Source: an uncultured Pantoea sp. (GTDB lineage: Bacteria > Pseudomonadota > Gammaproteobacteria > Enterobacterales > Enterobacteriaceae). Taken from it: a stretch of DNA of 64,000 nucleotides. Location: NCBI GenBank assembly GCA_913778495.1, contig CAJYVD010000011.1, positions 1-64,000 of the forward strand, given 5' to 3'. The notes beneath the pieces were generated by a model. That model was not told the DNA's origin. It was given only the letters and a program-made list of their open reading frames with translations, and did no database searches. The position numbers and the translations under genes are program-made. Of the stretch, positions 1 through 64,000 are shown piece by piece (the first letter of the stretch is position 1; every line of letters starts with the position of its first letter).

Positions 1-147
1 CGACGCCGGTCCGTCAGGAAGCCTGAGGGAGTGAAGGGACCGCGCAGCGGCGAGTGGGGCTGGCGCAGGGCCGGGGAGTGCAGAGGGCGCGGCCCAGGCG
101 CCCTCTGCTCGTGCGCCGCACGGCGGGCAAGGCAACTGCCATTCTTA

Positions 148-309
148 TGGCGAACGAAAGATGCACCGGGCCCCGCGCCAGCGGAAAAGCACCAAGCCGC
201 TGCCTGTGGCGAACGAAAGTCGCTCCGTGCCAGCGAAAAGGCACATCAGCCGCTGCCTGCGGCTAACGCTCCGCCACAGCCCGTGGCAAAAGCACCCTGC
301 CGCTGCCTG
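148..309. repeat. Degenerate GC-rich intergenic repeat array
   Basis: The stretch before the SdaC-like gene (1-327) has no credible gene. It holds imperfect direct repeats. The string TGGCGAACGAAAG occurs at 148-160 and again at 207-219 (59 bp apart), and CCGCTGCCTG occurs at 197-206, 250-259 and 300-309 (53 and 50 bp apart). The units share a GCCAGCG(G)AAAAG segment. The array lies beyond the 3' end of the transporter gene. Origin unknown; it could be a species-specific intergenic repeat or the end of a longer array cut by the window edge. Confidence 0.55.
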
Positions 310-327
310 CGGCAACCGCCCCCCACC

Positions 328-1617
328 CTATTGCATTAACGAATACGCAATTGACGAAATCGCTAATAACCCACTGATCGTCACAAACACATTACTGATT
401 TTACCGCTGTACTGGCGCATAGCGGGCACTCTGCGAATAGCATACATCGGCATCAAAAACAGAATCATCGCGATGATCGGGCCACCCAACGTTTCGATCA
501 TCCCGAGAATACTGGGATTAAGCGTCGCCACCAGCCAGGTGGTGAGCAGCATAAATCCGCTGGTCAGGCGATTAAGGCGCTGAGGAGAAACCGACGTACC
601 ACGACTGCGCAGTGATTTTACGACCAGGCCGTTAAAGCCTTCACGCGCGCCAAGATAGTGTCCCAGGAAAGACTTGGTGATCGCCACGATAGCCACAATC
701 GGGCCAAGCCAGGCAATGATGGGCGCGTTAAAGTGATTGGCCAAATAAGAGAGAATCGTAATGTTTTGCTGCTTGGCTGCCGCAAGATCGGCAGGCGACA
801 GGCTCAGCACGCAGCTGAACACAAAAAACATCACGGTGAACACCATCATCAGGTGAGCGCGAGCGAGAATGCGCGAACACTGTTTTTCGGCCCCTGCGCC
901 ATACTCTTCACGCTTGGCGACGGCAAAGGAAGAGATGATGGGTGAATGGTTAAACGAAAAGACCATGACCGGAATGGCGAGCCACAGCGTCATTAACACA
1001 CCGTGTCCGCCGCTCTGCGCCGTGAGCGTCAGCGTTTCCAGCGCCGCGCCATGCCAGTGCGGCACCAGATAAGCGGCCATCAGCATCAATACGGCGACGA
1101 ACGGAAACACCAGCACGCTCATGGCCTTAACAATCATCTGCTCACCAAAACGCACCACTGTCATCATGCCCACGATCAGCAGCAGAGAAAGCACGGCGCG
1201 CGGGGGCGGCACCAGACCCAGCTGATGCTGCATAAAGCTCTCGACTGTATTGGTAATGGCGACGCTATACATCAGCAAAATGGGGTAGATAGCGAAAAAG
1301 TAGAGCAGCGTAATCAGCTTGCCTGCGCCGACGCCAAAATGCTCCTCAACCACATCCGTAATGTCATCGCCCGGCTGTTTGCCGGAGAGGACAAAGCGCG
1401 TCAGCGCGCGATGCGCGAAGAACGTCATGGGAAAGGCAAGCAGCGCCATAATGATCAGCGGAATTAAGCCGCCAGCGCCCGCATTGATGGGCAGAAACAG
1501 TACGCCGGCGCCTACGGCAGTGCCATACAGGCCCAGCATCCAAACGGTATCACTCTTACGCCAGCGCGTCGCGCTGACCTCAACCGATTCCAGGGTATCG
1601 GTTTGTGCGTTGCCCAT
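328..1617 (-). CDS. sdaC: Serine/proton symporter, SdaC-like (HAAAP family)
   Basis: Inner-membrane amino-acid transporter of the hydroxy/aromatic amino acid permease family, about 429 residues, with around eleven hydrophobic segments. It matches E. coli SdaC over its length: WMLGLYGTAVGAGVLFLPIN near the N-terminus, FSFNHSPIISSF in the middle and the GHYLGAREGFNG block towards the C-terminus. SdaC imports L-serine with protons, feeding serine deamination. The start at 1617 is chosen because GGAGAG lies just upstream and the homologue begins there; the longer in-frame opening adds an unrelated tail. The serine deaminase gene sdaB, which follows sdaC in E. coli, is not downstream here. A PurR-like palindrome lies about 190 bp upstream. 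Substrate is inferred from family. Confidence 0.9.
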   Translation of the reverse strand: MGNAQTDTLESVEVSATRWRKSDTVWMLGLYGTAVGAGVLFLPINAGAGGLIPLIIMALLAFPMTFFAHRALTRFVLSGKQPGDDITDVVEEHFGVGAGKLITLLYFFAIYPILLMYSVAITNTVESFMQHQLGLVPPPRAVLSLLLIVGMMTVVRFGEQMIVKAMSVLVFPFVAVLMLMAAYLVPHWHGAALETLTLTAQSGGHGVLMTLWLAIPVMVFSFNHSPIISSFAVAKREEYGAGAEKQCSRILARAHLMMVFTVMFFVFSCVLSLSPADLAAAKQQNITILSYLANHFNAPIIAWLGPIVAIVAITKSFLGHYLGAREGFNGLVVKSLRSRGTSVSPQRLNRLTSGFMLLTTWLVATLNPSILGMIETLGGPIIAMILFLMPMYAIRRVPAMRQYSGKISNVFVTISGLLAISSIAYSLMQ

Positions 1618-2024
1618 TACTCTCTCCAAAATCTTATGCTTCAGAAAAGTGCGGCCATCCAACAGGCCGCAAAAGCGGTTTACTGCGCTGGCACATGCTA
1701 TACGTTTTTTTATGCCGGGTGGATTCAAACGCAAGTGCGACGTCACAAAGGCAACAAAAATGCGCGATATGGCGATTAAACGAGCAAAAATGCACGAAAT
1801 ACGCAGGCAATCGTTTGCTATGCCTATTTCACCTTAGAGAGCGGCAGAGTGCAAGGCGGTATGATCGAGGGACGTTATGAAGAGAAAGCGGCAACGGTGT
1901 GCTGTTGCCGTAGGGCATCAAGTCAGCAAGCGTGAAACTCTCCCGGTCACTCGCCTCTTGGCCATCGGCGTGCTGTGCGACGCTTATGATGCACCACAGA
2001 GGTGAATGCCGGAAGAATGTCACC
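1618..2024. other. Intergenic region upstream of sdaC
   Basis: About 400 bp between the SdaC-like start and the stop of the glycosyltransferase. It should hold the sdaC promoter. Apart from the PurR-like site at 1805-1820 no structure was recognised, and the short open frames here show no family features. Confidence 0.5.
1805..1820. promoter_or_regulatory. PurR-operator-like palindrome
   Basis: AGGCAATCGTTTGCTA fits the PurR operator consensus ANGCAANCGNTTNCNT at all but the last fixed position. It lies 188-203 bp upstream of the SdaC-like start. PurR represses purine and one-carbon genes, and serine feeds that pathway, so control of a serine importer would make sense. The link to sdaC is inference; distance is rather large. 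Confidence 0.3.
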
Positions 2025-3020
2025 TCAAAATGCTCGCATCCTGAAGAGCGCATAAAGGAAATAGTAAGCTGTGAGCGTGTTTAAATTCATTATCATGTAT
2101 TTTAATTTTTCATTTTTATTAAGCAGGATAAAAATACCTTTTGAATACTTCCCGCGCTTAATTTGGTTAATCTCCTGACCAATATCCGTAGAAGAAAATT
2201 TAGAATGATACATTGCCGTAACAATTTGCATATCCAGCGCCAGCACACGCTTAGAAATGCCTTTGAGGAAATGGTCAAGGTCGCTATTTTGATACTTCTC
2301 CACCAAACCATCATAAAGTGCAACCAGTGCTTGCTTTCTGACTTTTAATTCACTGTATTGTACTTTTTTCTTAGAGAGCGATCCTGCGACATCTTCATAG
2401 TGATAAGCCGCGCCGCGCGTCACAAGGAAATTACTCAGGCAGCTAAAGAATTTCAGGTTAAACAGCAGATCTTCACTCATTGAAATACCTTCAATAAAGC
2501 GCAGATCCAACGCCTCAATGATCGCCCGGCGATAACATTTATTGTGCAGGTAACCAATATTGTCGCTCATCTCCAGATCGCCTAACACGTAAGGGATCTC
2601 TTCGCCGTGGAAAAACCCCGCCATGGACACCTTTCCAACGCGATTATCATTGAGATTGCCCACCAGCAGATCAACACTTTCGTTAGGCAAATCATCGAGA
2701 TTTTGCTTGAAGAGCATCAAAAAATTATCGTCAACCCAATCATCGGCGTCAAGGAACAGCACATATTCGCCGCGCGCACGCTGCAGCCCGCTGTTGCGCG
2801 CGGCGCTGACACCCCCGTTTATTTGATGAATAACGTTAATTTGCGGATAACGGCTAAAATCATCCGCGATGCGGGCGCTTCTGTCTGTGCTGCCATCATT
2901 GACGACCACCACTTCAAAATTACTGTAGGTCTGGTTCATCACGCTTGATAACGTACGCCTGAGGGTTTGCTCAGCGTTATAAACGGGAATGATAATACTG
3001 AACAGTGGTTTTTCATTCAT
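2025..3020 (-). CDS. Family 2 glycosyltransferase
   Basis: A 331-residue GT-A-fold glycosyltransferase. The N-terminal domain has the classic order FSIIIPVYNAE (7-17), VVVNDGSTD (38-46), GGVSAARNSGL (69-79) and the metal-binding FLDADDWVDD (89-98). It would add a sugar from a nucleotide donor to a lipid-linked glycan on the cytoplasmic face of the inner membrane. The gene starts inside the end of the upstream flippase gene (ATGA overlap at 3017-3020), so the pair is one operon. The C-terminal third has no motif I recognise. Donor and acceptor are unknown; no polymerase or further transferases are adjacent. Confidence 0.85.
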   Translation of the reverse strand: MNEKPLFSIIIPVYNAEQTLRRTLSSVMNQTYSNFEVVVVNDGSTDRSARIADDFSRYPQINVIHQINGGVSAARNSGLQRARGEYVLFLDADDWVDDNFLMLFKQNLDDLPNESVDLLVGNLNDNRVGKVSMAGFFHGEEIPYVLGDLEMSDNIGYLHNKCYRRAIIEALDLRFIEGISMSEDLLFNLKFFSCLSNFLVTRGAAYHYEDVAGSLSKKKVQYSELKVRKQALVALYDGLVEKYQNSDLDHFLKGISKRVLALDMQIVTAMYHSKFSSTDIGQEINQIKRGKYSKGIFILLNKNEKLKYMIMNLNTLTAYYFLYALFRMRAF

Positions 3021-4327
3021 GATAAACTCTCTTTGCTATCTGAGGTTTTGTAATTGCTTAACAACAGCCATAGTTTCCTGGGGTTGAAAAAAACTTGGTG
3101 AATCCGAATAACAGGTTGCGCCGAGAAGAAATAATTAAGCAGCGAAAATGAAACAAACTCAGTAATGACCACGCTCATTGCGGCGCCGGTTAGACCAAAT
3201 ACAGGCACCAGTGCGACGGACGAGGCAAGACAAACCAGTAACACCACAAAGGTCTTTTTGACTAAAAAGCGGTAGCCGTTGTACTTAATAATGAAACGGT
3301 CCATTAAGCTGCTTAATACGCCGCACATAGCGCCTACGCTCAGCAATAGCGTGGGCGCGACGGCATCCATGTAAGCCTCACCGTAGAAGTGGCGGATAAA
3401 CCATCCTGAAAGCAGCCAGATTGCTAAAATCACCACGGCAGAGACGCCGACCACCAGCAGGTGCAGTTTTTGCGCTTTGATAATGGATTGCGCATCATCG
3501 CGCTCGGCAAAAAACGCCGGGAAAAAAGAGGCCAGCAGCGCATTGGGTAAAAACACCCAAGCGGTGGAGAGCGTCATGGCCACCGCGAAGATGCCCGCCT
3601 CTTTTACGCCGAGGAAATACGAAACGCTGAGCTGGTTCACGCGGGTGTAAATCGCAATGGCAATCACTGAAAACACCAGCGAGATGCCGGAGGCCAGCAT
3701 GTAGCGCGTATATTTTTTCAGGTGACGCCGCGGCGGTACTTCCAGCGCATGACGCTGGTGTCGCATGAAGATCAAAAGCTTAATGCTGAAAGGCAGCAGC
3801 GTAGCCAGCACAATCGGGATCGCCAGATAGTGCGGATCAAGCGCGTAGTAAGAGATAAAGAAGCGTACGCCCAGGCTCATTGCCAGCCCGATGACGTTGG
3901 CGATCACATTCAGGCGCGCATTGAGCATTGCCTCGTTATAAATGTTCACCAGATCCAGCGAGGAGAAGAGGCACGCCAGCGCAGCCGCAATCACGAAGAC
4001 CAGCGCATCGCGGTTCCACGTCTCACCCATGATGGTCATGCCACCCACGGCTAAGGCACTGTAGATAACCATGACCAACATGAACGTGGTCATCATCAGG
4101 CGAATACCGGATCGCCGGTTTTGTGCGATACGCTTGAGCAGAATGACGTCGCTGCCCATAATCGCCACCGATTGAATAAACTGGAACACCAGCATGGCAA
4201 TAGAAATAATGCCAAAGGTGGTTGGCCCGACATACTTCGCCACATAAGACGTCACGAAGATTAAGCCAAATATTGCGATGAGCTTTTCAGCGATCATCCA
4301 CATCGAATTCTTTAATTTATCTTTCAC
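3017..4327 (-). CDS. Polysaccharide flippase (Wzx/MOP superfamily)
   Basis: A 436-residue polytopic membrane protein with around a dozen hydrophobic segments, typical of the MOP-superfamily O-antigen/oligosaccharide flippases. The opening (SMWMIAEKLIAIFGLIFVTS) and the FGIISIAMLVFQF stretch are characteristic. Such proteins move undecaprenyl-linked glycan units across the inner membrane. It starts with GTG at 4327 and overlaps the glycosyltransferase by 4 bp. An 84-codon open frame directly upstream (4578-4324) also overlaps it by GTGA but has no ribosome site or family features. The pair resembles a small glycan-modification locus, not a full capsule cluster. Confidence 0.8.
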   Translation of the reverse strand: MKDKLKNSMWMIAEKLIAIFGLIFVTSYVAKYVGPTTFGIISIAMLVFQFIQSVAIMGSDVILLKRIAQNRRSGIRLMMTTFMLVMVIYSALAVGGMTIMGETWNRDALVFVIAAALACLFSSLDLVNIYNEAMLNARLNVIANVIGLAMSLGVRFFISYYALDPHYLAIPIVLATLLPFSIKLLIFMRHQRHALEVPPRRHLKKYTRYMLASGISLVFSVIAIAIYTRVNQLSVSYFLGVKEAGIFAVAMTLSTAWVFLPNALLASFFPAFFAERDDAQSIIKAQKLHLLVVGVSAVVILAIWLLSGWFIRHFYGEAYMDAVAPTLLLSVGAMCGVLSSLMDRFIIKYNGYRFLVKKTFVVLLVCLASSVALVPVFGLTGAAMSVVITEFVSFSLLNYFFSAQPVIRIHQVFFNPRKLWLLLSNYKTSDSKESLS

Positions 4328-5550
4328 AACACAACCTCAATGCTTTGTTTCGTTAAGCCTGAATGTGCATTCCCTTTAACAGGCTTAACATTGATATCTG
4401 ACTTATTTCGGAATTTCCTCAACGCGCAAAACGCGCTATTAATATCCGGAATAAGCCTCATCAAAATAAGATTTTCGCCAGCCAAATAAGACTGGTTAAT
4501 GCTAAAAAAGCCGACGCGCTGGCAGACAGACGACGCTGCTTTACCGCGCGCTGCATAATCATTATACTTTTCAGGCATAAAAAGGGCACTGACATTTAAA
4601 TAAATGCCATTTAAATCATGGATTTAAAATTAAACCACTTTACTTATTCTTTAATCAGCTTTGTCACAAAATTGCTATGACATACATCAACGCGGGCAAG
4701 AGTGAAATAGCAAAACTGCAATCACTTTCGGCCCTTTTCTTTATGCACGTCGTCATTACTGTTATTGTTGTTTACCCTGCCCTGCTGCCTCAGTGAGAGT
4801 GCCTTCACGCGCTGCGCAAGCAGCGGTGGCGTAATGGCATTCAGGCATGAACCACAAGACTGCAATAGCCTGCAGCCTTTAAATCTGCGATCGTGTTCAA
4901 AACTCTTACCGCCATTCTTACCCTGCATAGGGGGAAGATCAATGGCTCCCGGGCTATTACGGAATTAACTCAGCTGAGAAAAATTTAATTAGCGTGATAA
5001 GACATTAACGGCCATGAACAGCGCTTAACCTTATTGATTAAAAGTACAGATGAATGACGTTAAGAAATTTCTCCCCTTTACGGCGCGCGCACGGCCAGCG
5101 GATTAATGAATACAGAAAGGGTACGTATGGATGGGCAACGCATAACGGTGATAACCGACGGCACGGCCATCAATGAATATGGCAGGATGGGATGACAAGA
5201 AGGAACGGGTGCTGAATCAGGAGGGTGACTGGTCGACCTTCGCATTACAGATTTTGAAAGCTCTTATCTCACATAAGAACTCGTCGCATAGACAGGCGCT
5301 GACACGTTCCATGGTGCCTAAAAGATGCTAAACTTAGAAGAGGTCACAACTTTTACGCGGCCCACATTCATCTTACTACGTCATAGACCAGCTTGTTTCG
5401 CCATCGGGCAGCATCACTGCGTCAGGAAAGACGCAGTCCGCGATGTCAACGCGAAGCTCACTGCAATGACTGGAACGCTTAGCTCTGAACGCACGTGCGA
5501 CAATGGTCGTATTCAGAAGTGATAAATAAGCCCCTGGGCGGGGCATGTAA
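4328..5550. other. AT-rich intergenic region without a supported gene
   Basis: About 1.2 kb between the flippase start and the acyltransferase stop. Short open frames exist on both strands but none has a ribosome binding site plus recognisable protein features. It contains the tRNA-like 15-mer at 5234-5248. Its composition and broken appearance fit decayed mobile DNA at the edge of the thrW insertion. Confidence 0.45.
5234..5248 (-). repeat. Partial attachment-site copy of tRNA-Thr (att-like)
   Basis: The 15-mer CGACCTTCGCATTAC is identical to 7041-7055, the anticodon-loop/variable-region part of the tRNA-Thr gene, in the same orientation. P22-type phages use the 3' half of thrW, starting at the anticodon loop, as their crossover core, and this 15-mer falls inside that core. 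It therefore marks a likely far-end attachment remnant, with about 1.8 kb between the copies. Flanking bases no longer match, so the site is degenerate. Confidence 0.5.
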
Positions 5551-6654
5551 TTAGGCGATTCCTTTGACAGCAGCATTTCGTACCTTTCTATTGATTACCC
5601 ATCTGCCCAGCTTCATTCCTGGAAGCTCGACGATGTGATAGGTAATGTTAGACACGAAAATGCTGATTGATACTGCTATGGCGGCAGCAAGAATAAATTT
5701 ACTTACCTGAGATAATTCCATGCCGTTAATCCATTTATAAAATCCTGACGACTCCATTAGATAAAGAATTATTCCATGCATCAGATAAATGCTATAGCTG
5801 GCTTTCCCAAGAAAACGTGTAAACGTGTTATTAATAATGGATGGAGTACCAATGATTGAAGCAGAGATCATACCAATCCACACAAGCGAATAGCAGACAT
5901 AAATACTTATTGGATAACCATCTAAGCTAAAATAGTAAATCAGAAATGCAAACAGCCCTAAAAGCACTGCGCCAGAGGCAATACTCGCCTTACCTCCCAG
6001 CATCTCCTTGAGCTTTTTCAACTCTGGTAGCCACAGGTAAACAGCTATACCCGCAATAAAGAAAACCATGTGGTTGAGAATATTCATGTATATCTCAACC
6101 CCTGTTGCGCCGGGTATTTTTCCAATGTTTGTCGAGACATAAATCGAGAGTGCCCAAATCACTGCAATCAGCTTTTTATGATTGCACATCACAAAAATGA
6201 CTGGGTAAAGCAGGTAGAAAACCCACTCAATTCCGATAGACCATCCCCCCCACACGATTCCGTCCTGCATCTTAGGAGCAAGATTGAACAGGAACGTCAC
6301 TGACATGAATACGTCAAACATAGAGGGAAGGTGATCATAAGCAAAATACACGATTATGCATTCAGTCAGCATTGCCATAAAGAAAAGGGGAGCAAGACGG
6401 AAGAATCGCTTTATAAAAAAATCTTTGAAATCCGATTTATTTATAAATTCATCCTTGTATGTATATGCAATGGAGAAAGCGCTAATAGTGAAAAATAGAG
6501 TCACACTCGCCGTAAACTTGCTTCCAATATGGGTAATTAGCGGACCAAAATCTATTCCTGAATGAGCAATGATGTGAACGATAATTACCGATATTGCAGC
6601 AAAGCCGCGCAATATATCGGGACCGTCTATACGATTCTTCTTTGTAGCATGCAT
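5551..6654 (-). CDS. Acyltransferase family 3 (O-antigen acetylase-like)
   Basis: A multi-spanning membrane protein of about 367 residues with the acyltransferase-3 layout. It opens with RIDGPDILRGFAAISVIIVH, carrying the conserved R and H, then WSIGIEWVFYLLYP, then about ten hydrophobic helices. Members O-acetylate lipopolysaccharide, exopolysaccharide or Nod factors using acetyl-CoA. Start at 6654 is chosen over a start 36 bp upstream on family N-terminus; neither has a strong ribosome site. The gene is AT-rich compared with its neighbours. It sits between the att-like 15-mer and a P22-type integrase remnant next to thrW, the position serotype-converting phages use for their O-antigen modification genes. 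The acetyl target is not known. Confidence 0.8.
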   Translation of the reverse strand: MHATKKNRIDGPDILRGFAAISVIIVHIIAHSGIDFGPLITHIGSKFTASVTLFFTISAFSIAYTYKDEFINKSDFKDFFIKRFFRLAPLFFMAMLTECIIVYFAYDHLPSMFDVFMSVTFLFNLAPKMQDGIVWGGWSIGIEWVFYLLYPVIFVMCNHKKLIAVIWALSIYVSTNIGKIPGATGVEIYMNILNHMVFFIAGIAVYLWLPELKKLKEMLGGKASIASGAVLLGLFAFLIYYFSLDGYPISIYVCYSLVWIGMISASIIGTPSIINNTFTRFLGKASYSIYLMHGIILYLMESSGFYKWINGMELSQVSKFILAAAIAVSISIFVSNITYHIVELPGMKLGRWVINRKVRNAAVKGIA

Positions 6655-6839
6655 ATCATTTTCGCCAGATAAGTAAAAACAGGGCATCATTATATAGATG
6701 ACGCCATGTTTTAGTAGCGAAAAATACCTAACATTTACAGTAAATTATTACTCAGCGTGGATCTGCAATAGCGGAAAAAAAACGTGAGGTGGCTGACGCC
6801 TTTTTCACAGTCTGGACGCCGCTTGTGTTGATGTATCGT

Positions 6840-6999
6840 ATAGTTCAGGCACTTTTCTCGAGGAAATGGGGATAGGAGAGCATCGAGGCGGTTCACCGGC
6901 ATGCACACCGAGCATGCGAAGCAAATTGACGCGATTATGGGTGCTTCTGTCCCAAATCTGTCCCACATGCTTGGGGCGGATGGCACAAACGACTGGTAA
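6840..6999 (+). pseudogene. Decayed C-terminus of a P22-type tyrosine integrase
   Basis: Read in shifting frames, this stretch matches the end of P22/HK620-type integrases as I recall them. FLEEMG corresponds to VLQEMG, then ESIEAVHRHAH to ESIEMVRRYAH, then from 6904 HTEHAKQIDAIMGASVPN to LTEHARQIDSIFGTSVPN. A tryptophan codon has become TAG, the catalytic tyrosine of RYAH has become CAT (His), and at least two frameshifts are present, so it is dead. It points at the 3' end of tRNA-Thr, 14 bp away, where such integrases lie in the integrated state. Nothing of the N-terminal part is visible. Confidence 0.65.
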
Positions 7000-7013
7000 C
7001 GCATTGACTTAAG

Positions 7014-7089
7014 TGGTGCCGGTAATAGGAGTCGAACCTACGACCTTCGCATTACGAATGCGCTGCTCTACCAACTGAGCTATACCGGC
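7014..7089 (-). tRNA. thrW: tRNA-Thr (anticodon CGU)
   Basis: A 76-nt tRNA gene on the minus strand, from GCCGGTATAGC at 7089 to the encoded ACCA at 7014. The anticodon stem-loop reads GCGCATTCGTAATGCG with anticodon CGT, which reads ACG threonine codons. The T-loop GGTTCGACTCC is canonical. It differs from E. coli thrW by only a compensated acceptor-stem pair. In E. coli thrW directly follows proA and is the integration site of P22/Sf-type phages and CP4-6. Here 5 kb of phage-derived genes separate it from proA. Confidence 0.98.
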
Positions 7090-7238
7090 AATGACAGGGA
7101 TACTTCGGGGAAATACCTTAGAAAAATCCGGAGGATGAGTCAAGACACCGCGATGCAGATGCCGTTTTTTTCAACATAACAAGAAAAGTCTGCCCTGTCT
7201 GACGAAAACGTAGGCAATAAGCGCGCACGATTAAAACG

Positions 7239-7264
7239 AAAAAAGGCGAGGCCGCCGCCTCGCC
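7239..7264 (-). terminator. Rho-independent terminator after the tailspike gene
   Basis: On the minus strand GGCGAGGC-GGCG-GCCTCGCC (8-bp perfect stem, 4-nt loop) is followed by TTTTTTCG. It lies 15 bp beyond the tailspike stop and closes the phage-derived transcription unit. Confidence 0.85.
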
Positions 7265-7278
7265 AAACGTGCTGGTCC

Positions 7279-9027
7279 TCAATCGTAATAAGGAAGTTTA
7301 CGATCGACACCATTGATATTGACCAGCACAAAGCCCGTTGGGGTGGTTTTATTGGTTGGCGTACCGGCGGCCGTCGCCACGGTCAGTACGCCCTTTTCAT
7401 TCGCGCCGATGCCAGCCAGTCCGTTGTGCAGACCAAAACGCGCGGCCGGTTTGAACGGCCCCAGCGTGGTGGTGTCGCTGACCAGCGAAAAATCGGACTG
7501 GAACAGCGAACAGGAGCCGGTATCAAAGCGCGTCGGGCCGGTACAGGTGAGGTTCAACAGCGTATCGCCGCTCTTGGCGCGCAGTTTTACCCACACCACG
7601 GCGTAAGTGGTGCCGACACGGTTATAGCGCATATCGATAATTGACGGCTGCCCCATATGGTAGGCATCCGCCCACACCGTCTCCAACCGTTGCAGATTGA
7701 TCCAGGTTTTCCCGCTGGCGGGCACGTTCACCGGCGAACCGGCGGTACCGGTCGGCTGCGTGCCATCGGCTTTACTGATGAACTCCATCACCCACTGCTG
7801 GTTGGCATTGGGGAAAAACACCGTTCCCACCCGATACCAGTTATCCGTGTCGGTATTGTTGGTGATTTTATGGCCGCTGAAATAGCCAGCCCGCAGCGAT
7901 CCGGAGAGGAAACTGCCGAAGCTTTCATCGCGGCGGTAGCCATACTCAAACGTCGAAAGCCACTTGCCGGGCGCCAGATCGGTAGAGATTTTACCGCCGG
8001 ACTGCAGGTTGATCTGACGCATCAGCACGCGGGCATTATTGAGGTTGAACGGATTGACACAATCCTCAATATTCAGCGTGTCGATGGTCCAGCCGCCATC
8101 GGAGAGATCGCCAGGATTGCGCGTGTGCTCAATCCATACGTTGCGCATGATGCCCTGCGTACAGCGCGGCATATATAACGTGGCGTCACCGTAACCGTTC
8201 TGGAAATTACAGTTACAGATCTCGATCGCCGTGGAGTGATCCCATACGCCGTTGGGCGAGTTGGACCAGCCCACGTCAAACACGCGGCCGTAGGTGGAGA
8301 CGGTAAAGATTTGATCAAACTTGCTGTCGAGCGTATCCAGCAATTTAATCACGGTGCCGCCGTTGTTCTGCGCGCGGAAACAGTAAATATTGACCGTTTC
8401 GCCTTCGATACAGATATTTTCGAAGAACGGCTGCACGTTGGAGCACATCTCGGCGGTGATGGTCCCTTTGTTGGCCGTGATGTCGGCGGACGCCTGACCG
8501 TTCCAGGTAATGCCTTTGATGGCGGTGCGGCGCGCCTTCACCTTGAAAACGGGGCTGGCGCTCTTATCGGAAATGATGGAAGTGCGCGGCATCGCGCCCA
8601 GCTCCACGTCATCGCCCTGCAGACCAAAGAACGGAATTTCGCTGGCGCTGATATCAATCGGCGAAATCAAAAAGCGACCGCCCGGAAAGCGCACCGGTAA
8701 ATCTTTGATCACCGCGTTATAGTTTTGTGTCCAGGTCAGCATGCGTTTGAATGCCTCGGTGTCATCGGTCACTCCGTCGCCTTTGGCACCGAAGTGGTAA
8801 ACGTTAATGTCACCGGGATTGTGAATGATGCGTTTCCAGTAGAAACCGTTGCCTACCGCCAGCGTACCGCCATCATCTGTGCCTGTGGGGGTGCCGGTGA
8901 AGCCGACAAAATCACCGCCGCCGCGGAAAGCGGAATCTTTATCGGCGTAACGTTTCAGCATGGCCATATCACCCGCTTTGGTTGGCGCAGTGGTACGCAG
9001 TTCAGCAAAAGAGTTTACTTCAATCAT
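7279..9027 (-). CDS. Phage tailspike / polysaccharide depolymerase-like protein
   Basis: A 582-residue protein with a short N-terminal phage-type module (EVNSFAELRTTAPTKAGD) followed by the pectate-lyase-3/tailspike signature VYHFGAKGDGVTDDTEAFKR (about 76-95), which starts a right-handed beta-helix. The C-terminal half looks like a beta-sandwich. Such trimers bind and cleave capsule, LPS or exopolysaccharide. No P22-type head-binding domain is visible. Start at 9027 has GGAGG 5 bp upstream. It is last in the lysis cluster, 45 bp after the outer spanin. Related beta-helix proteins (AmsF, WceF) occur in Erwinia/Pantoea exopolysaccharide clusters, so a non-phage role is possible. Enzyme activity and target are not shown. 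Confidence 0.8.
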   Translation of the reverse strand: MIEVNSFAELRTTAPTKAGDMAMLKRYADKDSAFRGGGDFVGFTGTPTGTDDGGTLAVGNGFYWKRIIHNPGDINVYHFGAKGDGVTDDTEAFKRMLTWTQNYNAVIKDLPVRFPGGRFLISPIDISASEIPFFGLQGDDVELGAMPRTSIISDKSASPVFKVKARRTAIKGITWNGQASADITANKGTITAEMCSNVQPFFENICIEGETVNIYCFRAQNNGGTVIKLLDTLDSKFDQIFTVSTYGRVFDVGWSNSPNGVWDHSTAIEICNCNFQNGYGDATLYMPRCTQGIMRNVWIEHTRNPGDLSDGGWTIDTLNIEDCVNPFNLNNARVLMRQINLQSGGKISTDLAPGKWLSTFEYGYRRDESFGSFLSGSLRAGYFSGHKITNNTDTDNWYRVGTVFFPNANQQWVMEFISKADGTQPTGTAGSPVNVPASGKTWINLQRLETVWADAYHMGQPSIIDMRYNRVGTTYAVVWVKLRAKSGDTLLNLTCTGPTRFDTGSCSLFQSDFSLVSDTTTLGPFKPAARFGLHNGLAGIGANEKGVLTVATAAGTPTNKTTPTGFVLVNINGVDRKLPYYD

Positions 9028-9072
9028 GGTCGCCTCCTCGGCATTTCAGGTTGGTTATGCAAAGCGGTGCGA

Positions 9073-9306
9073 TCAGCGCGATTGGGCCGGTTGGGCGCAG
9101 TGCCGATCCCAGAGATCGTTATGGTTGTTGATGGCTCGCACGGTACGGATGTCCATGCGTTCGGCATCATTGCCATGGGTATACAGGGGGGAAAACAGGG
9201 TGCAGGCGGAATCAATAACCTGCGGTTCAGGGCTGGTGGTACTTCGACTGCTGCAGCTTGTCACGAGCGGCAGCGTCATCAAGATTACGGTTGTTAACTT
9301 CCACAC
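9073..9306 (-). CDS. Outer-membrane spanin (Rz1/LysC-like lipoprotein)
   Basis: A 77-residue predicted lipoprotein: hydrophobic signal, then lipobox LVTSC. The C-terminal segment (VIDSACTLFSPLY ... AINNHNDLWDRHC) follows the LysC/Rz1-like pattern in which a Cys-x-W/F-x-P-I/L-Y block is followed by NxxWxxxC. It would be anchored in the outer membrane and join the inner spanin to fuse the membranes at the last step of lysis. It starts inside the inner spanin gene in another frame, overlapping by 80 bp, the embedded arrangement usual for Rz/Rz1. Confidence 0.75.
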   Translation of the reverse strand: MWKLTTVILMTLPLVTSCSSRSTTSPEPQVIDSACTLFSPLYTHGNDAERMDIRTVRAINNHNDLWDRHCAQPAQSR

Positions 9307-9520
9307 GTTTGGCCTCCTCGCGCAGCTGCTGCTGCGTTTGATTTACCGCCGCCGCCTGTGCGGCCTTGATTTCAGCGTTATCCACGTCGGCGCGCGCTTT
9401 CTGCTGCACCTTGCCGATCTTTTTGCCGCCCAGATAACTCGCTATCAGCGCGGCCACAATGCCTGCCAGCGCCGCGAGCCAGTGCCAGCTGCCGCTCAAC
9501 AACGTACTCACTAGCGTCAT
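9227..9520 (-). CDS. Inner-membrane spanin (Rz-like)
   Basis: A 97-residue protein with one N-terminal membrane helix (WHWLAALAGIVAALIASYLG, 12-31) followed by a long charged helical domain rich in K, A, E and Q, as in phage inner spanins. The ATGA overlap with the holin (9517-9520) indicates translational coupling, and the outer spanin is encoded inside its 3' end. The expected partner is the downstream lipoprotein. Confidence 0.75.
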   Translation of the reverse strand: MTLVSTLLSGSWHWLAALAGIVAALIASYLGGKKIGKVQQKARADVDNAEIKAAQAAAVNQTQQQLREEAKRVEVNNRNLDDAAARDKLQQSKYHQP

Positions 9521-9867
9521 GGTTTTTCCTCCAGCGCGTGCTTCTCCTCAACGAGCTTTCTCTGGCGTACGAACTGCGCCAGTACGCCCATCGCCACTAA
9601 AAACGCCCCGATGAGCCCCAAGTAGTTGTGCGGCAAAATCGCTTTCACGTCCTGCGGCAGCGCGTTCCAGGCATCGAGCGCCGAAGCGGGAAACGACTGG
9701 GCCCAGGCGCTGAGCATCGATCCCAGCGACGCCAGCCACACCGACCAGGTTTTGAACAGCAGCCGCGCGTGCCTGACAAACTCCAGCGTGGTAAAGCGCT
9801 GAAGCAGCAGCAGCAGCACAATTGCCGCGAGTACCGCGATCACGAACATCGTCCAGCGCAGATTCAT
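9517..9867 (-). CDS. Phage holin-like membrane protein
   Basis: A 116-residue protein with an N-terminal hydrophobic helix (about 5-22), a middle segment LLFKTWSVWLASLGSMLSAW, and a C-terminal hydrophobic helix (about 82-97) ending in a charged tail. The middle block and the LPQDVKAILPHNYLGLIGAF stretch match a holin family found beside endolysins in enterobacterial prophages. It would form holes in the inner membrane to release the endolysin. It overlaps the endolysin gene by ATGA and the inner spanin by ATGA. Confidence 0.7.
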   Translation of the reverse strand: MNLRWTMFVIAVLAAIVLLLLLQRFTTLEFVRHARLLFKTWSVWLASLGSMLSAWAQSFPASALDAWNALPQDVKAILPHNYLGLIGAFLVAMGVLAQFVRQRKLVEEKHALEEKP

Positions 9868-10331
9868 AGCAGCCCCCGATAAATGTCATAGTTGCCGCTG
9901 CGCATCGCTTCGGCATGGCGGCGCACGCGGCCCGGCGTCTGAACGGCCCAGCGGCTATCCAGCATGGCGTTGGCGGCGGCGTTGAAATCATCCTGCGTAA
10001 TGGCGGTCAGCATGTTGCGAAACAGCGCCACGCCTTCGACGCCAAGCTGATACGCCATGCTTATCAGTACGTCGCAGCGCGCCTCGTTACAGCGCGTAAG
10101 CGCCTGCTGTATCAACGGGCGCTGCTGCATTTGGGCCAGCGTCTCGTCAACCAGACACTGTTTCCACACGTCCCCCACTTTTCGCGGCACGCGGAAAATG
10201 TAGTGACTGAGCGCGGCGCCTTTCGGCCCAATGCGAATGCCGCCCGCCACGGTCGGGAAGCCTTCCGTGTCGAGATAAGGCGTTTCGCGATATCCCTCTT
10301 CAAAATTCAAAATGGCGATAACCTGACTCAT
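9864..10331 (-). CDS. Phage endolysin, T4-lysozyme type (GH24)
   Basis: A 155-residue muramidase. It carries the T4-lysozyme catalytic triad with correct spacing: E12, eight residues, D21, five residues, T27 (FEEGYRETPYLDTEGFPT). There is no signal peptide or SAR helix, so release should depend on the holin. Start at 10331 has GGAGACGACGCT directly upstream. It heads the four-gene lysis cassette (endolysin, holin, inner and outer spanin), all coupled by short overlaps. The gene is intact. Confidence 0.88.
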   Translation of the reverse strand: MSQVIAILNFEEGYRETPYLDTEGFPTVAGGIRIGPKGAALSHYIFRVPRKVGDVWKQCLVDETLAQMQQRPLIQQALTRCNEARCDVLISMAYQLGVEGVALFRNMLTAITQDDFNAAANAMLDSRWAVQTPGRVRRHAEAMRSGNYDIYRGLL

Positions 10332-10499
10332 AGCGTCGTCTCCTCATTAACGGGCGTATTGGCCAAAAAGCGCCCAGCGGCAGGCGATACATCACGCTTG
10401 TCACAGGGTGCGTTTACCGTGCCTGGCCTACACACAAGAAAGGTTTAACAGTGAAATAGCCGGCGATGTTCCGGGCAAAACTGGAGAACAGGCGCGGTT

Positions 10500-10778
10500 T
10501 TAGCGCACGGCGTAGAGGTGAACCTGGGGCAAACAGCAATTATCGAAACTGGGTTTTATGGCGCGGCGCGGGCTGGGTGCCATCACCGCACGTTCCACAC
10601 GCGGCTGCGTTTCGCGCTGACAAATGCGCTCGGCGGTGCGAAGTGTGGGACGATCAGGCTCAATGCCAAGGGCGGTATCGAGGCTGCGTTTCAGGCAGCT
10701 CAGTGACTGTCGGCGTCGGTGCCGCCGGGTGCGTGCATTGCCAGTAAAAACAGATTTGCCGTAGTGAATAATCGCCAT
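10500..10778 (-). CDS. Hypothetical phage-module protein, 92 aa
   Basis: A 92-residue open frame starting at 10778 behind a very strong ribosome site (AGGAGGAGTTATG), which is the main reason for listing it. The N-terminus is MAIIHYGKSVFTGNARTRR, followed by a very basic segment, so nucleic-acid binding is possible. It lies between the repressor and the endolysin on the same strand. I do not recognise the family. The latter half is compositionally poor (many R, P, C), and it may be a truncated gene that runs out of frame. Confidence 0.4.
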   Translation of the reverse strand: MAIIHYGKSVFTGNARTRRHRRRQSLSCLKRSLDTALGIEPDRPTLRTAERICQRETQPRVERAVMAPSPRRAIKPSFDNCCLPQVHLYAVR

Positions 10779-11188
10779 AACTCCTCCTGTGAATGAGTCT
10801 TTGGCGATGGGGTGGCAAACGCGGCGTTCTGGCTGGAGCCAGCGCATCCGTAGTTCCACTGGAATCACTCACAGCGCATTTTCCCGGCGCGACAAGCGGC
10901 CAGGTAAAAGCAGAGGAGAGTGAGGACAGAAGGCAACTGACGACGCTGCTAAGTGCGTATCCACCCCATCCCAAAATCCACTGACTTTGGGTGGTTGGTC
11001 TCGCGCTTGTGCAGCGCCTCAATTGTTTAAGAGCGGGCTCATCCGGGAGCAGTGATGTTATCCATCCATGCTCAAATTATTAACAGGTTCTAATGCATTG
11101 GCAAACACCGACAGTTAATTTTTTATTTACCATCAGTTAAATTTTTGATTTCAGCCAGAATATTTTTTCTCCTGTGCGCCACGCAGCC
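10779..11188. other. Intergenic region between repressor and lysis module
   Basis: About 410 bp downstream of the repressor stop and upstream of the 92-aa frame. The right end is AT-rich and carries an operator-like repeat at 11111-11145. A minus-strand promoter for the lysis genes would be expected here; I could not assign its boxes. No supported gene. Confidence 0.4.
11111..11145. promoter_or_regulatory. Operator-like repeats downstream of the repressor
   Basis: Two copies of a (A/T)CAGTTAAttttt motif (11111-11124 and 11132-11145). On the minus strand the second reads TTAACTGATGGTAAA, one arm of which is identical to the palindrome over the repressor start. It lies ahead of the lysis module, where a repressor binding site would silence it. 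Confidence 0.35.
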
Positions 11189-11917
11189 TCATCCCAGCAT
11201 CTGATAACCGCCCGCCTGGCTCATGATCACCCGTGCCAGCACGTGCAGCGAAGCCGCTTCATCCAGCGTCAGATACCAGGTTTCATAGCGCTTGTTGTCT
11301 GAGATCACCGCCACACGTTTGTGCTGTAGCTGCAGCCGCTTGAGGTAAAACTTGTCGTCCAGCGTGAAGAGGTAGATGCCGTCACCGTCGAAGTCGTGCA
11401 CGCTGACATCGACAAACAGCTGATCGCGGGGCGCAAAGGTGCCGGCCATCGAGTCAGAGTTGATAGCGATCAAACGGATATGTTCAGCCGGGCGGCCGTT
11501 GAACAGCGCGCGCGCCTCATCCGGGCCATACTCAATGGCCTGAATGGTTTCCACCAGTTCATCACGCGCCGCAATGCCCTGCGCGCTATGCTGCCCGATA
11601 TCCAGACTTTGCACACGAAAGAGCCGTTTGTTGATCAGCGTGCGCTGGCTCAGGGCCGGCTCCGGTTTTTCCATACCAAACTGTAACCACTCAACCCGCA
11701 CCCCCAACAATTGACTCAGCGCCAACAGTTTCCCGTCATCGGGGATAGATTGCGCGTTAAACCATTTCCAAACCCCCGGCGCAGAAATCTTACATCCCTT
11801 TTGCTGCAAGGCTTTTGCGACCAGTTTATTTCGTCCATGTCCGCTGATCCCCGCGCTGTCGCATGCGGCAATCAGCCTGGCAGTAAAGGCTTGCTTCGTA
11901 CTCTCTTTTTTAACCAT
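11189..11917 (-). CDS. Phage CI-type repressor, S24 (LexA-like) family
   Basis: A 242-residue repressor with an N-terminal helix-turn-helix domain (about 10-80, including ISAPGVWKWFNAQSIPDDGKL) and a C-terminal S24 peptidase domain. The catalytic pair is visible: Ser156 in NSDSMAGTF and Lys193 in KFYLKRLQ. I see no clear Ala-Gly cleavage dipeptide in the linker (about 100-145), so RecA-stimulated self-cleavage is not certain. It sits between proA and the lysis cluster on the same strand. Operator-like palindromes overlap its own start and also lie between it and the lysis genes, suggesting it controls both itself and the lysis module. Confidence 0.85.
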   Translation of the reverse strand: MVKKESTKQAFTARLIAACDSAGISGHGRNKLVAKALQQKGCKISAPGVWKWFNAQSIPDDGKLLALSQLLGVRVEWLQFGMEKPEPALSQRTLINKRLFRVQSLDIGQHSAQGIAARDELVETIQAIEYGPDEARALFNGRPAEHIRLIAINSDSMAGTFAPRDQLFVDVSVHDFDGDGIYLFTLDDKFYLKRLQLQHKRVAVISDNKRYETWYLTLDEAASLHVLARVIMSQAGGYQMLG

Positions 11918-11944
11918 CAGTTAATTTTCTGCCATCAGTAGAAA
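11911..11944. promoter_or_regulatory. Operator-like palindrome at the repressor start
   Basis: On the minus strand TTAACTGATGGTTAA (TTAAC-N5-GTTAA, perfect inverted repeat, 11911-11925) covers the repressor start codon. A second TACTGATGGCA element with the same centre lies at 11930-11940. Autoregulatory operators of CI-type repressors typically lie here. Confidence 0.4.
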
Positions 11945-12218
11945 GCTGAATGTTCTTTTCTTTTTGCTGCCAGTTCATTTTATATTACCGTTAGTTTACT
12001 ACCCAACCGCTTTTATCACTGAATCTGGCCAATCATTATCCCCCGCTCCCTAATGGAAACCCGTGATCGCGGCCTGAAAGCCTGTCTATCAAGGCTTTTC
12101 AGGATTGTTCTGTGCGGACGTAAACCGCCCTCAAAATAAAAAATGGGTGAAAAGCGCTCGGCGCGCCACAGATGACAGTAATAATTCAAAATTCTCTGGT
12201 ATTGGCTGGATCGAAAGA
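11918..12218. other. Intergenic region between proA and the repressor
   Basis: About 300 bp. It contains the presumed repressor promoter and operators on its left side. I looked for a copy of the thrW 3' end here, which would mark a phage junction next to proA, and saw none. Confidence 0.4.
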
Positions 12219-12247
12219 CAAAAAAAAGAGCACCGTTTCCGGTGCTC
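12219..12247 (-). terminator. Rho-independent terminator of proBA
   Basis: On the minus strand GAGCACCG-GAAA-CGGTGCTC (8-bp stem, tetraloop) runs into TTTTTTTG. It lies 22 bp past the proA stop. Confidence 0.9.
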
Positions 12248-12269
12248 ACCAGGTCTATCCTGTTGCCTT

Positions 12270-13526
12270 TCAGCGACGCAGCGTATCGTCGCCCCAGCCA
12301 ATCCATTTGTAGGTGGTGAGGGCTTCCAGCCCCATTGGCCCGCGGGCATGCAATTTTTGCGTACTCACCGCTACCTCAGCACCGAGTCCGAACTGGCCGC
12401 CATCGGTAAAGCGCGTGCTGGCGTTAACGTACACGGCGGACGAATCAACCTGTGTCACAAAGCGGTTCGCATTACGCTGGCTGCGCGTCAGAATGCCGTC
12501 GGAGTGCTGAGTGCCGTGCTCGCGGATATGCGCAATCGCGTCATCCATATCAGCCACCAGCTTGACGTTAAGATCGGTGGACAGCCACTCGTCATCGTAC
12601 TCACCCTCACGAACTGCGACCACGCTAGCCGGGCCATCTTGCAGCAGCGCCAGCGCGTTCGCATCGGCGTGCAGGGGGATATTTTCCGCCGCCATGCGCT
12701 GGAGAAAAGCCGGGATGAACGTTGCCGCCTGATCGCGGTGAATCAGCAGCGTTTCCAGAGAATTACACGCGCTGGGCCGCTGTTTTTTCGCATTGACAAT
12801 GACGTCAAGCGCCGGCTCAGCCTCCATGGTTTCATCCACGTAAAGATGACACACGCCAATTCCGCCCGTGATCACCGGAATGGTGGACTGTTCGCGGCAC
12901 AGCTTGTGCAATCCGGCCCCACCGCGCGGGATCAGCATATCCACATAGCGATCCAGCTTCAGCAGCTGATTCACCAGCTCACGGTCGGGATTTTCAATCG
13001 CCTGCACCGCGCCAGCCGGCAAACCGTGCTGCCGCAGCGCGTTTTGGATCACGCGCACCGTGGCGGCATTGGTGCGCCACGTCTCTTTTCCCCCGCGCAA
13101 GATCGCCGCGTTGCCGGTTTTCAGGCACAGCGAGGCAACGTCGACAGTGACGTTGGGACGCGCTTCGTAAATCACGCCAATGACGCCAAGCGGAACGCGA
13201 CGCCGCTCGATGCGCAACCCGCTGTCCAGCATGCCACCGTCAATCACTTGCCCGACCGGATCGGCCAGGCGACAGACCTGGCGCACATCGTCGGCAATGC
13301 CCTTGAGGCGCTGCGGATTCAGCGTCAGGCGGTCTACTAGCGCCTCGCCCATGCCGTTCTGACGCGCATCGGCTAAATCCAGCGCGTTTGCCGCCAGAAT
13401 CACTTCGCTTTCGGCTTCCAGCCGCTCGGCGATGGTGTAGAGCACCTGGTTTTTTTGTTCGCTCGACAGCGCCGCCATCTCCCATGACGCCGCGCGCGCC
13501 GCTTGTCCCATTTCGTTTAACATCAT
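12270..13526 (-). CDS. proA: Gamma-glutamyl phosphate reductase
   Basis: Second enzyme of proline synthesis: reduces gamma-glutamyl phosphate with NADPH to glutamate semialdehyde, in the cytoplasm. The 418-residue protein is collinear with E. coli ProA, including [40 protein letters not shown], the catalytic-cysteine block [11 protein letters not shown] and the C-terminal [18 protein letters not shown]. It follows proB by 7 bp in one operon. It starts at tandem ATGs (13526/13523). In E. coli thrW follows directly; here the phage-derived module intervenes after the terminator. Confidence 0.98.
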
Positions 13527-13533
13527 CCGCTCC

Positions 13534-14637
13534 TTAACTGACGATCATGTCGTCACGGTGCACGGCGACCGGGCCGTATTCGTATCCCAGAATGTCGCTG
13601 ATTTCCTGACTGTGATGTCCGGCGATCATGCGCATCGCGTCGCTGTTGTAACGCGTAACGCCGCGCGCAATATCGCGACCTTGCACATTGCGAATACGGA
13701 TCACTTCACCGCGTGAGAAGTTGCCCTGAACGGCACGAATGCCTTTCGGCAGCAGCGAGCTGCCTCGCTCCAGCACCGCAGACAGCGCACCGTCGTCAAT
13801 GGTGATTTCGCCTGCGGGCGGCGCGCCGAACAGCCAGCGCTTGCGGCTTTCCAACGGCGACTGCTGCGCGTGGAAACGCGTGCCCACCGGCTTGCCATTC
13901 AGGACATCGCCGATGACATCCGGGCGGCTGCCCGCGGCAATAATCACCTCGATGCCCGCGCGACAAGCCACGTCCGCCGCCTGCAGCTTGGTGGCCATGC
14001 CACCGGTGCCGAGCCCCGATACGCTGCCGCCCGCCAGCGTGCGCAGCGCGTCATCGATCTGGTGCACATCGCTAATCAGCGACGCGTTAGCATCGGTGCG
14101 CGGATCGGCGGTAAACAAGCCCTGCTGATCGGTCAGCAGCAGCAGTTTATCGGCCCCGCCCAGCATCGCGGCCAGCGCCGAGAGGTTGTCGTTATCGCCC
14201 ACTTTGATCTCGGCGGTCGCCACGGCGTCGTTCTCGTTAATCACCGGCACAATGTGGTTATCCAGTAGCGCACGCAGCATATCGCGCGCGTACAGGAAGC
14301 GTTCACGATCTTCCATGTCAGCACGCGTCAGCAGCATCTGTCCGATGTGAATACCGTAGATCGAGAAAAGCTGTTCCCACAGCTGAATCAAGCGGCTTTG
14401 CCCCACCGCAGCCAGCAGCTGCTTTGAGGCGATGGTCGGGGGCAGTTCGGGGTAACCGAGGTGTTCGCGTCCTGCGGCGATAGCGCCTGAGGTCACGATA
14501 ATGATGCGGTGGCCCGCCGCGTGCAGCTGTGCGCACTGACGAACCAGCTCCACCATGTGTGCACGATTCAGCCGACGCGAACCGCCGGTAAGCACGCTGG
14601 TACCCAACTTGACCACAAGGGTCTGACTGCCACTCAT
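13534..14637 (-). CDS. proB: Glutamate 5-kinase
   Basis: First and feedback-controlled enzyme of proline synthesis: phosphorylates glutamate with ATP. The 367-residue protein has the amino-acid-kinase domain first ([55 protein letters not shown]) and a C-terminal PUA domain (about 275-367). Length equals E. coli ProB. Start at 14637 matches the family N-terminus. It is first in the proBA operon, divergent from the phoE-like porin gene. Confidence 0.98.
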
Positions 14638-14786
14638 GTTTTTCCTGCCATTGTGAGAAAAAAATCTGCGAAGGGACGTTTTAACAGGAGTGAACGATTA
14701 AGCCAACACTGGCAAAGGGAAAAGCCTAAAAATCCCCTGACAATCGCTTAGACCAAAAGTTCGCGATTAACAAGAAGCGCGCAAAA

Positions 14787-14804
14787 CTGTCATAAATCTT
14801 TCAT
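14787..14804 (+). promoter_or_regulatory. Pho box (PhoB binding site) of phoE
   Basis: CTGTCATAAATCTTTCAT matches the 18-bp Pho box (two CTGTCAT repeats separated by an AT spacer) with one mismatch in the second repeat. It lies 82 bp upstream of the porin start, a usual distance, implying induction under phosphate starvation through PhoR/PhoB. Confidence 0.85.
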
Positions 14805-14885
14805 CGCCACAGGGTAAAACGTCCCCCGAGTTTTACAAAACCTTTCACGGGTACAACAAATTTTACTCATTGGGATTGATAGCAA

Positions 14886-16022
14886 ATGAAGAAAAGCACA
14901 CTGGCAATTCTGGTTTCTGCGCTGGCGCTGACCTCCGCTGCACAGGCCGCAGAAGTCTATAACAAAGACGGTAATAAACTGGACTTTTACGGACGCGTGA
15001 AGGCAGAACACTACTTCAGCGACGCAGACTCCAGCAACGGCGACAAATCATACGTGCGTATCGGCTTCAAAGGTCAAACGCAGATCAATGACCTGATGAC
15101 CGGTTACGGCCAGTGGGAATATCAGTACAACGCCAACAACTCTGAAGGTTCGGACGCTAACACCGGCAACAAAACCCGTCTGGGCTTTGCGGGGCTGAAA
15201 TTCGGCCCTTACGGCTCAATCGACTATGGCCGCAACTACGGCGTGCTGTACGACGTGGAAGCCTGGACCGACGTGTTCCCAGAGTTTGGCGGTGACGGCA
15301 CGGCGCGTTCGGACAACTTCATGACCCAGCGCACCACGGGCGTGGCAACCTATCGCAACAACAACTTCTTTGGTCTGGTTGATGGCCTGCGTTTCGCCCT
15401 GCAATATCAGGGTAAAAACGACGACACCAGCCCGAATGCGCGTGGTCTGGGTGCCAATGGCGCCGCCAACGACGGTACGCGTCAAAATGGCGACGGCTAC
15501 GGCGCGTCACTGGGTTATTCCCTGGGCGACAGCGGTGTGAGCCTGATGACCGCCATCACTTCGTCGAACACCACGCTGACGCAGAAAAACCGCGTCTACG
15601 GCGGCGGCGATAAAGCTGAATCCTGGGGCGCAGGCGTGAAATATGACGCCAACAGCGTGTACCTGGCAGCGATTTACACCGAAACCCGCAATATGACGCC
15701 ACTGAGCGGCGCGCGCTGGCAGGGTGCGTCAATCGCCTCTGGCGCCGCGAACAAAGCACAAAATATTGAATTGGTGGCGCAATACCAGTTCGACTTCGGC
15801 CTGCGTCCGTCTATCGGCTACGTGCAGACTAAAGGCAAGGACATGGAAAACGGTATCGGCGATGCCGATCTGGTGAAATACATCGACGTGGGCATGACGT
15901 ACTACTTCAACAAAAACATGTCGACTTTCGTGGATTACAAAATCAACCAGCTCGACAGCGACAACAAACTCAGCCTGAACGACGACGATGTCGTGGCGGT
16001 CGGTCTGACTTACCAGTTCTAA
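14886..16022 (+). CDS. phoE: Outer-membrane porin, PhoE/OmpC/OmpF family
   Basis: A 378-residue general porin. The signal peptide [21 protein letters not shown] ends with AQA before [19 protein letters not shown]. The 16-stranded barrel ends in LTYQF with C-terminal Phe. Loop 3 carries the constriction motif [10 protein letters not shown]. The position between proB and crl and the Pho box upstream make it the PhoE orthologue, a channel favouring anions such as phosphate. Several surface loops differ from E. coli PhoE, so selectivity is inferred from context. A hairpin at 16032-16050 and a bidirectional terminator follow. Confidence 0.93.
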
Positions 16023-16074
16023 TGTTTTACGCCTGCGCCACGTGCGCAGGTGCTTTTCCCTCAGCTGTGTCTAT

Positions 16075-16107
16075 AAAAAAAGAGCCGGCTCATCACCGGC
16101 TCTTTCT
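16075..16107. terminator. Bidirectional terminator between phoE and crl
   Basis: AGAGCCGG-CTCATCA-CCGGCTCT (8-bp stem) flanked by A6 on the left and TTTCTT on the right, so it can stop the porin gene and the converging crl gene. A separate GC-rich stem (CCTGCGC...GCGCAGG, 16032-16050, then TGCTTTT) directly follows phoE. Confidence 0.8.
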
Positions 16108-16143
16108 TCGATCTTGATCCCTACTCACGGCGTTCGCCGAGAC

Positions 16144-16545
16144 TCAGGCGCTTAGCTTTACCGGCTCCTCATTGAAGCCTTTTGCCGGGCGCAGATCCAG
16201 CTTCAGATCGTGCAGCACCGCTTTAAGTCGCTGGTGGAAATTACGCAGCGTGCTCTCGACCTTTTCGTTGTTCTCTTTCCCTTTAATGGTCGCCACGCTC
16301 CAGTCACCGTCTTTATCAAACAGGCCAAACCGGTACTCATAGGTGAAATGATCCTCGTGCGCCTCCAGGTTCATCCACCAGCCCCAAAATTCGCGGCTCT
16401 CCGGTGCGGGCTTGACGTTGACACAGGCCGCCAAACAGTCAAAGAAAAAACGCGTCTCTTCGCACTTTCCTTCGCGGATGTACGGCCCCAGTTCAGTGAA
16501 GCGCTTCAGCAGGCGACTACGGGGGTGACCACTCGGTAACGTCAT
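16144..16545 (-). CDS. crl: Sigma factor-binding protein Crl
   Basis: A 133-residue cytoplasmic protein that helps RpoS bind RNA polymerase core. It matches Crl throughout: [20 protein letters not shown] at the start, then [16 protein letters not shown], and the aromatic core [20 protein letters not shown]. Length equals the E. coli protein. Same position next to phoE as in E. coli, convergent with it. Confidence 0.97.
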
Positions 16546-16653
16546 GCTAATTCTCCCTCGGTAAAACCGTAAAGTGCTGTCGCTGCGGTTATCGTGACCG
16601 CGACGTAGATTGTCCCGGCTATAAGTTTTAGCAGAGCGTGAGGGATTCGCCAG

Positions 16654-17901
16654 TCAGACGCGCAATTGTTTCGCTAACCAATCACAAAGTTGGTTCAATG
16701 CCTGATTGAACGGCGCAAAAACCGGCTGGGCAGGGATCAATAGCGTTTTACCGTACGCCGAGGAGTTGGCAATCAACTGCGACTCCTCTTCGGGGCTAAA
16801 AATGTCGTTAGGCCAGTACGCGGCCAGCAGGGGTACCGGTGTACGGCGGCCCAGCAAGCCCTGAATTTTCAGGGAGTAGCGATTGAGTTCAATACGCAGG
16901 TTACTGTCAGAGGTCGACGGCATGCCCAAACGGCTGGCGAGCATATCAAGGTACATATCCGGTAGCTGCTGCTGACGCGCGGTGTCCACAAATACGCTGT
17001 GCACCATGGCGCCCAGCGTGGCGACCGCGCGCAGACGCGGCACTTCCAGATAGGCAAGACGGGTAGCGATGTTGGCACCAAACCGATAGCCCAGCAGTGC
17101 AACGCGGGTGTGATCGATCCACGCCACGTTAGGCAGTTCGCGCAACACATGCTGGTGTAGAAAACTGGTGTCCTGATTCAGCGTCCATTTGCTGCTGAAG
17201 CCCACCGACGGCATATCCAGCGTCAGCATGGCAATCCCGCGCGGTGCCAGATAGTCGTGGAACAAGCGATAGTGATCGCTTTGCAGCGCATCCAGCCCGC
17301 CGCATAGCAGCACGGTAGGATACGGCGCCGAAACCTGCGGCGGCATGTGCAGAAACGCGGTCACCGGGCTGCCGCCGGGAATAGAAAATGTCAGCGCTTT
17401 TAGCTCGCCGGGCAGGCGCTGTGTCGCCTCTTCATAGGCGCGATTGGCCAGCAGCTGCGCCTGGTCGGCAAGCGGATCGCCTTTTATAAACGGGTACGCC
17501 GCCAGGCTGTAGAGCAGCGAGGCTTGCAGCCATTGATGACCCGCCTCGTCCGACTGCGCGGCGTCCATGGCCAGCTGCTGCCAACGCGCGCCCTGCTTCG
17601 ACCACTCATAATTCCAGTTACCGCCGCGGTAGCCAATCACCGTATCAAGCAGGCGATCGTCTGTGCGCGCTACGTTGCTGACGGCAATGCGCGCCAAGAC
17701 TTCGCTGAGCTCCAGCGGCGAGACGCCGCGCCACGTCCACAGCAGTTTATTCAGCATGCGATACCAGCCGCGCTGCGTGTCACCTTCCAGCGCAGAGTGC
17801 ACCTGGATGGGATGGTGGTGCTGGCGGCGCACCAGCGTCGACGTTTCAGGGTGTTTAAAGCGGGGTTTGAAGAGTTCTTCGCTGAGGTTTTTAGTGGACA
17901 T
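16654..17901 (-). CDS. frsA: Fermentation-respiration switch protein FrsA (alpha/beta hydrolase)
   Basis: A 415-residue alpha/beta-hydrolase-like protein that in E. coli binds unphosphorylated IIA-Glc and is linked to pyruvate metabolism. Family blocks are visible: [17 protein letters not shown] at the N-terminus, [45 protein letters not shown] and [19 protein letters not shown]. The usual nucleophile Ser is Arg/Phe in the GxRFG motif, as in FrsA generally. Start at 17901 is taken because AGGAGAG lies upstream and it fits the 414-residue homologue; the 31-codon upstream extension has no support. Confidence 0.95.
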
Positions 17902-17984
17902 CTTCGACGCTCTCCTGCGGTGGACGCACTGTGGCTTAAAGTTTACTGCAGCGGTCGCCGCGGCGCGAGGCGCAGAAAGCACAA

Positions 17985-18003
17985 CGCCCGGCATAACCGG
18001 GCG
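17985..18003 (-). terminator. Probable terminator of gpt
   Basis: On the minus strand CGCCCGG-TTATG-CCGGGCG is followed by the weak tract TTGTGCTTT. It lies just after the gpt stop and before frsA. Confidence 0.55.
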
Positions 18004-18021
18004 CTGTCAGCACTGCAGCAA

Positions 18022-18480
18022 TCAGCTTTTTACAATCGGCGGGATGTAGACCACGCCCATGTCCCACGGCTGTTCAATCCAGGTGTTCTGCGGGATATCC
18101 ACGATGTAGTCATCCACCAGCGCACGGCCTGCTGGCTTAGCGAAGATGGTGCAGAAGCGCGCCTTGGGGTACATGTCGCGAATGGCCTGCGCGGTGCCGC
18201 CGGTGTCCACCAGGTCGTCAATCACGATAAAGCCTTCGCCGTCGCCTTCTGCACGTTTCAGCACTTTCATTTCGCGCTGATGATCGTGGTCATAGCTGGA
18301 GATGCAAACGGTATCGACGTAGCGAATACCCAGTTCACGCGCCAGCAGAGAAGCCGGCACCAGACCACCGCGGCTCACCGCGATAATGCCTTTCCACTGT
18401 TCCACAGGAAGCAGGCGCTGGGCCAGTTTACGGGCATGAATCTGCAGCATGTCCCAGGTGACGACGTATTTTTCGCTCAT
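18022..18480 (-). CDS. gpt: Xanthine-guanine phosphoribosyltransferase
   Basis: A 152-residue purine-salvage enzyme converting guanine and xanthine with PRPP to GMP and XMP, at the inner face of the membrane. The PRPP-binding loop [20 protein letters not shown] and the [20 protein letters not shown] block are typical. Start at 18480 gives exactly the E. coli length. Divergent from pepD, as in E. coli. Confidence 0.97.
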
Positions 18481-18733
18481 AAAAGGAATCCCAACCACGA
18501 AAAGTGGCGTAAAAATGTGCAAGGGGGAAAAGGTTGCGCGAGATTATAAGGATCTGACGCGTCAAAAACCAGCACCTGACGGCGCGGTTGCAGGTTTTTA
18601 GCGCGCCTGATGCGCACCCGACCAGAAACAGTGATATTCTCAGGCCCACCACGTCAGCCCGGCTGACAACGAACTTTCACTGGAACCTCGCGTGCGAGCG
18701 GTCTGTCCGCCACGCTGACACAGGAGACGCGTT

Positions 18734-20194
18734 GTGTCTGAATTATCGCAACTTTCCCCGCAACCGCTGTGGGATATTTTTGCCAAAATCTGTTCGATTC
18801 CGCACCCTTCTTATCATGAAGAAGCTTTAGCCGAATACGTGGTCGGCTGGGCAAAAGCACAAGGTTTTTGGGTTGAACGCGATGCGGTCGGTAATATCCT
18901 GATTCGCAAGCCCGCCACCGCTGGCATGGAAAACCGCACGCCAGTGGCGCTGCAAGCGCACTTAGATATGGTGCCGCAGAAGAACAACGACACCGTACAC
19001 GACTTCACAAAAGATCCTATCCAGCCTTACGTCGACGGCGAGTGGGTTAAAGCGCGCGGCACCACGCTGGGCGCGGATAACGGTATTGGTATGGCTTCTG
19101 CGCTCGCGGTATTGGCGGATAACAGCCTGACGCACGGCCCGCTGGAAGTGCTGCTCACCATGACTGAAGAAGCCGGTATGGACGGCGCTTTCGGCCTGCA
19201 ACCTAACTGGCTGCAAGCGGAGATCCTGATCAATACCGATTCCGAAGAAGAAGGCGAGATTTACATGGGCTGCGCCGGCGGTATCGACTTCATCACCACG
19301 CTGCCGCTGAACCGTGAAGCCGTACCTGCCGGTTATGAAACGCTCAAGCTGACGCTGAAAGGATTGAAAGGCGGCCACTCCGGCGCGGATATTCATCTGG
19401 GCCTGGGCAATGCCAACAAGCTGCTGGCGCGTTTCCTTGCCGCGCACGCGCAGGCGCTGGATGTGCGCCTGATCGCCTTTAGCGGCGGCACGCTGCGCAA
19501 CGCCATTCCGCGCGAAGCCTTTGCCACGCTGGCGGTAGAAAGCCATCAGGTCGATGCGCTGAAATCCGCCGCCGCACACTTCCAGGCGACACTGCAAAAC
19601 GAACTCGGCGCCAAAGAGAAGAACATTGTGCTGCTGAGCGAGCCACTGGCGCATCAGGGCCAGGCGTTAACCGCTGACAGCCGCGATCGCTTCATTAACT
19701 TGTTAAACAGCACGCCAAACGGCGTGATCCGCAACTCTGACGTGGCAAAAGGCGTGGTGGAAACCTCGCTCAACGTGGGCGTGGTGACGATGGACGAGGC
19801 ACAGGCGGAGATCATCTGCCTGATTCGTTCGCTGATCGACACCGGCAAAGATTGGGTGGTGGAAACGCTGACGTCGCTGGGCCAGCTGGCAGGCGCGCAA
19901 ACCGCGCCGAAGGGCGGCTATCCGGGCTGGCAGCCAGACGCCGACTCGCCGGTGATGGCGCTGACGCGCAAAACCTATGAAGCGCTGTTTGGCAAAACGC
20001 CTAACATTCAGGTGATCCACGCCGGTCTGGAGTGCGGTCTGTTTAAAAAGCCCTATCCGAATATGGATATGGTCTCGATCGGCCCGACCATTACCGGCCC
20101 GCACTCACCGGATGAGCAGGTGCACATTGAGAGCGTTGGCCTTTACTGGCAACTGCTGACCGCCCTGCTGAAGGTGATGCCGGAGAAGGCGTAA
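18734..20194 (+). CDS. pepD: Cytosol non-specific dipeptidase (aminoacyl-histidine dipeptidase)
   Basis: A 486-residue M20-family zinc dipeptidase (peptidase D/carnosinase) of the cytoplasm. It is collinear with E. coli PepD: IPHPSYHEEALAEYV, the metal-binding ALQAHLDMVPQKNN, GTTLGADNGIGMA, LLTMTEEAGMDGA and INTDSEEEGEIYMGCAGGID, then GLECGLFKKPYPNMDMVSIG. It begins with GTG, as in E. coli, behind CAGGAGACGC. It is the last conserved gene before the accessory island. Confidence 0.98.
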   Translation: MSELSQLSPQPLWDIFAKICSIPHPSYHEEALAEYVVGWAKAQGFWVERDAVGNILIRKPATAGMENRTPVALQAHLDMVPQKNNDTVHDFTKDPIQPYVDGEWVKARGTTLGADNGIGMASALAVLADNSLTHGPLEVLLTMTEEAGMDGAFGLQPNWLQAEILINTDSEEEGEIYMGCAGGIDFITTLPLNREAVPAGYETLKLTLKGLKGGHSGADIHLGLGNANKLLARFLAAHAQALDVRLIAFSGGTLRNAIPREAFATLAVESHQVDALKSAAAHFQATLQNELGAKEKNIVLLSEPLAHQGQALTADSRDRFINLLNSTPNGVIRNSDVAKGVVETSLNVGVVTMDEAQAEIICLIRSLIDTGKDWVVETLTSLGQLAGAQTAPKGGYPGWQPDADSPVMALTRKTYEALFGKTPNIQVIHAGLECGLFKKPYPNMDMVSIGPTITGPHSPDEQVHIESVGLYWQLLTALLKVMPEKA

Positions 20195-20518
20195 GCGATG
20201 CAAATTTGAGGGGGCCTGAGTGGCCCTCTTTTCGTTTGCGGCGGAAAAGTTGCGGACGGGATCTTTCTCACAAAATATCAAACGGAATTCATTATTTTAA
20301 CTCTGCGTTTTTTATCAACGCCGTGCACCTTAACGCGGAAGAGTTTTTAAAAAAACTTTCTTTTCATCATGTTATTTCCCTCTATTTTTTAATTAAAGCA
20401 AACAAGAGCGGCATTCATGCCTCTCTATTAGAAAATCGACTAACTTTACTGTCTAATTTTATTTTCTCGTCCTCGTGATACCGTGCTTTCAATTACCCAC
20501 AGTCGCAAGGAGTGAGTT
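20195..20518. other. Island left boundary, microcin promoter region
   Basis: About 320 bp. The first part holds the pepD terminator; from about 20270 the sequence turns AT-rich, in contrast with pepD. An ATG-initiated open frame here (20206-20478) starts inside the terminator and has no family features. A promoter for the microcin is expected; I could not assign a Fur box or other regulator site. Confidence 0.45.
20208..20236 (+). terminator. Rho-independent terminator of pepD
   Basis: GAGGGGGCC-TGAGT-GGCCCTC followed by TTTTCGTTT, 14 bp past the pepD stop. Confidence 0.8.
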
Positions 20519-20848
20519 ATGAGAACGTTAAGTCCAGAGGAAATGTCTGTTGTAGCAGGCGCGGGAAATTATTCCGATAAGCACGGCCCCGGCAGCGGTA
20601 ACAGCGCCGGAGGCGGTAAAGGCGGGAATTACGGCGGCGTGCCTAAAACCTGTGAAAATCAGGTTGGTGCCGGCATTATTACCGGCATGATAGCGGGCAC
20701 GGTGGGCGGTGCCGCCGGTATCGTGGCAGGCGGGGCACTGGGCGGTGTGTCTGCCGCATTAGGCTCCTGTAATAACAGCCCTTACGGCGGCGGAAAAAAT
20801 TCAGGCAGCAGCTCAGGCAATGCAGGCATTGGCCAATGCCGTTGGTAA
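20519..20848 (+). CDS. Putative class II microcin precursor
   Basis: A 109-residue precursor. Residues 1-15 (MRTLSPEEMSVVAGA) match the double-glycine-type leaders of class II microcins: compare the colicin V leader MRTLTLNELDSVSGG and the microcin E492 leader ending FGA. Cleavage would leave a 94-residue Gly-rich peptide starting GNYSDK, with a hydrophobic glycine-zipper segment (about 49-82), cysteines at 45, 84 and 107, and C-terminus CRW. AAGGAG lies 8 bp before the ATG. Processing and export would need a CvaAB-type peptidase transporter and TolC; none is in this window. A small membrane protein follows directly. Target and activity unknown. Confidence 0.7.
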   Translation: MRTLSPEEMSVVAGAGNYSDKHGPGSGNSAGGGKGGNYGGVPKTCENQVGAGIITGMIAGTVGGAAGIVAGGALGGVSAALGSCNNSPYGGGKNSGSSSGNAGIGQCRW

Positions 20849-20849
20849 T

Positions 20850-21083
20850 ATGGATAACGCTACGCAGAACGGGACGAAAAAACGTGGCTACAGGCGCGCG
20901 CTGATCAATATATTTTGGGTAGCTACCGCCTTCCCAATTATATTTTCTGACGATCCTCAGCGCTACGCGGTAACGGGTAATCCTGTTGCGCTAATTGCTG
21001 ACCTCTTTATCCTTATTGGCATTTATCAATTTTATGCTTTCCTGCTCGATCGTTGCGAAGCGATTTACAAAAAAAGCACTTAA
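20850..21083 (+). CDS. Putative microcin immunity protein
   Basis: A 77-residue protein starting 1 bp after the microcin stop; an in-frame ATG at 20820 would make it 87 residues and overlap the microcin. Neither start has a strong ribosome site, so it is probably coupled to the microcin. A basic N-terminus (TKKRGYRR) precedes two hydrophobic helices (RALINIFWVATAFPIIF and NPVALIADLFILIGIYQFYA), the size and layout of known microcin immunity proteins such as Cvi. I see no residue-level family match; function is inferred from position. Confidence 0.55.
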   Translation: MDNATQNGTKKRGYRRALINIFWVATAFPIIFSDDPQRYAVTGNPVALIADLFILIGIYQFYAFLLDRCEAIYKKST

Positions 21084-21096
21084 TTCGCGTTTTACA

Positions 21097-21121
21097 GCCT
21101 CACGTGTGTGAGGCTTTTTTA
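21097..21121 (+). terminator. Rho-independent terminator of the microcin operon
   Basis: GCCTCAC-GTGT-GTGAGGC (7-bp perfect stem) followed by TTTTTTA, 13 bp after the immunity gene stop. It isolates the two-gene unit from the ABC transporter. Confidence 0.88.
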
Positions 21122-21271
21122 CGTGCTCTCCGCCTCCGCATGCTGATCCTGCGCCAGTAAGACGTCTCCCGATCGGGTGGGTTTTTAGCGTCTGCTTCTC
21201 TCAGGATAAATCGCTGCTTTTTACCGCTTTCCCCCCCTGCTTCTGCCACGTCTGCGCCTCTAGCCAGCTTT

Positions 21272-21303
21272 AGACGCCATTATGTCCAGATGTCTGGATG
21301 GCT
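21272..21303 (+). promoter_or_regulatory. Four tandem MetJ-box-like repeats
   Basis: Four contiguous 8-mers in register: AGACGCCA, TTATGTCC, AGATGTCT, GGATGGCT, against the met box AGACGTCT (5, 4, 7 and 5 of 8 matches). MetJ binds two to five such tandem boxes cooperatively. The array ends 98 bp before the ABC transporter start. The central TCCAGATGTCTGGA is also a perfect palindrome, so another dimeric regulator is an alternative. Confidence 0.5.
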
Positions 21304-21401
21304 AATAAGAATTCGTGCTAGCTTATAGCCTTTCGTTCGTTGCCCGGATAGAGGCTTCAGGAAAAAATGCGACCACGCGAATTAACAACAGGTGCCCGAA
21401 A

Positions 21402-22907
21402 ATGCGTGCGATAAACCGCCTTGAGATGCGCGATATCTCTCTCGCCTTTGGTGGCTTTGCCGCGCTGACTCACGTGAATTTTGCCACCGACGGCGGCTCG
21501 GTACACGCCCTGACCGGTGCCAACGGTGCCGGAAAATCCACGCTGATGGCGGTGCTATCGGGTGCGCATGCGCACTACAGCGGCGACATTCTGCTGGATG
21601 GTAAGGCGGTTTCGATCCGCTCACCGCGCGACGCCAAACGGCTTGGCATTCACTTAGTGCAGCAGGAAGTGGATGTGGCCCTGGTACCGCAGTTAACGAT
21701 TGCAGAAAACATTCTGCTCGACCGGCTGGCGGAGCCCGGCCACGGCTTTCGCTGGCGCGATATCCGTCACCAGGCGCGCGCGCTGTTGGCGCAGTTGGAC
21801 GTTAACCTGGACGTCAATCGCCTCGTGGCGCGCTGCTCGCTGGCGGAGAAGCAGCAAATCTTGCTGGCCCGCGCCTTATCTCATCACTGCCGCTTTCTGA
21901 TTCTGGACGAACCCACCGCGCCGCTCGATCAGCACGAAAGTGCGCGCCTGTTTACCGTGGTGCGCCGCCTGCAGCAGAGCGGTATCGGCGTGGTCTTTAT
22001 TTCCCATCGTATCCATGAACTCAAGGCCATTTGCGATCGCTTAACCGTGTTGCGAGACGGTCGACTGATTGAGAGCGGGCCGATGGCGGCGCTGAGCGGC
22101 GAGCAGATTGTCGAGAGAATGCTCGGTCATGCCCTGACCGATATCTACCCGCCCCGCCGTGCGGGGCAATCTCAGCCGCTGCTGCTGGCGGTGGAAGGGT
22201 TACACGACGACCAACGGCTGCGGGATATCTCACTGCGCCTGCACAAGGGTGAAATTCTTGGCATCGCAGGCCTGGCGGGCGCCGGCAAAACGGAACTGTG
22301 TAAAGCGCTGTTTGGCGCCAATAAAAGTCGTGTGCAACGCGGCGAGCTGCACGGCAAACCCTGGCGTCCGCGATCGCCCCACCACTCCGTGGCGCAGCGT
22401 ATGGCGCTGGTGCCGGAGGAGCGCCGCAAGGAAGGGATATTTATCGACGAGTCGGTGAGCATGAACCTCAGCGTCAGCGCCGACAGCAGTTTCTCCCGCG
22501 CTAGTCTGTTTAATCATCGTCAGGCATGGCGCTGGGCGGAGCGCGTGATCCAGCGGCTCAACGTACGCACCTCGGGTCCGGGGCAAACGCTGCGCCGTCT
22601 GTCAGGCGGCAATCAGCAGAAAGTCGCGATTGGCAAATGGTTACGCAACAACGCCGACGTGCTGATTTTTGATGAGCCCACCAAAGGGGTCGATGTCAAA
22701 GCCAAAACTGAGCTGTTTGCGCTGATTGACGGCCTGGCGCGCGACGGCAAAGGCATTATTTACGCCTCTGGCGAATTTTCAGAGTTGGTTGGCCTGTGTG
22801 ACCGTATTTGTGTGCTCTGGGATGGGCGCATTGTGGCAGAGATGGACGCGCGTGAGGCCACAGAAGAGACGCTTTTGCTTTATTCCACTGGAGGAACCCC
22901 TGCGTGA
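21402..22907 (+). CDS. Sugar ABC transporter ATP-binding protein (RbsA type, two ABC domains)
   Basis: A 501-residue duplicated ATPase of the ribose/galactose (CUT2) importer class. Domain 1 has Walker A GANGAGKS (39-46), a degenerate signature CSLAEKQQ and Walker B FLILDEPTAPLD. Domain 2 has GLAGAGKT, the intact signature LSGGNQQKV and DVLIFDEPTKGVD. Start at 21402 follows AGGTG; a longer frame upstream lacks a ribosome site. It overlaps the permease gene by GTGA (22904-22907) and is first of a three-gene operon behind MetJ-like boxes, which suggests 5-methylthioribose as substrate. Ribose or another sugar remains possible from the protein alone. Confidence 0.88.
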   Translation: MRAINRLEMRDISLAFGGFAALTHVNFATDGGSVHALTGANGAGKSTLMAVLSGAHAHYSGDILLDGKAVSIRSPRDAKRLGIHLVQQEVDVALVPQLTIAENILLDRLAEPGHGFRWRDIRHQARALLAQLDVNLDVNRLVARCSLAEKQQILLARALSHHCRFLILDEPTAPLDQHESARLFTVVRRLQQSGIGVVFISHRIHELKAICDRLTVLRDGRLIESGPMAALSGEQIVERMLGHALTDIYPPRRAGQSQPLLLAVEGLHDDQRLRDISLRLHKGEILGIAGLAGAGKTELCKALFGANKSRVQRGELHGKPWRPRSPHHSVAQRMALVPEERRKEGIFIDESVSMNLSVSADSSFSRASLFNHRQAWRWAERVIQRLNVRTSGPGQTLRRLSGGNQQKVAIGKWLRNNADVLIFDEPTKGVDVKAKTELFALIDGLARDGKGIIYASGEFSELVGLCDRICVLWDGRIVAEMDAREATEETLLLYSTGGTPA

Positions 22908-23902
22908 GCAGCAAAGAACTATCCCTGAATGCCCAGGCGTCCCTGCGCCACCAGCTTTTCGACTTTATGTATAAATGGGGCATGTTGCTGACGGTGGCGA
23001 TCCTGATCGCCGCATTTGGCCTCGCCTCTGACAGTTTTCTTGAACCCACCAATATCGTCAACATTCTGCGTTCCATTGCTATCGTCACCGTGATCGCCAT
23101 TGGCGTCTCGATTTCATTGACCATCGGCGGTTTTGATCTGTCGGTGGGGGCCACCGCCTCGCTGGCGAATGCGCTGGTGATCTCGCTGTTTGTCTGGCAC
23201 GGCATGGGCACTGCCGAAGCGATCGCCGTGACGCTACTGCTGTGCACGCTGGTGGGGTTATTCAACAGTTTTTTGATCGTGGTGCTGCGCATTCCTGACA
23301 TGCTGGCCACCCTGGCGACGCTGTTCGTGATTCAAGGCGTGGCGATGACCTACAGCTTCGGGGGATCGATCACTGAAAACATGGTGATGCCCAACGGCGA
23401 CATGGCGGAAGGCACGATTCCCGCCGCCTTTGGCGCCTTGGGCCAGGTGCCAACGATTGTGATCATTATGCTGGTGATCACCGTCGTCGCCCAACTGGCG
23501 CTTTCACTGACAAAACATGGCCGCCGCATGTATGCCTTAGGCGGCAATCCCGAAGCCGCGCGCCTCTCCGGCATCCGCACCACGCGCTATCGCGTGCTGG
23601 CCTATGTGCTGGCCTCCCTGTTGGCGGGCCTGGGCGGCATTCTGCTGGCCTCGCGTATTGGTTCATCCCAGGTCAACGCCGGCGGCGGTTATTTAATGGA
23701 TGCAGTGGCCGCCGCGTGGATCGGTTTTTCACTTGCGGGATCGGGGAAACCCAACGCGCTCGGCACGCTGGTGGGCGCGGTGATTCTTGGCGTGCTGCAA
23801 AACGGATTGGTGATGCTTTCGGTGCCTTATTACGCCATGGACATCATCAAAGGTCTGGTGCTCGCGCTGGCGCTGGCCATCACTTACATTCAGCGCCGCT
23901 AG
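22904..23902 (+). CDS. Sugar ABC transporter permease (RbsC type)
   Basis: A 332-residue inner-membrane permease of the BPD-transp-2 family with eight to ten hydrophobic segments. Family motifs: GVSISLTIGGFDLSVGATAS (the GGIDLSVG block), RMYALGGNPEAARLSGI (cytoplasmic loop contacting the ATPase) and AAAWIGFSLAGSGKP. It starts with GTG overlapping the ATPase stop. It would form the channel as a homodimer. Confidence 0.9.
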   Translation: MSSKELSLNAQASLRHQLFDFMYKWGMLLTVAILIAAFGLASDSFLEPTNIVNILRSIAIVTVIAIGVSISLTIGGFDLSVGATASLANALVISLFVWHGMGTAEAIAVTLLLCTLVGLFNSFLIVVLRIPDMLATLATLFVIQGVAMTYSFGGSITENMVMPNGDMAEGTIPAAFGALGQVPTIVIIMLVITVVAQLALSLTKHGRRMYALGGNPEAARLSGIRTTRYRVLAYVLASLLAGLGGILLASRIGSSQVNAGGGYLMDAVAAAWIGFSLAGSGKPNALGTLVGAVILGVLQNGLVMLSVPYYAMDIIKGLVLALALAITYIQRR

Positions 23903-23929
23903 GGCGCGACCTCGGAGAATGAGAACAAA

Positions 23930-25000
23930 ATGAAAAAAATCCCCCTTTCGCTGTTGGCTTTGAGCCTGCTGCAGGCCAGCGCCGCCTTTGCTGACACCCC
24001 GACCACCGTGCCTGCGGCCATTGCGCAGCACAACGGTCCGGTGCGTATTGCGATCATCCGTAATCTCGGTTCGGACGACAACACCACGCAATTTGTCGCC
24101 GGCGCGATCCAGCAGGGCCGCAAACTGGGCTTTAAAGTCAGCACCTTTCTCAGCAACGGCGATGACGCCCGCTTCCAGGATTTCGTTAACCAGGCCATCA
24201 GCCAAAAATATGATGGGATTATTTTGTCGCACGGCAAAGATCCCTACGCCACCGCGCTGGTCAAGCGCATCGCCGATGCGGGCATTAAAGTGTCCGTGTT
24301 TGATACGCCAGTCAATACGCCGATCGCGGGCGTGACCGTCACGGCGCAAAACGATGCGTCGCTGGCACAGACCTCGCTGGGCAGCCTGATCAATGATTTC
24401 CATGGCAAAGCCAATATTGTAAAGCTGTGGGTGGCCGGTTTTCCCGCCATGGAGCGCCGCCAGGTTGTGTATGAAAAGCTATTAAAAGAGAACCCCGGTA
24501 TTCACCAACTGGAGTCGATTGGCGCCGTGTCTTCGGACGTACAAGGCGATACCGCCAACAAGATTGGCGCCATTCTGGCCAAGTATCCGAAGGGACAAAT
24601 CGACGCCATTTGGGGCGCCTGGGACGCGTTCAGTCAGGGCGCGTACAAAGCGCTGCAGGAGAATGGCCGCACGGAAATCAAGCTTTATAGCATCGACATC
24701 TCTAACCAGGATCTGCAGCTGATGCACCAAAAAGGCAGCCCGTGGGTGCAGACGGTGGCCGTGGATCCGAAAACCATTGGCGCAGTGAATATGCGCCTGG
24801 TGGCGAACAAAATCGGCGGCGTTGCTACCCCGGCTAACTACGAATTTAAAGGTGCGTCCATTACCCAGCAGCAGTTAAATAGCCAGTCAGGGGCAGTCAA
24901 CATGACCTCGCTCAGCAAGATCATTCCGGGCTGGGGCGAGAATCAGGATTTCGTGGCGCCGTGGTTTGCCACACTGGAAGCGAAATACGCGAAGAACTAA
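23930..25000 (+). CDS. Periplasmic sugar-binding protein of the ABC transporter
   Basis: A 356-residue type-1 periplasmic binding protein. Signal peptide: MKKIPLSLLALSLLQASAAFA, cleaved after AFA. The two-lobed fold is recognisable from RIAIIRNLGSDDNTTQF, DGIILSHGKDP, then IDAIWGAWDAFSQGA and IKLYSIDISN. It diverges from RbsB/XylF ligand-site residues, so ribose itself is not assured. Unusually it is the last gene (ATPase-permease-binding protein). Given the MetJ-like operator and mtnK/mtnA in this genome, 5-methylthioribose is the favoured ligand (inference). Confidence 0.88.
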   Translation: MKKIPLSLLALSLLQASAAFADTPTTVPAAIAQHNGPVRIAIIRNLGSDDNTTQFVAGAIQQGRKLGFKVSTFLSNGDDARFQDFVNQAISQKYDGIILSHGKDPYATALVKRIADAGIKVSVFDTPVNTPIAGVTVTAQNDASLAQTSLGSLINDFHGKANIVKLWVAGFPAMERRQVVYEKLLKENPGIHQLESIGAVSSDVQGDTANKIGAILAKYPKGQIDAIWGAWDAFSQGAYKALQENGRTEIKLYSIDISNQDLQLMHQKGSPWVQTVAVDPKTIGAVNMRLVANKIGGVATPANYEFKGASITQQQLNSQSGAVNMTSLSKIIPGWGENQDFVAPWFATLEAKYAKN

Positions 25001-25039
25001 GCACGACGCGCCTGCGGCAGCGTCGCTGCATCGGGCGCG

Positions 25040-26506
25040 TTACAATCGCGTCTCGTCAAATTGCGCATCATTGTCGGGGGCGTTGAACTCCATCTCGATG
25101 ACGGTATGACGCGGTGATGGCGCGTCTGGCGCTGGCGACGCTTGCTGCACGATCACCTCTTGCAGCGAGATGCCGTCTAAATCTGCCGACGCGTCCGCTG
25201 TTCTCTCAGATTGCGGTTCAGCGACGTGTTCTGTTGCTGACTGCAGCGCATCAATCACTACCGCCTCCAGCTCAACCTCGGGCAGCGGCGCTTTTTTCTC
25301 TCCCGCAAACACGAACGGCACGTAGCTTAAGGCAATCAGCGCACCATTTAAGGCATGCTCCGCCGCTTTGGCCTGCGCCGGTGGCAGCGTATCTTTCAGC
25401 ACGAGATTAATAAAGGTGGAGCCCAGCACGATGGTTTCAATAAACGACAGTCGTTGCGGTGCTTTTCGAAACAAGAGCTCGGTGATTTTACCTGCCGTAG
25501 CCAGCTCACGCGGCTGTAAAGCAGTATTCAGCGTTAAGGCGCTGTTGTGTTGAGCCAGCGCCTGCGCTTCTTTATACACCAGCGTATCCACAACCTCGCC
25601 CGCGGTGTTAATTGCGGTATTTGCCAGCATTAGCCCTATCGCATCATTCACTTTCGCAGCAACACTCTCTTGGGCAAGACCAACGCCTGACTGATTCAGC
25701 GCATAGGCCACGGCCGCAAAGGACGCCGCACCTTTAGATTCGGGTCCGCTGTTATTATCCGCCAGCTTAAACGCCGTCCCCGCCATCTCACGGATAACGC
25801 TGTACAGCGTGGCTGAAACCAGCGTGGGGGCTACGGTCGCCAATGCAGAACTCGATACCGCTGAAACCCCTGCAAAGGTGGCGAGCGGCAACAGCGCGTT
25901 TGCGCAGCTGGCAATCATGCTGTTTTTGGTCGCGACATTCTGCTGGCTGTCTTGCGCCATACGAACAACGTTGGCGATTAACGGTGCCGCCACGGTCGTG
26001 GCACTCAGCGCGGTGGCGGAAATGACATTGTTTTTAAGCAGTAAAGATACGCCCTGTTGCACGCCCTGCTGCACCAACTTGCAGGCTGCCACCGTGGTAC
26101 CCACCTGCAGTGTCGCTTTCCCGATATTTTTTGCCGTACGCAGGTACCGATTTTCTTGCCCTATCGCTGTCGGCAATTCGGACTCAGCCCGCGTGGGCGT
26201 GCTGGCGGGCATCGTGATAACAACATCCGTGTCAGCATGTAAACGCTCGGGCGCTGGTAACGTGGTGCTATTCACGGTGGGCGCGCTGTCAGACCGATTC
26301 GCCAGCGTGTGCGCACGCACCACCTGACCCGCGCACGTCATGGGCACGGGCGCGGGAAGAGAAGCAGACCGTGCGAGGAGCGTCGGACTTTGCTTTACTG
26401 CACGCGTTGTTGCCAACGGACGTGAATCAGGCCGCTGCGCTGCCGCGTCGGCAGGGCGTTCGAGGGGCATCAATGAGGGCGTTCCGGGCGAAGTCACCGT
26501 TATCAT
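25040..26506 (-). CDS. Candidate type III secreted effector, unknown family
   Basis: A 488-residue protein I do not recognise. The first ~120 residues are low-complexity, rich in Ser, Thr, Pro and Ala and poor in structure, as in type III secretion signals. The centre has three hydrophobic stretches (about 153-182, 197-238 and 365-400), suggesting insertion into or binding to membranes. The C-terminus (about 405-488) is acidic, with repeated E/D and few basic residues. AGGAGA precedes the ATG. It ends the secretion cluster on the same strand, convergent with the sugar transporter. No enzymatic motif is visible. A chaperone gene is not adjacent; InvB or SicA might serve. Effector status is inferred from location and composition. 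Confidence 0.5.
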   Translation of the reverse strand: MITVTSPGTPSLMPLERPADAAAQRPDSRPLATTRAVKQSPTLLARSASLPAPVPMTCAGQVVRAHTLANRSDSAPTVNSTTLPAPERLHADTDVVITMPASTPTRAESELPTAIGQENRYLRTAKNIGKATLQVGTTVAACKLVQQGVQQGVSLLLKNNVISATALSATTVAAPLIANVVRMAQDSQQNVATKNSMIASCANALLPLATFAGVSAVSSSALATVAPTLVSATLYSVIREMAGTAFKLADNNSGPESKGAASFAAVAYALNQSGVGLAQESVAAKVNDAIGLMLANTAINTAGEVVDTLVYKEAQALAQHNSALTLNTALQPRELATAGKITELLFRKAPQRLSFIETIVLGSTFINLVLKDTLPPAQAKAAEHALNGALIALSYVPFVFAGEKKAPLPEVELEAVVIDALQSATEHVAEPQSERTADASADLDGISLQEVIVQQASPAPDAPSPRHTVIEMEFNAPDNDAQFDETRL

Positions 26507-26957
26507 GCTGTCTCCTAAGACAGAGGCGTTGTAAGATGCGCCTCATTAAAACGAGGCGCATCAGAGTGGCCCGATAAAGTAAAGGAGCGCACCTGCGTGA
26601 AATACCAAAAAACGCCCCTACGGGGTTGCGGCAGCAATCATGATCGCTGCCTGTTAAAGCCGTTTTTACATGCTGTTATTTTCTCTTTATTACCATTGAA
26701 ACACTCGGCGCGGACAGCGCTTGAGAAGCAGAACGATAAGACCGAAACGGCCAATAATATAACCCGCCGTCATGATGTTTATTATCACCGCACTCTCCTC
26801 TTTCGGCTGTTGATAACCGGCCCTCTTTAACGTGGTTAATTTAACCCACTCCGAGTGCGCAATATCACGAAACGCATCTCATCGTTCATCCTGCACGTTG
26901 ACATGATAAGTGCTAACTTTCATGGCCGGATACGTTATGCTGCAGAACAGGAAAAGC
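26507..26957. other. Intergenic region between the ToxR-like gene and the effector candidate
   Basis: About 450 bp, AT-rich, between two minus-strand genes; it should contain the effector gene promoter. The strong hairpin at 26535-26562 is the only clear structure. Plus-strand open frames here lack support. Confidence 0.4.
26535..26562. promoter_or_regulatory. Strong hairpin in the leader of the effector candidate
   Basis: GATGCGCCTC-ATTAAAAC-GAGGCGCATC, a perfect 10-bp stem, ends 29 bp before the minus-strand start at 26506. No U-tract follows on the minus strand, so it is unlikely to be a simple terminator; it could be a leader structure, an operator, or the end of an upstream transcript. 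Confidence 0.4.
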
Positions 26958-27827
26958 CTATTTACATTGAACAGAAAAAAACGTGTCAGCGTGATAGATG
27001 CCCTTAATGTTAACTACCCGATAATCGTCCAGCCCATTTGGCTGTGTCAATTTATCTCTCTTGATGGTTTCGATATTGCCTTGGGAATGCGCTTTACCTT
27101 CTGCCTTGGCATTATGGTATGCCACCGTTATAAAGTAATGTTTACCGTCTATTTCTGCAAAGCTGATATTATTGTTACATTCATAAGGCGTCACAATTTC
27201 GACATGGCGTACGCAGAGAAAAACACTCCATACGCTGACAATCACACAGGTAACAAAGAGCCAAAACGTCCCGTAGCGTGTTAAATACGGGATGCGCTTT
27301 CCCCCTTTTTTCTTTGTTTTATTCGGTATTGAAACGCGCGCGGTCTTGATCGATGCCGCGTCACCGTCTGTTGCACGTGCATCGATCGCAGTGGCAGTGT
27401 TGCTGGTCAAGACAGCCTCGGCATCCGATGAAGCCGCGCCAGGTGAGACGATCGCAGGCAGGTTATTCGGCAGGATATTTACCGGACGATCTGAAAACGT
27501 GGCGTTAATGGCGTGGCTCAGTTTATAGCCAATACGCGGCTGCGTAATAATGGCGTCATCCGGCAGTCCCACCTTTCTTATCGCTTTACGCAGTTGATTA
27601 ATAATTTGCCGCAGGCTATTAGACGTAACAACAATTCCCTGACTTCCCCAACCGGCATAAATAAGCGCATTTGCACTTACCACCTCACCGGGCGAATCCA
27701 GTAAGGCCAGAAAACATCGGACCCCCGCCTGGCTTAGGGCGGCTTCACAGCCATTATGGTGATTTAACAGCCGACCTTGTTCTGCATAAAAATAAACGGC
27801 ATCATTGATGAGGTATACCTGATTCAT
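26958..27827 (-). CDS. ToxR/CadC-like membrane-bound transcriptional regulator
   Basis: A 289-residue one-component regulator. Residues ~1-106 form an OmpR/ToxR-type winged helix (VRCFLALLDSPGEVVSANAL, SNSLRQIINQLRKAIRK, IITQPRIGYKLS). A Ser/Ala/Thr-rich linker leads to one membrane helix (about 186-206, RYGTFWLFVTCVIVSVWSVF) and an ~80-residue periplasmic domain with two cysteines (217 and 288) that could pair, as in ToxR. This topology lets the protein sense periplasmic conditions and bind DNA directly. It lies between iacP and the effector candidate, separated from iacP by a terminator, so it has its own promoter. A role in controlling the secretion genes is inferred. No SPI-1 counterpart is known to me. 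Confidence 0.82.
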   Translation of the reverse strand: MNQVYLINDAVYFYAEQGRLLNHHNGCEAALSQAGVRCFLALLDSPGEVVSANALIYAGWGSQGIVVTSNSLRQIINQLRKAIRKVGLPDDAIITQPRIGYKLSHAINATFSDRPVNILPNNLPAIVSPGAASSDAEAVLTSNTATAIDARATDGDAASIKTARVSIPNKTKKKGGKRIPYLTRYGTFWLFVTCVIVSVWSVFLCVRHVEIVTPYECNNNISFAEIDGKHYFITVAYHNAKAEGKAHSQGNIETIKRDKLTQPNGLDDYRVVNIKGIYHADTFFSVQCK

Positions 27828-28015
27828 AATAAGACAATTCTTGTAGAGGTTATAATAAATAAGAAAAGCAAAAAATTAACATTCCCTCTTATCCGCTGAC
27901 GTCCCTGCAATCAGTTCTGCGCGCGCATTAGAGTTCAACAAAGCAGTGACGATAGCACCCTACATTTAATCGAAGTGTAATGAGTTGTCTTAATTTTGAA
28001 GTGGATTCTCAATGC

Positions 28016-28049
28016 GACAAAAAAAGAGGTCAGCAATGCACCTCTTTAT
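28016..28049 (-). terminator. Rho-independent terminator after iacP
   Basis: On the minus strand AAAGAGGT-GCATTGCTG-ACCTCTTT followed by TTTTG, 14 bp past the iacP stop. It ends the sic/sip operon. Confidence 0.8.
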
Positions 28050-28062
28050 CGCATGAAGAATA

Positions 28063-28299
28063 TCAGGACGACGCAACGACGCCCTTTTTATGTTCAACCA
28101 AGCGGTAAATATCGCGAACTAAAAACAGGTCTTGCGTATCCGTATCGCTGATTTCAATGGCAAAGGCTTGTTCCAATGCGATAACCATTTCGGTGAACAT
28201 CATTGAGTCCATATACAAGTCGTAAATGAGCGAAACCTCTTCCGTCAGGGGATACGAAAATGTGCATTCCGTGATGATACGATTAATGGTGTCTTTCAT
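28063..28299 (-). CDS. iacP: Acyl carrier protein IacP of the type III secretion system
   Basis: A 78-residue acyl-carrier-protein homologue. The phosphopantetheine-attachment motif is present as MDSMMF with Ser32, within the usual four-helix layout. In Salmonella SPI-1, IacP sits after sipA and promotes translocator/effector secretion; the position here is the same. It is the last gene of the sicA-sip operon. Confidence 0.88.
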   Translation of the reverse strand: MKDTINRIITECTFSYPLTEEVSLIYDLYMDSMMFTEMVIALEQAFAIEISDTDTQDLFLVRDIYRLVEHKKGVVASS

Positions 28300-28321
28300 T
28301 GAAAGTCTCTTTTAGACCGCG

Positions 28322-29962
28322 TTAAAGGGACTCTTGACGATGGCGCTGTATCTCGCGTCCTTGAATACCGGAAGTGGCCGTGATGTAACGATCGCTGGCG
28401 ACAATACCGTGCTTAAACGCGTTTGATGAGCGATTCGACGGAGCGGCGGTGTTTTCACGCGCGCGGAAAAAGGCCAGCTTTTGGTCAAAAGACGCACGCG
28501 GATCAGCGGATCTATCAGGCTGAACCGCAGGCCGAGACGGTGCAGCGGGAGAGGATGCATTTCTCACGTCAATTAGCGCTGCAAACGGAGCCCGTTGAGT
28601 GGCCACAATTGCCTGCGCGGGCTCTACGGCCTGTGCGCTCTGCCCCTCTTGCGCGGGCTGGACGGGCCTCGCGGACGCCACTGACGCATCAAGGCCGTAG
28701 GTTGGCGTCGGCGTCTGCATTAATATCGGCGTCGGCGTCGGCGTGCCGTTTTGCGATATAGAATGGTTATTATGAATATGTATGTGCAGATTTCTCTCCG
28801 GCGAGATCGCCGCGTCGTTTATTGTTCCCTGTCCGCTCGTGGCCTGCGCCTGCGCGCGGCGAGCGAGCGTTTCCTTCAGGGATGATGGCTGCGATTGCCC
28901 TGCTTCGGTTTCCTCTGCTTCAGCCATGCTGTCACTCTCCAGTGACACGTCACGCACAGGGGTCGCTGCGCGCGGCAATGCACCGTTTGTACCTGACTGA
29001 CTCGCCGCAGGTTGCGGTGTTTCGTTATCGTCTTGCACGATAACCGGCGCCTCGGATGGATCCGCCTCCTTAGCGGGTGGCGTGGGCGTTGCCGATGTCG
29101 TAGGTTGCTCAGCGCGGGTGTCGGGTGTATCAACACCGGACGGCGCAGGCGGCAGCATGAAATAGCGCAGCGCATCCAGCGCGGTATTCATCGCCATTTC
29201 GCGGTCAGCGCCTTGCAGTGAGGTATCGAGTTTATGCAGGAGGCGATTGAAGTAGTCGAGGCCGATCGTAAGCGATTTTTCGTCAACGCGCGCCACTCCT
29301 TTCTGCTTCATGATGGCCACCAGACCGGTGCAGATCGCGGTGTTCACATCGTTCGCTGTCACGGTTTTAATCGCTTCGACCACCGAAGCAGCCATTTTTT
29401 CGGCCTTTTTGACTGAATCACCTAACTTCACGTCTTTCAGTTTGCTAAAAACTTTATCGCGCTGCGCTTTATCGATTTCTCCGCGGTTAAACAATACCAT
29501 GACGCGCTGGGCAAGCATTTTTACTTCTGGTGATTTCACACTTAACGTCTCTTGTGTGGCCGCAAGGTACGCATTTTCAACCTCTTCAGTAAACGAATTA
29601 GAGGGGGATTTATCCGAGGTCGGTTGATGTTTTACCACTTCGTCATAAGCCGCCTTAATATGAACATCTTCCACCCCGCTGGTCTTCAATGCCTCGCACA
29701 TCGCTGTTCGCTTTTCAGCGTCTTGCCGCGCTTTCATCTGGTTAATCTTCTCCAACAGCGCCGAGTGTAGCGAGTCGGGCCGCGCAGGTGACGGGCTGGC
29801 GGGCGTCGGCGGCGTTTGCTCCCCCAGGTCCGCTTCTTGCGGCACATTACCGACGTTCGTTAAGGCAGCGACCATCTCTGTTGAAGGCACATTGCCTTCG
29901 TTAGGCGGCCCAGGGACCTGTGGAATAGCTGGCGTGGTCGTAGCATTAATTGAATTACCCAT
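28322..29962 (-). CDS. SipA-position secreted protein (putative effector)
   Basis: A 546-residue protein in the place of SipA/IpaA (between sipD and iacP), shorter than Salmonella SipA (685). The N-terminal 65 residues are Pro/Thr-rich and disordered, as for a secretion signal. Residues ~65-270 are predicted helical (EKINQMKARQDAEKRTAMCE; VDEKSLTIGLDYFNRLLHKL). The rest (~280-546) is Pro/Ser/Thr/Gln-rich with a TPTP repeat and a basic C-terminus. I cannot align it confidently to the actin-binding domain of SipA, so actin activity should not be assumed. Two ATGs are in tandem (29965, 29962). Confidence 0.65.
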   Translation of the reverse strand: MGNSINATTTPAIPQVPGPPNEGNVPSTEMVAALTNVGNVPQEADLGEQTPPTPASPSPARPDSLHSALLEKINQMKARQDAEKRTAMCEALKTSGVEDVHIKAAYDEVVKHQPTSDKSPSNSFTEEVENAYLAATQETLSVKSPEVKMLAQRVMVLFNRGEIDKAQRDKVFSKLKDVKLGDSVKKAEKMAASVVEAIKTVTANDVNTAICTGLVAIMKQKGVARVDEKSLTIGLDYFNRLLHKLDTSLQGADREMAMNTALDALRYFMLPPAPSGVDTPDTRAEQPTTSATPTPPAKEADPSEAPVIVQDDNETPQPAASQSGTNGALPRAATPVRDVSLESDSMAEAEETEAGQSQPSSLKETLARRAQAQATSGQGTINDAAISPERNLHIHIHNNHSISQNGTPTPTPILMQTPTPTYGLDASVASARPVQPAQEGQSAQAVEPAQAIVATQRAPFAALIDVRNASSPAAPSRPAVQPDRSADPRASFDQKLAFFRARENTAAPSNRSSNAFKHGIVASDRYITATSGIQGREIQRHRQESL

Positions 29963-30056
29963 CATTTCTCCTTAATGATCGAGGAAAAAAATTTACGCGC
30001 AGGCGCACTGTAAAAAACAAACACTGGAAATATTTAAATTAGCACAAGATATTTAA

Positions 30057-31217
30057 TTAAATTCGCAGAAAGTTGACCGCCAGCTCACTCATTTGTTTAA
30101 AGAACTGCGTGATTGTATCCTGCACATTATTAATAAGTTTATTGTAATACTCTAGCTGGTTGGTTATTTTGCTGGTTTTAGTTTGTTCGCGCGTCAAAAA
30201 GGCATCCACGGCGGAAAGAAAGTTATTATATGCGGTCAGCGAGGTGTTATCCTTTTCTAACGTCTTCTCTGACGTTGTTTTCATATCAGTCAATTGTGCA
30301 ATATCAATCTTTACCAACCATTTTCCAGTTTTGGGATCCTGACTAACAACACCCGAGCCAAATTTGTCGCGCATACTTTGTGCTTCCTCTTGCGAGTCAG
30401 CCTGATGCAAAACACCAGCATCACCACTAAATTGCTTGATCATTGCATCTATCGCGCCAAAAATGTCACCGCGCTTAATCGTGACCGTTTTTTCATCGTT
30501 ATAACTAACGCTTTTCGCAATTACATCACGCAATTTGGCTAACGTGTCATAATACACGCGCATCTTTTCCGCCGCGCTTAAAAAGGGCTTTATAAACGCA
30601 TCCTGCATTTCGGCGATTAACTTAATAATCTCCTCATATATTTCCTTATCGGATTTTGCTGGCGGATCGGTTAACGTATTTGCTACGCGTGACAGCATTT
30701 GCTCTTTGAACTCATCGCCAGCTACTCTGCTGTTTACTTCGTCGCGAATGAAAGGTTGCCCTACCCTTGCCTGGTGACCGCCGTCGCGCAACGCGGTGAA
30801 GGCCAGATAGTCCGTGGCTTTGTCCAGCATTTCGCCCAGCGTGGTGTTGCCGAGCGGATTGAGTAGCGCATCTGTCACCGCGAGCCGTGCCGTCTGTAAT
30901 CCGCTGCTATCGGCCTGATGGGCTGCCTCGTGTTTTTCCGCCGTGCGGAGCGCGCTATCCATCATCGCCTTTGCCGGCCATTGAAGCTGCGACGGCGGCA
31001 GCTGTTTCAGCTGGCCGAGCAGTTCCTGCAGTGCCTGCCTGGCCTCGCCCGCCTGCGGCTTGCTACGGTGCGGTAAAGAACGTTTGCGGGCAACTTTCTT
31101 ATGTTCTTCAGCCCTGGCCTGCTCCTCACACGTTTGCGTGTCTGGCATCTCCATCGACACAGGCGAAAGAGCGGGAAACCGGGTCGTGACGTTTGCCACG
31201 TAAGAGATTGTCGTCAT
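30057..31217 (-). CDS. sipD: Type III needle tip protein SipD/IpaD (SctA)
   Basis: A 386-residue hydrophilic translocator that would cap the needle and control insertion of SipB/SipC. The C-terminal helical region (QTKTSKITNQLEYYNKLINN ... QFFKQMSELAVNFLRI) matches the coiled-coil end of the IpaD/SipD family. The N-terminal ~50 residues are low-complexity. Its place after sipC and before the SipA-like gene follows SPI-1. Central domain is divergent. Confidence 0.85.
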   Translation of the reverse strand: MTTISYVANVTTRFPALSPVSMEMPDTQTCEEQARAEEHKKVARKRSLPHRSKPQAGEARQALQELLGQLKQLPPSQLQWPAKAMMDSALRTAEKHEAAHQADSSGLQTARLAVTDALLNPLGNTTLGEMLDKATDYLAFTALRDGGHQARVGQPFIRDEVNSRVAGDEFKEQMLSRVANTLTDPPAKSDKEIYEEIIKLIAEMQDAFIKPFLSAAEKMRVYYDTLAKLRDVIAKSVSYNDEKTVTIKRGDIFGAIDAMIKQFSGDAGVLHQADSQEEAQSMRDKFGSGVVSQDPKTGKWLVKIDIAQLTDMKTTSEKTLEKDNTSLTAYNNFLSAVDAFLTREQTKTSKITNQLEYYNKLINNVQDTITQFFKQMSELAVNFLRI

Positions 31218-31270
31218 TGCATTCGTCTCTAAATAAGCGGGCGGCGCCGCCGCCCGAGGTCAAGCGCGTA

Positions 31271-32503
31271 TTAAGGCGTGCGCGCAGTGAGTTTTTCCTG
31301 GCTGCTGCGTACCTGATTGAGCAGCTGCATCAGCGAATCCATGATTTTCTGTATGTTTCTCAACAGCTCTTTAAGAGCATCCATAGCAACATTAAGATTG
31401 AACGTGGTTTCACGTGCTTGTGAATCGAGCAGTCGCGCCTGATTCATCTGCTCCGCTTTAGTGATGTCACCGAAGCGATTTACCAGCGTTTCCGCTGCGC
31501 GAATCAGGGTGGTCTGCATTTGCAGGCGCGTATTGGCCTCCTGAATGGCGACCTCACAATTACGCACTTGTACCTCGTGCTGCTCAGCCACTTTCTCCGC
31601 GTGCAGGCTATTGTTACGATCGTGTTGAATATTCCCCGTTGGCGTGTTGCCTTCCATTCGCGCCTTGCGCGCCGCTTCTCGCTGCCCGGTTTGTGTGTTG
31701 TGCAAACGCTGGGTGGTTTTAATGTTTTTCACCGTCGTTTTAACATTGCTTGCGGTAGACACGGCCGACGATACAATACCTACCACCGCAGCGGAAACGG
31801 CTGCCGCGAGCTCTTTCTTGGCGGCATCTTGCTCCTGCTTGCGCGTCAGGTCATTCAGCTTTTGGGTCAGGATCGCCATCATGTGAAACAGCTTGTCCAT
31901 CGCGGCACTGTCCGTGAGCTTGGTTTCCATCATTTTGTCAAGAAATTCACGAACCTGTGACGCCCAGGCGCCAAAATCACTGAACGCTGTGCCGCCCGTT
32001 TTTCCGCGCGATGCAGGCAAATGGGACGACGAGTCTTCCGGGCGTTCACCCAGCAATTTGCGCACCGCGCTCTGTGCGTCACGTACCCACTGATTTAATG
32101 CCGTGTCGCCCTCGGTACCCTGTTGATCGTCGCTGTTCACCGCCTCTTCAGCGGCAGGGAGTGCGTTCGCTTCTCCACGGCGTTTATCCGTCGCCAGGCT
32201 GCCAATAGCGTGACTCAGGCTGGCATTGAGCTTGAATAGGATGCTGCCAACATCATCATGTTCTGGCGCGTTTACGGCCAGCATCTGACGTGCCACCGAG
32301 GCCCTGTTTGGCGGCGGGCGCACCGTGACGGGCGCCGGGAGGTCTTCATCTGATAGCGTGTCCGCCAGCATCTCAAGCGTGCTGGTATGGTCACGGCTCG
32401 GCTGGGTGGTTTTCTGATCCGTGCGCGTGCTTTCAGAAGCGGATTTTTCATTGCGCTGAATAGATGACGGGACTGCGGGAGCAAAAGGTGTAATGTCCAT
32501 CAT
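31271..32503 (-). CDS. sipC: Type III translocator SipC/IpaC (SctB)
   Basis: A 410-residue minor translocator. The disordered N-terminal third is Ser/Pro/Asp-rich; a hydrophobic segment (KKELAAAVSAAVVGIVSSAV, about 228-247) would span the host membrane; the C-terminal half is helical (KVAEQHEVQVRNCEVAIQEA ... ALKELLRNIQKIMDSL). Order sipB-sipC-sipD agrees with SPI-1. Start is ambiguous between tandem ATGs at 32503 and 32500; AAGGAAG precedes them. Confidence 0.87.
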   Translation of the reverse strand: MMDITPFAPAVPSSIQRNEKSASESTRTDQKTTQPSRDHTSTLEMLADTLSDEDLPAPVTVRPPPNRASVARQMLAVNAPEHDDVGSILFKLNASLSHAIGSLATDKRRGEANALPAAEEAVNSDDQQGTEGDTALNQWVRDAQSAVRKLLGERPEDSSSHLPASRGKTGGTAFSDFGAWASQVREFLDKMMETKLTDSAAMDKLFHMMAILTQKLNDLTRKQEQDAAKKELAAAVSAAVVGIVSSAVSTASNVKTTVKNIKTTQRLHNTQTGQREAARKARMEGNTPTGNIQHDRNNSLHAEKVAEQHEVQVRNCEVAIQEANTRLQMQTTLIRAAETLVNRFGDITKAEQMNQARLLDSQARETTFNLNVAMDALKELLRNIQKIMDSLMQLLNQVRSSQEKLTARTP

Positions 32504-32524
32504 ATCTTCCTTTTTATTGTCGAA

Positions 32525-34321
32525 TTAGCCTGCTTTAACAGGCAGCAAAATTTTCTTACCCAGGTGCAAGTTGTTTTCAATAATTCTCATTGCCATTTCA
32601 CTTAAATTACGAATACTTTCCTGTAATTTTTCCATCGACTCTTGCATGATTTGCTCCAGCTCAAGTTGCTTCTCACGAATGAACTCCAGCTCTTTAACAG
32701 CCTGCTCTGCCTCTACTTTTGCAAGATTTGCACTTGCCACTTTGGCGTGCGCGATATTTTGCTGCGCGGTATTAGCGAGGCTGCCCAAATCATGCACAAT
32801 ATTGCCAGCCTTAATAAAAGACTGATGCGTATTGGCGTTGAATGACGGCAAAGATTGCAGTGCTTTCTTCGGCATGCCCGCCAGATTTTTTAAAAATTGA
32901 GGAAGGTTTTTAAAAATATTCTTGAGGAGATTTGATGCATGTTTCACTGCACCTTTAACGATATTTTTCATGACTTGAGAAACCGCGCTGCTTCTCAATA
33001 AAAATACCGCAGCAATAACGGCCGCAATGGCCACCAAGGTTTTAACAATCGAGCGAACCTTATCTAACACATCTGCCGGAAGGACTTTCTCAAGTAATTT
33101 TCCTAACGGCGAATGCATTAACAGAAAATCAACCGCTTTTCCGATGGCTTCAATAATCGGCATAATGACCGAATTCATCACCGGCTCAAGCGCTTTACCA
33201 ATAAACGACGTGCCCGTTGCCACCTGGATAATGGCATCCGCCACCGTCATCACAAGCAGTGCCACCGACAGAACCGTCGCGGCGCCCATGGTCACGACCG
33301 CAAGCGCAACGGCAAGCAGCGCGTTAACGATCTTGGAGATACAGTCACTCTTTTTTCTCGACTGCTCACTTTTTTCAAGCTGCTCTTCAGTTTTCTTTGC
33401 TTGGGCCACGCGCGCGCGTCCCGCCATTTCGGTATTAAATTCTGCGCGCTTAAGTTCGTCTTCCGCGCGCAACTTTGTCTCTTCCGCGCGATCTTTAATA
33501 CTTTGATTAATGAAATTTAACAGGCGCAGCGCCAGGTTAAATTGGGCTTTAGATTGTTCTTCAATGAAATCCGTCGACAGCAAGCGGGATTGCTTCTCGC
33601 TATTAAGGGCACTTTCAACAAGGTCGTTGAGGCGAGACTGAATGTTCGTCGCTTTAGCAGCCCATTGCTCTGCACGCCCTTGTGCGGCCTGGCGCGCGGT
33701 TTGCAGGCTGGTCTGCTGGCCTTGTAACTGAGTGAGTTCTTCCATCAGCGCAAGGTAATTGGGGTCATCCGGTGTGACGCCCGCTTGCTGCATTGCGGCC
33801 TGCTTTTGTTTAAGCGTGTTTATCTGCGCCTCAAGCTTGCCGAGCTTACCGTCCAGCTGTTTTACCTGTTCACCCGCCCCTTCCAGCTCGCCGAGAGCGG
33901 CTTCATACTGCTCCATCAACGCATCAAACTGTTCTTTGGTCTGCTGCTTGAACGCACTTACGCCCGCCATAATGGTTTCCATGGCGTTTGTCAGTACATC
34001 TTTACCGCTGGCTTTATCGGCAAGTAAACGGGTCAGCACCGTGTTGATCAGCAGGCGATATTGTTCTGAGGTGCGTGGTTTTTCCGGCGGCGGCGGGCCG
34101 TCAAGAAAAGCCTGTTGTTCCCTATCTTCCAGCGTTTCCCACGCCGCGGACGATAGCAGGGAATCCAGGGCACCTTTGCTGCCACTGCTCTCACCTGCGC
34201 GCATCACTGGCGGATGGTGCAGGCGCTTGGGGTCAACCCGGACGTTAGCATCATCATTAACGTGATTGGTCGCTAATTCAGGGAGTACAGACCTGAGCGA
34301 CTGCATATTTGTTATGTCCAT
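32525..34321 (-). CDS. sipB: Type III translocator SipB/IpaB (SctE)
   Basis: A 598-residue major translocator (Salmonella SipB 593). N-terminal disordered chaperone-binding region (~1-80), a long coiled coil (~130-240, GQQTSLQTARQAAQGRAEQW), then the hydrophobic hairpin: segment 1 about 329-366 (IVNALLAVALAVVTMGAATV) and segment 2 about 427-443, followed by an amphipathic C-terminus. It would form the host-membrane pore with SipC. Begins 16 bp after its chaperone sicA. Confidence 0.93.
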   Translation of the reverse strand: MDITNMQSLRSVLPELATNHVNDDANVRVDPKRLHHPPVMRAGESSGSKGALDSLLSSAAWETLEDREQQAFLDGPPPPEKPRTSEQYRLLINTVLTRLLADKASGKDVLTNAMETIMAGVSAFKQQTKEQFDALMEQYEAALGELEGAGEQVKQLDGKLGKLEAQINTLKQKQAAMQQAGVTPDDPNYLALMEELTQLQGQQTSLQTARQAAQGRAEQWAAKATNIQSRLNDLVESALNSEKQSRLLSTDFIEEQSKAQFNLALRLLNFINQSIKDRAEETKLRAEDELKRAEFNTEMAGRARVAQAKKTEEQLEKSEQSRKKSDCISKIVNALLAVALAVVTMGAATVLSVALLVMTVADAIIQVATGTSFIGKALEPVMNSVIMPIIEAIGKAVDFLLMHSPLGKLLEKVLPADVLDKVRSIVKTLVAIAAVIAAVFLLRSSAVSQVMKNIVKGAVKHASNLLKNIFKNLPQFLKNLAGMPKKALQSLPSFNANTHQSFIKAGNIVHDLGSLANTAQQNIAHAKVASANLAKVEAEQAVKELEFIREKQLELEQIMQESMEKLQESIRNLSEMAMRIIENNLHLGKKILLPVKAG

Positions 34322-34337
34322 TTCAGCCTCACGATGG

Positions 34338-34832
34338 TTAGGTTGTTTCCTTTGAACGATTGTTTTTAATCGTCTCTATATAAACTTTTGCTCGCGCTTT
34401 AAGTTTGTCATCAGAACAGTCATCAACAATGTTTTTAAAACACTGCAGAGCTTTACCTACATTCCCCATTAAAAGGTTACATTGACCGCCATAAAGCATG
34501 GGAAGGTAGTTATCCTCAGCCATAACAAACGCAAGTGCGTAAAAATCACAGGCCTTTTGATAATTCTTTTTCAACTGATAAACCGAACCAATTCCAATGA
34601 CATAGTCTGCATTATTAAAATCGTACATACAGAGCAACTTGAAGAGCACTTCGGCTTCATCTAATCTTTTTTCCTGGTAGAGATAGTAGGCACACGCATA
34701 CATCTCCTCCATGGTTTCATCGGATATATCCTCGATATCTCTAAGCGTGATGCCACGCTGAATATATTCCATTAATTGCGATGCCATATCCGCATGTTCG
34801 TCGTTATGGTCGCGGGTTACTTTCATAGCCAT
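34338..34832 (-). CDS. sicA: Translocator chaperone SicA/IpgC (class II)
   Basis: A 164-residue TPR chaperone (Salmonella SicA 165). The YACAYYLYQEKRLDEAEVLF and ADYVIGIGSVYQLKKNYQKA repeats are typical of the SicA/IpgC/SycD group. It keeps SipB and SipC apart in the cytoplasm and, in SPI-1, acts with InvF as coactivator of the sic/sip promoter. First of the translocator operon, ~105 bp after spaS. Confidence 0.95.
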   Translation of the reverse strand: MAMKVTRDHNDEHADMASQLMEYIQRGITLRDIEDISDETMEEMYACAYYLYQEKRLDEAEVLFKLLCMYDFNNADYVIGIGSVYQLKKNYQKACDFYALAFVMAEDNYLPMLYGGQCNLLMGNVGKALQCFKNIVDDCSDDKLKARAKVYIETIKNNRSKETT

Positions 34833-34938
34833 AATAATCCTTAGCCCATGAGAGGGATTGAATTACACCATGTCATCGATTGTCACGCTCACAAAGAACG
34901 CTCATGGCGCGCGCGGATGATTGAAGTAAGATGATTTC

Positions 34939-36030
34939 TTATTTTTCGCTAGAGGAAGCGCTCTGAACGCCAGATTTGGCCGTTCCCATTTGTTGTTCCA
35001 GCCAATCCATATCAATAAGATCAAGCCACAGGAGAATGTCCAGCACCTCAGTAAAACAGTCCAGATGGATAAAGCTATTTACCCGATGCGTGGCGTAGAG
35101 CTTTCTTGCCAGAGGAACATCTTCAATGATCGGCGTGCCTACACGCTTCGCGTAACGTTTTACCGCCTGCGCCTTTTCATTCTTTTCTATTAACGAAATA
35201 TAGGGAATAAACGTAACGTCTTTATTGAGGTAGATTGCGACAGCGATATGCGTTGGGTTGACCACAATGGCTGTGGCATTTTGTACCGCCTGTTTCATGG
35301 GTTCTGACAGCATCTCTGAATGCAGCTGTCGCCGCCGACTTTTTATTTCTGGATTTCCTTGTGACTCTTTATGTTCTCGTTCGACCTCCTTTTTATCCAT
35401 TTTTAATTCTTTTAACCATAAAAACACTTCACAAAATGCATCAAATAACACAATCAACGCTATGCAGCCCAAAAAAACAATCAGCAGTGAATGAAAGAGT
35501 TCCCCGAAGATAACGAAGGTATATTTCGCCTCACTGTTTACGCTGCCTAAAATAACGAGAGCATTTTTTTGCCAAAAAACATACGCGGCAACAAAAAATG
35601 CCATAATGTACATAATGGTTTTCACCAGCTCTTTTAGGGTGCGCAAATTGAATATCTTTTTAATCCCTTTAATAGGATTAAGACTGTCAAACTTAAGCTT
35701 TAATGCTTTCATCGCGAGTTGACCGCCGGTTTGCATAATGCCGGGAAAGACGGTAGCAACGATCGACATAACGAGTACAGGCAGCAAGATTTTCAATGCC
35801 GTAATCAAACAAAGCAGCGCGTAGTCCTGCGCTGAGAACGTATATTGTGCATCAATGATGTTTTGCAGAATAAACTTTACGTCCTCGAGCGAAACAAAGC
35901 CGATGATCATTTCAATGCCCACCAGCATCAGGCAGGTGGTGACCAAATCCTTACTTTTAAAAGTTTGCCCCTGCTTTGCGGCATCACGCTTTTTCTTTGG
36001 AGTCGGTTTCTCCGTTTTATTTTGCGACAC
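34939..36030 (-). CDS. spaS: Type III autoprotease/substrate switch SpaS (SctU)
   Basis: A 363-residue FlhB-family protein: four membrane helices in the first ~205 residues, then a charged linker and a cytoplasmic domain with the self-cleavage motif NPTH (258-261, IVVNPTHIAVAIYL). Cleavage between N and P switches export from needle to translocators. Length and motif are normal, so switching should work. Confidence 0.96.
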   Translation of the reverse strand: MSQNKTEKPTPKKKRDAAKQGQTFKSKDLVTTCLMLVGIEMIIGFVSLEDVKFILQNIIDAQYTFSAQDYALLCLITALKILLPVLVMSIVATVFPGIMQTGGQLAMKALKLKFDSLNPIKGIKKIFNLRTLKELVKTIMYIMAFFVAAYVFWQKNALVILGSVNSEAKYTFVIFGELFHSLLIVFLGCIALIVLFDAFCEVFLWLKELKMDKKEVEREHKESQGNPEIKSRRRQLHSEMLSEPMKQAVQNATAIVVNPTHIAVAIYLNKDVTFIPYISLIEKNEKAQAVKRYAKRVGTPIIEDVPLARKLYATHRVNSFIHLDCFTEVLDILLWLDLIDMDWLEQQMGTAKSGVQSASSSEK

Positions 36031-36041
36031 GGCTCCTCCTC

Positions 36042-36806
36042 TTACAGTAAATAGCGGGCGTAAAAACGCTCAAGCTTTATGATTTCACCGGGTAATACGG
36101 GAGAGAGATAAAGCAGTAACAGCGCGAATCCGACAAAACTTTTTACCGTGATGGCCATTGAAAACGCATTGAGTTGCGGCGTATAGCGCGACAAAAGTCC
36201 CAGCAGCACTTCAGTTACCAAAAATACCACCACGAGCGGTGCCGCGAGGCGTATTGCTTGCATCATCATCTCGCTGGCGAAGCGCAGGATCAGCATGACA
36301 TTGGGTAAGGTGACACTCCCCGGCGGCGAGAGCCGATAGCTACTCAGCATTACCTCCAGTAGCGTCAGTAGCCCTCCCGCCTGCAGGATCAGCACCACGG
36401 TAAACATATTGAAAAAGTTGGCCAGCTCAGAGGAGTCAATGCCGGTCTGCGGGTTAATGGAGCTACTTAGCGTTGCGCCTCGCTGGTTATCGATATAGCT
36501 GCCTGCCGCGTGGAGCACCCAAAAGGGAAAGCAGAGAAACAGCCCAATGATCACGCCCAGCAGCACTTCTTTGGCCAGCAGCCCCAGAAACATCCATAGG
36601 GTTATTTCATGAAGGGTGATGCCGGATACCGGCCACAGACTTGCCGCCATAAACAAAACCAGCGGGTAGCGAAACAGATCCGGTACCGTCGACGCGTTTA
36701 AAAACGGCAGCATCATAAACACCGGCAACAGGCGCCCCCCTACCAGAATCACTGAATACAGCCACACTGAAAGCTCGCTAAAGTGCATGAAGGCGATGGT
36801 GCTCAT
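36042..36806 (-). CDS. spaR: Type III export apparatus protein SpaR (SctT)
   Basis: A 254-residue FliR-family membrane protein with about six to eight hydrophobic helices. The GASYIDN-type block is present as HAAGSYIDNQRGATLSSSIN, typical for SctT. Start at 36806 overlaps the spaQ stop by ATGA; a longer frame upstream is rejected. Part of the central export gate with SpaP and SpaQ. Confidence 0.95.
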   Translation of the reverse strand: MSTIAFMHFSELSVWLYSVILVGGRLLPVFMMLPFLNASTVPDLFRYPLVLFMAASLWPVSGITLHEITLWMFLGLLAKEVLLGVIIGLFLCFPFWVLHAAGSYIDNQRGATLSSSINPQTGIDSSELANFFNMFTVVLILQAGGLLTLLEVMLSSYRLSPPGSVTLPNVMLILRFASEMMMQAIRLAAPLVVVFLVTEVLLGLLSRYTPQLNAFSMAITVKSFVGFALLLLYLSPVLPGEIIKLERFYARYLL

Positions 36807-37063
36807 TTTTTCCTCAGGGCAAACGTGAGCACTTCCTGGGCGTAATTCATTAACGCTCCGCCCATCCAGCCGGACAGCAAAAATAAACAGACACACACGC
36901 CCAATAATTTAATACCGAAGGGCAGCGTTTGCTCTTGCAACTGGGTAACCGTTTGGAATAATCCCACCAGCAAGCCAATCACGGTGGCGACCATTACCGG
37001 TACGGCCGAGAGTGTCAGCACCAGCCAGATGGCTTTATTGCCCGCATAAATCACTTCATTCAT
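36803..37063 (-). CDS. spaQ: Type III export apparatus protein SpaQ (SctS)
   Basis: An 86-residue FliQ-family protein with two membrane helices flanking the conserved GLLVGLFQTVTQLQEQTLPF loop. Same length as Salmonella SpaQ. Four copies sit in the gate complex. Starts 5 bp after spaP. Confidence 0.96.
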   Translation of the reverse strand: MNEVIYAGNKAIWLVLTLSAVPVMVATVIGLLVGLFQTVTQLQEQTLPFGIKLLGVCVCLFLLSGWMGGALMNYAQEVLTFALRKK

Positions 37064-37068
37064 GATGG

Positions 37069-37755
37069 TTATCCGCTTATGGAGAGGTATTGCTCAATCA
37101 AACTTTTTGAGACCAGCGTCCAGCCATCCAGCACCACAAACAGCAGCAACTTCACCGGCACCGAGAGCGTGACGGGACTCATCATCATCATGCCCAGCGT
37201 GAGCAAAATGCTCGAAATCAGGAGATCGATGACCACAAAGGGCAAATAGATGTAAAACCCAATCATGAAGGCATCTTTTATTTCGCTGAGCGCATAGGCG
37301 GGCAGTAAGGCGAGCAGCGAGGGGCGGCTATCTTCCTCGTCCTCTTTTTCTTCCCACGCCTCGGTTTCTCCCGACGTTAAGGGCTGCGTTCGCTGGGCTT
37401 TCTGGAAAAAAGCGGTTAAAGCGGGATCGGCATACCGCTCTAAATAGGCGCGATAACTGCCAAAGCCTTCATTAACGATCTGCTCGATATCTTCTGCGCG
37501 GTCAAAGGCCAGATTATGTTGCGTGACGTAGTCATAACCTTGTCTGGCGATGGGCATCATAACCACGCTGGCAAGAATCAGCGCAATGCCGTTAAGCGTG
37601 AGGTTAGACGGCACCTGCTGCAGTCCTATTGCGTTTCGAATCATAATAAAAACGATTGAAAACTTGATGTAGCAGGTGCCGCTGGCAAGCAGGAACGGCG
37701 CCAGCGACGCCAGCGCCAGCGTCGCAATGAGCGAAAAATCATTCTCCACGCGCAT
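37069..37755 (-). CDS. spaP: Type III export apparatus protein SpaP (SctR)
   Basis: A 228-residue FliP-family protein. Motifs: FLLASGTCYIKFSIVFIMIR, GLQQVPSNLTLNGIAL and ALLPAYALSEIKDAF. Start at 37755 gives the family N-terminus (ENDFSLIATLALASLAPF) and overlaps spaO by 17 bp. Pentamer at the core of the export gate. Confidence 0.96.
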   Translation of the reverse strand: MRVENDFSLIATLALASLAPFLLASGTCYIKFSIVFIMIRNAIGLQQVPSNLTLNGIALILASVVMMPIARQGYDYVTQHNLAFDRAEDIEQIVNEGFGSYRAYLERYADPALTAFFQKAQRTQPLTSGETEAWEEKEDEEDSRPSLLALLPAYALSEIKDAFMIGFYIYLPFVVIDLLISSILLTLGMMMMSPVTLSVPVKLLLFVVLDGWTLVSKSLIEQYLSISG

Positions 37756-38059
37756 CACCGTGATACAGCGTTTGAATCTCGACGCAGAGGGTGTCGTCGT
37801 CCATAGAGACGAGTTCACCGCGGCCCAGCAGCGCGCCGTTGCCTTTAATTACTACGCTGTTGGCGCCGCTGGCCGCCGTGGCCAGCGTCATGCCCGGTGT
37901 TAACGCACGGAGTTCCGCCAGCGTCATCACTTGCTCATGCACCACAAATTCCAGCCGTACCGGAATCGCGTCGATGCCGGGTGCACGGCCAGGATCCTGC
38001 GTCGCCCACGCTTGGTGCTCGTCGTGGTTGATCTCCTCGTCGTAGTCATCGTTAAACAT
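37739..38059 (-). CDS. Internally initiated short SpaO (SpaO-S, SctQ C-terminal)
   Basis: Within spaO, AAGGAGAT (38066-38073) sits 6 bp before an in-frame ATG at 38059 (residue 207, MFNDDYDEE). Initiation there gives 106 residues covering the SpoA2 domain. Salmonella SpaO, Shigella Spa33 and Yersinia YscQ make such short products, Salmonella from about codon 203, so position and ribosome site both fit. Product existence is inferred. Confidence 0.65.
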   Translation of the reverse strand: MFNDDYDEEINHDEHQAWATQDPGRAPGIDAIPVRLEFVVHEQVMTLAELRALTPGMTLATAASGANSVVIKGNGALLGRGELVSMDDDTLCVEIQTLYHGDARGE

Positions 38060-38677
38060 CAAGATATCTCCTTCATGGTCATAGTGGCCAATAGGCCGCC
38101 CTTCAATACGCACTTCCTGCAGCACATGGCTGACGATAAGCCTGTCGCCGCAGCGCATGCGCCTGACGTAGCGCGCGCTTAACGCGCTTTTCCCCTTCAC
38201 CAAAGCGCAGGTGAGCGGCAGGTGTGCCGGCACATAAGACACCTCGCAAACGGGTTCTGACTGCGGAGTAATCGCCACCTCAAGGAGCCACGCGGGTCCG
38301 AGTGAGGTGGTCAGTTCCGGCAGGGGGTGTTCAGGCAAACGGTTTTCCTCGGCTGGACGATGCTGCACAAAGCGCAAAGCCGTGCCGTTCGCCTGCAAGA
38401 GCTCACAGCAGACGTCGGCATGATGAAAAAAGCAGCGGATCTCATCTGCGGTAAAATGCCCGGTTGCCAATCCCGCCGCATCCGGCCAGGTTCGCGCCAG
38501 CCAGTCGCGCAGATCCACCAGCAGCTGATAGCCGTCTGGCGTGGAAAGTTGCTGCAGCACCGCTCCCGGCGGCGGCAGGCTATTGCGCAGCAGATTACCG
38601 GCTTGCGTCTGTTCGGTGACAAACCTTTGCCTGGCCACGTCACGCGGCTGGTGGGCCCGGAGTGAAACACGCGCCAT
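37739..38677 (-). CDS. spaO: Type III sorting platform protein SpaO (SctQ)
   Basis: A 312-residue cytoplasmic C-ring/sorting-platform protein (Salmonella SpaO 303). The C-terminal SpoA (FliN-like) domain is visible: IPVRLEFVVHEQVMTLAELR ... LTPGMTLATAASGANSVVIK, preceded by an N-terminal SpoA1 region. It overlaps invJ by 1 bp (TGATG). An internal ribosome site at 38066-38073 should yield a second, short product. Confidence 0.92.
   Translation of the reverse strand: MARVSLRAHQPRDVARQRFVTEQTQAGNLLRNSLPPPGAVLQQLSTPDGYQLLVDLRDWLARTWPDAAGLATGHFTADEIRCFFHHADVCCELLQANGTALRFVQHRPAEENRLPEHPLPELTTSLGPAWLLEVAITPQSEPVCEVSYVPAHLPLTCALVKGKSALSARYVRRMRCGDRLIVSHVLQEVRIEGRPIGHYDHEGDILMFNDDYDEEINHDEHQAWATQDPGRAPGIDAIPVRLEFVVHEQVMTLAELRALTPGMTLATAASGANSVVIKGNGALLGRGELVSMDDDTLCVEIQTLYHGDARGE
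38066..38073 (-). promoter_or_regulatory. Internal ribosome binding site in spaO
   Basis: Minus-strand AAGGAGAT followed after six bases by ATG in frame with spaO, a near-perfect Shine-Dalgarno match inside a coding region. Confidence 0.7.
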
Positions 38678-39720
38678 CAGGTCTCTTCCTCGTCATCCAA
38701 CACATCACGGGCGCCGCGGCGCTGCTGCCCTTGTTTCTCGAACAAATCCAGAGGCGGTGCGTCAGCCTGCTGGATAGCCACGTCCAACCGCTCCAGCACC
38801 TCGCGGCTCGACACCATCGCCGTCACCGGCTGCGGCATCTGCCGCGGAATAAGCAGTTCCACCTGCTTTGCCCCCGTGGGGTCTGTGCGTCGAAACGTAT
38901 AGGTCAGCCGCCGTGAGTCTGAGGGCGGTGCCGATTCGGAGAGCGGTGCGAACGGAGCAGGCGTAGGCATGCTCGCTAATTGGCGCGAAGGACCAAAGTG
39001 GGACGCGGTGGCGTCGACCGTTTGAGGCGACAACGGCCCGGCCATGCCGGTGACGGTTCCACTCTGTAGGAGAGTCGTCGACGCGGGCCGATCCCGTTTT
39101 TCGCTCGCCTGCGTATTGCGCGCGCCGCTTGTTTCCTCGGCAAGCGTCGGATCCGCAGCGCGCGGTAGCGCCACAGTCTCCGGGCTGACCGAAACCACGC
39201 TGGGGTGAAGTGGGATAGCTGCATCTTGCTTGAGCGGGATAGCAGCATCTTGCCTGAGCGAGATGGCGGCATCTTGTCCAGGCGAGATGGCAGTATCTTG
39301 CCTGAGCGGCCTTGCCGCGAGGGATTGCGCGCTCGGCCTGTCCTGGATGGCTTGCCTGGCCTCCATGACCCGCATGTGCTGATTGCCCTGCACGACGTGG
39401 GCGATCTGCCCTGGCTGGCTTATCGGCCTGAGCGGTTTTTCCTGCGCGCCAGCGATCTCCGGCTCGGCGTGATCTCGCCCGCCCCGCTTAACAGCCGTTG
39501 TGGCGGCCTCGGGTGCGGTAAGCGGGCGCCCCAGCCGCGAGGCGGGCTGATGCAGCAGCGCCTGCAAATACGGCGCAGCCGCAGGGATAGATGCATCAGA
39601 CAGGGCCTCCCAACGGCGTTTCTTGTTGGGTTTGATGGCGCTGCTTGTTTCGTCTTGGGCCGCATCCGGGCGATCGCACGGCAGACGTAACGTGGAAAGG
39701 GTTAACGTGGCCAACTGCAT
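38677..39720 (-). CDS. invJ: Needle-length regulator InvJ/SpaN (SctP)
   Basis: A 347-residue Pro/Ala/Gln-rich secreted protein in the invJ/spa32 position. Little of the sequence is conserved except the C-terminal hydrophilic domain (VELLIPRQMPQPVTAMVSSR), as usual for needle-length regulators. It carries four tandem 8-residue repeats (141-172, QDAAI core). It would end needle/inner-rod export and trigger the SpaS switch. Overlaps invI by 19 bp and spaO by 1 bp. Confidence 0.8.
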   Translation of the reverse strand: MQLATLTLSTLRLPCDRPDAAQDETSSAIKPNKKRRWEALSDASIPAAAPYLQALLHQPASRLGRPLTAPEAATTAVKRGGRDHAEPEIAGAQEKPLRPISQPGQIAHVVQGNQHMRVMEARQAIQDRPSAQSLAARPLRQDTAISPGQDAAISLRQDAAIPLKQDAAIPLHPSVVSVSPETVALPRAADPTLAEETSGARNTQASEKRDRPASTTLLQSGTVTGMAGPLSPQTVDATASHFGPSRQLASMPTPAPFAPLSESAPPSDSRRLTYTFRRTDPTGAKQVELLIPRQMPQPVTAMVSSREVLERLDVAIQQADAPPLDLFEKQGQQRRGARDVLDDEEET

Positions 39721-40154
39721 TGCTCCTCTATTTCATCGTCAATCTGATTCTGTAATCGCCGCGTTGCCTGGCGACGAAGATCGCGGGCGCGCAGTTCAAG
39801 TCGCTGCTGCCGTCGCTCAAGCGCCTGCCGCGCCGTGCTTGCCTGACTGCGCGTCTGCTCAACCTCACTTTGCTGCTGCCGTAGCGCCTCCTGCTCCAGC
39901 ATCAAGGTCGCCATTTTGCGGCGTAGCGTGGCCTGCCGGGCTTTCTGTTCCAGGATGGCCTCACGGTGGGTTTCGCCATCGCAAACGAAGCTCTGCGACA
40001 GCTGTTGCGCCGCCTGATGCGCCTGTTCCAGCGCGGTAATACGCGCAGAGATGGCCGCCGTTTGTTGTTGACAGCGGTGAAGAATCTGCGTCTGTTTATG
40101 GATGCGGCGCTCGGCGCTGGCGCGGACTTTCTGTAATTTATTGCGTAAGGTCAT
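39702..40154 (-). CDS. invI: Type III stalk protein InvI/SpaM (SctO)
   Basis: A 150-residue, almost wholly alpha-helical protein (coiled coil with many Q, R and E), matching InvI (147). SctO proteins link the ATPase to the export gate. Start at 40154 lies inside the end of invC (17-bp overlap), giving the N-terminus MTLRNKLQKVRASAERR. Confidence 0.85.
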   Translation of the reverse strand: MTLRNKLQKVRASAERRIHKQTQILHRCQQQTAAISARITALEQAHQAAQQLSQSFVCDGETHREAILEQKARQATLRRKMATLMLEQEALRQQQSEVEQTRSQASTARQALERRQQRLELRARDLRRQATRRLQNQIDDEIEEQCSWPR

Positions 40155-41430
40155 ACAGCCTCTGCAAGCTATGCTCGACGGAAACAGCATCTGACCGGGA
40201 CTGACACAGAAACGCGCGATAAGCAGGCATCAGAGCGTAAAGCCTGTCGTTCTCCTCCTGTTGCCCAGGCTGATACTCCCCAAACTCGATCAGCGTTTGC
40301 AGCGCCTCCATTTGGGACAGGATCTGACGAAATTGACCGGCGCGATCCAGATGCGCGGGCTGGCACACGCGTGTGCTCACGCGGCTGAGGCTGCGTAATA
40401 CGTCGATGGCGGGATAGTGGTTAGCGGCTGCTAATTTGCGGCTCAACAGGATATGACCATCCAGAATCGATCGGATCTCTTCGGCTACCGGATCGCTCTC
40501 ATCTTCGCTTTCCATCAGGATGGTGAAGAATGCCGTAATGCTGCCCTGCTGCGTGACGCCCGGGCGCTCCAGCAGCGCAGGCAGTCGTTCAAACACCGAG
40601 GCGGGATAGCCGCGCCGCGCGGGCGGCTCCCCCGTCAGCAGCGCGACATCGCGAAGCGCGCGCGCATAGCGCGACACGGAATCCAAAAACAGCACCACGT
40701 GCTTGCCTCGATCGCGAAAATATTCCGCTATCGTCATGGCGATCAGCGCGGCGTTCATTCTGTCGGCGGCGGAAAAATCGGAGGTGGCATACACCACAAC
40801 GCAGCGCCCAGCATGAGGGGACGCGCGCAGCGCCTCGGTAAACTCGGTGACTTCACGTCCACGCTCGCCAATCAGCGCCACCACGAAAATGTCAGCGCTG
40901 GCCTGATTGATGATCATCTCCATGAGCGTGGTCTTTCCGCATCCGGCCGCCGCAAAGATCCCCATACGCTGCCCGCGCCCGCAAGGAATCAGCGCGTCGA
41001 TCGCGCGCACGCCGGTGAAAAACGGGTCGGTGATATTTACGCGCTGGTGAAAGCATGGCGGCGGAGCGTTGATGTCGCGCGTCTCCTGCTCAAAAACGTC
41101 ACCCGCGTCTGCCAGCCGTGCGACCACCTCGCCGGTGGCCGCGATCACCGCACCTTGCAGCTGCGTAGAGAGCGTTAGAGTAAAGCCTTTGCCCGTTGGG
41201 CTAACGACTGCGTCACGCGTCAGCCCATCTGCGGAACCGAGCAGGCTGAGCAGCGCGGAATCAGATTGCAGGCTTAACACCACGGCTCGGGCGGTGACGG
41301 TGTTATCCCGCCAGCTACGGTAAATCTCGCATACCTCTCCGATGCGCAAATGCCGGAGCGGCACTTCAATTAATGCACCGGTTATGCGCAGAGGATGCGC
41401 CTCACAGCGCATCAGTGCATCCAGAGACAT
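40138..41430 (-). CDS. invC: Type III secretion ATPase InvC (SctN)
   Basis: A 430-residue F1-beta-like ATPase. Walker A: GIFAAAGCGKTTLM (about 157-170); Walker B-type VVLFLDSVSRYARA; also VVALIGERGREVTEF. It unfolds and releases chaperoned substrates at the export gate as a hexamer. Same length as Salmonella InvC (431). Overlaps invB by 1 bp (TAATG). Confidence 0.97.
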   Translation of the reverse strand: MSLDALMRCEAHPLRITGALIEVPLRHLRIGEVCEIYRSWRDNTVTARAVVLSLQSDSALLSLLGSADGLTRDAVVSPTGKGFTLTLSTQLQGAVIAATGEVVARLADAGDVFEQETRDINAPPPCFHQRVNITDPFFTGVRAIDALIPCGRGQRMGIFAAAGCGKTTLMEMIINQASADIFVVALIGERGREVTEFTEALRASPHAGRCVVVYATSDFSAADRMNAALIAMTIAEYFRDRGKHVVLFLDSVSRYARALRDVALLTGEPPARRGYPASVFERLPALLERPGVTQQGSITAFFTILMESEDESDPVAEEIRSILDGHILLSRKLAAANHYPAIDVLRSLSRVSTRVCQPAHLDRAGQFRQILSQMEALQTLIEFGEYQPGQQEENDRLYALMPAYRAFLCQSRSDAVSVEHSLQRLYDLTQ

Positions 41431-41831
41431 TAGCGGAGCACCTCCAGAAACCTTTCTGCGCTGAGATAAAATGCCTCTAGCGCATTACTAAAGGCATCTA
41501 TGTTCTGCAGAGCCTCAGGCTTCACCAGACATTTCAGCACGGTGTAACCGTCGTCTTCACTGATCTGCATCTGGTCAGTGAGCGCGTAAGGCGCGCTCTC
41601 CATTAACAGGGCGATCAGCGCCGGTGCGCAGCGTTCAATATGCGGGAGATGGTGCTCGCAGAGGCGCATCCAAATCAGTACCTGCTCCTGCTGCAAGGAC
41701 AAGAGCATGTCTGGCAGCGTATTAAATTCCAGACTGATAGTGCTGTGGCTGTCAAAGTTTCCCAGCACGGAGGCATCACACCCGTTGGCCAATAGGGCCT
41801 GGCGAACCAGATCGGCTAAATCGATATCCAT
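41430..41831 (-). CDS. invB: Type III effector chaperone InvB
   Basis: A 133-residue class I chaperone (Salmonella InvB 135). The opening DIDLADLVRQALLANGCD and FDSHSTISLEF align with InvB (DIAELVRSALEVSGCD; IDSHSTIVLD). In SPI-1 it serves SipA, SopA and SopE; here the SipA-like protein and the effector candidate are likely clients. ATG at 41831 preferred over a GTG three codons upstream because GGGTGA is well placed. Confidence 0.88.
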   Translation of the reverse strand: MDIDLADLVRQALLANGCDASVLGNFDSHSTISLEFNTLPDMLLSLQQEQVLIWMRLCEHHLPHIERCAPALIALLMESAPYALTDQMQISEDDGYTVLKCLVKPEALQNIDAFSNALEAFYLSAERFLEVLR

Positions 41832-41846
41832 TGTTATCACCCAAAT

Positions 41847-43913
41847 TTAATTAACAGATTTAATGACGTCGATGTTGATACTTTCGGTTATTTCGCCAAA
41901 AGAGAGCACTTCAAGATTGCGATATTTATTCTCAATAAACCTTTTCACAAAGCGCCGAATATCCACGGCGGTAAGAATGACGTAATCTTTCTGCGACATA
42001 AGGATGTCTCCGAGTGCCACATCAAACCGGTCTAAAATGAACTCTGCTACTTCGGGCTCCAGATTGAGAAAAGTCCCACCTGATGTTGAGCGAACACCTT
42101 TACGTACTGTTTCTTCTAACTCTTGCGAAATCAGTACCACTCGCAGGGTATTTTGTACGGAAAACTTATGGCTAATGTAACGAGAGAGCGCGCCACGCGT
42201 ATGCTCGACTAAATTAATAAAGTCTTTTTCTTTCGACGCCCAAAACGCCAGAGACTCAATAATAAGCTTGGTATTTCTTACCGATATTTTTTCGTTCACT
42301 AATCGTTGTAAGACTTCGGCAATACGTTGCACTGTGGCATTACGCGTTGCCTCTTTGACTAATTCGGGATAATCCTTTTCCAGTTTATCAAGATGGCTTT
42401 TGGTTTCTTGCACGCCAAAATATTCATTGACGTTTCTCACCAGCGTGGTTGACAGGCTGTAATACAATTCATCAACCGCGCTGCGCGTTAAATAGCCCAA
42501 CTCTTGTAGCTGATCGTAGTGGTCTGGTGAGGTCCACAGCACATTGTCTTGATTGCGTATGTCTATGCCCAACTGCGTAAGCTCGTCAGAGCCGTTGATG
42601 ATCGTGATGTGATCAAAATGAATCTGGTATTTGTCGGCCTGAATCTCATTGATCAGCAGTGTCACGTCATGCGGTGCGTAACGATCGGAAGGTTTGACGA
42701 GGAGCGGCGGTAAATGGATACCGTAATCAATAAAAAACTGGCTGCGAAAGCGCTCATTCGCGCGTAAGCGCTTGAGATCGGCGGCCACCTGACGATTGAC
42801 CACCAGCATCAGCGGAATGGTCACAGGCGTCACATCATCAAGATTGTCAATTAAGCCGAGCCGCGTTTCGTTGCCCCCTACCGCATCGTCATGGCCAGTG
42901 GAGGCAGGCTCCAACGCGGACTCGGGCGAGGCTGATGCGGGCCGAGCCGCCTGACGTGCCTGATAAAGCTTATAAAAACCAAGTCCGCCGGGGATCAGCG
43001 CCAGCAGCAGGAAAATCAGAAAGGGAAAACCGGGCAACATGCCGACCATCAACGCGATGAGCGCGGCGATAAACAGCACAAAATTATTACTGAGCAACTG
43101 CGACATCATGGTTGATCCCATGTTGTTCCCTTCGCCGCTGACCCGCGTCACGATAAAGCCCGCACTGATGGCAATAAGAAGCGAGGGAATTTGCGCCACT
43201 AATCCGTCACCGATAGTGAGCATGGTATACACCGACAGCGCGGTAGAAACATCCATGCCGTGCTGGCTAATACCCACGCTGATGCCGCCAATAAAATTAA
43301 TAAAAATGACGATAATGCCGGCAATCGCATCACCTTTAATAAACTTCATTGCGCCATCAAAAGAGCCGTAAAGCTGGCTCTCTTTTTCCAATATTGAGCG
43401 TCGTTGCGTCGCTTGTTCAGCCGTGATCGCTTCCGCGCGTAAGTCAGCATCAATGCTCATCTGTTTTCCCGGCATTCCATCCAAAGAAAAGCGCGCCGCC
43501 ACTTCCGCCACGCGTTCTGCCCCTTTGGTTATCACCAGAAACTGCACAATGGTCACGATGGCAAAAATTACAAAGCCCACCACCAGGTTGTCGCCGATGA
43601 CAAACAAGCCAAAGGTCGCGATGATGTCACCCGCGTCGGCATCATTCAGGATCAAGCGGCTGGTGCTGATGGAGAGCGCCAGACGGAACAAGGTGGTGAT
43701 TAATAACACCGCCGGAAAAGAGGAAAAGCTAAGAATTCTGTCGATATAAAAAGAAGACAAAAAAACCAGCGCTGAAATAACGATATTCAAGCCAATCAGG
43801 AAATCCACTAACACTGTTGGCAGCGGAATCACCAGCATCGCAATAACAGTTACCATCAAAAGCAAAATAAATAGCTCAGGGTGCGATTTTATTTTTCCTA
43901 AAAAATGATTCAT
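41847..43913 (-). CDS. invA: Type III export gate protein InvA (SctV)
   Basis: A 688-residue FlhA-family protein: about seven to eight membrane helices in the first ~330 residues, including the conserved cytoplasmic loop VAARFSLDGMPGKQMSIDAD (FHIPEP region), and a large C-terminal cytoplasmic domain forming a nonameric ring. Lengths and motifs are those of InvA (685). Confidence 0.97.
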   Translation of the reverse strand: MNHFLGKIKSHPELFILLLMVTVIAMLVIPLPTVLVDFLIGLNIVISALVFLSSFYIDRILSFSSFPAVLLITTLFRLALSISTSRLILNDADAGDIIATFGLFVIGDNLVVGFVIFAIVTIVQFLVITKGAERVAEVAARFSLDGMPGKQMSIDADLRAEAITAEQATQRRSILEKESQLYGSFDGAMKFIKGDAIAGIIVIFINFIGGISVGISQHGMDVSTALSVYTMLTIGDGLVAQIPSLLIAISAGFIVTRVSGEGNNMGSTMMSQLLSNNFVLFIAALIALMVGMLPGFPFLIFLLLALIPGGLGFYKLYQARQAARPASASPESALEPASTGHDDAVGGNETRLGLIDNLDDVTPVTIPLMLVVNRQVAADLKRLRANERFRSQFFIDYGIHLPPLLVKPSDRYAPHDVTLLINEIQADKYQIHFDHITIINGSDELTQLGIDIRNQDNVLWTSPDHYDQLQELGYLTRSAVDELYYSLSTTLVRNVNEYFGVQETKSHLDKLEKDYPELVKEATRNATVQRIAEVLQRLVNEKISVRNTKLIIESLAFWASKEKDFINLVEHTRGALSRYISHKFSVQNTLRVVLISQELEETVRKGVRSTSGGTFLNLEPEVAEFILDRFDVALGDILMSQKDYVILTAVDIRRFVKRFIENKYRNLEVLSFGEITESINIDVIKSVN

Positions 43914-43922
43914 GATGCTTAG

Positions 43923-45074
43923 TTACCTACCTGATGTTGTGTTTTTCAACCCAGCAAGATCCTGTTGCAGATTGAAAAAATTCTCGAGTAAAGCGTCTCG
44001 ATCCTGCTGGTTATGAAATATCGTCAAGGGCATCTTTTTTAATTCGATTAATAACCATTGCAATAATTGCGAGACCTCAATAACAGAAGCAACCCGCAAA
44101 AATTCGCCCGCCACGTCTTGCAACGCATCATAAAGCGCCTGAGGATTATCCAGTGCACGCATTAAAAAAAGCAGCCACTCTTCTTCTGGTTTATTTAAAA
44201 TTTGAATAAACGTCTCGCCACTGATTAAACGTACAAAGCTTACGTCACAGGTGCGGATCACTTTTACTTGTGTTAATCGTCCGTATAAATCACCAAACTC
44301 AACAATATTGCAACTTGGTTGATAGGCATCCATGTCGGTGAGTAACGCCGCCTCAATAAAATCGATTAAGACATGGCGACGATCGGTGCCATAACTGGTA
44401 AGCCAGCGCCTATAAAGCGTTAATTCATTCTCGTCACTTTGAATAAAATCGCGATAAGCCTGCCGCACAGAGGCAGGGGTCATGTGCAGCTTACGCCCAA
44501 AAATTCGCGCTTTTAGCGCCACGTTCAACCCGGCGCGCGTGGGTTTTTCCTCACACGTCGCTTCCGCCTGCGCCAGCGCTTCGCTGACATCCTCCAGTTC
44601 CTGAGGATGAGCCTTACATCGCTTCAGCAACACGCGTAGCGCAGCGATCAAGCAACTGCTATCGGCAAAGCGCCGTTGCGCCTCCTGCAACAACAAGGCG
44701 GGTCGGCCACGCGCCTCGACGCGAAGCACCCGCATCAACGCATCAAGCTTTTCATCAGCGTCCTCGTCAAGAATCGCGTCAGTGCCGCTGTCGGTCAGCA
44801 GCGCCGTGCGGCGTTCCATATCGCGTCGGTTGCGAATCTGCGTGACCAGCGCACTCAGTTCATCCACGGTATCCAGCAGGTTGCGCGGTAGAATGCCGCC
44901 CTCTTCTTCGGTCTGCTGGCCCGCGTCGGTTGCCTTCTCCGCTGAGCGCGTCGCGCTGGCCTCAAGTGAATTGTCTGCGCCGCGTTGACGCGCCTGGCGC
45001 GCTTCACGCTGATGCTGACCGGACGCCGACGGTAAAGGTCTTGGCGTTACGGCATGCGGGCGTTCGATTGCCAT
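43923..45074 (-). CDS. invE: Type III gatekeeper InvE/MxiC (SctW)
   Basis: A 383-residue cytoplasmic gatekeeper (Salmonella InvE 372) that holds back effectors until translocators are secreted. The disordered N-terminus is followed by helical X-bundle repeats; RNLLDTVDELSALVTQIRNR and GLNVALKARIFGRKLHMTP fit the family. Overlaps invG by 28 bp. Confidence 0.92.
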   Translation of the reverse strand: MAIERPHAVTPRPLPSASGQHQREARQARQRGADNSLEASATRSAEKATDAGQQTEEEGGILPRNLLDTVDELSALVTQIRNRRDMERRTALLTDSGTDAILDEDADEKLDALMRVLRVEARGRPALLLQEAQRRFADSSCLIAALRVLLKRCKAHPQELEDVSEALAQAEATCEEKPTRAGLNVALKARIFGRKLHMTPASVRQAYRDFIQSDENELTLYRRWLTSYGTDRRHVLIDFIEAALLTDMDAYQPSCNIVEFGDLYGRLTQVKVIRTCDVSFVRLISGETFIQILNKPEEEWLLFLMRALDNPQALYDALQDVAGEFLRVASVIEVSQLLQWLLIELKKMPLTIFHNQQDRDALLENFFNLQQDLAGLKNTTSGR

Positions 45075-46750
45075 GCTTTGCCTGCCAGCAGGTTATCCAT
45101 CCAGTCAAACATGTCGCCATTGAGTGACTTTCCGCGCAGAGCCTGCATCATGCCGACGTTTTCCGGAATGAACTGAGCCACGATCTCCTTGGGTTGTATC
45201 AGGAAAACGCGTACCAGCGACGCTTGCTTTTGAGATTGATAGCGAAAGAGTCCACCAATCAACGGAATGCTACGCATGCCGGGAATACCGGTCCGCGTTT
45301 CGCTGTTTTCCTGTCGCGTATAACCGCCAATTAGCAAACTTTTGCCTTTAGGGACGCGTGCAATCGTGCTGATGGTGGTGCGACCTACTTCGGGCAGCAG
45401 TTCCGGATCGCTCGCATTGGTGATCTGATTGCCGTCCTCCACGCTGAGTAACAACTCGATCTCCTGGTCAGCGCTGAAGCGAGGCAGCACGCTAATTGCC
45501 GTGCCGTAGGTCACATGCTCCAGGTTGCTGGTGCGCTCGCCCACCAATTTGGTATAAAAGGTGCGGTTGTTGTCGAACACCGCCGGAATGTTCTCCTGCG
45601 TCAGGATCATGGGGCGAGACACAATATTAGCCTTTTGCTCTTTTGCCAGCGCCGTTACCGCCGCCATAAAGCTCGCGCCGTCTACGGTGCTGGAGCCGCC
45701 GTTAAACGACACCGCCAGCTGCCGTCCTAGATTCAGTGAGCCATTTAATGAAACCCCCAGCTGATCAAGCTGCTCCTTTTGCAGATCAACGATCCAGACC
45801 GACATTTCAACGTGCCGTCTTGGCATATCCAGTAAGGCAATCAACTGCTGAAGGCTGCGCACCTGTTCGGCGCTACCGCGCACTAACAGGCTGTTATTGT
45901 CCTGATTCGCCACCACTACTACCGGTTCCTGCGCACGCCGTCCGTTGGGGCTAAAAGGGGTGAGTAAAGCCGGTGGAATATTCGCCGCCTCAGGAAACAG
46001 AGCGCGCACGGTGTCGATACGCTGCTGCGGGCTGGACGACTCTGCAGGCTGTTCCACAGACACCACCCGATCGGCGGTGACGTCGGCTTTTCCAATCAGT
46101 TTTTCAATCACGGTTGCCATGCCGGGAATCACCACTTGTTCATCGCGGTAGCGGTAGGTCCGATCGCTCACAAAGGTATTTTTGAGGGGAATGACGTGCA
46201 GCGATATTCCGCTGTACGTGGCTTGACCTTTACTATCAAGCACAGCGGCAACATCTTTGATCAGGCTCACATACACAGGCGGGCCGGACACGTAAAAGGT
46301 GTGGCTGGTGTTATCTGTGCGCATCGGATAGCGTTCGTCATACAAGCCGGACGACATGAGAAAATTACGCACGGTGACGGGGGCAACCCTATTTAATGAA
46401 ACAAGCGTGCTTTTTATCTCTGATGCATCATAAATAAACAGGCTTTGTCCGTCGTCGTAACTGATTAGCCCCATGCGTTGACTGACACGCTCGACCAACG
46501 CGATCGGATTGGCCAAGTCGAAGTGACCGCTAATCCGTTTTTTTAATGCCGCATTACTGACAATCACGGGCCGTTTGAGTTTTGCTGACACGGCGTCGAA
46601 AAACGTGCGCACGGTGTCTTTTTCAGCCACATAGCGGTCAGTGCTTTCACTCATGTTTTTATCGGTTTCTTGAACTTCCGCAGCAATAGAACAAGAAGAA
46701 GCAATGATAAAAATAATAAAAATCGCAGATTGCCACGAAAAAATATTCAT
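45047..46750 (-). CDS. invG: Type III secretin InvG (SctC)
   Basis: A 567-residue outer-membrane secretin (Salmonella InvG 562). Signal peptide ends near SSCSIAAEV. N0/N1 domains (TFFDAVSAKLKRPVIVSNAA; VRNFLMSSGLYDERYP) precede the beta-barrel with VGRTTISTIARVPKGKSLLI and TRTGIPGMRSIPLIGGLFRY. No obvious InvH pilotin is encoded; the lipoprotein at 50378 may serve. Overlaps invF by ATGA. Confidence 0.97.
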   Translation of the reverse strand: MNIFSWQSAIFIIFIIASSCSIAAEVQETDKNMSESTDRYVAEKDTVRTFFDAVSAKLKRPVIVSNAALKKRISGHFDLANPIALVERVSQRMGLISYDDGQSLFIYDASEIKSTLVSLNRVAPVTVRNFLMSSGLYDERYPMRTDNTSHTFYVSGPPVYVSLIKDVAAVLDSKGQATYSGISLHVIPLKNTFVSDRTYRYRDEQVVIPGMATVIEKLIGKADVTADRVVSVEQPAESSSPQQRIDTVRALFPEAANIPPALLTPFSPNGRRAQEPVVVVANQDNNSLLVRGSAEQVRSLQQLIALLDMPRRHVEMSVWIVDLQKEQLDQLGVSLNGSLNLGRQLAVSFNGGSSTVDGASFMAAVTALAKEQKANIVSRPMILTQENIPAVFDNNRTFYTKLVGERTSNLEHVTYGTAISVLPRFSADQEIELLLSVEDGNQITNASDPELLPEVGRTTISTIARVPKGKSLLIGGYTRQENSETRTGIPGMRSIPLIGGLFRYQSQKQASLVRVFLIQPKEIVAQFIPENVGMMQALRGKSLNGDMFDWMDNLLAGKAWQSNARMP

Positions 46751-47538
46751 TTTTTCCCATCACACAAAGATTTATTTTTCAATTCTCGAGGTGAATAACC
46801 CAGAGCGTTTTTTACATCATTTGAGAAATGCGAGAGAGAGGCATAACCATGCCTGAACGCAACATCAGTGATCTTCTCTTCGTTTTCCAGCAGATCGAGC
46901 AAAGCGCGTGAGAGTCGCCAGTGACATAACTCCTCTTTAACGGTATTACCGAGTGCGCTGCGAGACAGGCGCCGAAAGTGTGAAACTGAAACACCATATT
47001 TTTCGCCCAATGCTTTCAAAGAGAAATTTTCCCTTTCATTTTCCAGCAAATAACGTATCAGCCAATAATGCTCTGAAGATCGGAGTAATGCTAAATACGG
47101 TGAAGCTTGCACAACGTCCTGTATGTTGAGCGTAATAAGCCAATGTTCAAAACTTTTGTGGCTGGGACACGTTTTTATTTTCCAGGCTGAAAAAAAGTAT
47201 GCACCTGTTTTTTGATGCACCACCTCGCGCTGCAGTGCGGTATCGATAAAAGCTTGAAGTTTTGTTAGCGCTTGAATATTCGTAGGGAACACCGTTAACG
47301 CGCCCTGTTCAATCCTAAGCGTTCTTTCCTTTATCATCAGCACGCCACTTTGATGCGGTTTGAGCACCAATCTTTTTTTTTCATTGTCAGCAATCAAACT
47401 TAAGCGGCAACTTTGTGCCTCAGCCGGATTTATCCAAACAATATTTTCGGAAGAAAAGTGACGACAATCCCCTTTCGCAAGAACGTATTTCATTTCATGC
47501 TGGTTCATGATTAACCCGTTTTTCAATGCGTTTACCAT
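46747..47538 (-). CDS. invF: AraC-family regulator InvF
   Basis: A 263-residue AraC-type activator. The C-terminal two-HTH domain is clear: FSLKALGEKYGVSVSHFRRL and KITDVAFRHGYASLSHFSND, with the Salmonella-type YGVS-HFRRLxxxALG wording. In SPI-1 it drives the sic/sip operon with SicA. The start may be 47538, 47508 or 47493; none has a strong ribosome site. It overlaps the iagB stop by 7 bp if the first is used. Confidence 0.92.
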   Translation of the reverse strand: MVNALKNGLIMNQHEMKYVLAKGDCRHFSSENIVWINPAEAQSCRLSLIADNEKKRLVLKPHQSGVLMIKERTLRIEQGALTVFPTNIQALTKLQAFIDTALQREVVHQKTGAYFFSAWKIKTCPSHKSFEHWLITLNIQDVVQASPYLALLRSSEHYWLIRYLLENERENFSLKALGEKYGVSVSHFRRLSRSALGNTVKEELCHWRLSRALLDLLENEEKITDVAFRHGYASLSHFSNDVKNALGYSPRELKNKSLCDGKK

Positions 47539-47987
47539 GGCGATCTGGCATGTTTTTGCACATAGATCGCGGCTATTTTTTTTGCATACTCTACGCGACG
47601 CTCACGTCTTAAGGGTGAGGTCCCTGCGTTGTAGGCGCCTACCGCTTCCCAGCCAAATCCATAACGCAAAATCATTTTTTTTAAGATTGAGGCACCGACC
47701 ATAACGGAAATGCACGGGTTCTCAATCAGCATGGTTTCACTGATTCCTTTATTCGTTAAAGCCGGTAGGTGCGAACTGTTAATTTGCATGAGACCAATAT
47801 CGTAAGTACCATTGTTGTTAATGTTTTTTGCAGAGGGCCGCATGGAGGATTCGGCGGTGGCAATAGCTGAGAGCAATTCTGCCTCAATACCATACGTGTA
47901 TTCTGCTAACTTCCAGCAGGTCGCTTTCACATCCTGGCTATAGAAAAATAACCAAAACATCAAGAGTACAACCCGATTCCTGTTCAT
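47532..47987 (-). CDS. iagB: Lytic transglycosylase IagB (invasion gene)
   Basis: A 151-residue secreted SLT-family muramidase. Signal segment (1-22), then TCWKLAEYTYGIEAELLSAI with catalytic Glu46 in AIATAESSMRPSA, YDIGLMQINSSHLP and VGAYNAGTSPLRRE. It would open peptidoglycan for needle-complex assembly. In Salmonella iagB follows hilA; here one small regulator gene lies between them. Confidence 0.93.
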   Translation of the reverse strand: MNRNRVVLLMFWLFFYSQDVKATCWKLAEYTYGIEAELLSAIATAESSMRPSAKNINNNGTYDIGLMQINSSHLPALTNKGISETMLIENPCISVMVGASILKKMILRYGFGWEAVGAYNAGTSPLRRERRVEYAKKIAAIYVQKHARSPW

Positions 47988-48065
47988 TCTTCTTATCCTT
48001 AAGACATTTTATTCACTTCATTTTGAAAATCATGATGGAAAAATTACTATTTCCACTCTTTATTT

Positions 48066-48533
48066 TCATGCCTCACTGAAACGTATATTTAGCACTGAAC
48101 CGACATCGTAGGCAGCGGGCGCCCCTCCAGCAAAAAAAGGGGTCTTCACAGACCGTCCAGGCTTACTTATTCCCCCCAAAGCATGCACATTTAAAACCAC
48201 ACCGTAATGAGGAAGGGTTTTAATAAATGCAGCCGGGATATTATGTTTCACTAGCAGTGAACGAAACTGATGTATCAGTTGATGGTAATTATTATCCTGA
48301 ATGAATTTATGATTTTCGCACCAAACGGTCTCGATGATTTTACGTTTACAGCTTACGTTACCCACCAGGCATAGCATTAACCTTTTCTTTCTTTCCGTCA
48401 GGAGAATACTCACATCAACAGAGTCAAAACTCAAAATATTCATCGCACAATCGAGCGACCCTACACACTTTATCCTAACAACATCCTTTCTGGTGACGAC
48501 GACCCTGTTCAAAACATTATTTACACCCACCAC
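48066..48533 (-). CDS. Small winged-helix (ToxR/HilA-type) regulator, lone DNA-binding domain
   Basis: About 155 residues. The central part reads as a ToxR/HilA-type winged helix: VDVSILLTERKKRLMLCLVG, KRKIIETVWCENHKF, NYHQLIHQFRSLLVKHN, FIKTLPHYGVVLNV. No transmembrane or TPR domain follows, so it is a lone domain with a short tail. I choose GTG at 48533 because GGAGG lies 5 bp upstream; an ATG at 48602 has no ribosome site. It lies between hilA and iagB on the same strand. Target unknown; control of the secretion genes is inferred. Confidence 0.6.
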   Translation of the reverse strand: MVGVNNVLNRVVVTRKDVVRIKCVGSLDCAMNILSFDSVDVSILLTERKKRLMLCLVGNVSCKRKIIETVWCENHKFIQDNNYHQLIHQFRSLLVKHNIPAAFIKTLPHYGVVLNVHALGGISKPGRSVKTPFFAGGAPAAYDVGSVLNIRFSEA

Positions 48534-48699
48534 CTTATCCTCCAGTACATTTAAAGCCAGCTGATAAACCAGATGAAATTGATATACAAGCAGGATGCGC
48601 ATATAACTAACGCAGTCAATTACCTTCTAAATAAAAAAGATCCTCTGCGTTTCGCGCTGACACAGGTAAATACTTCATCATCGCGTCCGTTCCTTTTAC

Positions 48700-50199
48700 T
48701 TAAAAACCCTTTTCTTCAGAAGCGCTACTCTCTGATACATGAATCACGCTACCCAAGGGACGCGCATGCGCACGGCACCGATTGAGCCAGACATATATGG
48801 TATCGACCAGTTCGCAGTGATAGCGATGGGGTTTAATTGCAGAGAGAGCCTGCTCACACTCGTGAAATTTTTCTCGTTTATGAAATAAGATCACCAGCAG
48901 TGCATCCAGAATAATATCGCAAGAAGATTCACGGTATTTGAGTGAGACGGCATAATCCAAAGCCGCTTCGTGCTCTTCCAATAAAAACCTGACGATAACT
49001 AATAGGATGTGCGCGGAAAAATAATCCGGCTTCAGTGCAATTGCCATGTCTAAATGGCTTTTTGCACTTTCAAGTTTTCCCTCAATAAGCAGATAGCACG
49101 CATAAAAGTAATAAACCCCAGCCGCTCCCGGCGAGAGAATTAAGGCAATATGTAGCTCAGAAGCCCGACTCTCTGCCATATCAGGCCAAAATACCGTGCG
49201 CATAAGTACCGCCTGCTCACTGCCGGGATCGGTAATGATTATTTTTTCAATAATCTTGAGAATGATCTCCGTGGCTTTAGCCTGCTCTATAACGTTCAAG
49301 GCAGATAAGGCTACATAGCACCCAACCAAGTCATATAGCGTAGGCGCATCAAATCGGTGATCGCGATTAGAGGTAGGGGTGCAATGTGCGTCATGATTGA
49401 CGTTGAAAAGTGGCGGCGGAGATGACGCGGACCGCAGCGCTAATTCATTGCCCGCCACTTTTTTAATGGACTGAGCAAAATGTTTGTTTTTTTCTTCTCT
49501 AACGTTATCAAGCATTCGTGCAAGTGAATGCCGCAAAGTTAGGGCATTCTTTACCGGGTCGCGGCTGATGATAAATTGATGCTTTGCGGCAACCTGTAAT
49601 GTATTGCTGTAGACGAGCTCGATGCAAAGCAACACTTTTCCCTCAATGCACTGGCATGTACCTGAAAGAAAGTAATGTGCCCCCGCTTCGCGCAAAAAAG
49701 CATAACCTGGATCATCTTCACTCAACATAGATGTCAAATTGCTCGACATCATGACGAATCCTTTTTGTGATAAAACCGCGCTGAGATCGGGGATGGCATT
49801 CAAAATAGAAAGTAATACTCCCTCTTCACCTTTTAAAGGATAGAGAGCAATAACCTCTTTCTCGAATACATCCCTGCCGTCGCTATCACAAGGAGAGTGC
49901 ACAATCGGGCAAATAAAGCGGTAACCTTTCCCGTATATTGTTTCAATATAACGCAGCTTCGAGGATTCCCTTAGTATTTTCCGTAAATTATAAATGCAAC
50001 GGGTTAGCGATTCATCTGTGACGTTATCCGAATGCCAAACACCACGGATAATTTCATGCTTAGTCACGAGCTTTCCCGCGTGCTGGAGTAATAAATTTAA
50101 CACAGCAAGTTCCTTAGGTGGAACCCTGAGCAGGCGTTTATCCCGATATAGCATATGTTCATCACAGAGCAGATAAGGGCCGAAGCGATAATCTTTCAT
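48700..50199 (-). CDS. hilA: HilA-like master regulator (winged helix + TPR)
   Basis: A 499-residue OmpR/ToxR-type activator (Salmonella HilA 553). N-terminal winged helix: YRFGPYLLCDEHMLYRDKR, LLRVPPKELAVLNLLLQHAG, DESLTRCIYNLRKILRE, YIETIYGKGYRFICP (residues ~1-105). A middle domain and C-terminal TPR-like helices (about 340-470) follow. In SPI-1 HilA switches on prg/org and inv/spa. It is separated from the lipoprotein gene upstream by 178 AT-rich bp, which must hold its promoter. No HilC/HilD genes are nearby. Confidence 0.9.
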   Translation of the reverse strand: MKDYRFGPYLLCDEHMLYRDKRLLRVPPKELAVLNLLLQHAGKLVTKHEIIRGVWHSDNVTDESLTRCIYNLRKILRESSKLRYIETIYGKGYRFICPIVHSPCDSDGRDVFEKEVIALYPLKGEEGVLLSILNAIPDLSAVLSQKGFVMMSSNLTSMLSEDDPGYAFLREAGAHYFLSGTCQCIEGKVLLCIELVYSNTLQVAAKHQFIISRDPVKNALTLRHSLARMLDNVREEKNKHFAQSIKKVAGNELALRSASSPPPLFNVNHDAHCTPTSNRDHRFDAPTLYDLVGCYVALSALNVIEQAKATEIILKIIEKIIITDPGSEQAVLMRTVFWPDMAESRASELHIALILSPGAAGVYYFYACYLLIEGKLESAKSHLDMAIALKPDYFSAHILLVIVRFLLEEHEAALDYAVSLKYRESSCDIILDALLVILFHKREKFHECEQALSAIKPHRYHCELVDTIYVWLNRCRAHARPLGSVIHVSESSASEEKGF

Positions 50200-50377
50200 G
50201 TTAATAACTCATTACTGGTAATTGTTAACCATTGATTATTTAAAGCTGCCGCATTTAACCACCCCACCTGTTAATTAAAAAGTCATTTTATGTAAAAAGC
50301 TCGTTGACAATGTTTTTTCACATATAAAAATTTTATTAATGACACAATAACAATTTTCAAATATATCACTGCCGCGA

Positions 50378-50908
50378 TTACGTTTTGTTGGTCATATTTT
50401 TGTCATCATTGCTAACGTTATCACTACAGTGTAAATAGCCATCACGTGCATTCTGCCACGCGATATCATCGAAGCGCTGCGTTAGGCGCTTCATTTCCCC
50501 CACGTCATTGATGTACAAACAGAGCTGATCCAGTTTTTCCCTTTCATTGAGTCTCAATGAAAAGAATTGCCATGTTTGCTCCACCTCGACAGGCGTCAGC
50601 GTAGTCAAAGCATGTTTTATCAGGTCATGATGACGCTTTTGATTGATCTCGTTTGGTCTTATCTGATTGTCATACCAAGTTCCGGTACCGGCTAACGCGA
50701 AATGGAGAGTTGCGAGCTCCATTTTTTTTTCGCGGACGCAGGCGCGCATGACCTGATAGTGCCGCTCGGGCGTCATTGCGGCATGGGTTTGCGGCGTACC
50801 TGGCTGACACGCAGCATCGAAAAATGCTGCGGACTTATCCTGCCGTGCGACACAGCCCGTTCCCAATAACATTACCGCACACATTGCAGATTTAAATAAA
50901 AGGTTCAT
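50378..50908 (-). CDS. Lipoprotein of the type III cluster, candidate pilotin
   Basis: A 176-residue predicted lipoprotein: signal MNLLFKSAMCAVMLLGTGC with lipobox LGTGC. The mature part is helical and charged with cysteines at 34, 53, 134 and 160 or nearby. It does not resemble InvH. Being last in the prg/org operon and the only outer-membrane-type lipoprotein besides PrgK, it could guide the secretin InvG. It directly follows the 63-aa gene (adjacent stop/start). Confidence 0.6.
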   Translation of the reverse strand: MNLLFKSAMCAVMLLGTGCVARQDKSAAFFDAACQPGTPQTHAAMTPERHYQVMRACVREKKMELATLHFALAGTGTWYDNQIRPNEINQKRHHDLIKHALTTLTPVEVEQTWQFFSLRLNEREKLDQLCLYINDVGEMKRLTQRFDDIAWQNARDGYLHCSDNVSNDDKNMTNKT

Positions 50909-51100
50909 TTACCACTCCTCGGTTTCGGGCGGAATGGTTGTCTGTTGGAGAAAAACTCTCCAGCTGTGATCCCACAATAATTTTTTAATCAGCACCTTAT
51001 TTGCTTCATCAGTGCGCTCGTCAGCAGGAAGCGACGGCATTTCTGCGTCGATATCGTCATGAACGACCGGCGCGTAAGGGATAACATTATTAATGTTCAT
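50909..51100 (-). CDS. Small type III cluster protein (63 aa), OrgC position
   Basis: A 63-residue acidic protein overlapping the orgB stop by ATGA (51097-51100), in the place of Salmonella orgC (150 aa) but far shorter and without visible similarity. One possible amphipathic helix (DEANKVLIKKLLWDHSWRVF). Tight coupling to orgB supports it being translated. Function unknown. Confidence 0.55.
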   Translation of the reverse strand: MNINNVIPYAPVVHDDIDAEMPSLPADERTDEANKVLIKKLLWDHSWRVFLQQTTIPPETEEW

Positions 51101-51765
51101 TTTTCCTCATTCGACATAAATAGCTGCGCAATATCATTGCGAATGCGCTGGCTTAATTGCGCGTGTAAAGATCGCGAATGCGTATTAAGGCTATTCATCT
51201 CGGCACAAAATTGCTGTGCGAAAGGTTCAACTAATAGACGCAGCACGTGATCGCCCGCTTTTATTTGCAGGACATCGCTCTCTGAACCTTCAATATCAAC
51301 TAATACACCTTGGGTTATCAGCAGTGAGCTTAACCTCTGTTCGATATGTCGCCAGTGCGTTGGCAGCCTAATCGTCACTTTATGCTGCTTGATTTTTGGA
51401 TACATGGCTTGCCAACGTTGAACTAGCGCATGAATTAATTCGGCATCACAGGCCAGCTGAGTGATTTTTTTCCGAACATCGTCGCGCATCGTCTCATGGT
51501 GTCGCTGGTTCACCCGGCATGTTTCAGCAATAAAGGTCGCAATATGTGGCAGGCAGTATAATACCCCCTGCTCAACGCCCTGCTGATAGCCCTGCTCTTT
51601 TAGAGCGCTGGCGTGTTTTTCAGCGTCACGAATAATTTTTTTGGCACGCTTTTGCGCTTCATCAATGATGCCTTTATATCGTCGCGTTTTTTTCAACTGC
51701 TGCTGCGTGACGAATACGCCTTCAATAGCGTAAAGCTGAGGATTCACGGGTGTAGTATTTTGCAT
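51097..51765 (-). CDS. orgB: ATPase stator OrgB (SctL)
   Basis: A 222-residue protein (Salmonella OrgB 226) of the SctL/FliH group that links the InvC ATPase to the sorting platform. The N-terminal helix KKTRRYKGIIDEAQKRAKKI is typical; a long helical middle and a compact C-terminal domain follow. Overlaps orgA by 44 bp. Confidence 0.87.
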   Translation of the reverse strand: MQNTTPVNPQLYAIEGVFVTQQQLKKTRRYKGIIDEAQKRAKKIIRDAEKHASALKEQGYQQGVEQGVLYCLPHIATFIAETCRVNQRHHETMRDDVRKKITQLACDAELIHALVQRWQAMYPKIKQHKVTIRLPTHWRHIEQRLSSLLITQGVLVDIEGSESDVLQIKAGDHVLRLLVEPFAQQFCAEMNSLNTHSRSLHAQLSQRIRNDIAQLFMSNEEK

Positions 51766-52279
51766 GCTTTAAGGCCATCATAAACAGTAAGCTGTCGGCT
51801 TCTGATTGCACATCGTCAGCGGTTTCACTGGCGGCAAACATCAGTTTGATGCGCATGGAGAGCGCACTTTCCAAAGGTAATGCACACGCTTCCTGGCTGG
51901 CGAGCGCCTCCATACTCAACGCATAGCGATAAGGTATGAGCGGCGTCTGTGAGCGCGCGGGGAACATTTTTAAAAAATGATACGCGCCGCTATCCAATTG
52001 CCATCCGGTGACTGATTGCCTTAACAGTGCCTGATGGCGATAGCACGCCAGGTAATAAGCGGCGGTTCTGATCAGAAACCAGTGTTCACAGATGAATCGA
52101 TGCTGGCGATTCGCAAGCAACTCTTCCGTAAAAGGTTTAAGTTCTAGCGCGCGCGTGAGTACCCGATTGAGTACCGCACGCTGCACGCCTTTTAAGACAC
52201 GGCAGCCCGCAGGCAACCGTGATGGATGTAGCCAGCCAACCGGATCGGCGGCAAAAAAATCAATTGCTGCCACTTTCAT
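51722..52279 (-). CDS. orgA: Sorting platform pod protein OrgA (SctK)
   Basis: A 185-residue protein (Salmonella OrgA 199). FDP-type conserved content includes DPVGWLHPSRLP near the start and the QHRFICEHWFLIRTAAYYLA helix. It connects PrgH to SpaO in the sorting platform. Overlaps prgK by 20 bp. Confidence 0.87.
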   Translation of the reverse strand: MKVAAIDFFAADPVGWLHPSRLPAGCRVLKGVQRAVLNRVLTRALELKPFTEELLANRQHRFICEHWFLIRTAAYYLACYRHQALLRQSVTGWQLDSGAYHFLKMFPARSQTPLIPYRYALSMEALASQEACALPLESALSMRIKLMFAASETADDVQSEADSLLFMMALKHAKYYTRESSALRY

Positions 52280-53015
52280 TTGAAACGATCTCCTGTTGCT
52301 CCTTCCTGATTAATCCGTCGCGTTTGACATAGAAACCTACTGCCACCAACATCAGTAACAGCAGCACACTTCCTGCGATGATCCATGGAAGCAACGTGCT
52401 TGTATGCGTTGTGACTTTGCCCGGTATCCACTGCACTGCCGGTTCAACTGGCGTTAACACCACGGAGATATTCTCGTATTCCGTATTGCTAAAGCTGTTT
52501 TTTAGTAGTCGCTTAACATCCGCTATGACGTTGGTCGCGTTATCAGCTTCATGATTGATTCTTAGCAACGCAGAGAGATGTACTGGAAAGCGATTTTTAT
52601 CGGTTTCGGTGTTATTCATGTCATAGCTGACATGTACGCGCGACGTCACCACTCCTTTTAATTGATTTAACGTTTGCTCAAGGCGCTGCTCAATACCTGA
52701 ATATATTCTTGCCACTTCCGCGCGCGGTGAAGAAATTAAGGCGTCAGCGGGAAACAACTCTGAAATGTCAACCCGTGGTCGGGATGGCAAATTATAATGC
52801 GCCATCAGGTCTACCGCAGAGGCAAAATCTTCAGGCGATACCGTGACCGAGATACCCGTTTTAGCCTGCTCCTTTTTTATTGCCTGAATATTGTTCTTCT
52901 GCAATAACGCAACAATTTCGTTTGCCTGCATCTGGTCGAGGCCCGTTAACAGAGCCTCTTGTTTACAACCCGTCAGAAGGCACACACCTAAAAGAATAAT
53001 GTGTGTCCATTTCAT
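52260..53015 (-). CDS. prgK: Inner ring lipoprotein PrgK (SctJ)
   Basis: A 251-residue YscJ/FliF-type lipoprotein: signal with lipobox LLTGC, two periplasmic ring domains (GLDQMQANEIVALLQKNNIQ; RIYSGIEQRLEQTLNQLKGV), then a C-terminal membrane helix (about 213-229). Same length as Salmonella PrgK (252). Confidence 0.96.
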   Translation of the reverse strand: MKWTHIILLGVCLLTGCKQEALLTGLDQMQANEIVALLQKNNIQAIKKEQAKTGISVTVSPEDFASAVDLMAHYNLPSRPRVDISELFPADALISSPRAEVARIYSGIEQRLEQTLNQLKGVVTSRVHVSYDMNNTETDKNRFPVHLSALLRINHEADNATNVIADVKRLLKNSFSNTEYENISVVLTPVEPAVQWIPGKVTTHTSTLLPWIIAGSVLLLLMLVAVGFYVKRDGLIRKEQQEIVSNESGSN

Positions 53016-53306
53016 TTATGCACGCACCACGGTGTCAATAGCACTTACTGCTTTACGCGTTAGGGCAGAATATAATGAAACAGTCAAATTATATTCAGAC
53101 GCGCGCGTTTGATAGGCATACAGATCCTCCGGTGTTAGCGCATTTCGATAATCCTGGACTCTCTCCAATTCCGCTAATTTTTGGCTATAGAGGGTTTCGA
53201 TATTTCCCGCTACATTCTCAAGCAGTGAGTCATTATGCTGTACCGCCCATTCAATGTGCTGTGGCATGGCAACGTCAAAAAAAGACGTACTGTTAATCGC
53301 TGACAT
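53016..53306 (-). CDS. prgJ: Inner rod protein PrgJ (SctI)
   Basis: A 96-residue secreted rod/adapter protein (Salmonella PrgJ 101). The C-terminal YQTRASEYNLTVSLYSALTR resembles the YNLxxSLxAxLT-RK ending of the family. Placed between needle gene and prgK as in SPI-1. Confidence 0.92.
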   Translation of the reverse strand: MSAINSTSFFDVAMPQHIEWAVQHNDSLLENVAGNIETLYSQKLAELERVQDYRNALTPEDLYAYQTRASEYNLTVSLYSALTRKAVSAIDTVVRA

Positions 53307-53315
53307 AGTTCCTCT

Positions 53316-53582
53316 TTAGCGGAAGTTGGAAATGATAGCTGATGAAATATCCTTATAAGTCTTTGTAATGTTCGACTGCGCATTACGGTATAAGGTGTAC
53401 TCTGATACGAGTGCCTGATACCTTGATAAATTCTCGGGCTTAGACGGATCTTTTTGCAACTCCACTAATGCTGCTTGCAGATCAGTATTTAGCTTAGAAA
53501 CGTGATTATCAAAGCTTCCTGACTGCGACGTTAAAAAACCATTCCAATCATAAGCACGGACTGGATCATTTTGAAAACTCAT
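53316..53582 (-). CDS. prgI: Needle subunit PrgI (SctF)
   Basis: An 88-residue needle protein. The C-terminal half matches PrgI closely: KDPSKPENLSRYQALVSEYT and LYRNAQSNITKTYKDISSAI, ending IISNFR (PrgI: IIQNFR). The N-terminus is eight residues longer than PrgI. Overlaps the prgH stop by 17 bp. Confidence 0.96.
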   Translation of the reverse strand: MSFQNDPVRAYDWNGFLTSQSGSFDNHVSKLNTDLQAALVELQKDPSKPENLSRYQALVSEYTLYRNAQSNITKTYKDISSAIISNFR

Positions 53583-54780
53583 CTTTCACCTCAGTTAGGT
53601 TGGTAAAATACCAATGCTGTGGGGACAATTTTACATATCCTTCGGCACCGTAAAGAAACGACTTTCCTGCTAGCCGATCTTTTTCCAGTTCAATTTCAAC
53701 GTTAATGTAATCTCCTTGATATTGGTGACTGAAATTCCTGACCGCTTCCTTAGTAGCATTAAGGGCATTGTCTTGCAGCGATCCTTTTATACGGTAAACC
53801 GCGCTGTCCGCTTGCTTAATGACGGTGAAGGGGCTTAGCGTTTTAGCCATTTCTTGCTGTGCCTGCTGCAAAACTACACGGTCACTGAGGCGAGCGAAAT
53901 GAATCTCTTTGGCGTAGGGCATTAATTCAATTAACAGTTGAGTCAACGCGGCCTGCTCTTGCGTACCATTAATCCCCGCGCGTTCCGCGCTCAACACCAT
54001 TTCGGGTTCTGCCGCGTTATCCAATCGCAGTTGGTGAACGTTGACCTGCGGCCAGCGCGCGCGCACTGCTGATACAATGCGATGTTGTTCCTCAGGCTTA
54101 CTGATTACCACCGTATCGCGCCACTCGCTGGCACGAATCATTGCTCTCTGCGCCCTGACCTTAGCGTTTTGATCTTCTGCCAATACATAAAAAAGATTAT
54201 TTCGCCCTTGCAGCACCGTATAACGCGTTATTTCGTCTCCGATGAGCTGACGAATATCTTGTGCTCTTTTTTCTTGCCGTGGCGTTGAAGTGAGAATAAA
54301 CAGGCCAACGACCAGTAATATGACTGCTGCTGAAATAACAAGTAGCCAGCCGATACGGTTTTTTTTATCTGGATTGGAAATAACCGCGCGGGAGGGAAGC
54401 ACAAAGTCATTCACCTCTTGCGACCACGCTTCGTTCTCCGAACGTTTAATTGCTACCCACAGGCCCATTATCTCGTAGGGACGCTGCCACGGTAGGGTTT
54501 TTCGTACAGAATGACCCTCAGCGTTAGTGCATAAACTGACGTCTCCCTCGTGCTCTATGAGTGAAAACACAGCACCGAGCTCTTCATCAGGGATAAAAAG
54601 ATAGCCCGGTAACGCTATTTTCTCTTGATGCTGCCTGATTTCAGCGGCAGTCGCGATAATATATCGCGTTTCGCTATCCGTTATTTGGTATTCACAATCA
54701 GCCAGCGTGGTATTCAAAAAGCGAATAATATAACGCACATTTTCAGGATGATATTTACTGTATTCAGACATGGCATTCAT
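53566..54780 (-). CDS. prgH: Inner ring protein PrgH (SctD)
   Basis: A 404-residue inner-membrane ring protein (Salmonella PrgH 392). A cytoplasmic FHA-like domain (~1-140) is followed by one membrane helix (about 144-164, WLLVISAAVILLVVGLFILT) and three periplasmic ring modules. First gene of the prg/org operon. Start could be 54780 or 54771; neither has a strong ribosome site. HilA-box-like repeats lie about 50 bp upstream. Confidence 0.93.
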   Translation of the reverse strand: MNAMSEYSKYHPENVRYIIRFLNTTLADCEYQITDSETRYIIATAAEIRQHQEKIALPGYLFIPDEELGAVFSLIEHEGDVSLCTNAEGHSVRKTLPWQRPYEIMGLWVAIKRSENEAWSQEVNDFVLPSRAVISNPDKKNRIGWLLVISAAVILLVVGLFILTSTPRQEKRAQDIRQLIGDEITRYTVLQGRNNLFYVLAEDQNAKVRAQRAMIRASEWRDTVVISKPEEQHRIVSAVRARWPQVNVHQLRLDNAAEPEMVLSAERAGINGTQEQAALTQLLIELMPYAKEIHFARLSDRVVLQQAQQEMAKTLSPFTVIKQADSAVYRIKGSLQDNALNATKEAVRNFSHQYQGDYINVEIELEKDRLAGKSFLYGAEGYVKLSPQHWYFTNLTEVKDEFSK

Positions 54781-54828
54781 AATTAACTACGGAATGCCAC
54801 TAACGTAATCGCTTAAGGGGTGCACAAC

Positions 54829-54845
54829 ATGATAAAAAAATGAAA
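54829..54845 (-). promoter_or_regulatory. HilA-box-like direct repeat upstream of prgH
   Basis: On the minus strand TTTCAT-TTTTT-TATCAT: two hexamers fitting TNKCAT with 11-bp centre spacing, the arrangement I recall for HilA boxes at the Salmonella prgH and invF promoters. It lies 49-65 bp before the prgH start. Confidence 0.5.
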
Positions 54846-55003
54846 AACCCTCATCATATTTTATATATGGCTGCATGGCAGAGACGAAGGGACGCAGTGC
54901 GCCTGTTCAGCACGCTTAACGGTGGGCTATTTAACGCAGAAGATTAAATGCAGTGAATAACGGAAGATGTGACTGCCAATGGCCAGATATCACCGCTGAA
55001 TAG

Positions 55004-56059
55004 TTATATGGCCAACAGCAACTGACGTTCCAGCTGGGGATCTAACAGGGTGACGTGCAGCCCTACCAACCGCACCCCGCGTCCACCACGCCGCTCGTCC
55101 CATACCTGACGCGCCACGTTGATCATGTCTTCTTTATTGAGCAGCGGCCAAACATGCTCCTGAGTCGTTTGCTGAAAATCGTTGAATTTGAGCTTAACGC
55201 CCTGCCGCGCAATGTGCTTGTCCGGCCGAATCTGCCCCAAGCGACGATCCAACTCCGCATAAAGATAATCGATAATTTTTAAACACGCTTCCCAGCTATG
55301 AATGTCTTCCCCCAGCGTACGCTCCACACCGAGCGATTTACGTTCGCGCTCGACAATCACATCGCGGTCATCTATGCCGTGGCTGCGCTCCCACAGCACT
55401 CGGCCAAACTTGCCAAAGCGTTTGAGTAACAGGGCCAGGTCAGCGTGCTGCACATCAGCGCAGGTATGCAATCCCATCTCTTCCAGTTTGCGGGTCGCCA
55501 CTTTGCCCACCCCGGGGATCTTGCTCAGGGACAGCGAGCGTAAAAACGCGGGCATGGCCTGAGGCGTAATCACATATTGTCCGTTGGGCTTATTAAGATC
55601 GGAGGCGATTTTGGCGAGAAATTTAATCGGCGCGATGCCGGCAGAGGCCGTCAAACCGGTTTCACGCAGGATGTCAGCGCGGATCGCTTGCGCCATCAGC
55701 GTCGCCGATCCCTGACAGAGCGGCGTTGCCGTAACATCGAGATAGGCTTCGTCCAGCGACAGCGGCTCGATAAGCGGCGTGTAGCGGGCGAAAATCTCGC
55801 GGATTTGACGCGAGGCTTCTTTATAGGCGTCAAAACGACCTGGCAATAACGTCAAATGGGGACAAAGTTTGAGTGCGGTGGCGGTGGGCATCGCGCTGCG
55901 AACGCCGTATTTACGCGCCGGATAGTTTGCCGTGCTGATTACGCCGCGCTGTACGCGGCTGCCGCCGATGGCTATGGGAATATCGCGCAGGGAGGGATTG
56001 TCGCGCATTTCAACGGCTGCGAAAAAGCAGTCCATATCGACATGAATGATTTTGCGCAT
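55004..56059 (-). CDS. dinB: DNA polymerase IV
   Basis: A 351-residue Y-family translesion polymerase. Catalytic acidic residues lie in [17 protein letters not shown] and [10 protein letters not shown]; also [24 protein letters not shown] and [10 protein letters not shown]. Same length as E. coli DinB. Start at 56059 follows AGGAGGGCGT. A LexA box precedes it, so it is SOS-induced. Confidence 0.97.
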
Positions 56060-56073
56060 ACGCCCTCCTGATA

Positions 56074-56089
56074 CTGGACAAGTATACAG
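56074..56089 (-). promoter_or_regulatory. LexA (SOS) box of dinB
   Basis: On the minus strand CTGTATACTTGTCCAG, matching CTG-N10-CAG, 15 bp before the dinB start. Confidence 0.88.
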
Positions 56090-56301
56090 CAGAGAACAGG
56101 TTCGGCAATATTTCGCGGATGCTGAAATAAAGTTTACAAAATTGTGGTCGCCCTTGATGACATAAGCCGCCAATTTCATGGGCGCTGACTTGATTAAACT
56201 GCAGACAATGTTAATGTTGCGCTGCGGTAGCGGATATTTCCGATAATGCAATACAAGACGCGCTGCGTCATCGTCTCTCTTCACTTCAGGGTACACACAG
56301 A

Positions 56302-57045
56302 ATGGGCAGAATCGCACTGTTGTTTGCGATGATTCTTATGCCAGTCCTTAGCTGGGCAATTACGCCAGAGCCAGCACAGCCGCTGGCGCCGGTGAGCAAA
56401 GAGTTAAAGAAACAGTTATTAGGCACGCCGGTTTTCATCCAAATTTTCAAGGAAGAGCGGACGCTGGAACTGTACGGCAAAATCGGTAATGAATATCGCC
56501 TGCTGGATAGCTATCGCATTTGTAACTTTTCGGGCGGATTAGGCCCGAAGCGGCGCACGGGCGATTTCAAAAGCCCGGAAGGTTTCTACAGCGTGAAACT
56601 GAATCAGCTTAAGCCTGATAGCCGTTTCTATCGCGCGATCAATACCGGCTTCCCTAACCAGTACGATCGTGCCAAGGGCTATGACGGCAGCTACCTGATG
56701 ATTCATGGCGACTGCGTCTCGATCGGCTGCTACGCCATGACCAACGCCTCAATGGATGAGATCTTTAACTTCACCAACGCGGCGCTGCGTAACGGCCAGC
56801 AGGAAATTCAGGTCAATATCTATCCGTTCCGCATGACCGACACCAATATGCAGCGCCATCGGTACTCTACCTATATTTCCTTCTGGCGTGAGTTGCAGCC
56901 CGGTTACGCGTACTTTGCGAAGTACCACGTGCCGCCCACGGTGAACGTCACCGCCACCGGACAATATGCCGTGAACAACACGCCGGTGGTGTCGACGCCG
57001 GATGCGGCGTCGAAGTCATTCCTCGCGCTCTCCCAGGCAAAATAA
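56302..57045 (+). CDS. yafK: L,D-transpeptidase-family hydrolase YafK (DpaA)
   Basis: A 247-residue periplasmic YkuD-fold protein. Signal peptide 1-20; catalytic block [17 protein letters not shown] with His135 and Cys143. E. coli YafK (DpaA/LdtF) detaches Braun lipoprotein from peptidoglycan. Divergent from dinB. Its last 30 bp overlap the convergent yafJ 3' end. Confidence 0.95.
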
Positions 57046-57783
57046 CGCCCATTCACCTGGCACAATTCGGTGCCAGGTTTCATTTCCCGTCAGCGGCTGC
57101 GTAGCGATCACTGTCACCACATCACGCGGCGTCGTTTGTTGTAAAAAATCGATCTCCACATCCTGATCCAGCAGCTTGGCTTTGCCGAAGGGCGCGCGCC
57201 GGGTAATCCAGTAAAGATTGGTGGAGCAGAACGCCATCAGATAGCGCCCATCTGATAACAACATATTAAACACGCCTTTCGCGCGCAGCTGCGTGGCCAG
57301 CTCGGCGATGAAGCGAAACACCGCGGGCCAGTTGCCGGGCGTACGCGGATATCGCTGTGCCAGCTGATGCAAAATCCAGCAGAACGCTTTCTCGCTGTCG
57401 GTTTCGCCTACGGGTCGAAAATTGCCCGTTTCCAGCTGGCGGTACTGCTTCAGCTGGCCGTTGTGGGCATAAGTCCAGTTACGGCCCCACAATTCACGGG
57501 TAAAAGGATGCGTGTTCTCCAGCGACACCTGACCCCGATTTGCCTGGCGAATATGCGCCACCACCGAGTGTGATTTAATGGGGTATTCCTGGACCAGTCG
57601 CGCAATCGGCGAGTTGAAGCTTGGCTGCGGATCTTTAAAGGTGCGGCACCCTTTTCCTTCGTAAAAGGTGATACCCCAGCCGTCTTTATGCGGCCCTGTG
57701 CCGCCGCCGCGCTGAACCAGACCGGTAAAACTGAAACAAATGTCTGTTGGGACATTTGCGCTCATCCCGAGCAATTCGCACAT
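57016..57783 (-). CDS. yafJ: Class II glutamine amidotransferase-like protein YafJ
   Basis: A 255-residue Ntn-type glutamine amidotransferase domain protein. After Met removal the nucleophile Cys2 is exposed ([14 protein letters not shown]), followed by [20 protein letters not shown] and [20 protein letters not shown]. Nearly identical in layout to E. coli YafJ (255). Physiological substrate unknown. Start at 57783 is required for Cys2. Confidence 0.95.
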
Positions 57784-57832
57784 AGCCACCGCCTTTTTAT
57801 CAAGCCTCCCAACATGCGGGAGGCGTGCGTCA

Positions 57833-58411
57833 TTACTTCGCCATCTCTTTTTCAACCAGCAGCATCAGGATATGAATGACTTTGATGTGGATCTCCTGAA
57901 TGCGGTCGGCATAGCCAAAATGCGGCACGCGGATCTCAATATCAGCGCTCCCCGCCATTTTGCCGCCGTCCTTGCCCGTCAGCGCGATCACTTTCATGCC
58001 TTTTGCGCGGGCGGCTTCGATCGCCTTGATGATGTTGGCGGAGTTGCCTGACGTTGACAGCCCCAACAGCACGTCGCCTTCACGACCGACGGCTTCGATA
58101 TAGCGTGAGAAGACGTATTCGTAACCAAAGTCATTGCTCACGCAGGAGAGATGGCTGACGTCTGAAATAGCAATCGCCGGATAACCCGGACGGTTTTCGC
58201 GATAGCGACCGGTCAACTCTTCAGCAAAGTGCATCGCATCGCAATGCGAGCCGCCGTTACCGCAGGAGAGCACTTTACCACCAGCTTTGAAGCTGTCTGC
58301 CAGCAGCACTGCGGCGCGCTGAATGGCGTGAATATTCGCTTCATCACGCAAAAATGTATTGAGCGTATCGGCGGCTTCATTGAGCTCTGCACGAATAATG
58401 TCCTGATACAT
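57833..58411 (-). CDS. gmhA: Phosphoheptose isomerase
   Basis: A 192-residue SIS-domain enzyme converting sedoheptulose 7-phosphate to D-glycero-D-manno-heptose 7-phosphate, the first step of LPS inner-core heptose. Blocks: [56 protein letters not shown]. Same length as E. coli GmhA (LpcA). Upstream of yafJ on the same strand, divergent from fadE. Confidence 0.97.
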
Positions 58412-58614
58412 AGGGAGGTCCTTTAGAGGGAAGGTTGACCCGGCAAGTTTAACGGAATGGGCGAATGCCGCAAAGCGCTGCCGCGCGGGAAAGCCGCAAC
58501 GGCAGAGGCGCCCCTTGCCTTATCGCGCTAAAAAGGCTGATTTTGTGAGTTTGGTTGTAATTGCGATGTAAACAGATTGATAAAAGCGGAAGGCTGCTCT
58601 AGATCTAACCAGAT

Positions 58615-58631
58615 AACAGGTCAGACCTCTT
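58615..58631 (+). promoter_or_regulatory. FadR operator-like site upstream of fadE
   Basis: AACAGGTCAGACCTCTT matches the FadR operator (AnCTGGTCnGACCnGTT type, central GGTCAGACC perfect). It ends 22 bp before the fadE start, so FadR would repress until long-chain acyl-CoA is present. Confidence 0.75.
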
Positions 58632-58653
58632 ACTACTTACGGAGCGGTTCATT

Positions 58654-61098
58654 ATGTTGCTTGTCTCAATAATCGCCACGCTGATCTTGGTCGGCGTGCT
58701 GTTTTATCACCAAGTCTCCCTTACTCTGAGCAGCGCCATCGTGCTGCTGTGGACGGCGGCAATGGCGGCCGCCGGTCTCTGGACACCGTGGCTCCTTCTG
58801 CCGCTGGCGATTGTTCTGCTGCCCTTTAACCTTCCTACGATGCGTCGCAGCATGTTCTCTAAACCGATGCTGCACACGTTTCAAAAAGTGATGCCGCCGA
58901 TGTCACGCACGGAAAAAGAAGCCATCGATGCCGGCACCACCTGGTGGGAAGGCGACCTGTTCCGCGGCAAGCCGGACTGGCAGAAACTGCACAACTATCC
59001 GCAGCCGCGTCTCACCGAAGAGGAGCAGGCCTTTCTGGATGGCCCGGTTGAAGAAGCGTGCCGCATGGCCAATGACTTCGCGATCACGCATGAAATGGCC
59101 GACCTACCGCCGGAACTGTGGGCCTATCTTAAGCAACACCGTTTCTTCGCGATGATCATCAAGAAAGAGTATGGCGGCCTTGAGTTTTCGGCCTACGCTC
59201 AGGCGCGCGTGCTGCAGAAGCTGGCGGGCGTATCTGGCATTCTGGCGATTACCGTAGGTGTGCCTAACTCATTGGGCCCTGGGGAATTGTTGCAACATTA
59301 CGGCACTGATGCGCAGAAAGATCACTATCTGCCGCGTCTGGCGCGTGGCGAAGAGATCCCATGCTTTGCGTTGACCAGCCCAGAAGCAGGCTCCGACGCC
59401 GGTGCCATTCCCGATACCGGCGTAGTGTGCATGGGCGAGTGGCAAGGTCAGCAGGTGCTGGGTATGCGCCTGACCTGGAACAAGCGCTACATCACGCTGG
59501 CGCCGATCGCTACCGTGCTGGGGCTGGCGTTTAAACTTTCCGATCCCGACCATCTGTTGGGCGATAAAGAAGAGCTGGGGATCACCTGCGCGCTTATCCC
59601 GACCCACACGCCAGGCGTAGAGATTGGCCAACGCCACTTCCCTCTCAACGTGCCGTTCCAGAATGGTCCAACACGCGGCAACGATATTTTTGTGCCGATT
59701 GACTACATTATCGGTGGTCCGGCCATGGCGGGCCAGGGCTGGCGCATGCTGGTTGAGTGTCTCTCCGTGGGCCGCGGTATTACGCTGCCATCGAACGCCA
59801 CCGGTAGCCTGAAAACCCTGGCAATGGCAACCGGCGCCTACGCCCATATCCGTCGTCAGTTCAAAGTCTCCATCGGTAAAATGGAAGGCATCGAAGAGCC
59901 GTTGGCGCGCATTGCCGGCAATGCTTACGTGATGGATGCGGCCGCCACGCTGATCACCACCGGGATTATGCAGGGCGAAAAACCCGCCGTGCTGTCAGCG
60001 ATTGTGAAATATCACTGCACCCATCGCGGCCAGCGCGCCATCATTGACGCGATGGATATCGCCGGCGGGAAAGGCATTATGCTGGGTGAGAGCAACTTTC
60101 TTGCCCGCGCCTATCAGGGCGCACCGATTGCCATTACCGTAGAAGGGGCCAATATCCTGACGCGCAGCATGATCATCTTTGGTCAGGGTGCTATCCGCTG
60201 CCATCCGTGGGTACTGGAAGAGATGAACGCCGCCGCCAGTAACAATGTGAACGCCTTTGACCGCGCCCTGTTTAGCCATATCGGCCACGTGGGCAGCAAC
60301 GCCGTGCGCAGCCTGTGGCTGGGATTAACCGGCGGCCGCACCAGCGCCGCGCCAACGCGTGATGCGACGCGCCGCTACTATCAGCACATTAACCGTCTGA
60401 GCGCCAACCTTGCTCTGCTGTCCGATATTTCCATGGCAGTGCTTGGCGGCAGCCTCAAACGTCGCGAGCGCATTTCAGCGCGCCTGGGTGACGTGCTGAG
60501 CCAGATGTACCTGGCGTCAGCCACGCTCAAGCGTTATGAAGATGAAGGGCGTCACGAAGCGGATCTGCCGCTGCTGCACTGGGGCGTTCAGGACGCACTG
60601 CATCAGGCAGAAGTGGCGATGGACGATCTGCTGCGCAACTTCCCAAATCGCCTGGTGGCCGGCGCGCTGCGCCTGGTGATCTTTGCCGGCGGTAAGCATA
60701 ATCCAGCGCCGTCAGATAAGCTGGATCACAAACTGGCTAAACTGCTGCAGCTGCCCTCCGCCACGCGCACGCGTCTGGGACGCGGCATGTTCCTGACGCC
60801 TAGCGCGCACAATCCGGCGGGTCAGTTGGAGCAGGCGCTGCAGGATGTGATGGCTGCGGAGGTGATTCACGATCGCCTCTGCCAGCAGCAGAAAAAGCAC
60901 TTCTCGTTTACGCGCCTGGATGCGCTGGCGAAGCGGGCATTGCAAGAGGGCTGGATCGATGAAAGCGAAGCCGCCGTGCTGCAACGCGCTGAAGTCAGCC
61001 GCTTGAAAGCGATTAACGTCGATGACTTTGCGCCCGAAGCGCTGGCGTCGCCTAAACCCAACAGTAAAGCGCCCGCCCGCACCAGCGAGGCGGCATAA
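58654..61098 (+). CDS. fadE: Acyl-CoA dehydrogenase
   Basis: An 814-residue flavoprotein for the first step of fatty acid beta-oxidation (FAD-dependent 2,3-dehydrogenation of acyl-CoA). Two N-terminal membrane helices (1-55) are followed by the dehydrogenase core ([60 protein letters not shown]) and the FadE-specific C-terminal domain. Length equals E. coli FadE. Confidence 0.97.
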
Positions 61099-61099
61099 C

Positions 61100-61132
61100 A
61101 AAAAAAGCCTCCGTTCATGGAGGCTTTTTTTA
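61100..61132. terminator. Bidirectional terminator between fadE and mtnK
   Basis: AGCCTCC-GTTCAT-GGAGGCT (7-bp stem) with A6 on the left and T7 on the right serves both converging genes. Confidence 0.9.
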
Positions 61133-61143
61133 TCGTCCGCGCG

Positions 61144-62343
61144 TTACGCCACCTGGCGGATGCGCGCCATCAGCGCATCCACATCCTCAACATGGTCGGC
61201 GGCCAAAATCAGCGCGCGTCCCAGCGTAATGCAGCTGCGAATACATTCGGTACGCATCGTGTCGTCCGGGATCGCTTTGAAATCGGCCACGTGCGACATA
61301 CCCACCGTGCGGCGAATAAGCTCCGTACCGCAGTAGCCAAGGGTATCGCGCCATACTTTACGCAGAAACGCCTCGGCATAGCCGGGATACGCCAGCGCCA
61401 CGTCGCGGGTTTTCTCGGCCGCCAGCGCCACAAAGCGGCGGCTGAAGTGGCTGCAAAGCGTATGCACATCGCTGAGTCGACGCTCGCGCCCTTCCGCTGC
61501 TTCGCGCGGCGCCAGCAGTCCCGGCAGGCAACAGTAGTTGATCAACAGATTGCCAATGGCGCTGCCGACATCAAACCCAATAGGACCGAAATAGCCGAAC
61601 TCCGCGTCGATCACTTTCAGGCTGCCGTCGGCAACAAAAATCGAGCCGCTGTGCACATCGCCGTGCAGCAGCGCTTCCGCATCGGCAAAAAAGCGGTGCT
61701 TCAGGCCCGCAACCGCAATTTTCAGCGCATCGTCATGACGCAAGCTCTCCACCAGCGGCTCCAGCGCCGCCGGATAGCTATTACGCTCATGCACGATAAA
61801 CGGATCGTTAAAGAACAGATCTTCTGTGATTTCGCACATTTCCGGATTGATAAAGCGGGCTACTTCGGCTTTTTTGGTGTGCGGATGCAAATAGAAATCG
61901 GAGGTGTGAAACAGGGTTTGAGCCAGATACTCGCCCAGCTGCCGCGCCGCTTCCGGATAGTAAGCGCCCTGCACCAGCTCGCTGCGCCAGATGCGGTGGC
62001 TGGATAAATCCTCCATCACCATCACCGCCAGTTCGGGATCGAAATGCGTGACCTTTACCGTATGCTGCGGACAATGCTGATAGTGCGCGATCAGCGTTTG
62101 CGCTTCCAGCCGCGCGCGATCCAGCGTCAGCGGCCAGGATTCGCCCACGCAGCGCACGTAGGGCAACGCCTGCTTGACCACGACGCGACTTTGCCCGCGA
62201 TCGTCGAAAATCTTAAACACCAGATTGAGGTTGCCATCGCCGACCTCCTCTGCGCTCACCAGCGCAGAGGGATCGTCTACGCCGCCAAATTGTTTAGCAT
62301 ATTCCACAGCGTCAGCAGCGGTGAAGGTACGGTATTGCGACAT
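61144..62343 (-). CDS. mtnK: S-methyl-5-thioribose kinase
   Basis: A 399-residue kinase of the choline-kinase-like fold that phosphorylates 5-methylthioribose (MTR) in methionine salvage. Catalytic loop [20 protein letters not shown] and metal-binding [20 protein letters not shown] are intact. Start at 62343 ([20 protein letters not shown]) fits Klebsiella MtnK (399). Divergent from mtnA over a shared MetJ-like operator. Confidence 0.96.
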
Positions 62344-62372
62344 CGCCTGTTCCTCAGAAATCACCCGTATTA

Positions 62373-62396
62373 AGCCGTTTGGACGTCTATACATCC
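62373..62396. promoter_or_regulatory. MetJ operator in the mtnK-mtnA intergenic region
   Basis: Three tandem 8-mers, AGCCGTTT, GGACGTCT, ATACATCC, against the met box AGACGTCT (6, 7 and 5 of 8). Located between the divergent salvage genes, so methionine/SAM would repress both through MetJ, as described for mtn genes in Enterobacterales. Confidence 0.65.
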
Positions 62397-62448
62397 GCTA
62401 AGCATGTTGGCACAATAGCCGCTATTAACGCAACCGAGATTTCACATC

Positions 62449-63468
62449 ATGCAAACACTTCGTACCACTAGCCTGGAGGTCCGCGATAATCAGCTGTGGA
62501 TCCTTGACCAGCAGGCGCTGCCGCAGCAACAGAACTGGTTAGCGGCCCACACGGTCGCGCAGCTGGTTGAGCATATTCATGCGCTGCGCGTGCGCGGCGC
62601 CCCGCTGATTGGTCTCTCCGCCAGCCTGCTGCTGGCGCTGCTGGCGGAGCAAGGGCTGTCCCGCGCAGCGCTGGCCGAGGCGCTGGCAGTGCTGCGTGCC
62701 GCACGCCCCACCGCGGTAAACCTGATGAACAATCTGGATCGCATGAAACAGGCGCTACAGCAGGCGGATTACGCCGCAGCGCTGAGTGCCGAAGCCCTGC
62801 GCCTGGTGGACGAAGATAAAGCGCTGTGCGCCAGTATTGCGCGCGCCGGCAGCGCGCTGGTGAAACCGGGCAGCCAGCTGCTGACGCACTGCAATACCGG
62901 CGGCCTCGCCACTGCAGGCGTTGGCACCGCGCTGGGCGTGATTGCGGCCGCGCATCAGCAAGGGCACGTGCGCAATGTGTGGGTCGATGAAACCCGACCG
63001 CTGTTGCAGGGTGGGCGCTTAACCGCGTGGGAACTGGGCGAGCTGGGCGTGCCCTATACGCTGATTGCGGATGCGATGGCCGCCAGCCTGATGGCGCGCG
63101 GAGAGGTCGATGCGATCTGGGTAGGCGCCGACCGCATTGCCGCCAACGGCGACGTCGCCAACAAGATCGGCACCTACAGCCTCGCCGTGCTGGCGCATTA
63201 TCACGGTATCCCGTTCTATGTGGCCGCCCCGCACACCACGCTGGACCGTCAGTGCGTCAGCGGTGACGACATCCCAATTGAACAGCGGTCTGCCGCTGAA
63301 ATTACCGGCGTTGCGGGCAGCTTTGGCAGCGTGCAGTGGGCGCCTGCCAATGCCGCCGTTTACAATCCGGCGTTTGACGTTACGCCCGCCGCGCTAATTA
63401 GCGGCTGGGTGTTGGATACCGGCGTGGTCACGCCCGAACAGGTGGCAGCCGGGATTTTCCAGCCCTGA
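62449..63468 (+). CDS. mtnA: S-methyl-5-thioribose-1-phosphate isomerase
   Basis: A 339-residue eIF2B-like isomerase converting MTR-1-phosphate to methylthioribulose-1-phosphate. Motifs: [60 protein letters not shown], with catalytic Cys in HCNTGG and Asp in GADR. Product of MtnK is its substrate. Confidence 0.97.
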
Positions 63469-63473
63469 AACAG

Positions 63474-63501
63474 CAGCGGGTCGGCAAAAGCCGACCCGCT
63501 G
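63474..63501. terminator. Hairpin between mtnA and mtnD (probable terminator)
   Basis: CAGCGGGTCGGC-AAAA-GCCGACCCGCTG, a perfect 12-bp stem between two converging genes. No T-tract on either side, so termination strength is uncertain. Confidence 0.6.
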
Positions 63502-63505
63502 CGCG

Positions 63506-64000
63506 CTACGCCAGACGCGGATAAGCGTCTGCGATGGCGTCACCGGTGAAGTTGGCTACCCACCCTTCCTGGTTATCAAAGATGCGGATGGCGGTGAAAT
63601 GCGGCTCAGATCCCATGTCAAACCAGTGCGGCGTGCCCGCCGGCACGGAAATCAGATCGTTTTTCTCGCACAAAATCTGGTAGACCTCGCCATCCAGATG
63701 CAAACAGAACAGTCCCGCGCCTTCCACGAAAAAGCGCACCTCATCTTCGCTGTGGGTGTGCTCGTTGAGAAATTTTTCCCGCAGCGCCGTTTTGTTGGGA
63801 TTGTCCGCGCGCATGCTCAACACATCCCAACTCTGATACCCTTTTTCCGCCACTAAGCGGTCGATGGCGTGCTGATAGGCTTTGATCACCGTTTCCGCAT
63901 CGGGATCGGCGCCCAGATCGCGATCCGCCTGCCAGCGCTCAAAGCGCACGTTTTTGGCGTTAAGACGGGCGCGGATCGCTTCCGCGTCGGTGCTGTGGAA
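63506..64000 (-). CDS. mtnD: Acireductone dioxygenase (5' end outside the window)
   Basis: C-terminal ~165 residues of the ~180-residue cupin metalloenzyme that cleaves acireductone to the methionine precursor 2-keto-4-methylthiobutyrate plus formate (iron form). Metal ligands are visible in [16 protein letters not shown] (two His and Glu) and [12 protein letters not shown] (third His). The frame stays open to the window edge and matches the family further upstream ([20 protein letters not shown]), so the Met inside at 63949 is not the start. Confidence 0.95.

What the first reader, a model, noticed from the sequence alone, without database searches (positions are those of the whole stretch)
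20519..21083. Possible new class II microcin with its immunity gene
The precursor has a textbook class II leader (MRTLSPEEMSVVAGA), a Gly-rich core with a glycine-zipper segment and three cysteines. It is followed at 1 bp by a small two-helix membrane protein and a terminator, forming an isolated toxin/immunity unit. No transporter is encoded nearby, so it must use one encoded elsewhere. The core sequence is not one I recognise.
Basis: partly seen in the sequence, partly recalled or inferred. Interest (0 to 1): 0.75.

Follow-up and report, generated by a model that had tools for sequence, protein, structure and literature searches.

The report
Two-gene microcin cassette, exporter elsewhere
A Pantoea bacterium carries a compact two-gene unit that probably makes a small secreted protein for killing related bacteria, plus its own antidote, and it appears to rely on an export machine encoded elsewhere in the genome; it is a new relative of E. 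coli microcins PDI and S, and its activity is untested.

Summary
ORF1 (20519-20848, 109 aa) has a GA-type class II leader and three Cys; ORF2 (20850-21083, 77 aa) starts 1 bp later and is a predicted two-helix membrane protein; a terminator-like hairpin follows. It is not chance: both genes are conserved in Pantoea sp. Mb-10 (94% and 81% aa identity, dN/dS 0.05 and 0.26). Of 22 Pantoea loci read where a sugar-ABC gene follows pepD, 20 have only 266-363 bp between; the window and Mb-10 alone hold the extra ~0.9 kb.

A profile of the family, built without them, matches the microcin S precursor (E 1.1e-9) and a protein with the published Cys and cleavage positions of McpM, the microcin PDI precursor (E 1.8e-11). 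The genome has one detected C39-peptidase ABC exporter with an HlyD partner, on another contig.

Best reading: a class IIa (no siderophore tail) MccPDI/MccS-like microcin with its immunity gene, exported in trans. Its immunity protein is not detectably related to McpI, and across the family immunity tracks the toxin core, not the leader. Cleavage, export, killing and immunity are inferred. Class II microcins of Pantoea and Erwinia, and microcins away from their exporter in Serratia, are already published: a new member of a known kind.

The parts
20507..20512 (+). ribosome-binding site AAGGAG of ORF1
   Evidence: read directly
20519..20848 (+). microcin precursor gene (109 aa)
   Evidence: ORF; one of 35 family precursors; dN/dS 0.051 against Mb-10; profile link to McpM-like and McsS proteins
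20519..20563 (+). predicted 15-aa leader MRTLSPEEMSVVAGA, cleavage expected after Gly14-Ala15
   Evidence: M1, L4, E8, G14 and A15 invariant in 6 Pantoea sequences, the window's included; cleavage is inferred
20651..20770 (+). central Gly-zipper region bracketed by Cys45 and Cys84; proposed membrane-active, immunity-matched part
   Evidence: in alignment A5 Cys45 is shared by 12 of 12 sequences and Cys84 by 11 of 12; Cys45 aligns with Cys57 of the McpM-like protein, while Cys84 lies 7 columns beyond its Cys90; region differs with immunity type
20771..20845 (+). Gly/Ser/Asn-rich tail ending GQCRW; proposed receptor/uptake part
   Evidence: ending [GA]QCx[WR] in 11 of 12 sequences of A5 and 11 of 14 of A1; role inferred from published microcin modularity
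20850..21083 (+). proposed immunity gene, 77 aa, two predicted transmembrane helices
   Evidence: paired with precursors in relatives; dN/dS 0.255
21096..21115 (+). terminator-like hairpin followed by a T run
   Evidence: a similar hairpin is visible in Mb-10
20208..20230 (+). terminator-like hairpin after pepD, separating the cassette from pepD
20195..21401 (.). enlarged pepD-to-sugar-ABC interval holding the cassette; about 0.9 kb longer than empty sites
   Evidence: interval 266-363 bp in 20 of the 22 fetched loci where the ABC gene follows pepD (30 loci fetched)

Best explanation
ORF1 encodes a class IIa (non-siderophore) microcin precursor of the MccPDI/MccS-like superfamily and ORF2 its immunity protein. 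The leader is expected to be recognised and cut after Gly14-Ala15 by the C39-peptidase ABC exporter encoded with an HlyD-type adaptor on another contig, which with TolC secretes the ~94-aa core. A Cys45-Cys84 disulfide would clamp a Gly-zipper helical hairpin; the C-terminal tail would bind an outer-membrane receptor (a porin, if it works like MccPDI), and the hairpin would disrupt the inner membrane of related bacteria. ORF2, in the producer's inner membrane, would block this. Shown: gene structure, conservation, purifying selection, presence as a compact extra unit in two genomes, profile similarity to MccPDI/MccS-type precursors, an exporter in the genome. Inferred: cleavage, export, disulfide, uptake route, killing, immunity.
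For: Leader and ORFs. Profile A1 of 14 family members, none of them McpM or McsS: McpM-like L099 E 1.8e-11, McsS L098 1.1e-9. Core-only model: McpM-like 32.5 bits, McsS 18.7, against a best of 6.7 among 3,000 shuffled decoys. L099 has Gly17-Gly18, Gly35-Ala36 and Cys57/90/109/118, the positions published for McpM. Of 35 precursors, 26 are followed by an ORF with at least 2 hydrophobic segments (control 10 of 555). Core and immunity diverge together (Mantel r 0.446, 0 of 5000 permutations, 26 pairs), leader and immunity do not (r 0.058, 1204 of 5000). The genome's C39 exporter keeps the QTEAAECG, NHF and DPASG motifs; a strongly supported clade around it includes exporters about 2.6 kb from family precursors in G004 and G031. 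In 61 Pantoea genomes, 11 of 12 with a strong precursor hit have a C39 gene against 23 of 49 others (Fisher p 0.005). Purifying selection on both genes.
Against: No activity data. The window precursor against the McpM-like protein directly is not significant (phmmer E 0.37; McsS 51): the link runs through intermediates, and composition bias is large in these Gly-rich sequences (bias 16-28 bits in the core searches). Public models match the family only below cut-off (E492_microcin 3 of 14 members, best E 0.048; Bacteriocin_IIc 4 of 14, best E 0.014) and not the window peptide. ORF2 is not detectably related to McpI. MccS immunity was mapped to a 216-aa CAAX-family protein, not the small ORF, and a review describes McpI as a self-associating cytoplasmic complex, so the membrane-immunity role of ORF2 rests on pairing and hydropathy. 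Three Cys leave one unpaired, and Cys84 does not fall on McpM's Cys90 in the alignment. The precursor model is poor (pLDDT 42.9). One strong precursor hit (G015, with an internal stop) is in a genome without a C39 gene.
Confidence: 0.8

Rival explanations
1. The pair is kept mainly for ORF2: an 'orphan immunity' cassette that protects against relatives' microcin while the precursor is a leftover.
For: No linked exporter; the genome's only detected C39 exporter, and its orthologue in Mb-10 (C21), have no family precursor beside them.
Against: The precursor is the more constrained of the two (dN/dS 0.051 against 0.255), with leader, cysteines and C-terminus intact.
Confidence: 0.08
2. ORF1 is a double-glycine signalling peptide or other secreted effector, and ORF2 a membrane sensor or partner.
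For: C39 exporters also carry signalling peptides (abstract of PMC7018657 in the listing). Residues 4-17 of ORF1 weakly match a lantibiotic model (E 0.015), and one of 14 members weakly matches the pheromone model BlpC (E 0.16).
Against: Long Gly-zipper core, profile similarity to microcin S and McpM, core-immunity co-divergence, only two genes in the cassette.
Confidence: 0.06
3. Siderophore-type class IIb microcin needing tailoring enzymes.
For: Gly/Ser-rich C-terminal region.
Against: The chain ends in CRW, not the Gly/Ser siderophore motif described for class IIb (papers), and contains Cys, which class IIb generally lacks. Tailoring genes were not searched for in the genome.
Confidence: 0.03
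4. Gly-rich structural or surface protein with a chance leader-like N-terminus.
For: One of 14 members matches a Gly-zipper Pfam model weakly (E 0.033).
Against: Leader conserved in homologues of several genera with different cores, paired immunity ORFs, exporter linkage in several relatives.
Confidence: 0.03

Closest known systems
Microcin PDI (McpM/McpI, E. coli)
   Same: Gly-Gly/Ala leader, central Gly-zipper flanked by two Cys, Cys near the C-terminus, small hydrophobic ORF directly downstream; significant family-profile similarity
   Different: the small ORF of the MccPDI-type cluster is not detectably related to ORF2; that cluster has a CPBP-protease gene and linked exporter, absent beside the window cassette; exporters 38% identical; no evident second leader
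Microcin S (McsS, E. coli G3/10 pSYM1)
   Same: related precursor, same cluster type
   Different: published immunity is a 216-aa CAAX-family protein (passages); linked exporter, 39% identical; plasmid-borne
Pantoea/Erwinia class II microcin candidates of Morton et al. 2026 (PMC13174018; candidate methods, results and discussion sections read)
   Same: same host group; GG/GA/GS leaders; some have MccPDI-like C-termini and adjacent candidate immunity ORFs
   Different: the six they describe most closely have MccH47-like N-terminal parts and linked exporters (one lacks a nearby adaptor); whether the window peptide is in their list could not be checked (supplements not readable)
Serratia marcescens class II microcins (PMC13101503; passages)
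   Same: two microcins (SM020, SM064) lie at other genome locations than the exporter locus
   Different: different host; sequence relationship not tested

Membership tests
Class II microcin | 15-18 aa leader ending GG or GA (definition: PMC10233263, passage) | tested here: met
   15 aa ending GA, conserved in homologues
Class II microcin | C39-peptidase ABC exporter (PCAT) and membrane fusion protein in the genome | tested here: met
   one C39 exporter and an HlyD-type protein on contig C35, Cys/His/Asp motifs present; unlinked
Class II microcin | adjacent small immunity protein with transmembrane helix | tested here: met
   ORF2, by sequence and model only; protection not tested
Class II microcin | antibacterial activity | not testable with these tools
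   needs assay
Class II microcin | match to a curated Pfam/NCBIfam bacteriocin or microcin model | tested here: not met
   P0001: no Pfam match up to E 10, one NCBIfam match far below cut-off. Not treated as defining, because known class II microcins themselves diverge strongly
Class IIa rather than IIb | no C-terminal Gly/Ser siderophore motif; Cys present | tested here: met
   ends GQCRW; Cys45/84/107
MccPDI/MccS-like precursor family | significant similarity to McpM/McsS including the core | tested here: met
   through the family profile; not by direct pairwise comparison (E 0.37 and 51)
MccPDI/MccS-like precursor family | two Cys flanking the hydrophobic Gly-zipper (McpM Cys57/Cys90, required) | tested here: met
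   Cys45 and Cys84 flank it; Cys45 aligns with Cys57, Cys84 is 7 columns from Cys90; disulfide not tested
MccPDI proper | McpI-type immunity protein | tested here: not met
   window-type against McpI-like-type profiles: hhalign probability 0.2%
MccPDI proper | linked CPBP protease, HlyD and PCAT genes | tested here: not met
   cassette holds two genes; neighbours are pepD and a sugar ABC transporter
MccPDI proper | second leader cleavage (Gly35/Ala36) | tested here: inconclusive
   no evident counterpart by eye, but the linker is Gly-rich
MccPDI proper | OmpF-dependent uptake | not testable with these tools
   needs mutants

The most novel reading that the evidence does not exclude
Pantoea and Erwinia carry a plug-in microcin arsenal: compact two-gene cassettes scattered in the chromosome, with a common leader and C-terminal Cys motif around an exchangeable toxin core that changes together with its immunity gene, exported in trans by a shared C39 exporter. 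The window cassette is one such unit, found as a clean extra segment between pepD and a sugar-transport operon, with an immunity family unrelated to McpI.
Probability: 0.35. Interest if true: 0.6.

Novelty: new member of a known kind. Interest (0 to 1): 0.42.

Why it matters
It adds an Erwiniaceae branch with its own immunity type to the MccPDI/MccS group, whose target and immunity mechanism are poorly understood. Precursors with similar leaders but different cores come with different immunity families, even in one genome: Ca. Pantoea haifensis has four cassettes, with leaders 73% identical between its window-type and its three other copies. This makes it testable which part of such a microcin its immunity protein reads. 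Pantoea includes plant commensals and biocontrol strains, so its bacteriocins are of practical interest.

Tried and rejected
Pfam, NCBIfam and plasmid searches with the window sequences found nothing usable. The genome-contig scan with the wide alignment A1 failed for lack of conserved stretches and was run with the narrower A3. I suspected that the 216-aa CAAX-family immunity of MccS was a misassignment and that the overlooked 65-aa ORF was the real one. Mapping the published primers on pSYM1 does not support this: the pAZ8 primer anneals at 2465-2482 of L098, at the last codons of the small ORF (2273-2470), and pAZ8 still gave immunity; the forward primer of pAZ13 was not among the passages seen. 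Structure prediction of the precursor was uninformative (pLDDT 42.9), so no fold search was run. Searches of the genome with PF10439 and NF051486 found no other microcin; these models also miss the window peptide, so this says little. The order-wide search with the immunity alignment A6 matched 1 of 394 genomes, the window's own (at most 13 candidates per genome were scored). Rows dropped: 9 of 35 precursors were left out (near-duplicates, a truncated one, no immunity ORF at the threshold); one search used 32 of 35 with one mis-cut leader (L011) and gave core-immunity r 0.437 (0 of 5000), leader-immunity r 0.004 (2326 of 5000), and leader-core r 0.282 (8 of 5000). In one search, 16 of 18 exporter loci entered the tree; L054 and L055 did not pass the motif filter.

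Full report
What is there. ORF1 (20519-20848) encodes 109 aa with leader MRTLSPEEMSVVAGA and cysteines at 45, 84 and 107; ORF2 (20850-21083) encodes 77 aa. The pair sits between pepD (18734-20194) and a sugar ABC transporter (from 21402), with a terminator-like hairpin on each side (20208-20230 and 21096-21115). The region upstream of ORF1 is AT-rich (39% G+C against 58.5% in pepD and 53% in the window; ORF1 58%, ORF2 44%). Among 646 ORFs of 28-249 aa in the window, only ORF1 matches the family profile (E up to 0.5) or a leader pattern.

Where it comes from. The nearest carrier, G058, is Pantoea sp. Mb-10 by that criterion: precursor 94% identical, immunity 81%, PepD 98.8%. Searching 60 genus genomes with the end of PepD gave 59 with a match; 30 loci were fetched. 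In 22 of these 30 the sugar-ABC gene lies within 1.5 kb downstream: 20 with an interval of 266-363 bp, too short for the cassette, and 2 (window and Mb-10) with about 1.2 kb holding it; 8 lack the ABC gene there. So the cassette is a compact insertion, or a unit lost elsewhere. Boundary repeats were not searched for beyond reading the alignment. Between window and Mb-10, dN/dS is 0.051 (precursor) and 0.255 (immunity); pepD 0.031, ABC 0.042.

The family. Searching 295 genomes of the family with the precursor gave 11 with a match, own included; 61 genus genomes with the 14-member profile A1 gave 16 at E 0.01 or better; the named genome collection gave 11 loci in Pantoea and Erwinia. From the loci held, 35 distinct precursors passed E 1e-4 with A1 (14 of them built it); 26 are followed by an ORF with at least 2 hydrophobic segments, against 10 of 555 random ORFs, and 32 by one with at least 1, for which no control was run. 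'Immunity ORF' here means the most hydrophobic candidate ORF, which favours finding one; the control used the same rule.

Link to known microcins. An Enterobacter asburiae plasmid carries a relative upstream of a CAAX-family protease, HlyD and C39 ABC genes. Its exporter region led to E. coli plasmid pSYM1 of strain G3/10, the microcin S plasmid, and to a plasmid of strain M8 whose 120-aa precursor has Gly17-Gly18, Gly35-Ala36 and Cys57/90/109/118, as published for McpM (PMC5311971, passages). I take it as McpM or a very close variant; that is inference from these positions. The A1 profile, which holds neither, scores them at E 1.8e-11 (McpM-like) and 1.1e-9 (McsS). With leaders removed the scores are 32.5 and 18.7 bits, against a best of 6.7 among 3,000 shuffled decoys; with a model from the six closest Pantoea sequences only, core scores are 12.7 and 15.8 against a decoy best of 6.9; composition bias is large in all of these. 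The window peptide alone does not reach significance against the McpM-like protein (E 0.37) or McsS (E 51) but does against the Enterobacter protein (E 1.7e-10). In the alignment Cys45 falls on McpM's Cys57, while Cys84 is 7 columns beyond Cys90. Membership in the MccPDI/MccS-like family is therefore supported through intermediates.

The exporter. The genome has one Peptidase_C39 match, in a 734-aa ABC exporter on contig C35 with an HlyD-type gene beside it. The motifs QTEAAECG, NHFVV and DPASG are present. No family precursor lies in the 19.5 kb read around it. Its orthologue in Mb-10 (C21) is 89% identical and has no family precursor in the 16 kb read. In the tree of 16 exporters it groups (0.997) with those of G034 and G049, 69% identical and 28-30 kb from precursors; these join the exporters of G004 and G031, 66-68% identical and about 2.6 kb from family precursors, at 0.738, or at 1.00 once the G010:C15 exporter is included. 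The MccPDI-type and MccS exporters are only 38-39% identical. Of 16 strong precursor hits in 12 Pantoea genomes, 4 lie within 10 kb of a C39 gene, 11 do not although the genome has one, and 1 (with an internal stop) is in a genome without one. Eleven of the 12 genomes have a C39 gene against 23 of the other 49 (Fisher p 0.005; with the looser 16-genome set 13 of 16 against 21 of 45, p 0.016). These tests ignore phylogeny, and the C39 count includes distant ones.

Pairing of core and immunity. The immunity proteins fall into types: the window's (type A; Pantoea, Erwinia and one unnamed genus, L010) and one related to the small ORFs of the MccPDI-type and MccS clusters (type B; profile E 2.6e-11 and 5.4e-12), with no detectable similarity between A and B (hhalign probability 0.2%); a further group near type B was left apart. 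Over 26 non-redundant pairs, core distance correlates with immunity distance (r 0.446, 0 of 5000 permutations), leader distance does not (r 0.058, 1204 of 5000), and the last 22 residues do so weakly (r 0.148, 281 of 5000). Leader and core are not fully independent (r 0.282, 8 of 5000). In the 12-sequence alignment A5, identity between types in the Cys45-Cys84 region is 0.30 against 0.40 and 0.48 within types (8 of 5000 label permutations), while leader identity does not separate the types (1292 of 5000); linker (0.21 against 0.35 and 0.35) and tail (0.35 against 0.46 and 0.42) also differ somewhat. Two of the type labels there (L024, L028) were set by eye, and permutations ignore phylogeny. 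Ca. Pantoea haifensis (G005) alone carries four cassettes, L021 of type A, L022 and L027 of type B by profile and L024 by eye, and a single C39 match, at least 0.95 Mb away. These points fit a modular plan: leader for the exporter, core for target and immunity, C-terminus for uptake; that the tail also varies with type is against a strict version. Published work describes an N-terminal target part and a C-terminal receptor part in MccV and MccH47 (PMC13174018, results section).

Mechanism and limits. I propose export in trans, a Cys45-Cys84 clamp as in McpM, where the first two Cys are needed, uptake through an outer-membrane receptor, inner-membrane damage, and protection by ORF2. Nothing beyond the genes is shown. 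Against an easy reading of ORF2: MccS immunity was mapped to the 216-aa CAAX-family protein (PMC3316575, passages), and my mapping of the printed primers agrees that clone pAZ8 began at the last codons of the small ORF; a review calls McpI a multimeric cytoplasmic complex (PMC6795089, passages). That mcpI is the gene next to mcpM is inferred from a remark on polar effects (PMC5311971).

Novelty. Class II microcins have been mined across Enterobacterales (PMC9746304, passages and one section) and in Pantoea, Erwinia and Xanthomonas, with 23 screened and 12 inhibitory in at least one trial (PMC13174018); microcins away from the exporter locus are noted in Serratia (PMC13101503, passages). Verified class II immunity proteins show no obvious mutual similarity, so a new immunity type alone does not make a new kind. 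My paper searches showed no description of this cassette in listings or passages seen, but supplements could not be read. Verdict: a real, well-supported new member of a known kind, with an interesting modular, exporter-in-trans setting.

Noticed in passing
about 32-50 kb of the window, minus strand: Type III secretion genes of SPI-1 type: FHIPEP (41847-43913), SPI-1 secretin (45047-46750), HrpJ-like (43923-45074), SseC-like (32525-34321), SPAM-like protein (39702-40190), and a protein with a winged-helix regulator domain (48700-50199) (10 ORFs scanned).
   Followed up: partly
L021, L022, L024, L027 (Ca. Pantoea haifensis, one contig): Four microcin/immunity cassettes of this family in one genome, none within 10 kb of the single C39 match.
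   Followed up: partly
L098 2273-2470 (E. coli pSYM1): An unannotated 65-aa hydrophobic ORF between mcsS and the published immunity gene, related to the small ORF next to the McpM-like gene. As printed, the primers listed for pAZ9 (mcsS) map to 2202-2488, over this ORF, suggesting a label swap in the paper's primer table.
   Followed up: partly
L055 (G058:C20): A second family precursor in the Mb-10 genome, beside an exporter gene lying in two frames.
   Followed up: no
L062 7082-7381, L064 8845-9090, L067 4707-5081: Other leader-bearing small ORFs beside C39 exporters in Pantoea, with weak matches to the family profile (E 4e-6, 0.053, 0.0047).
   Followed up: no
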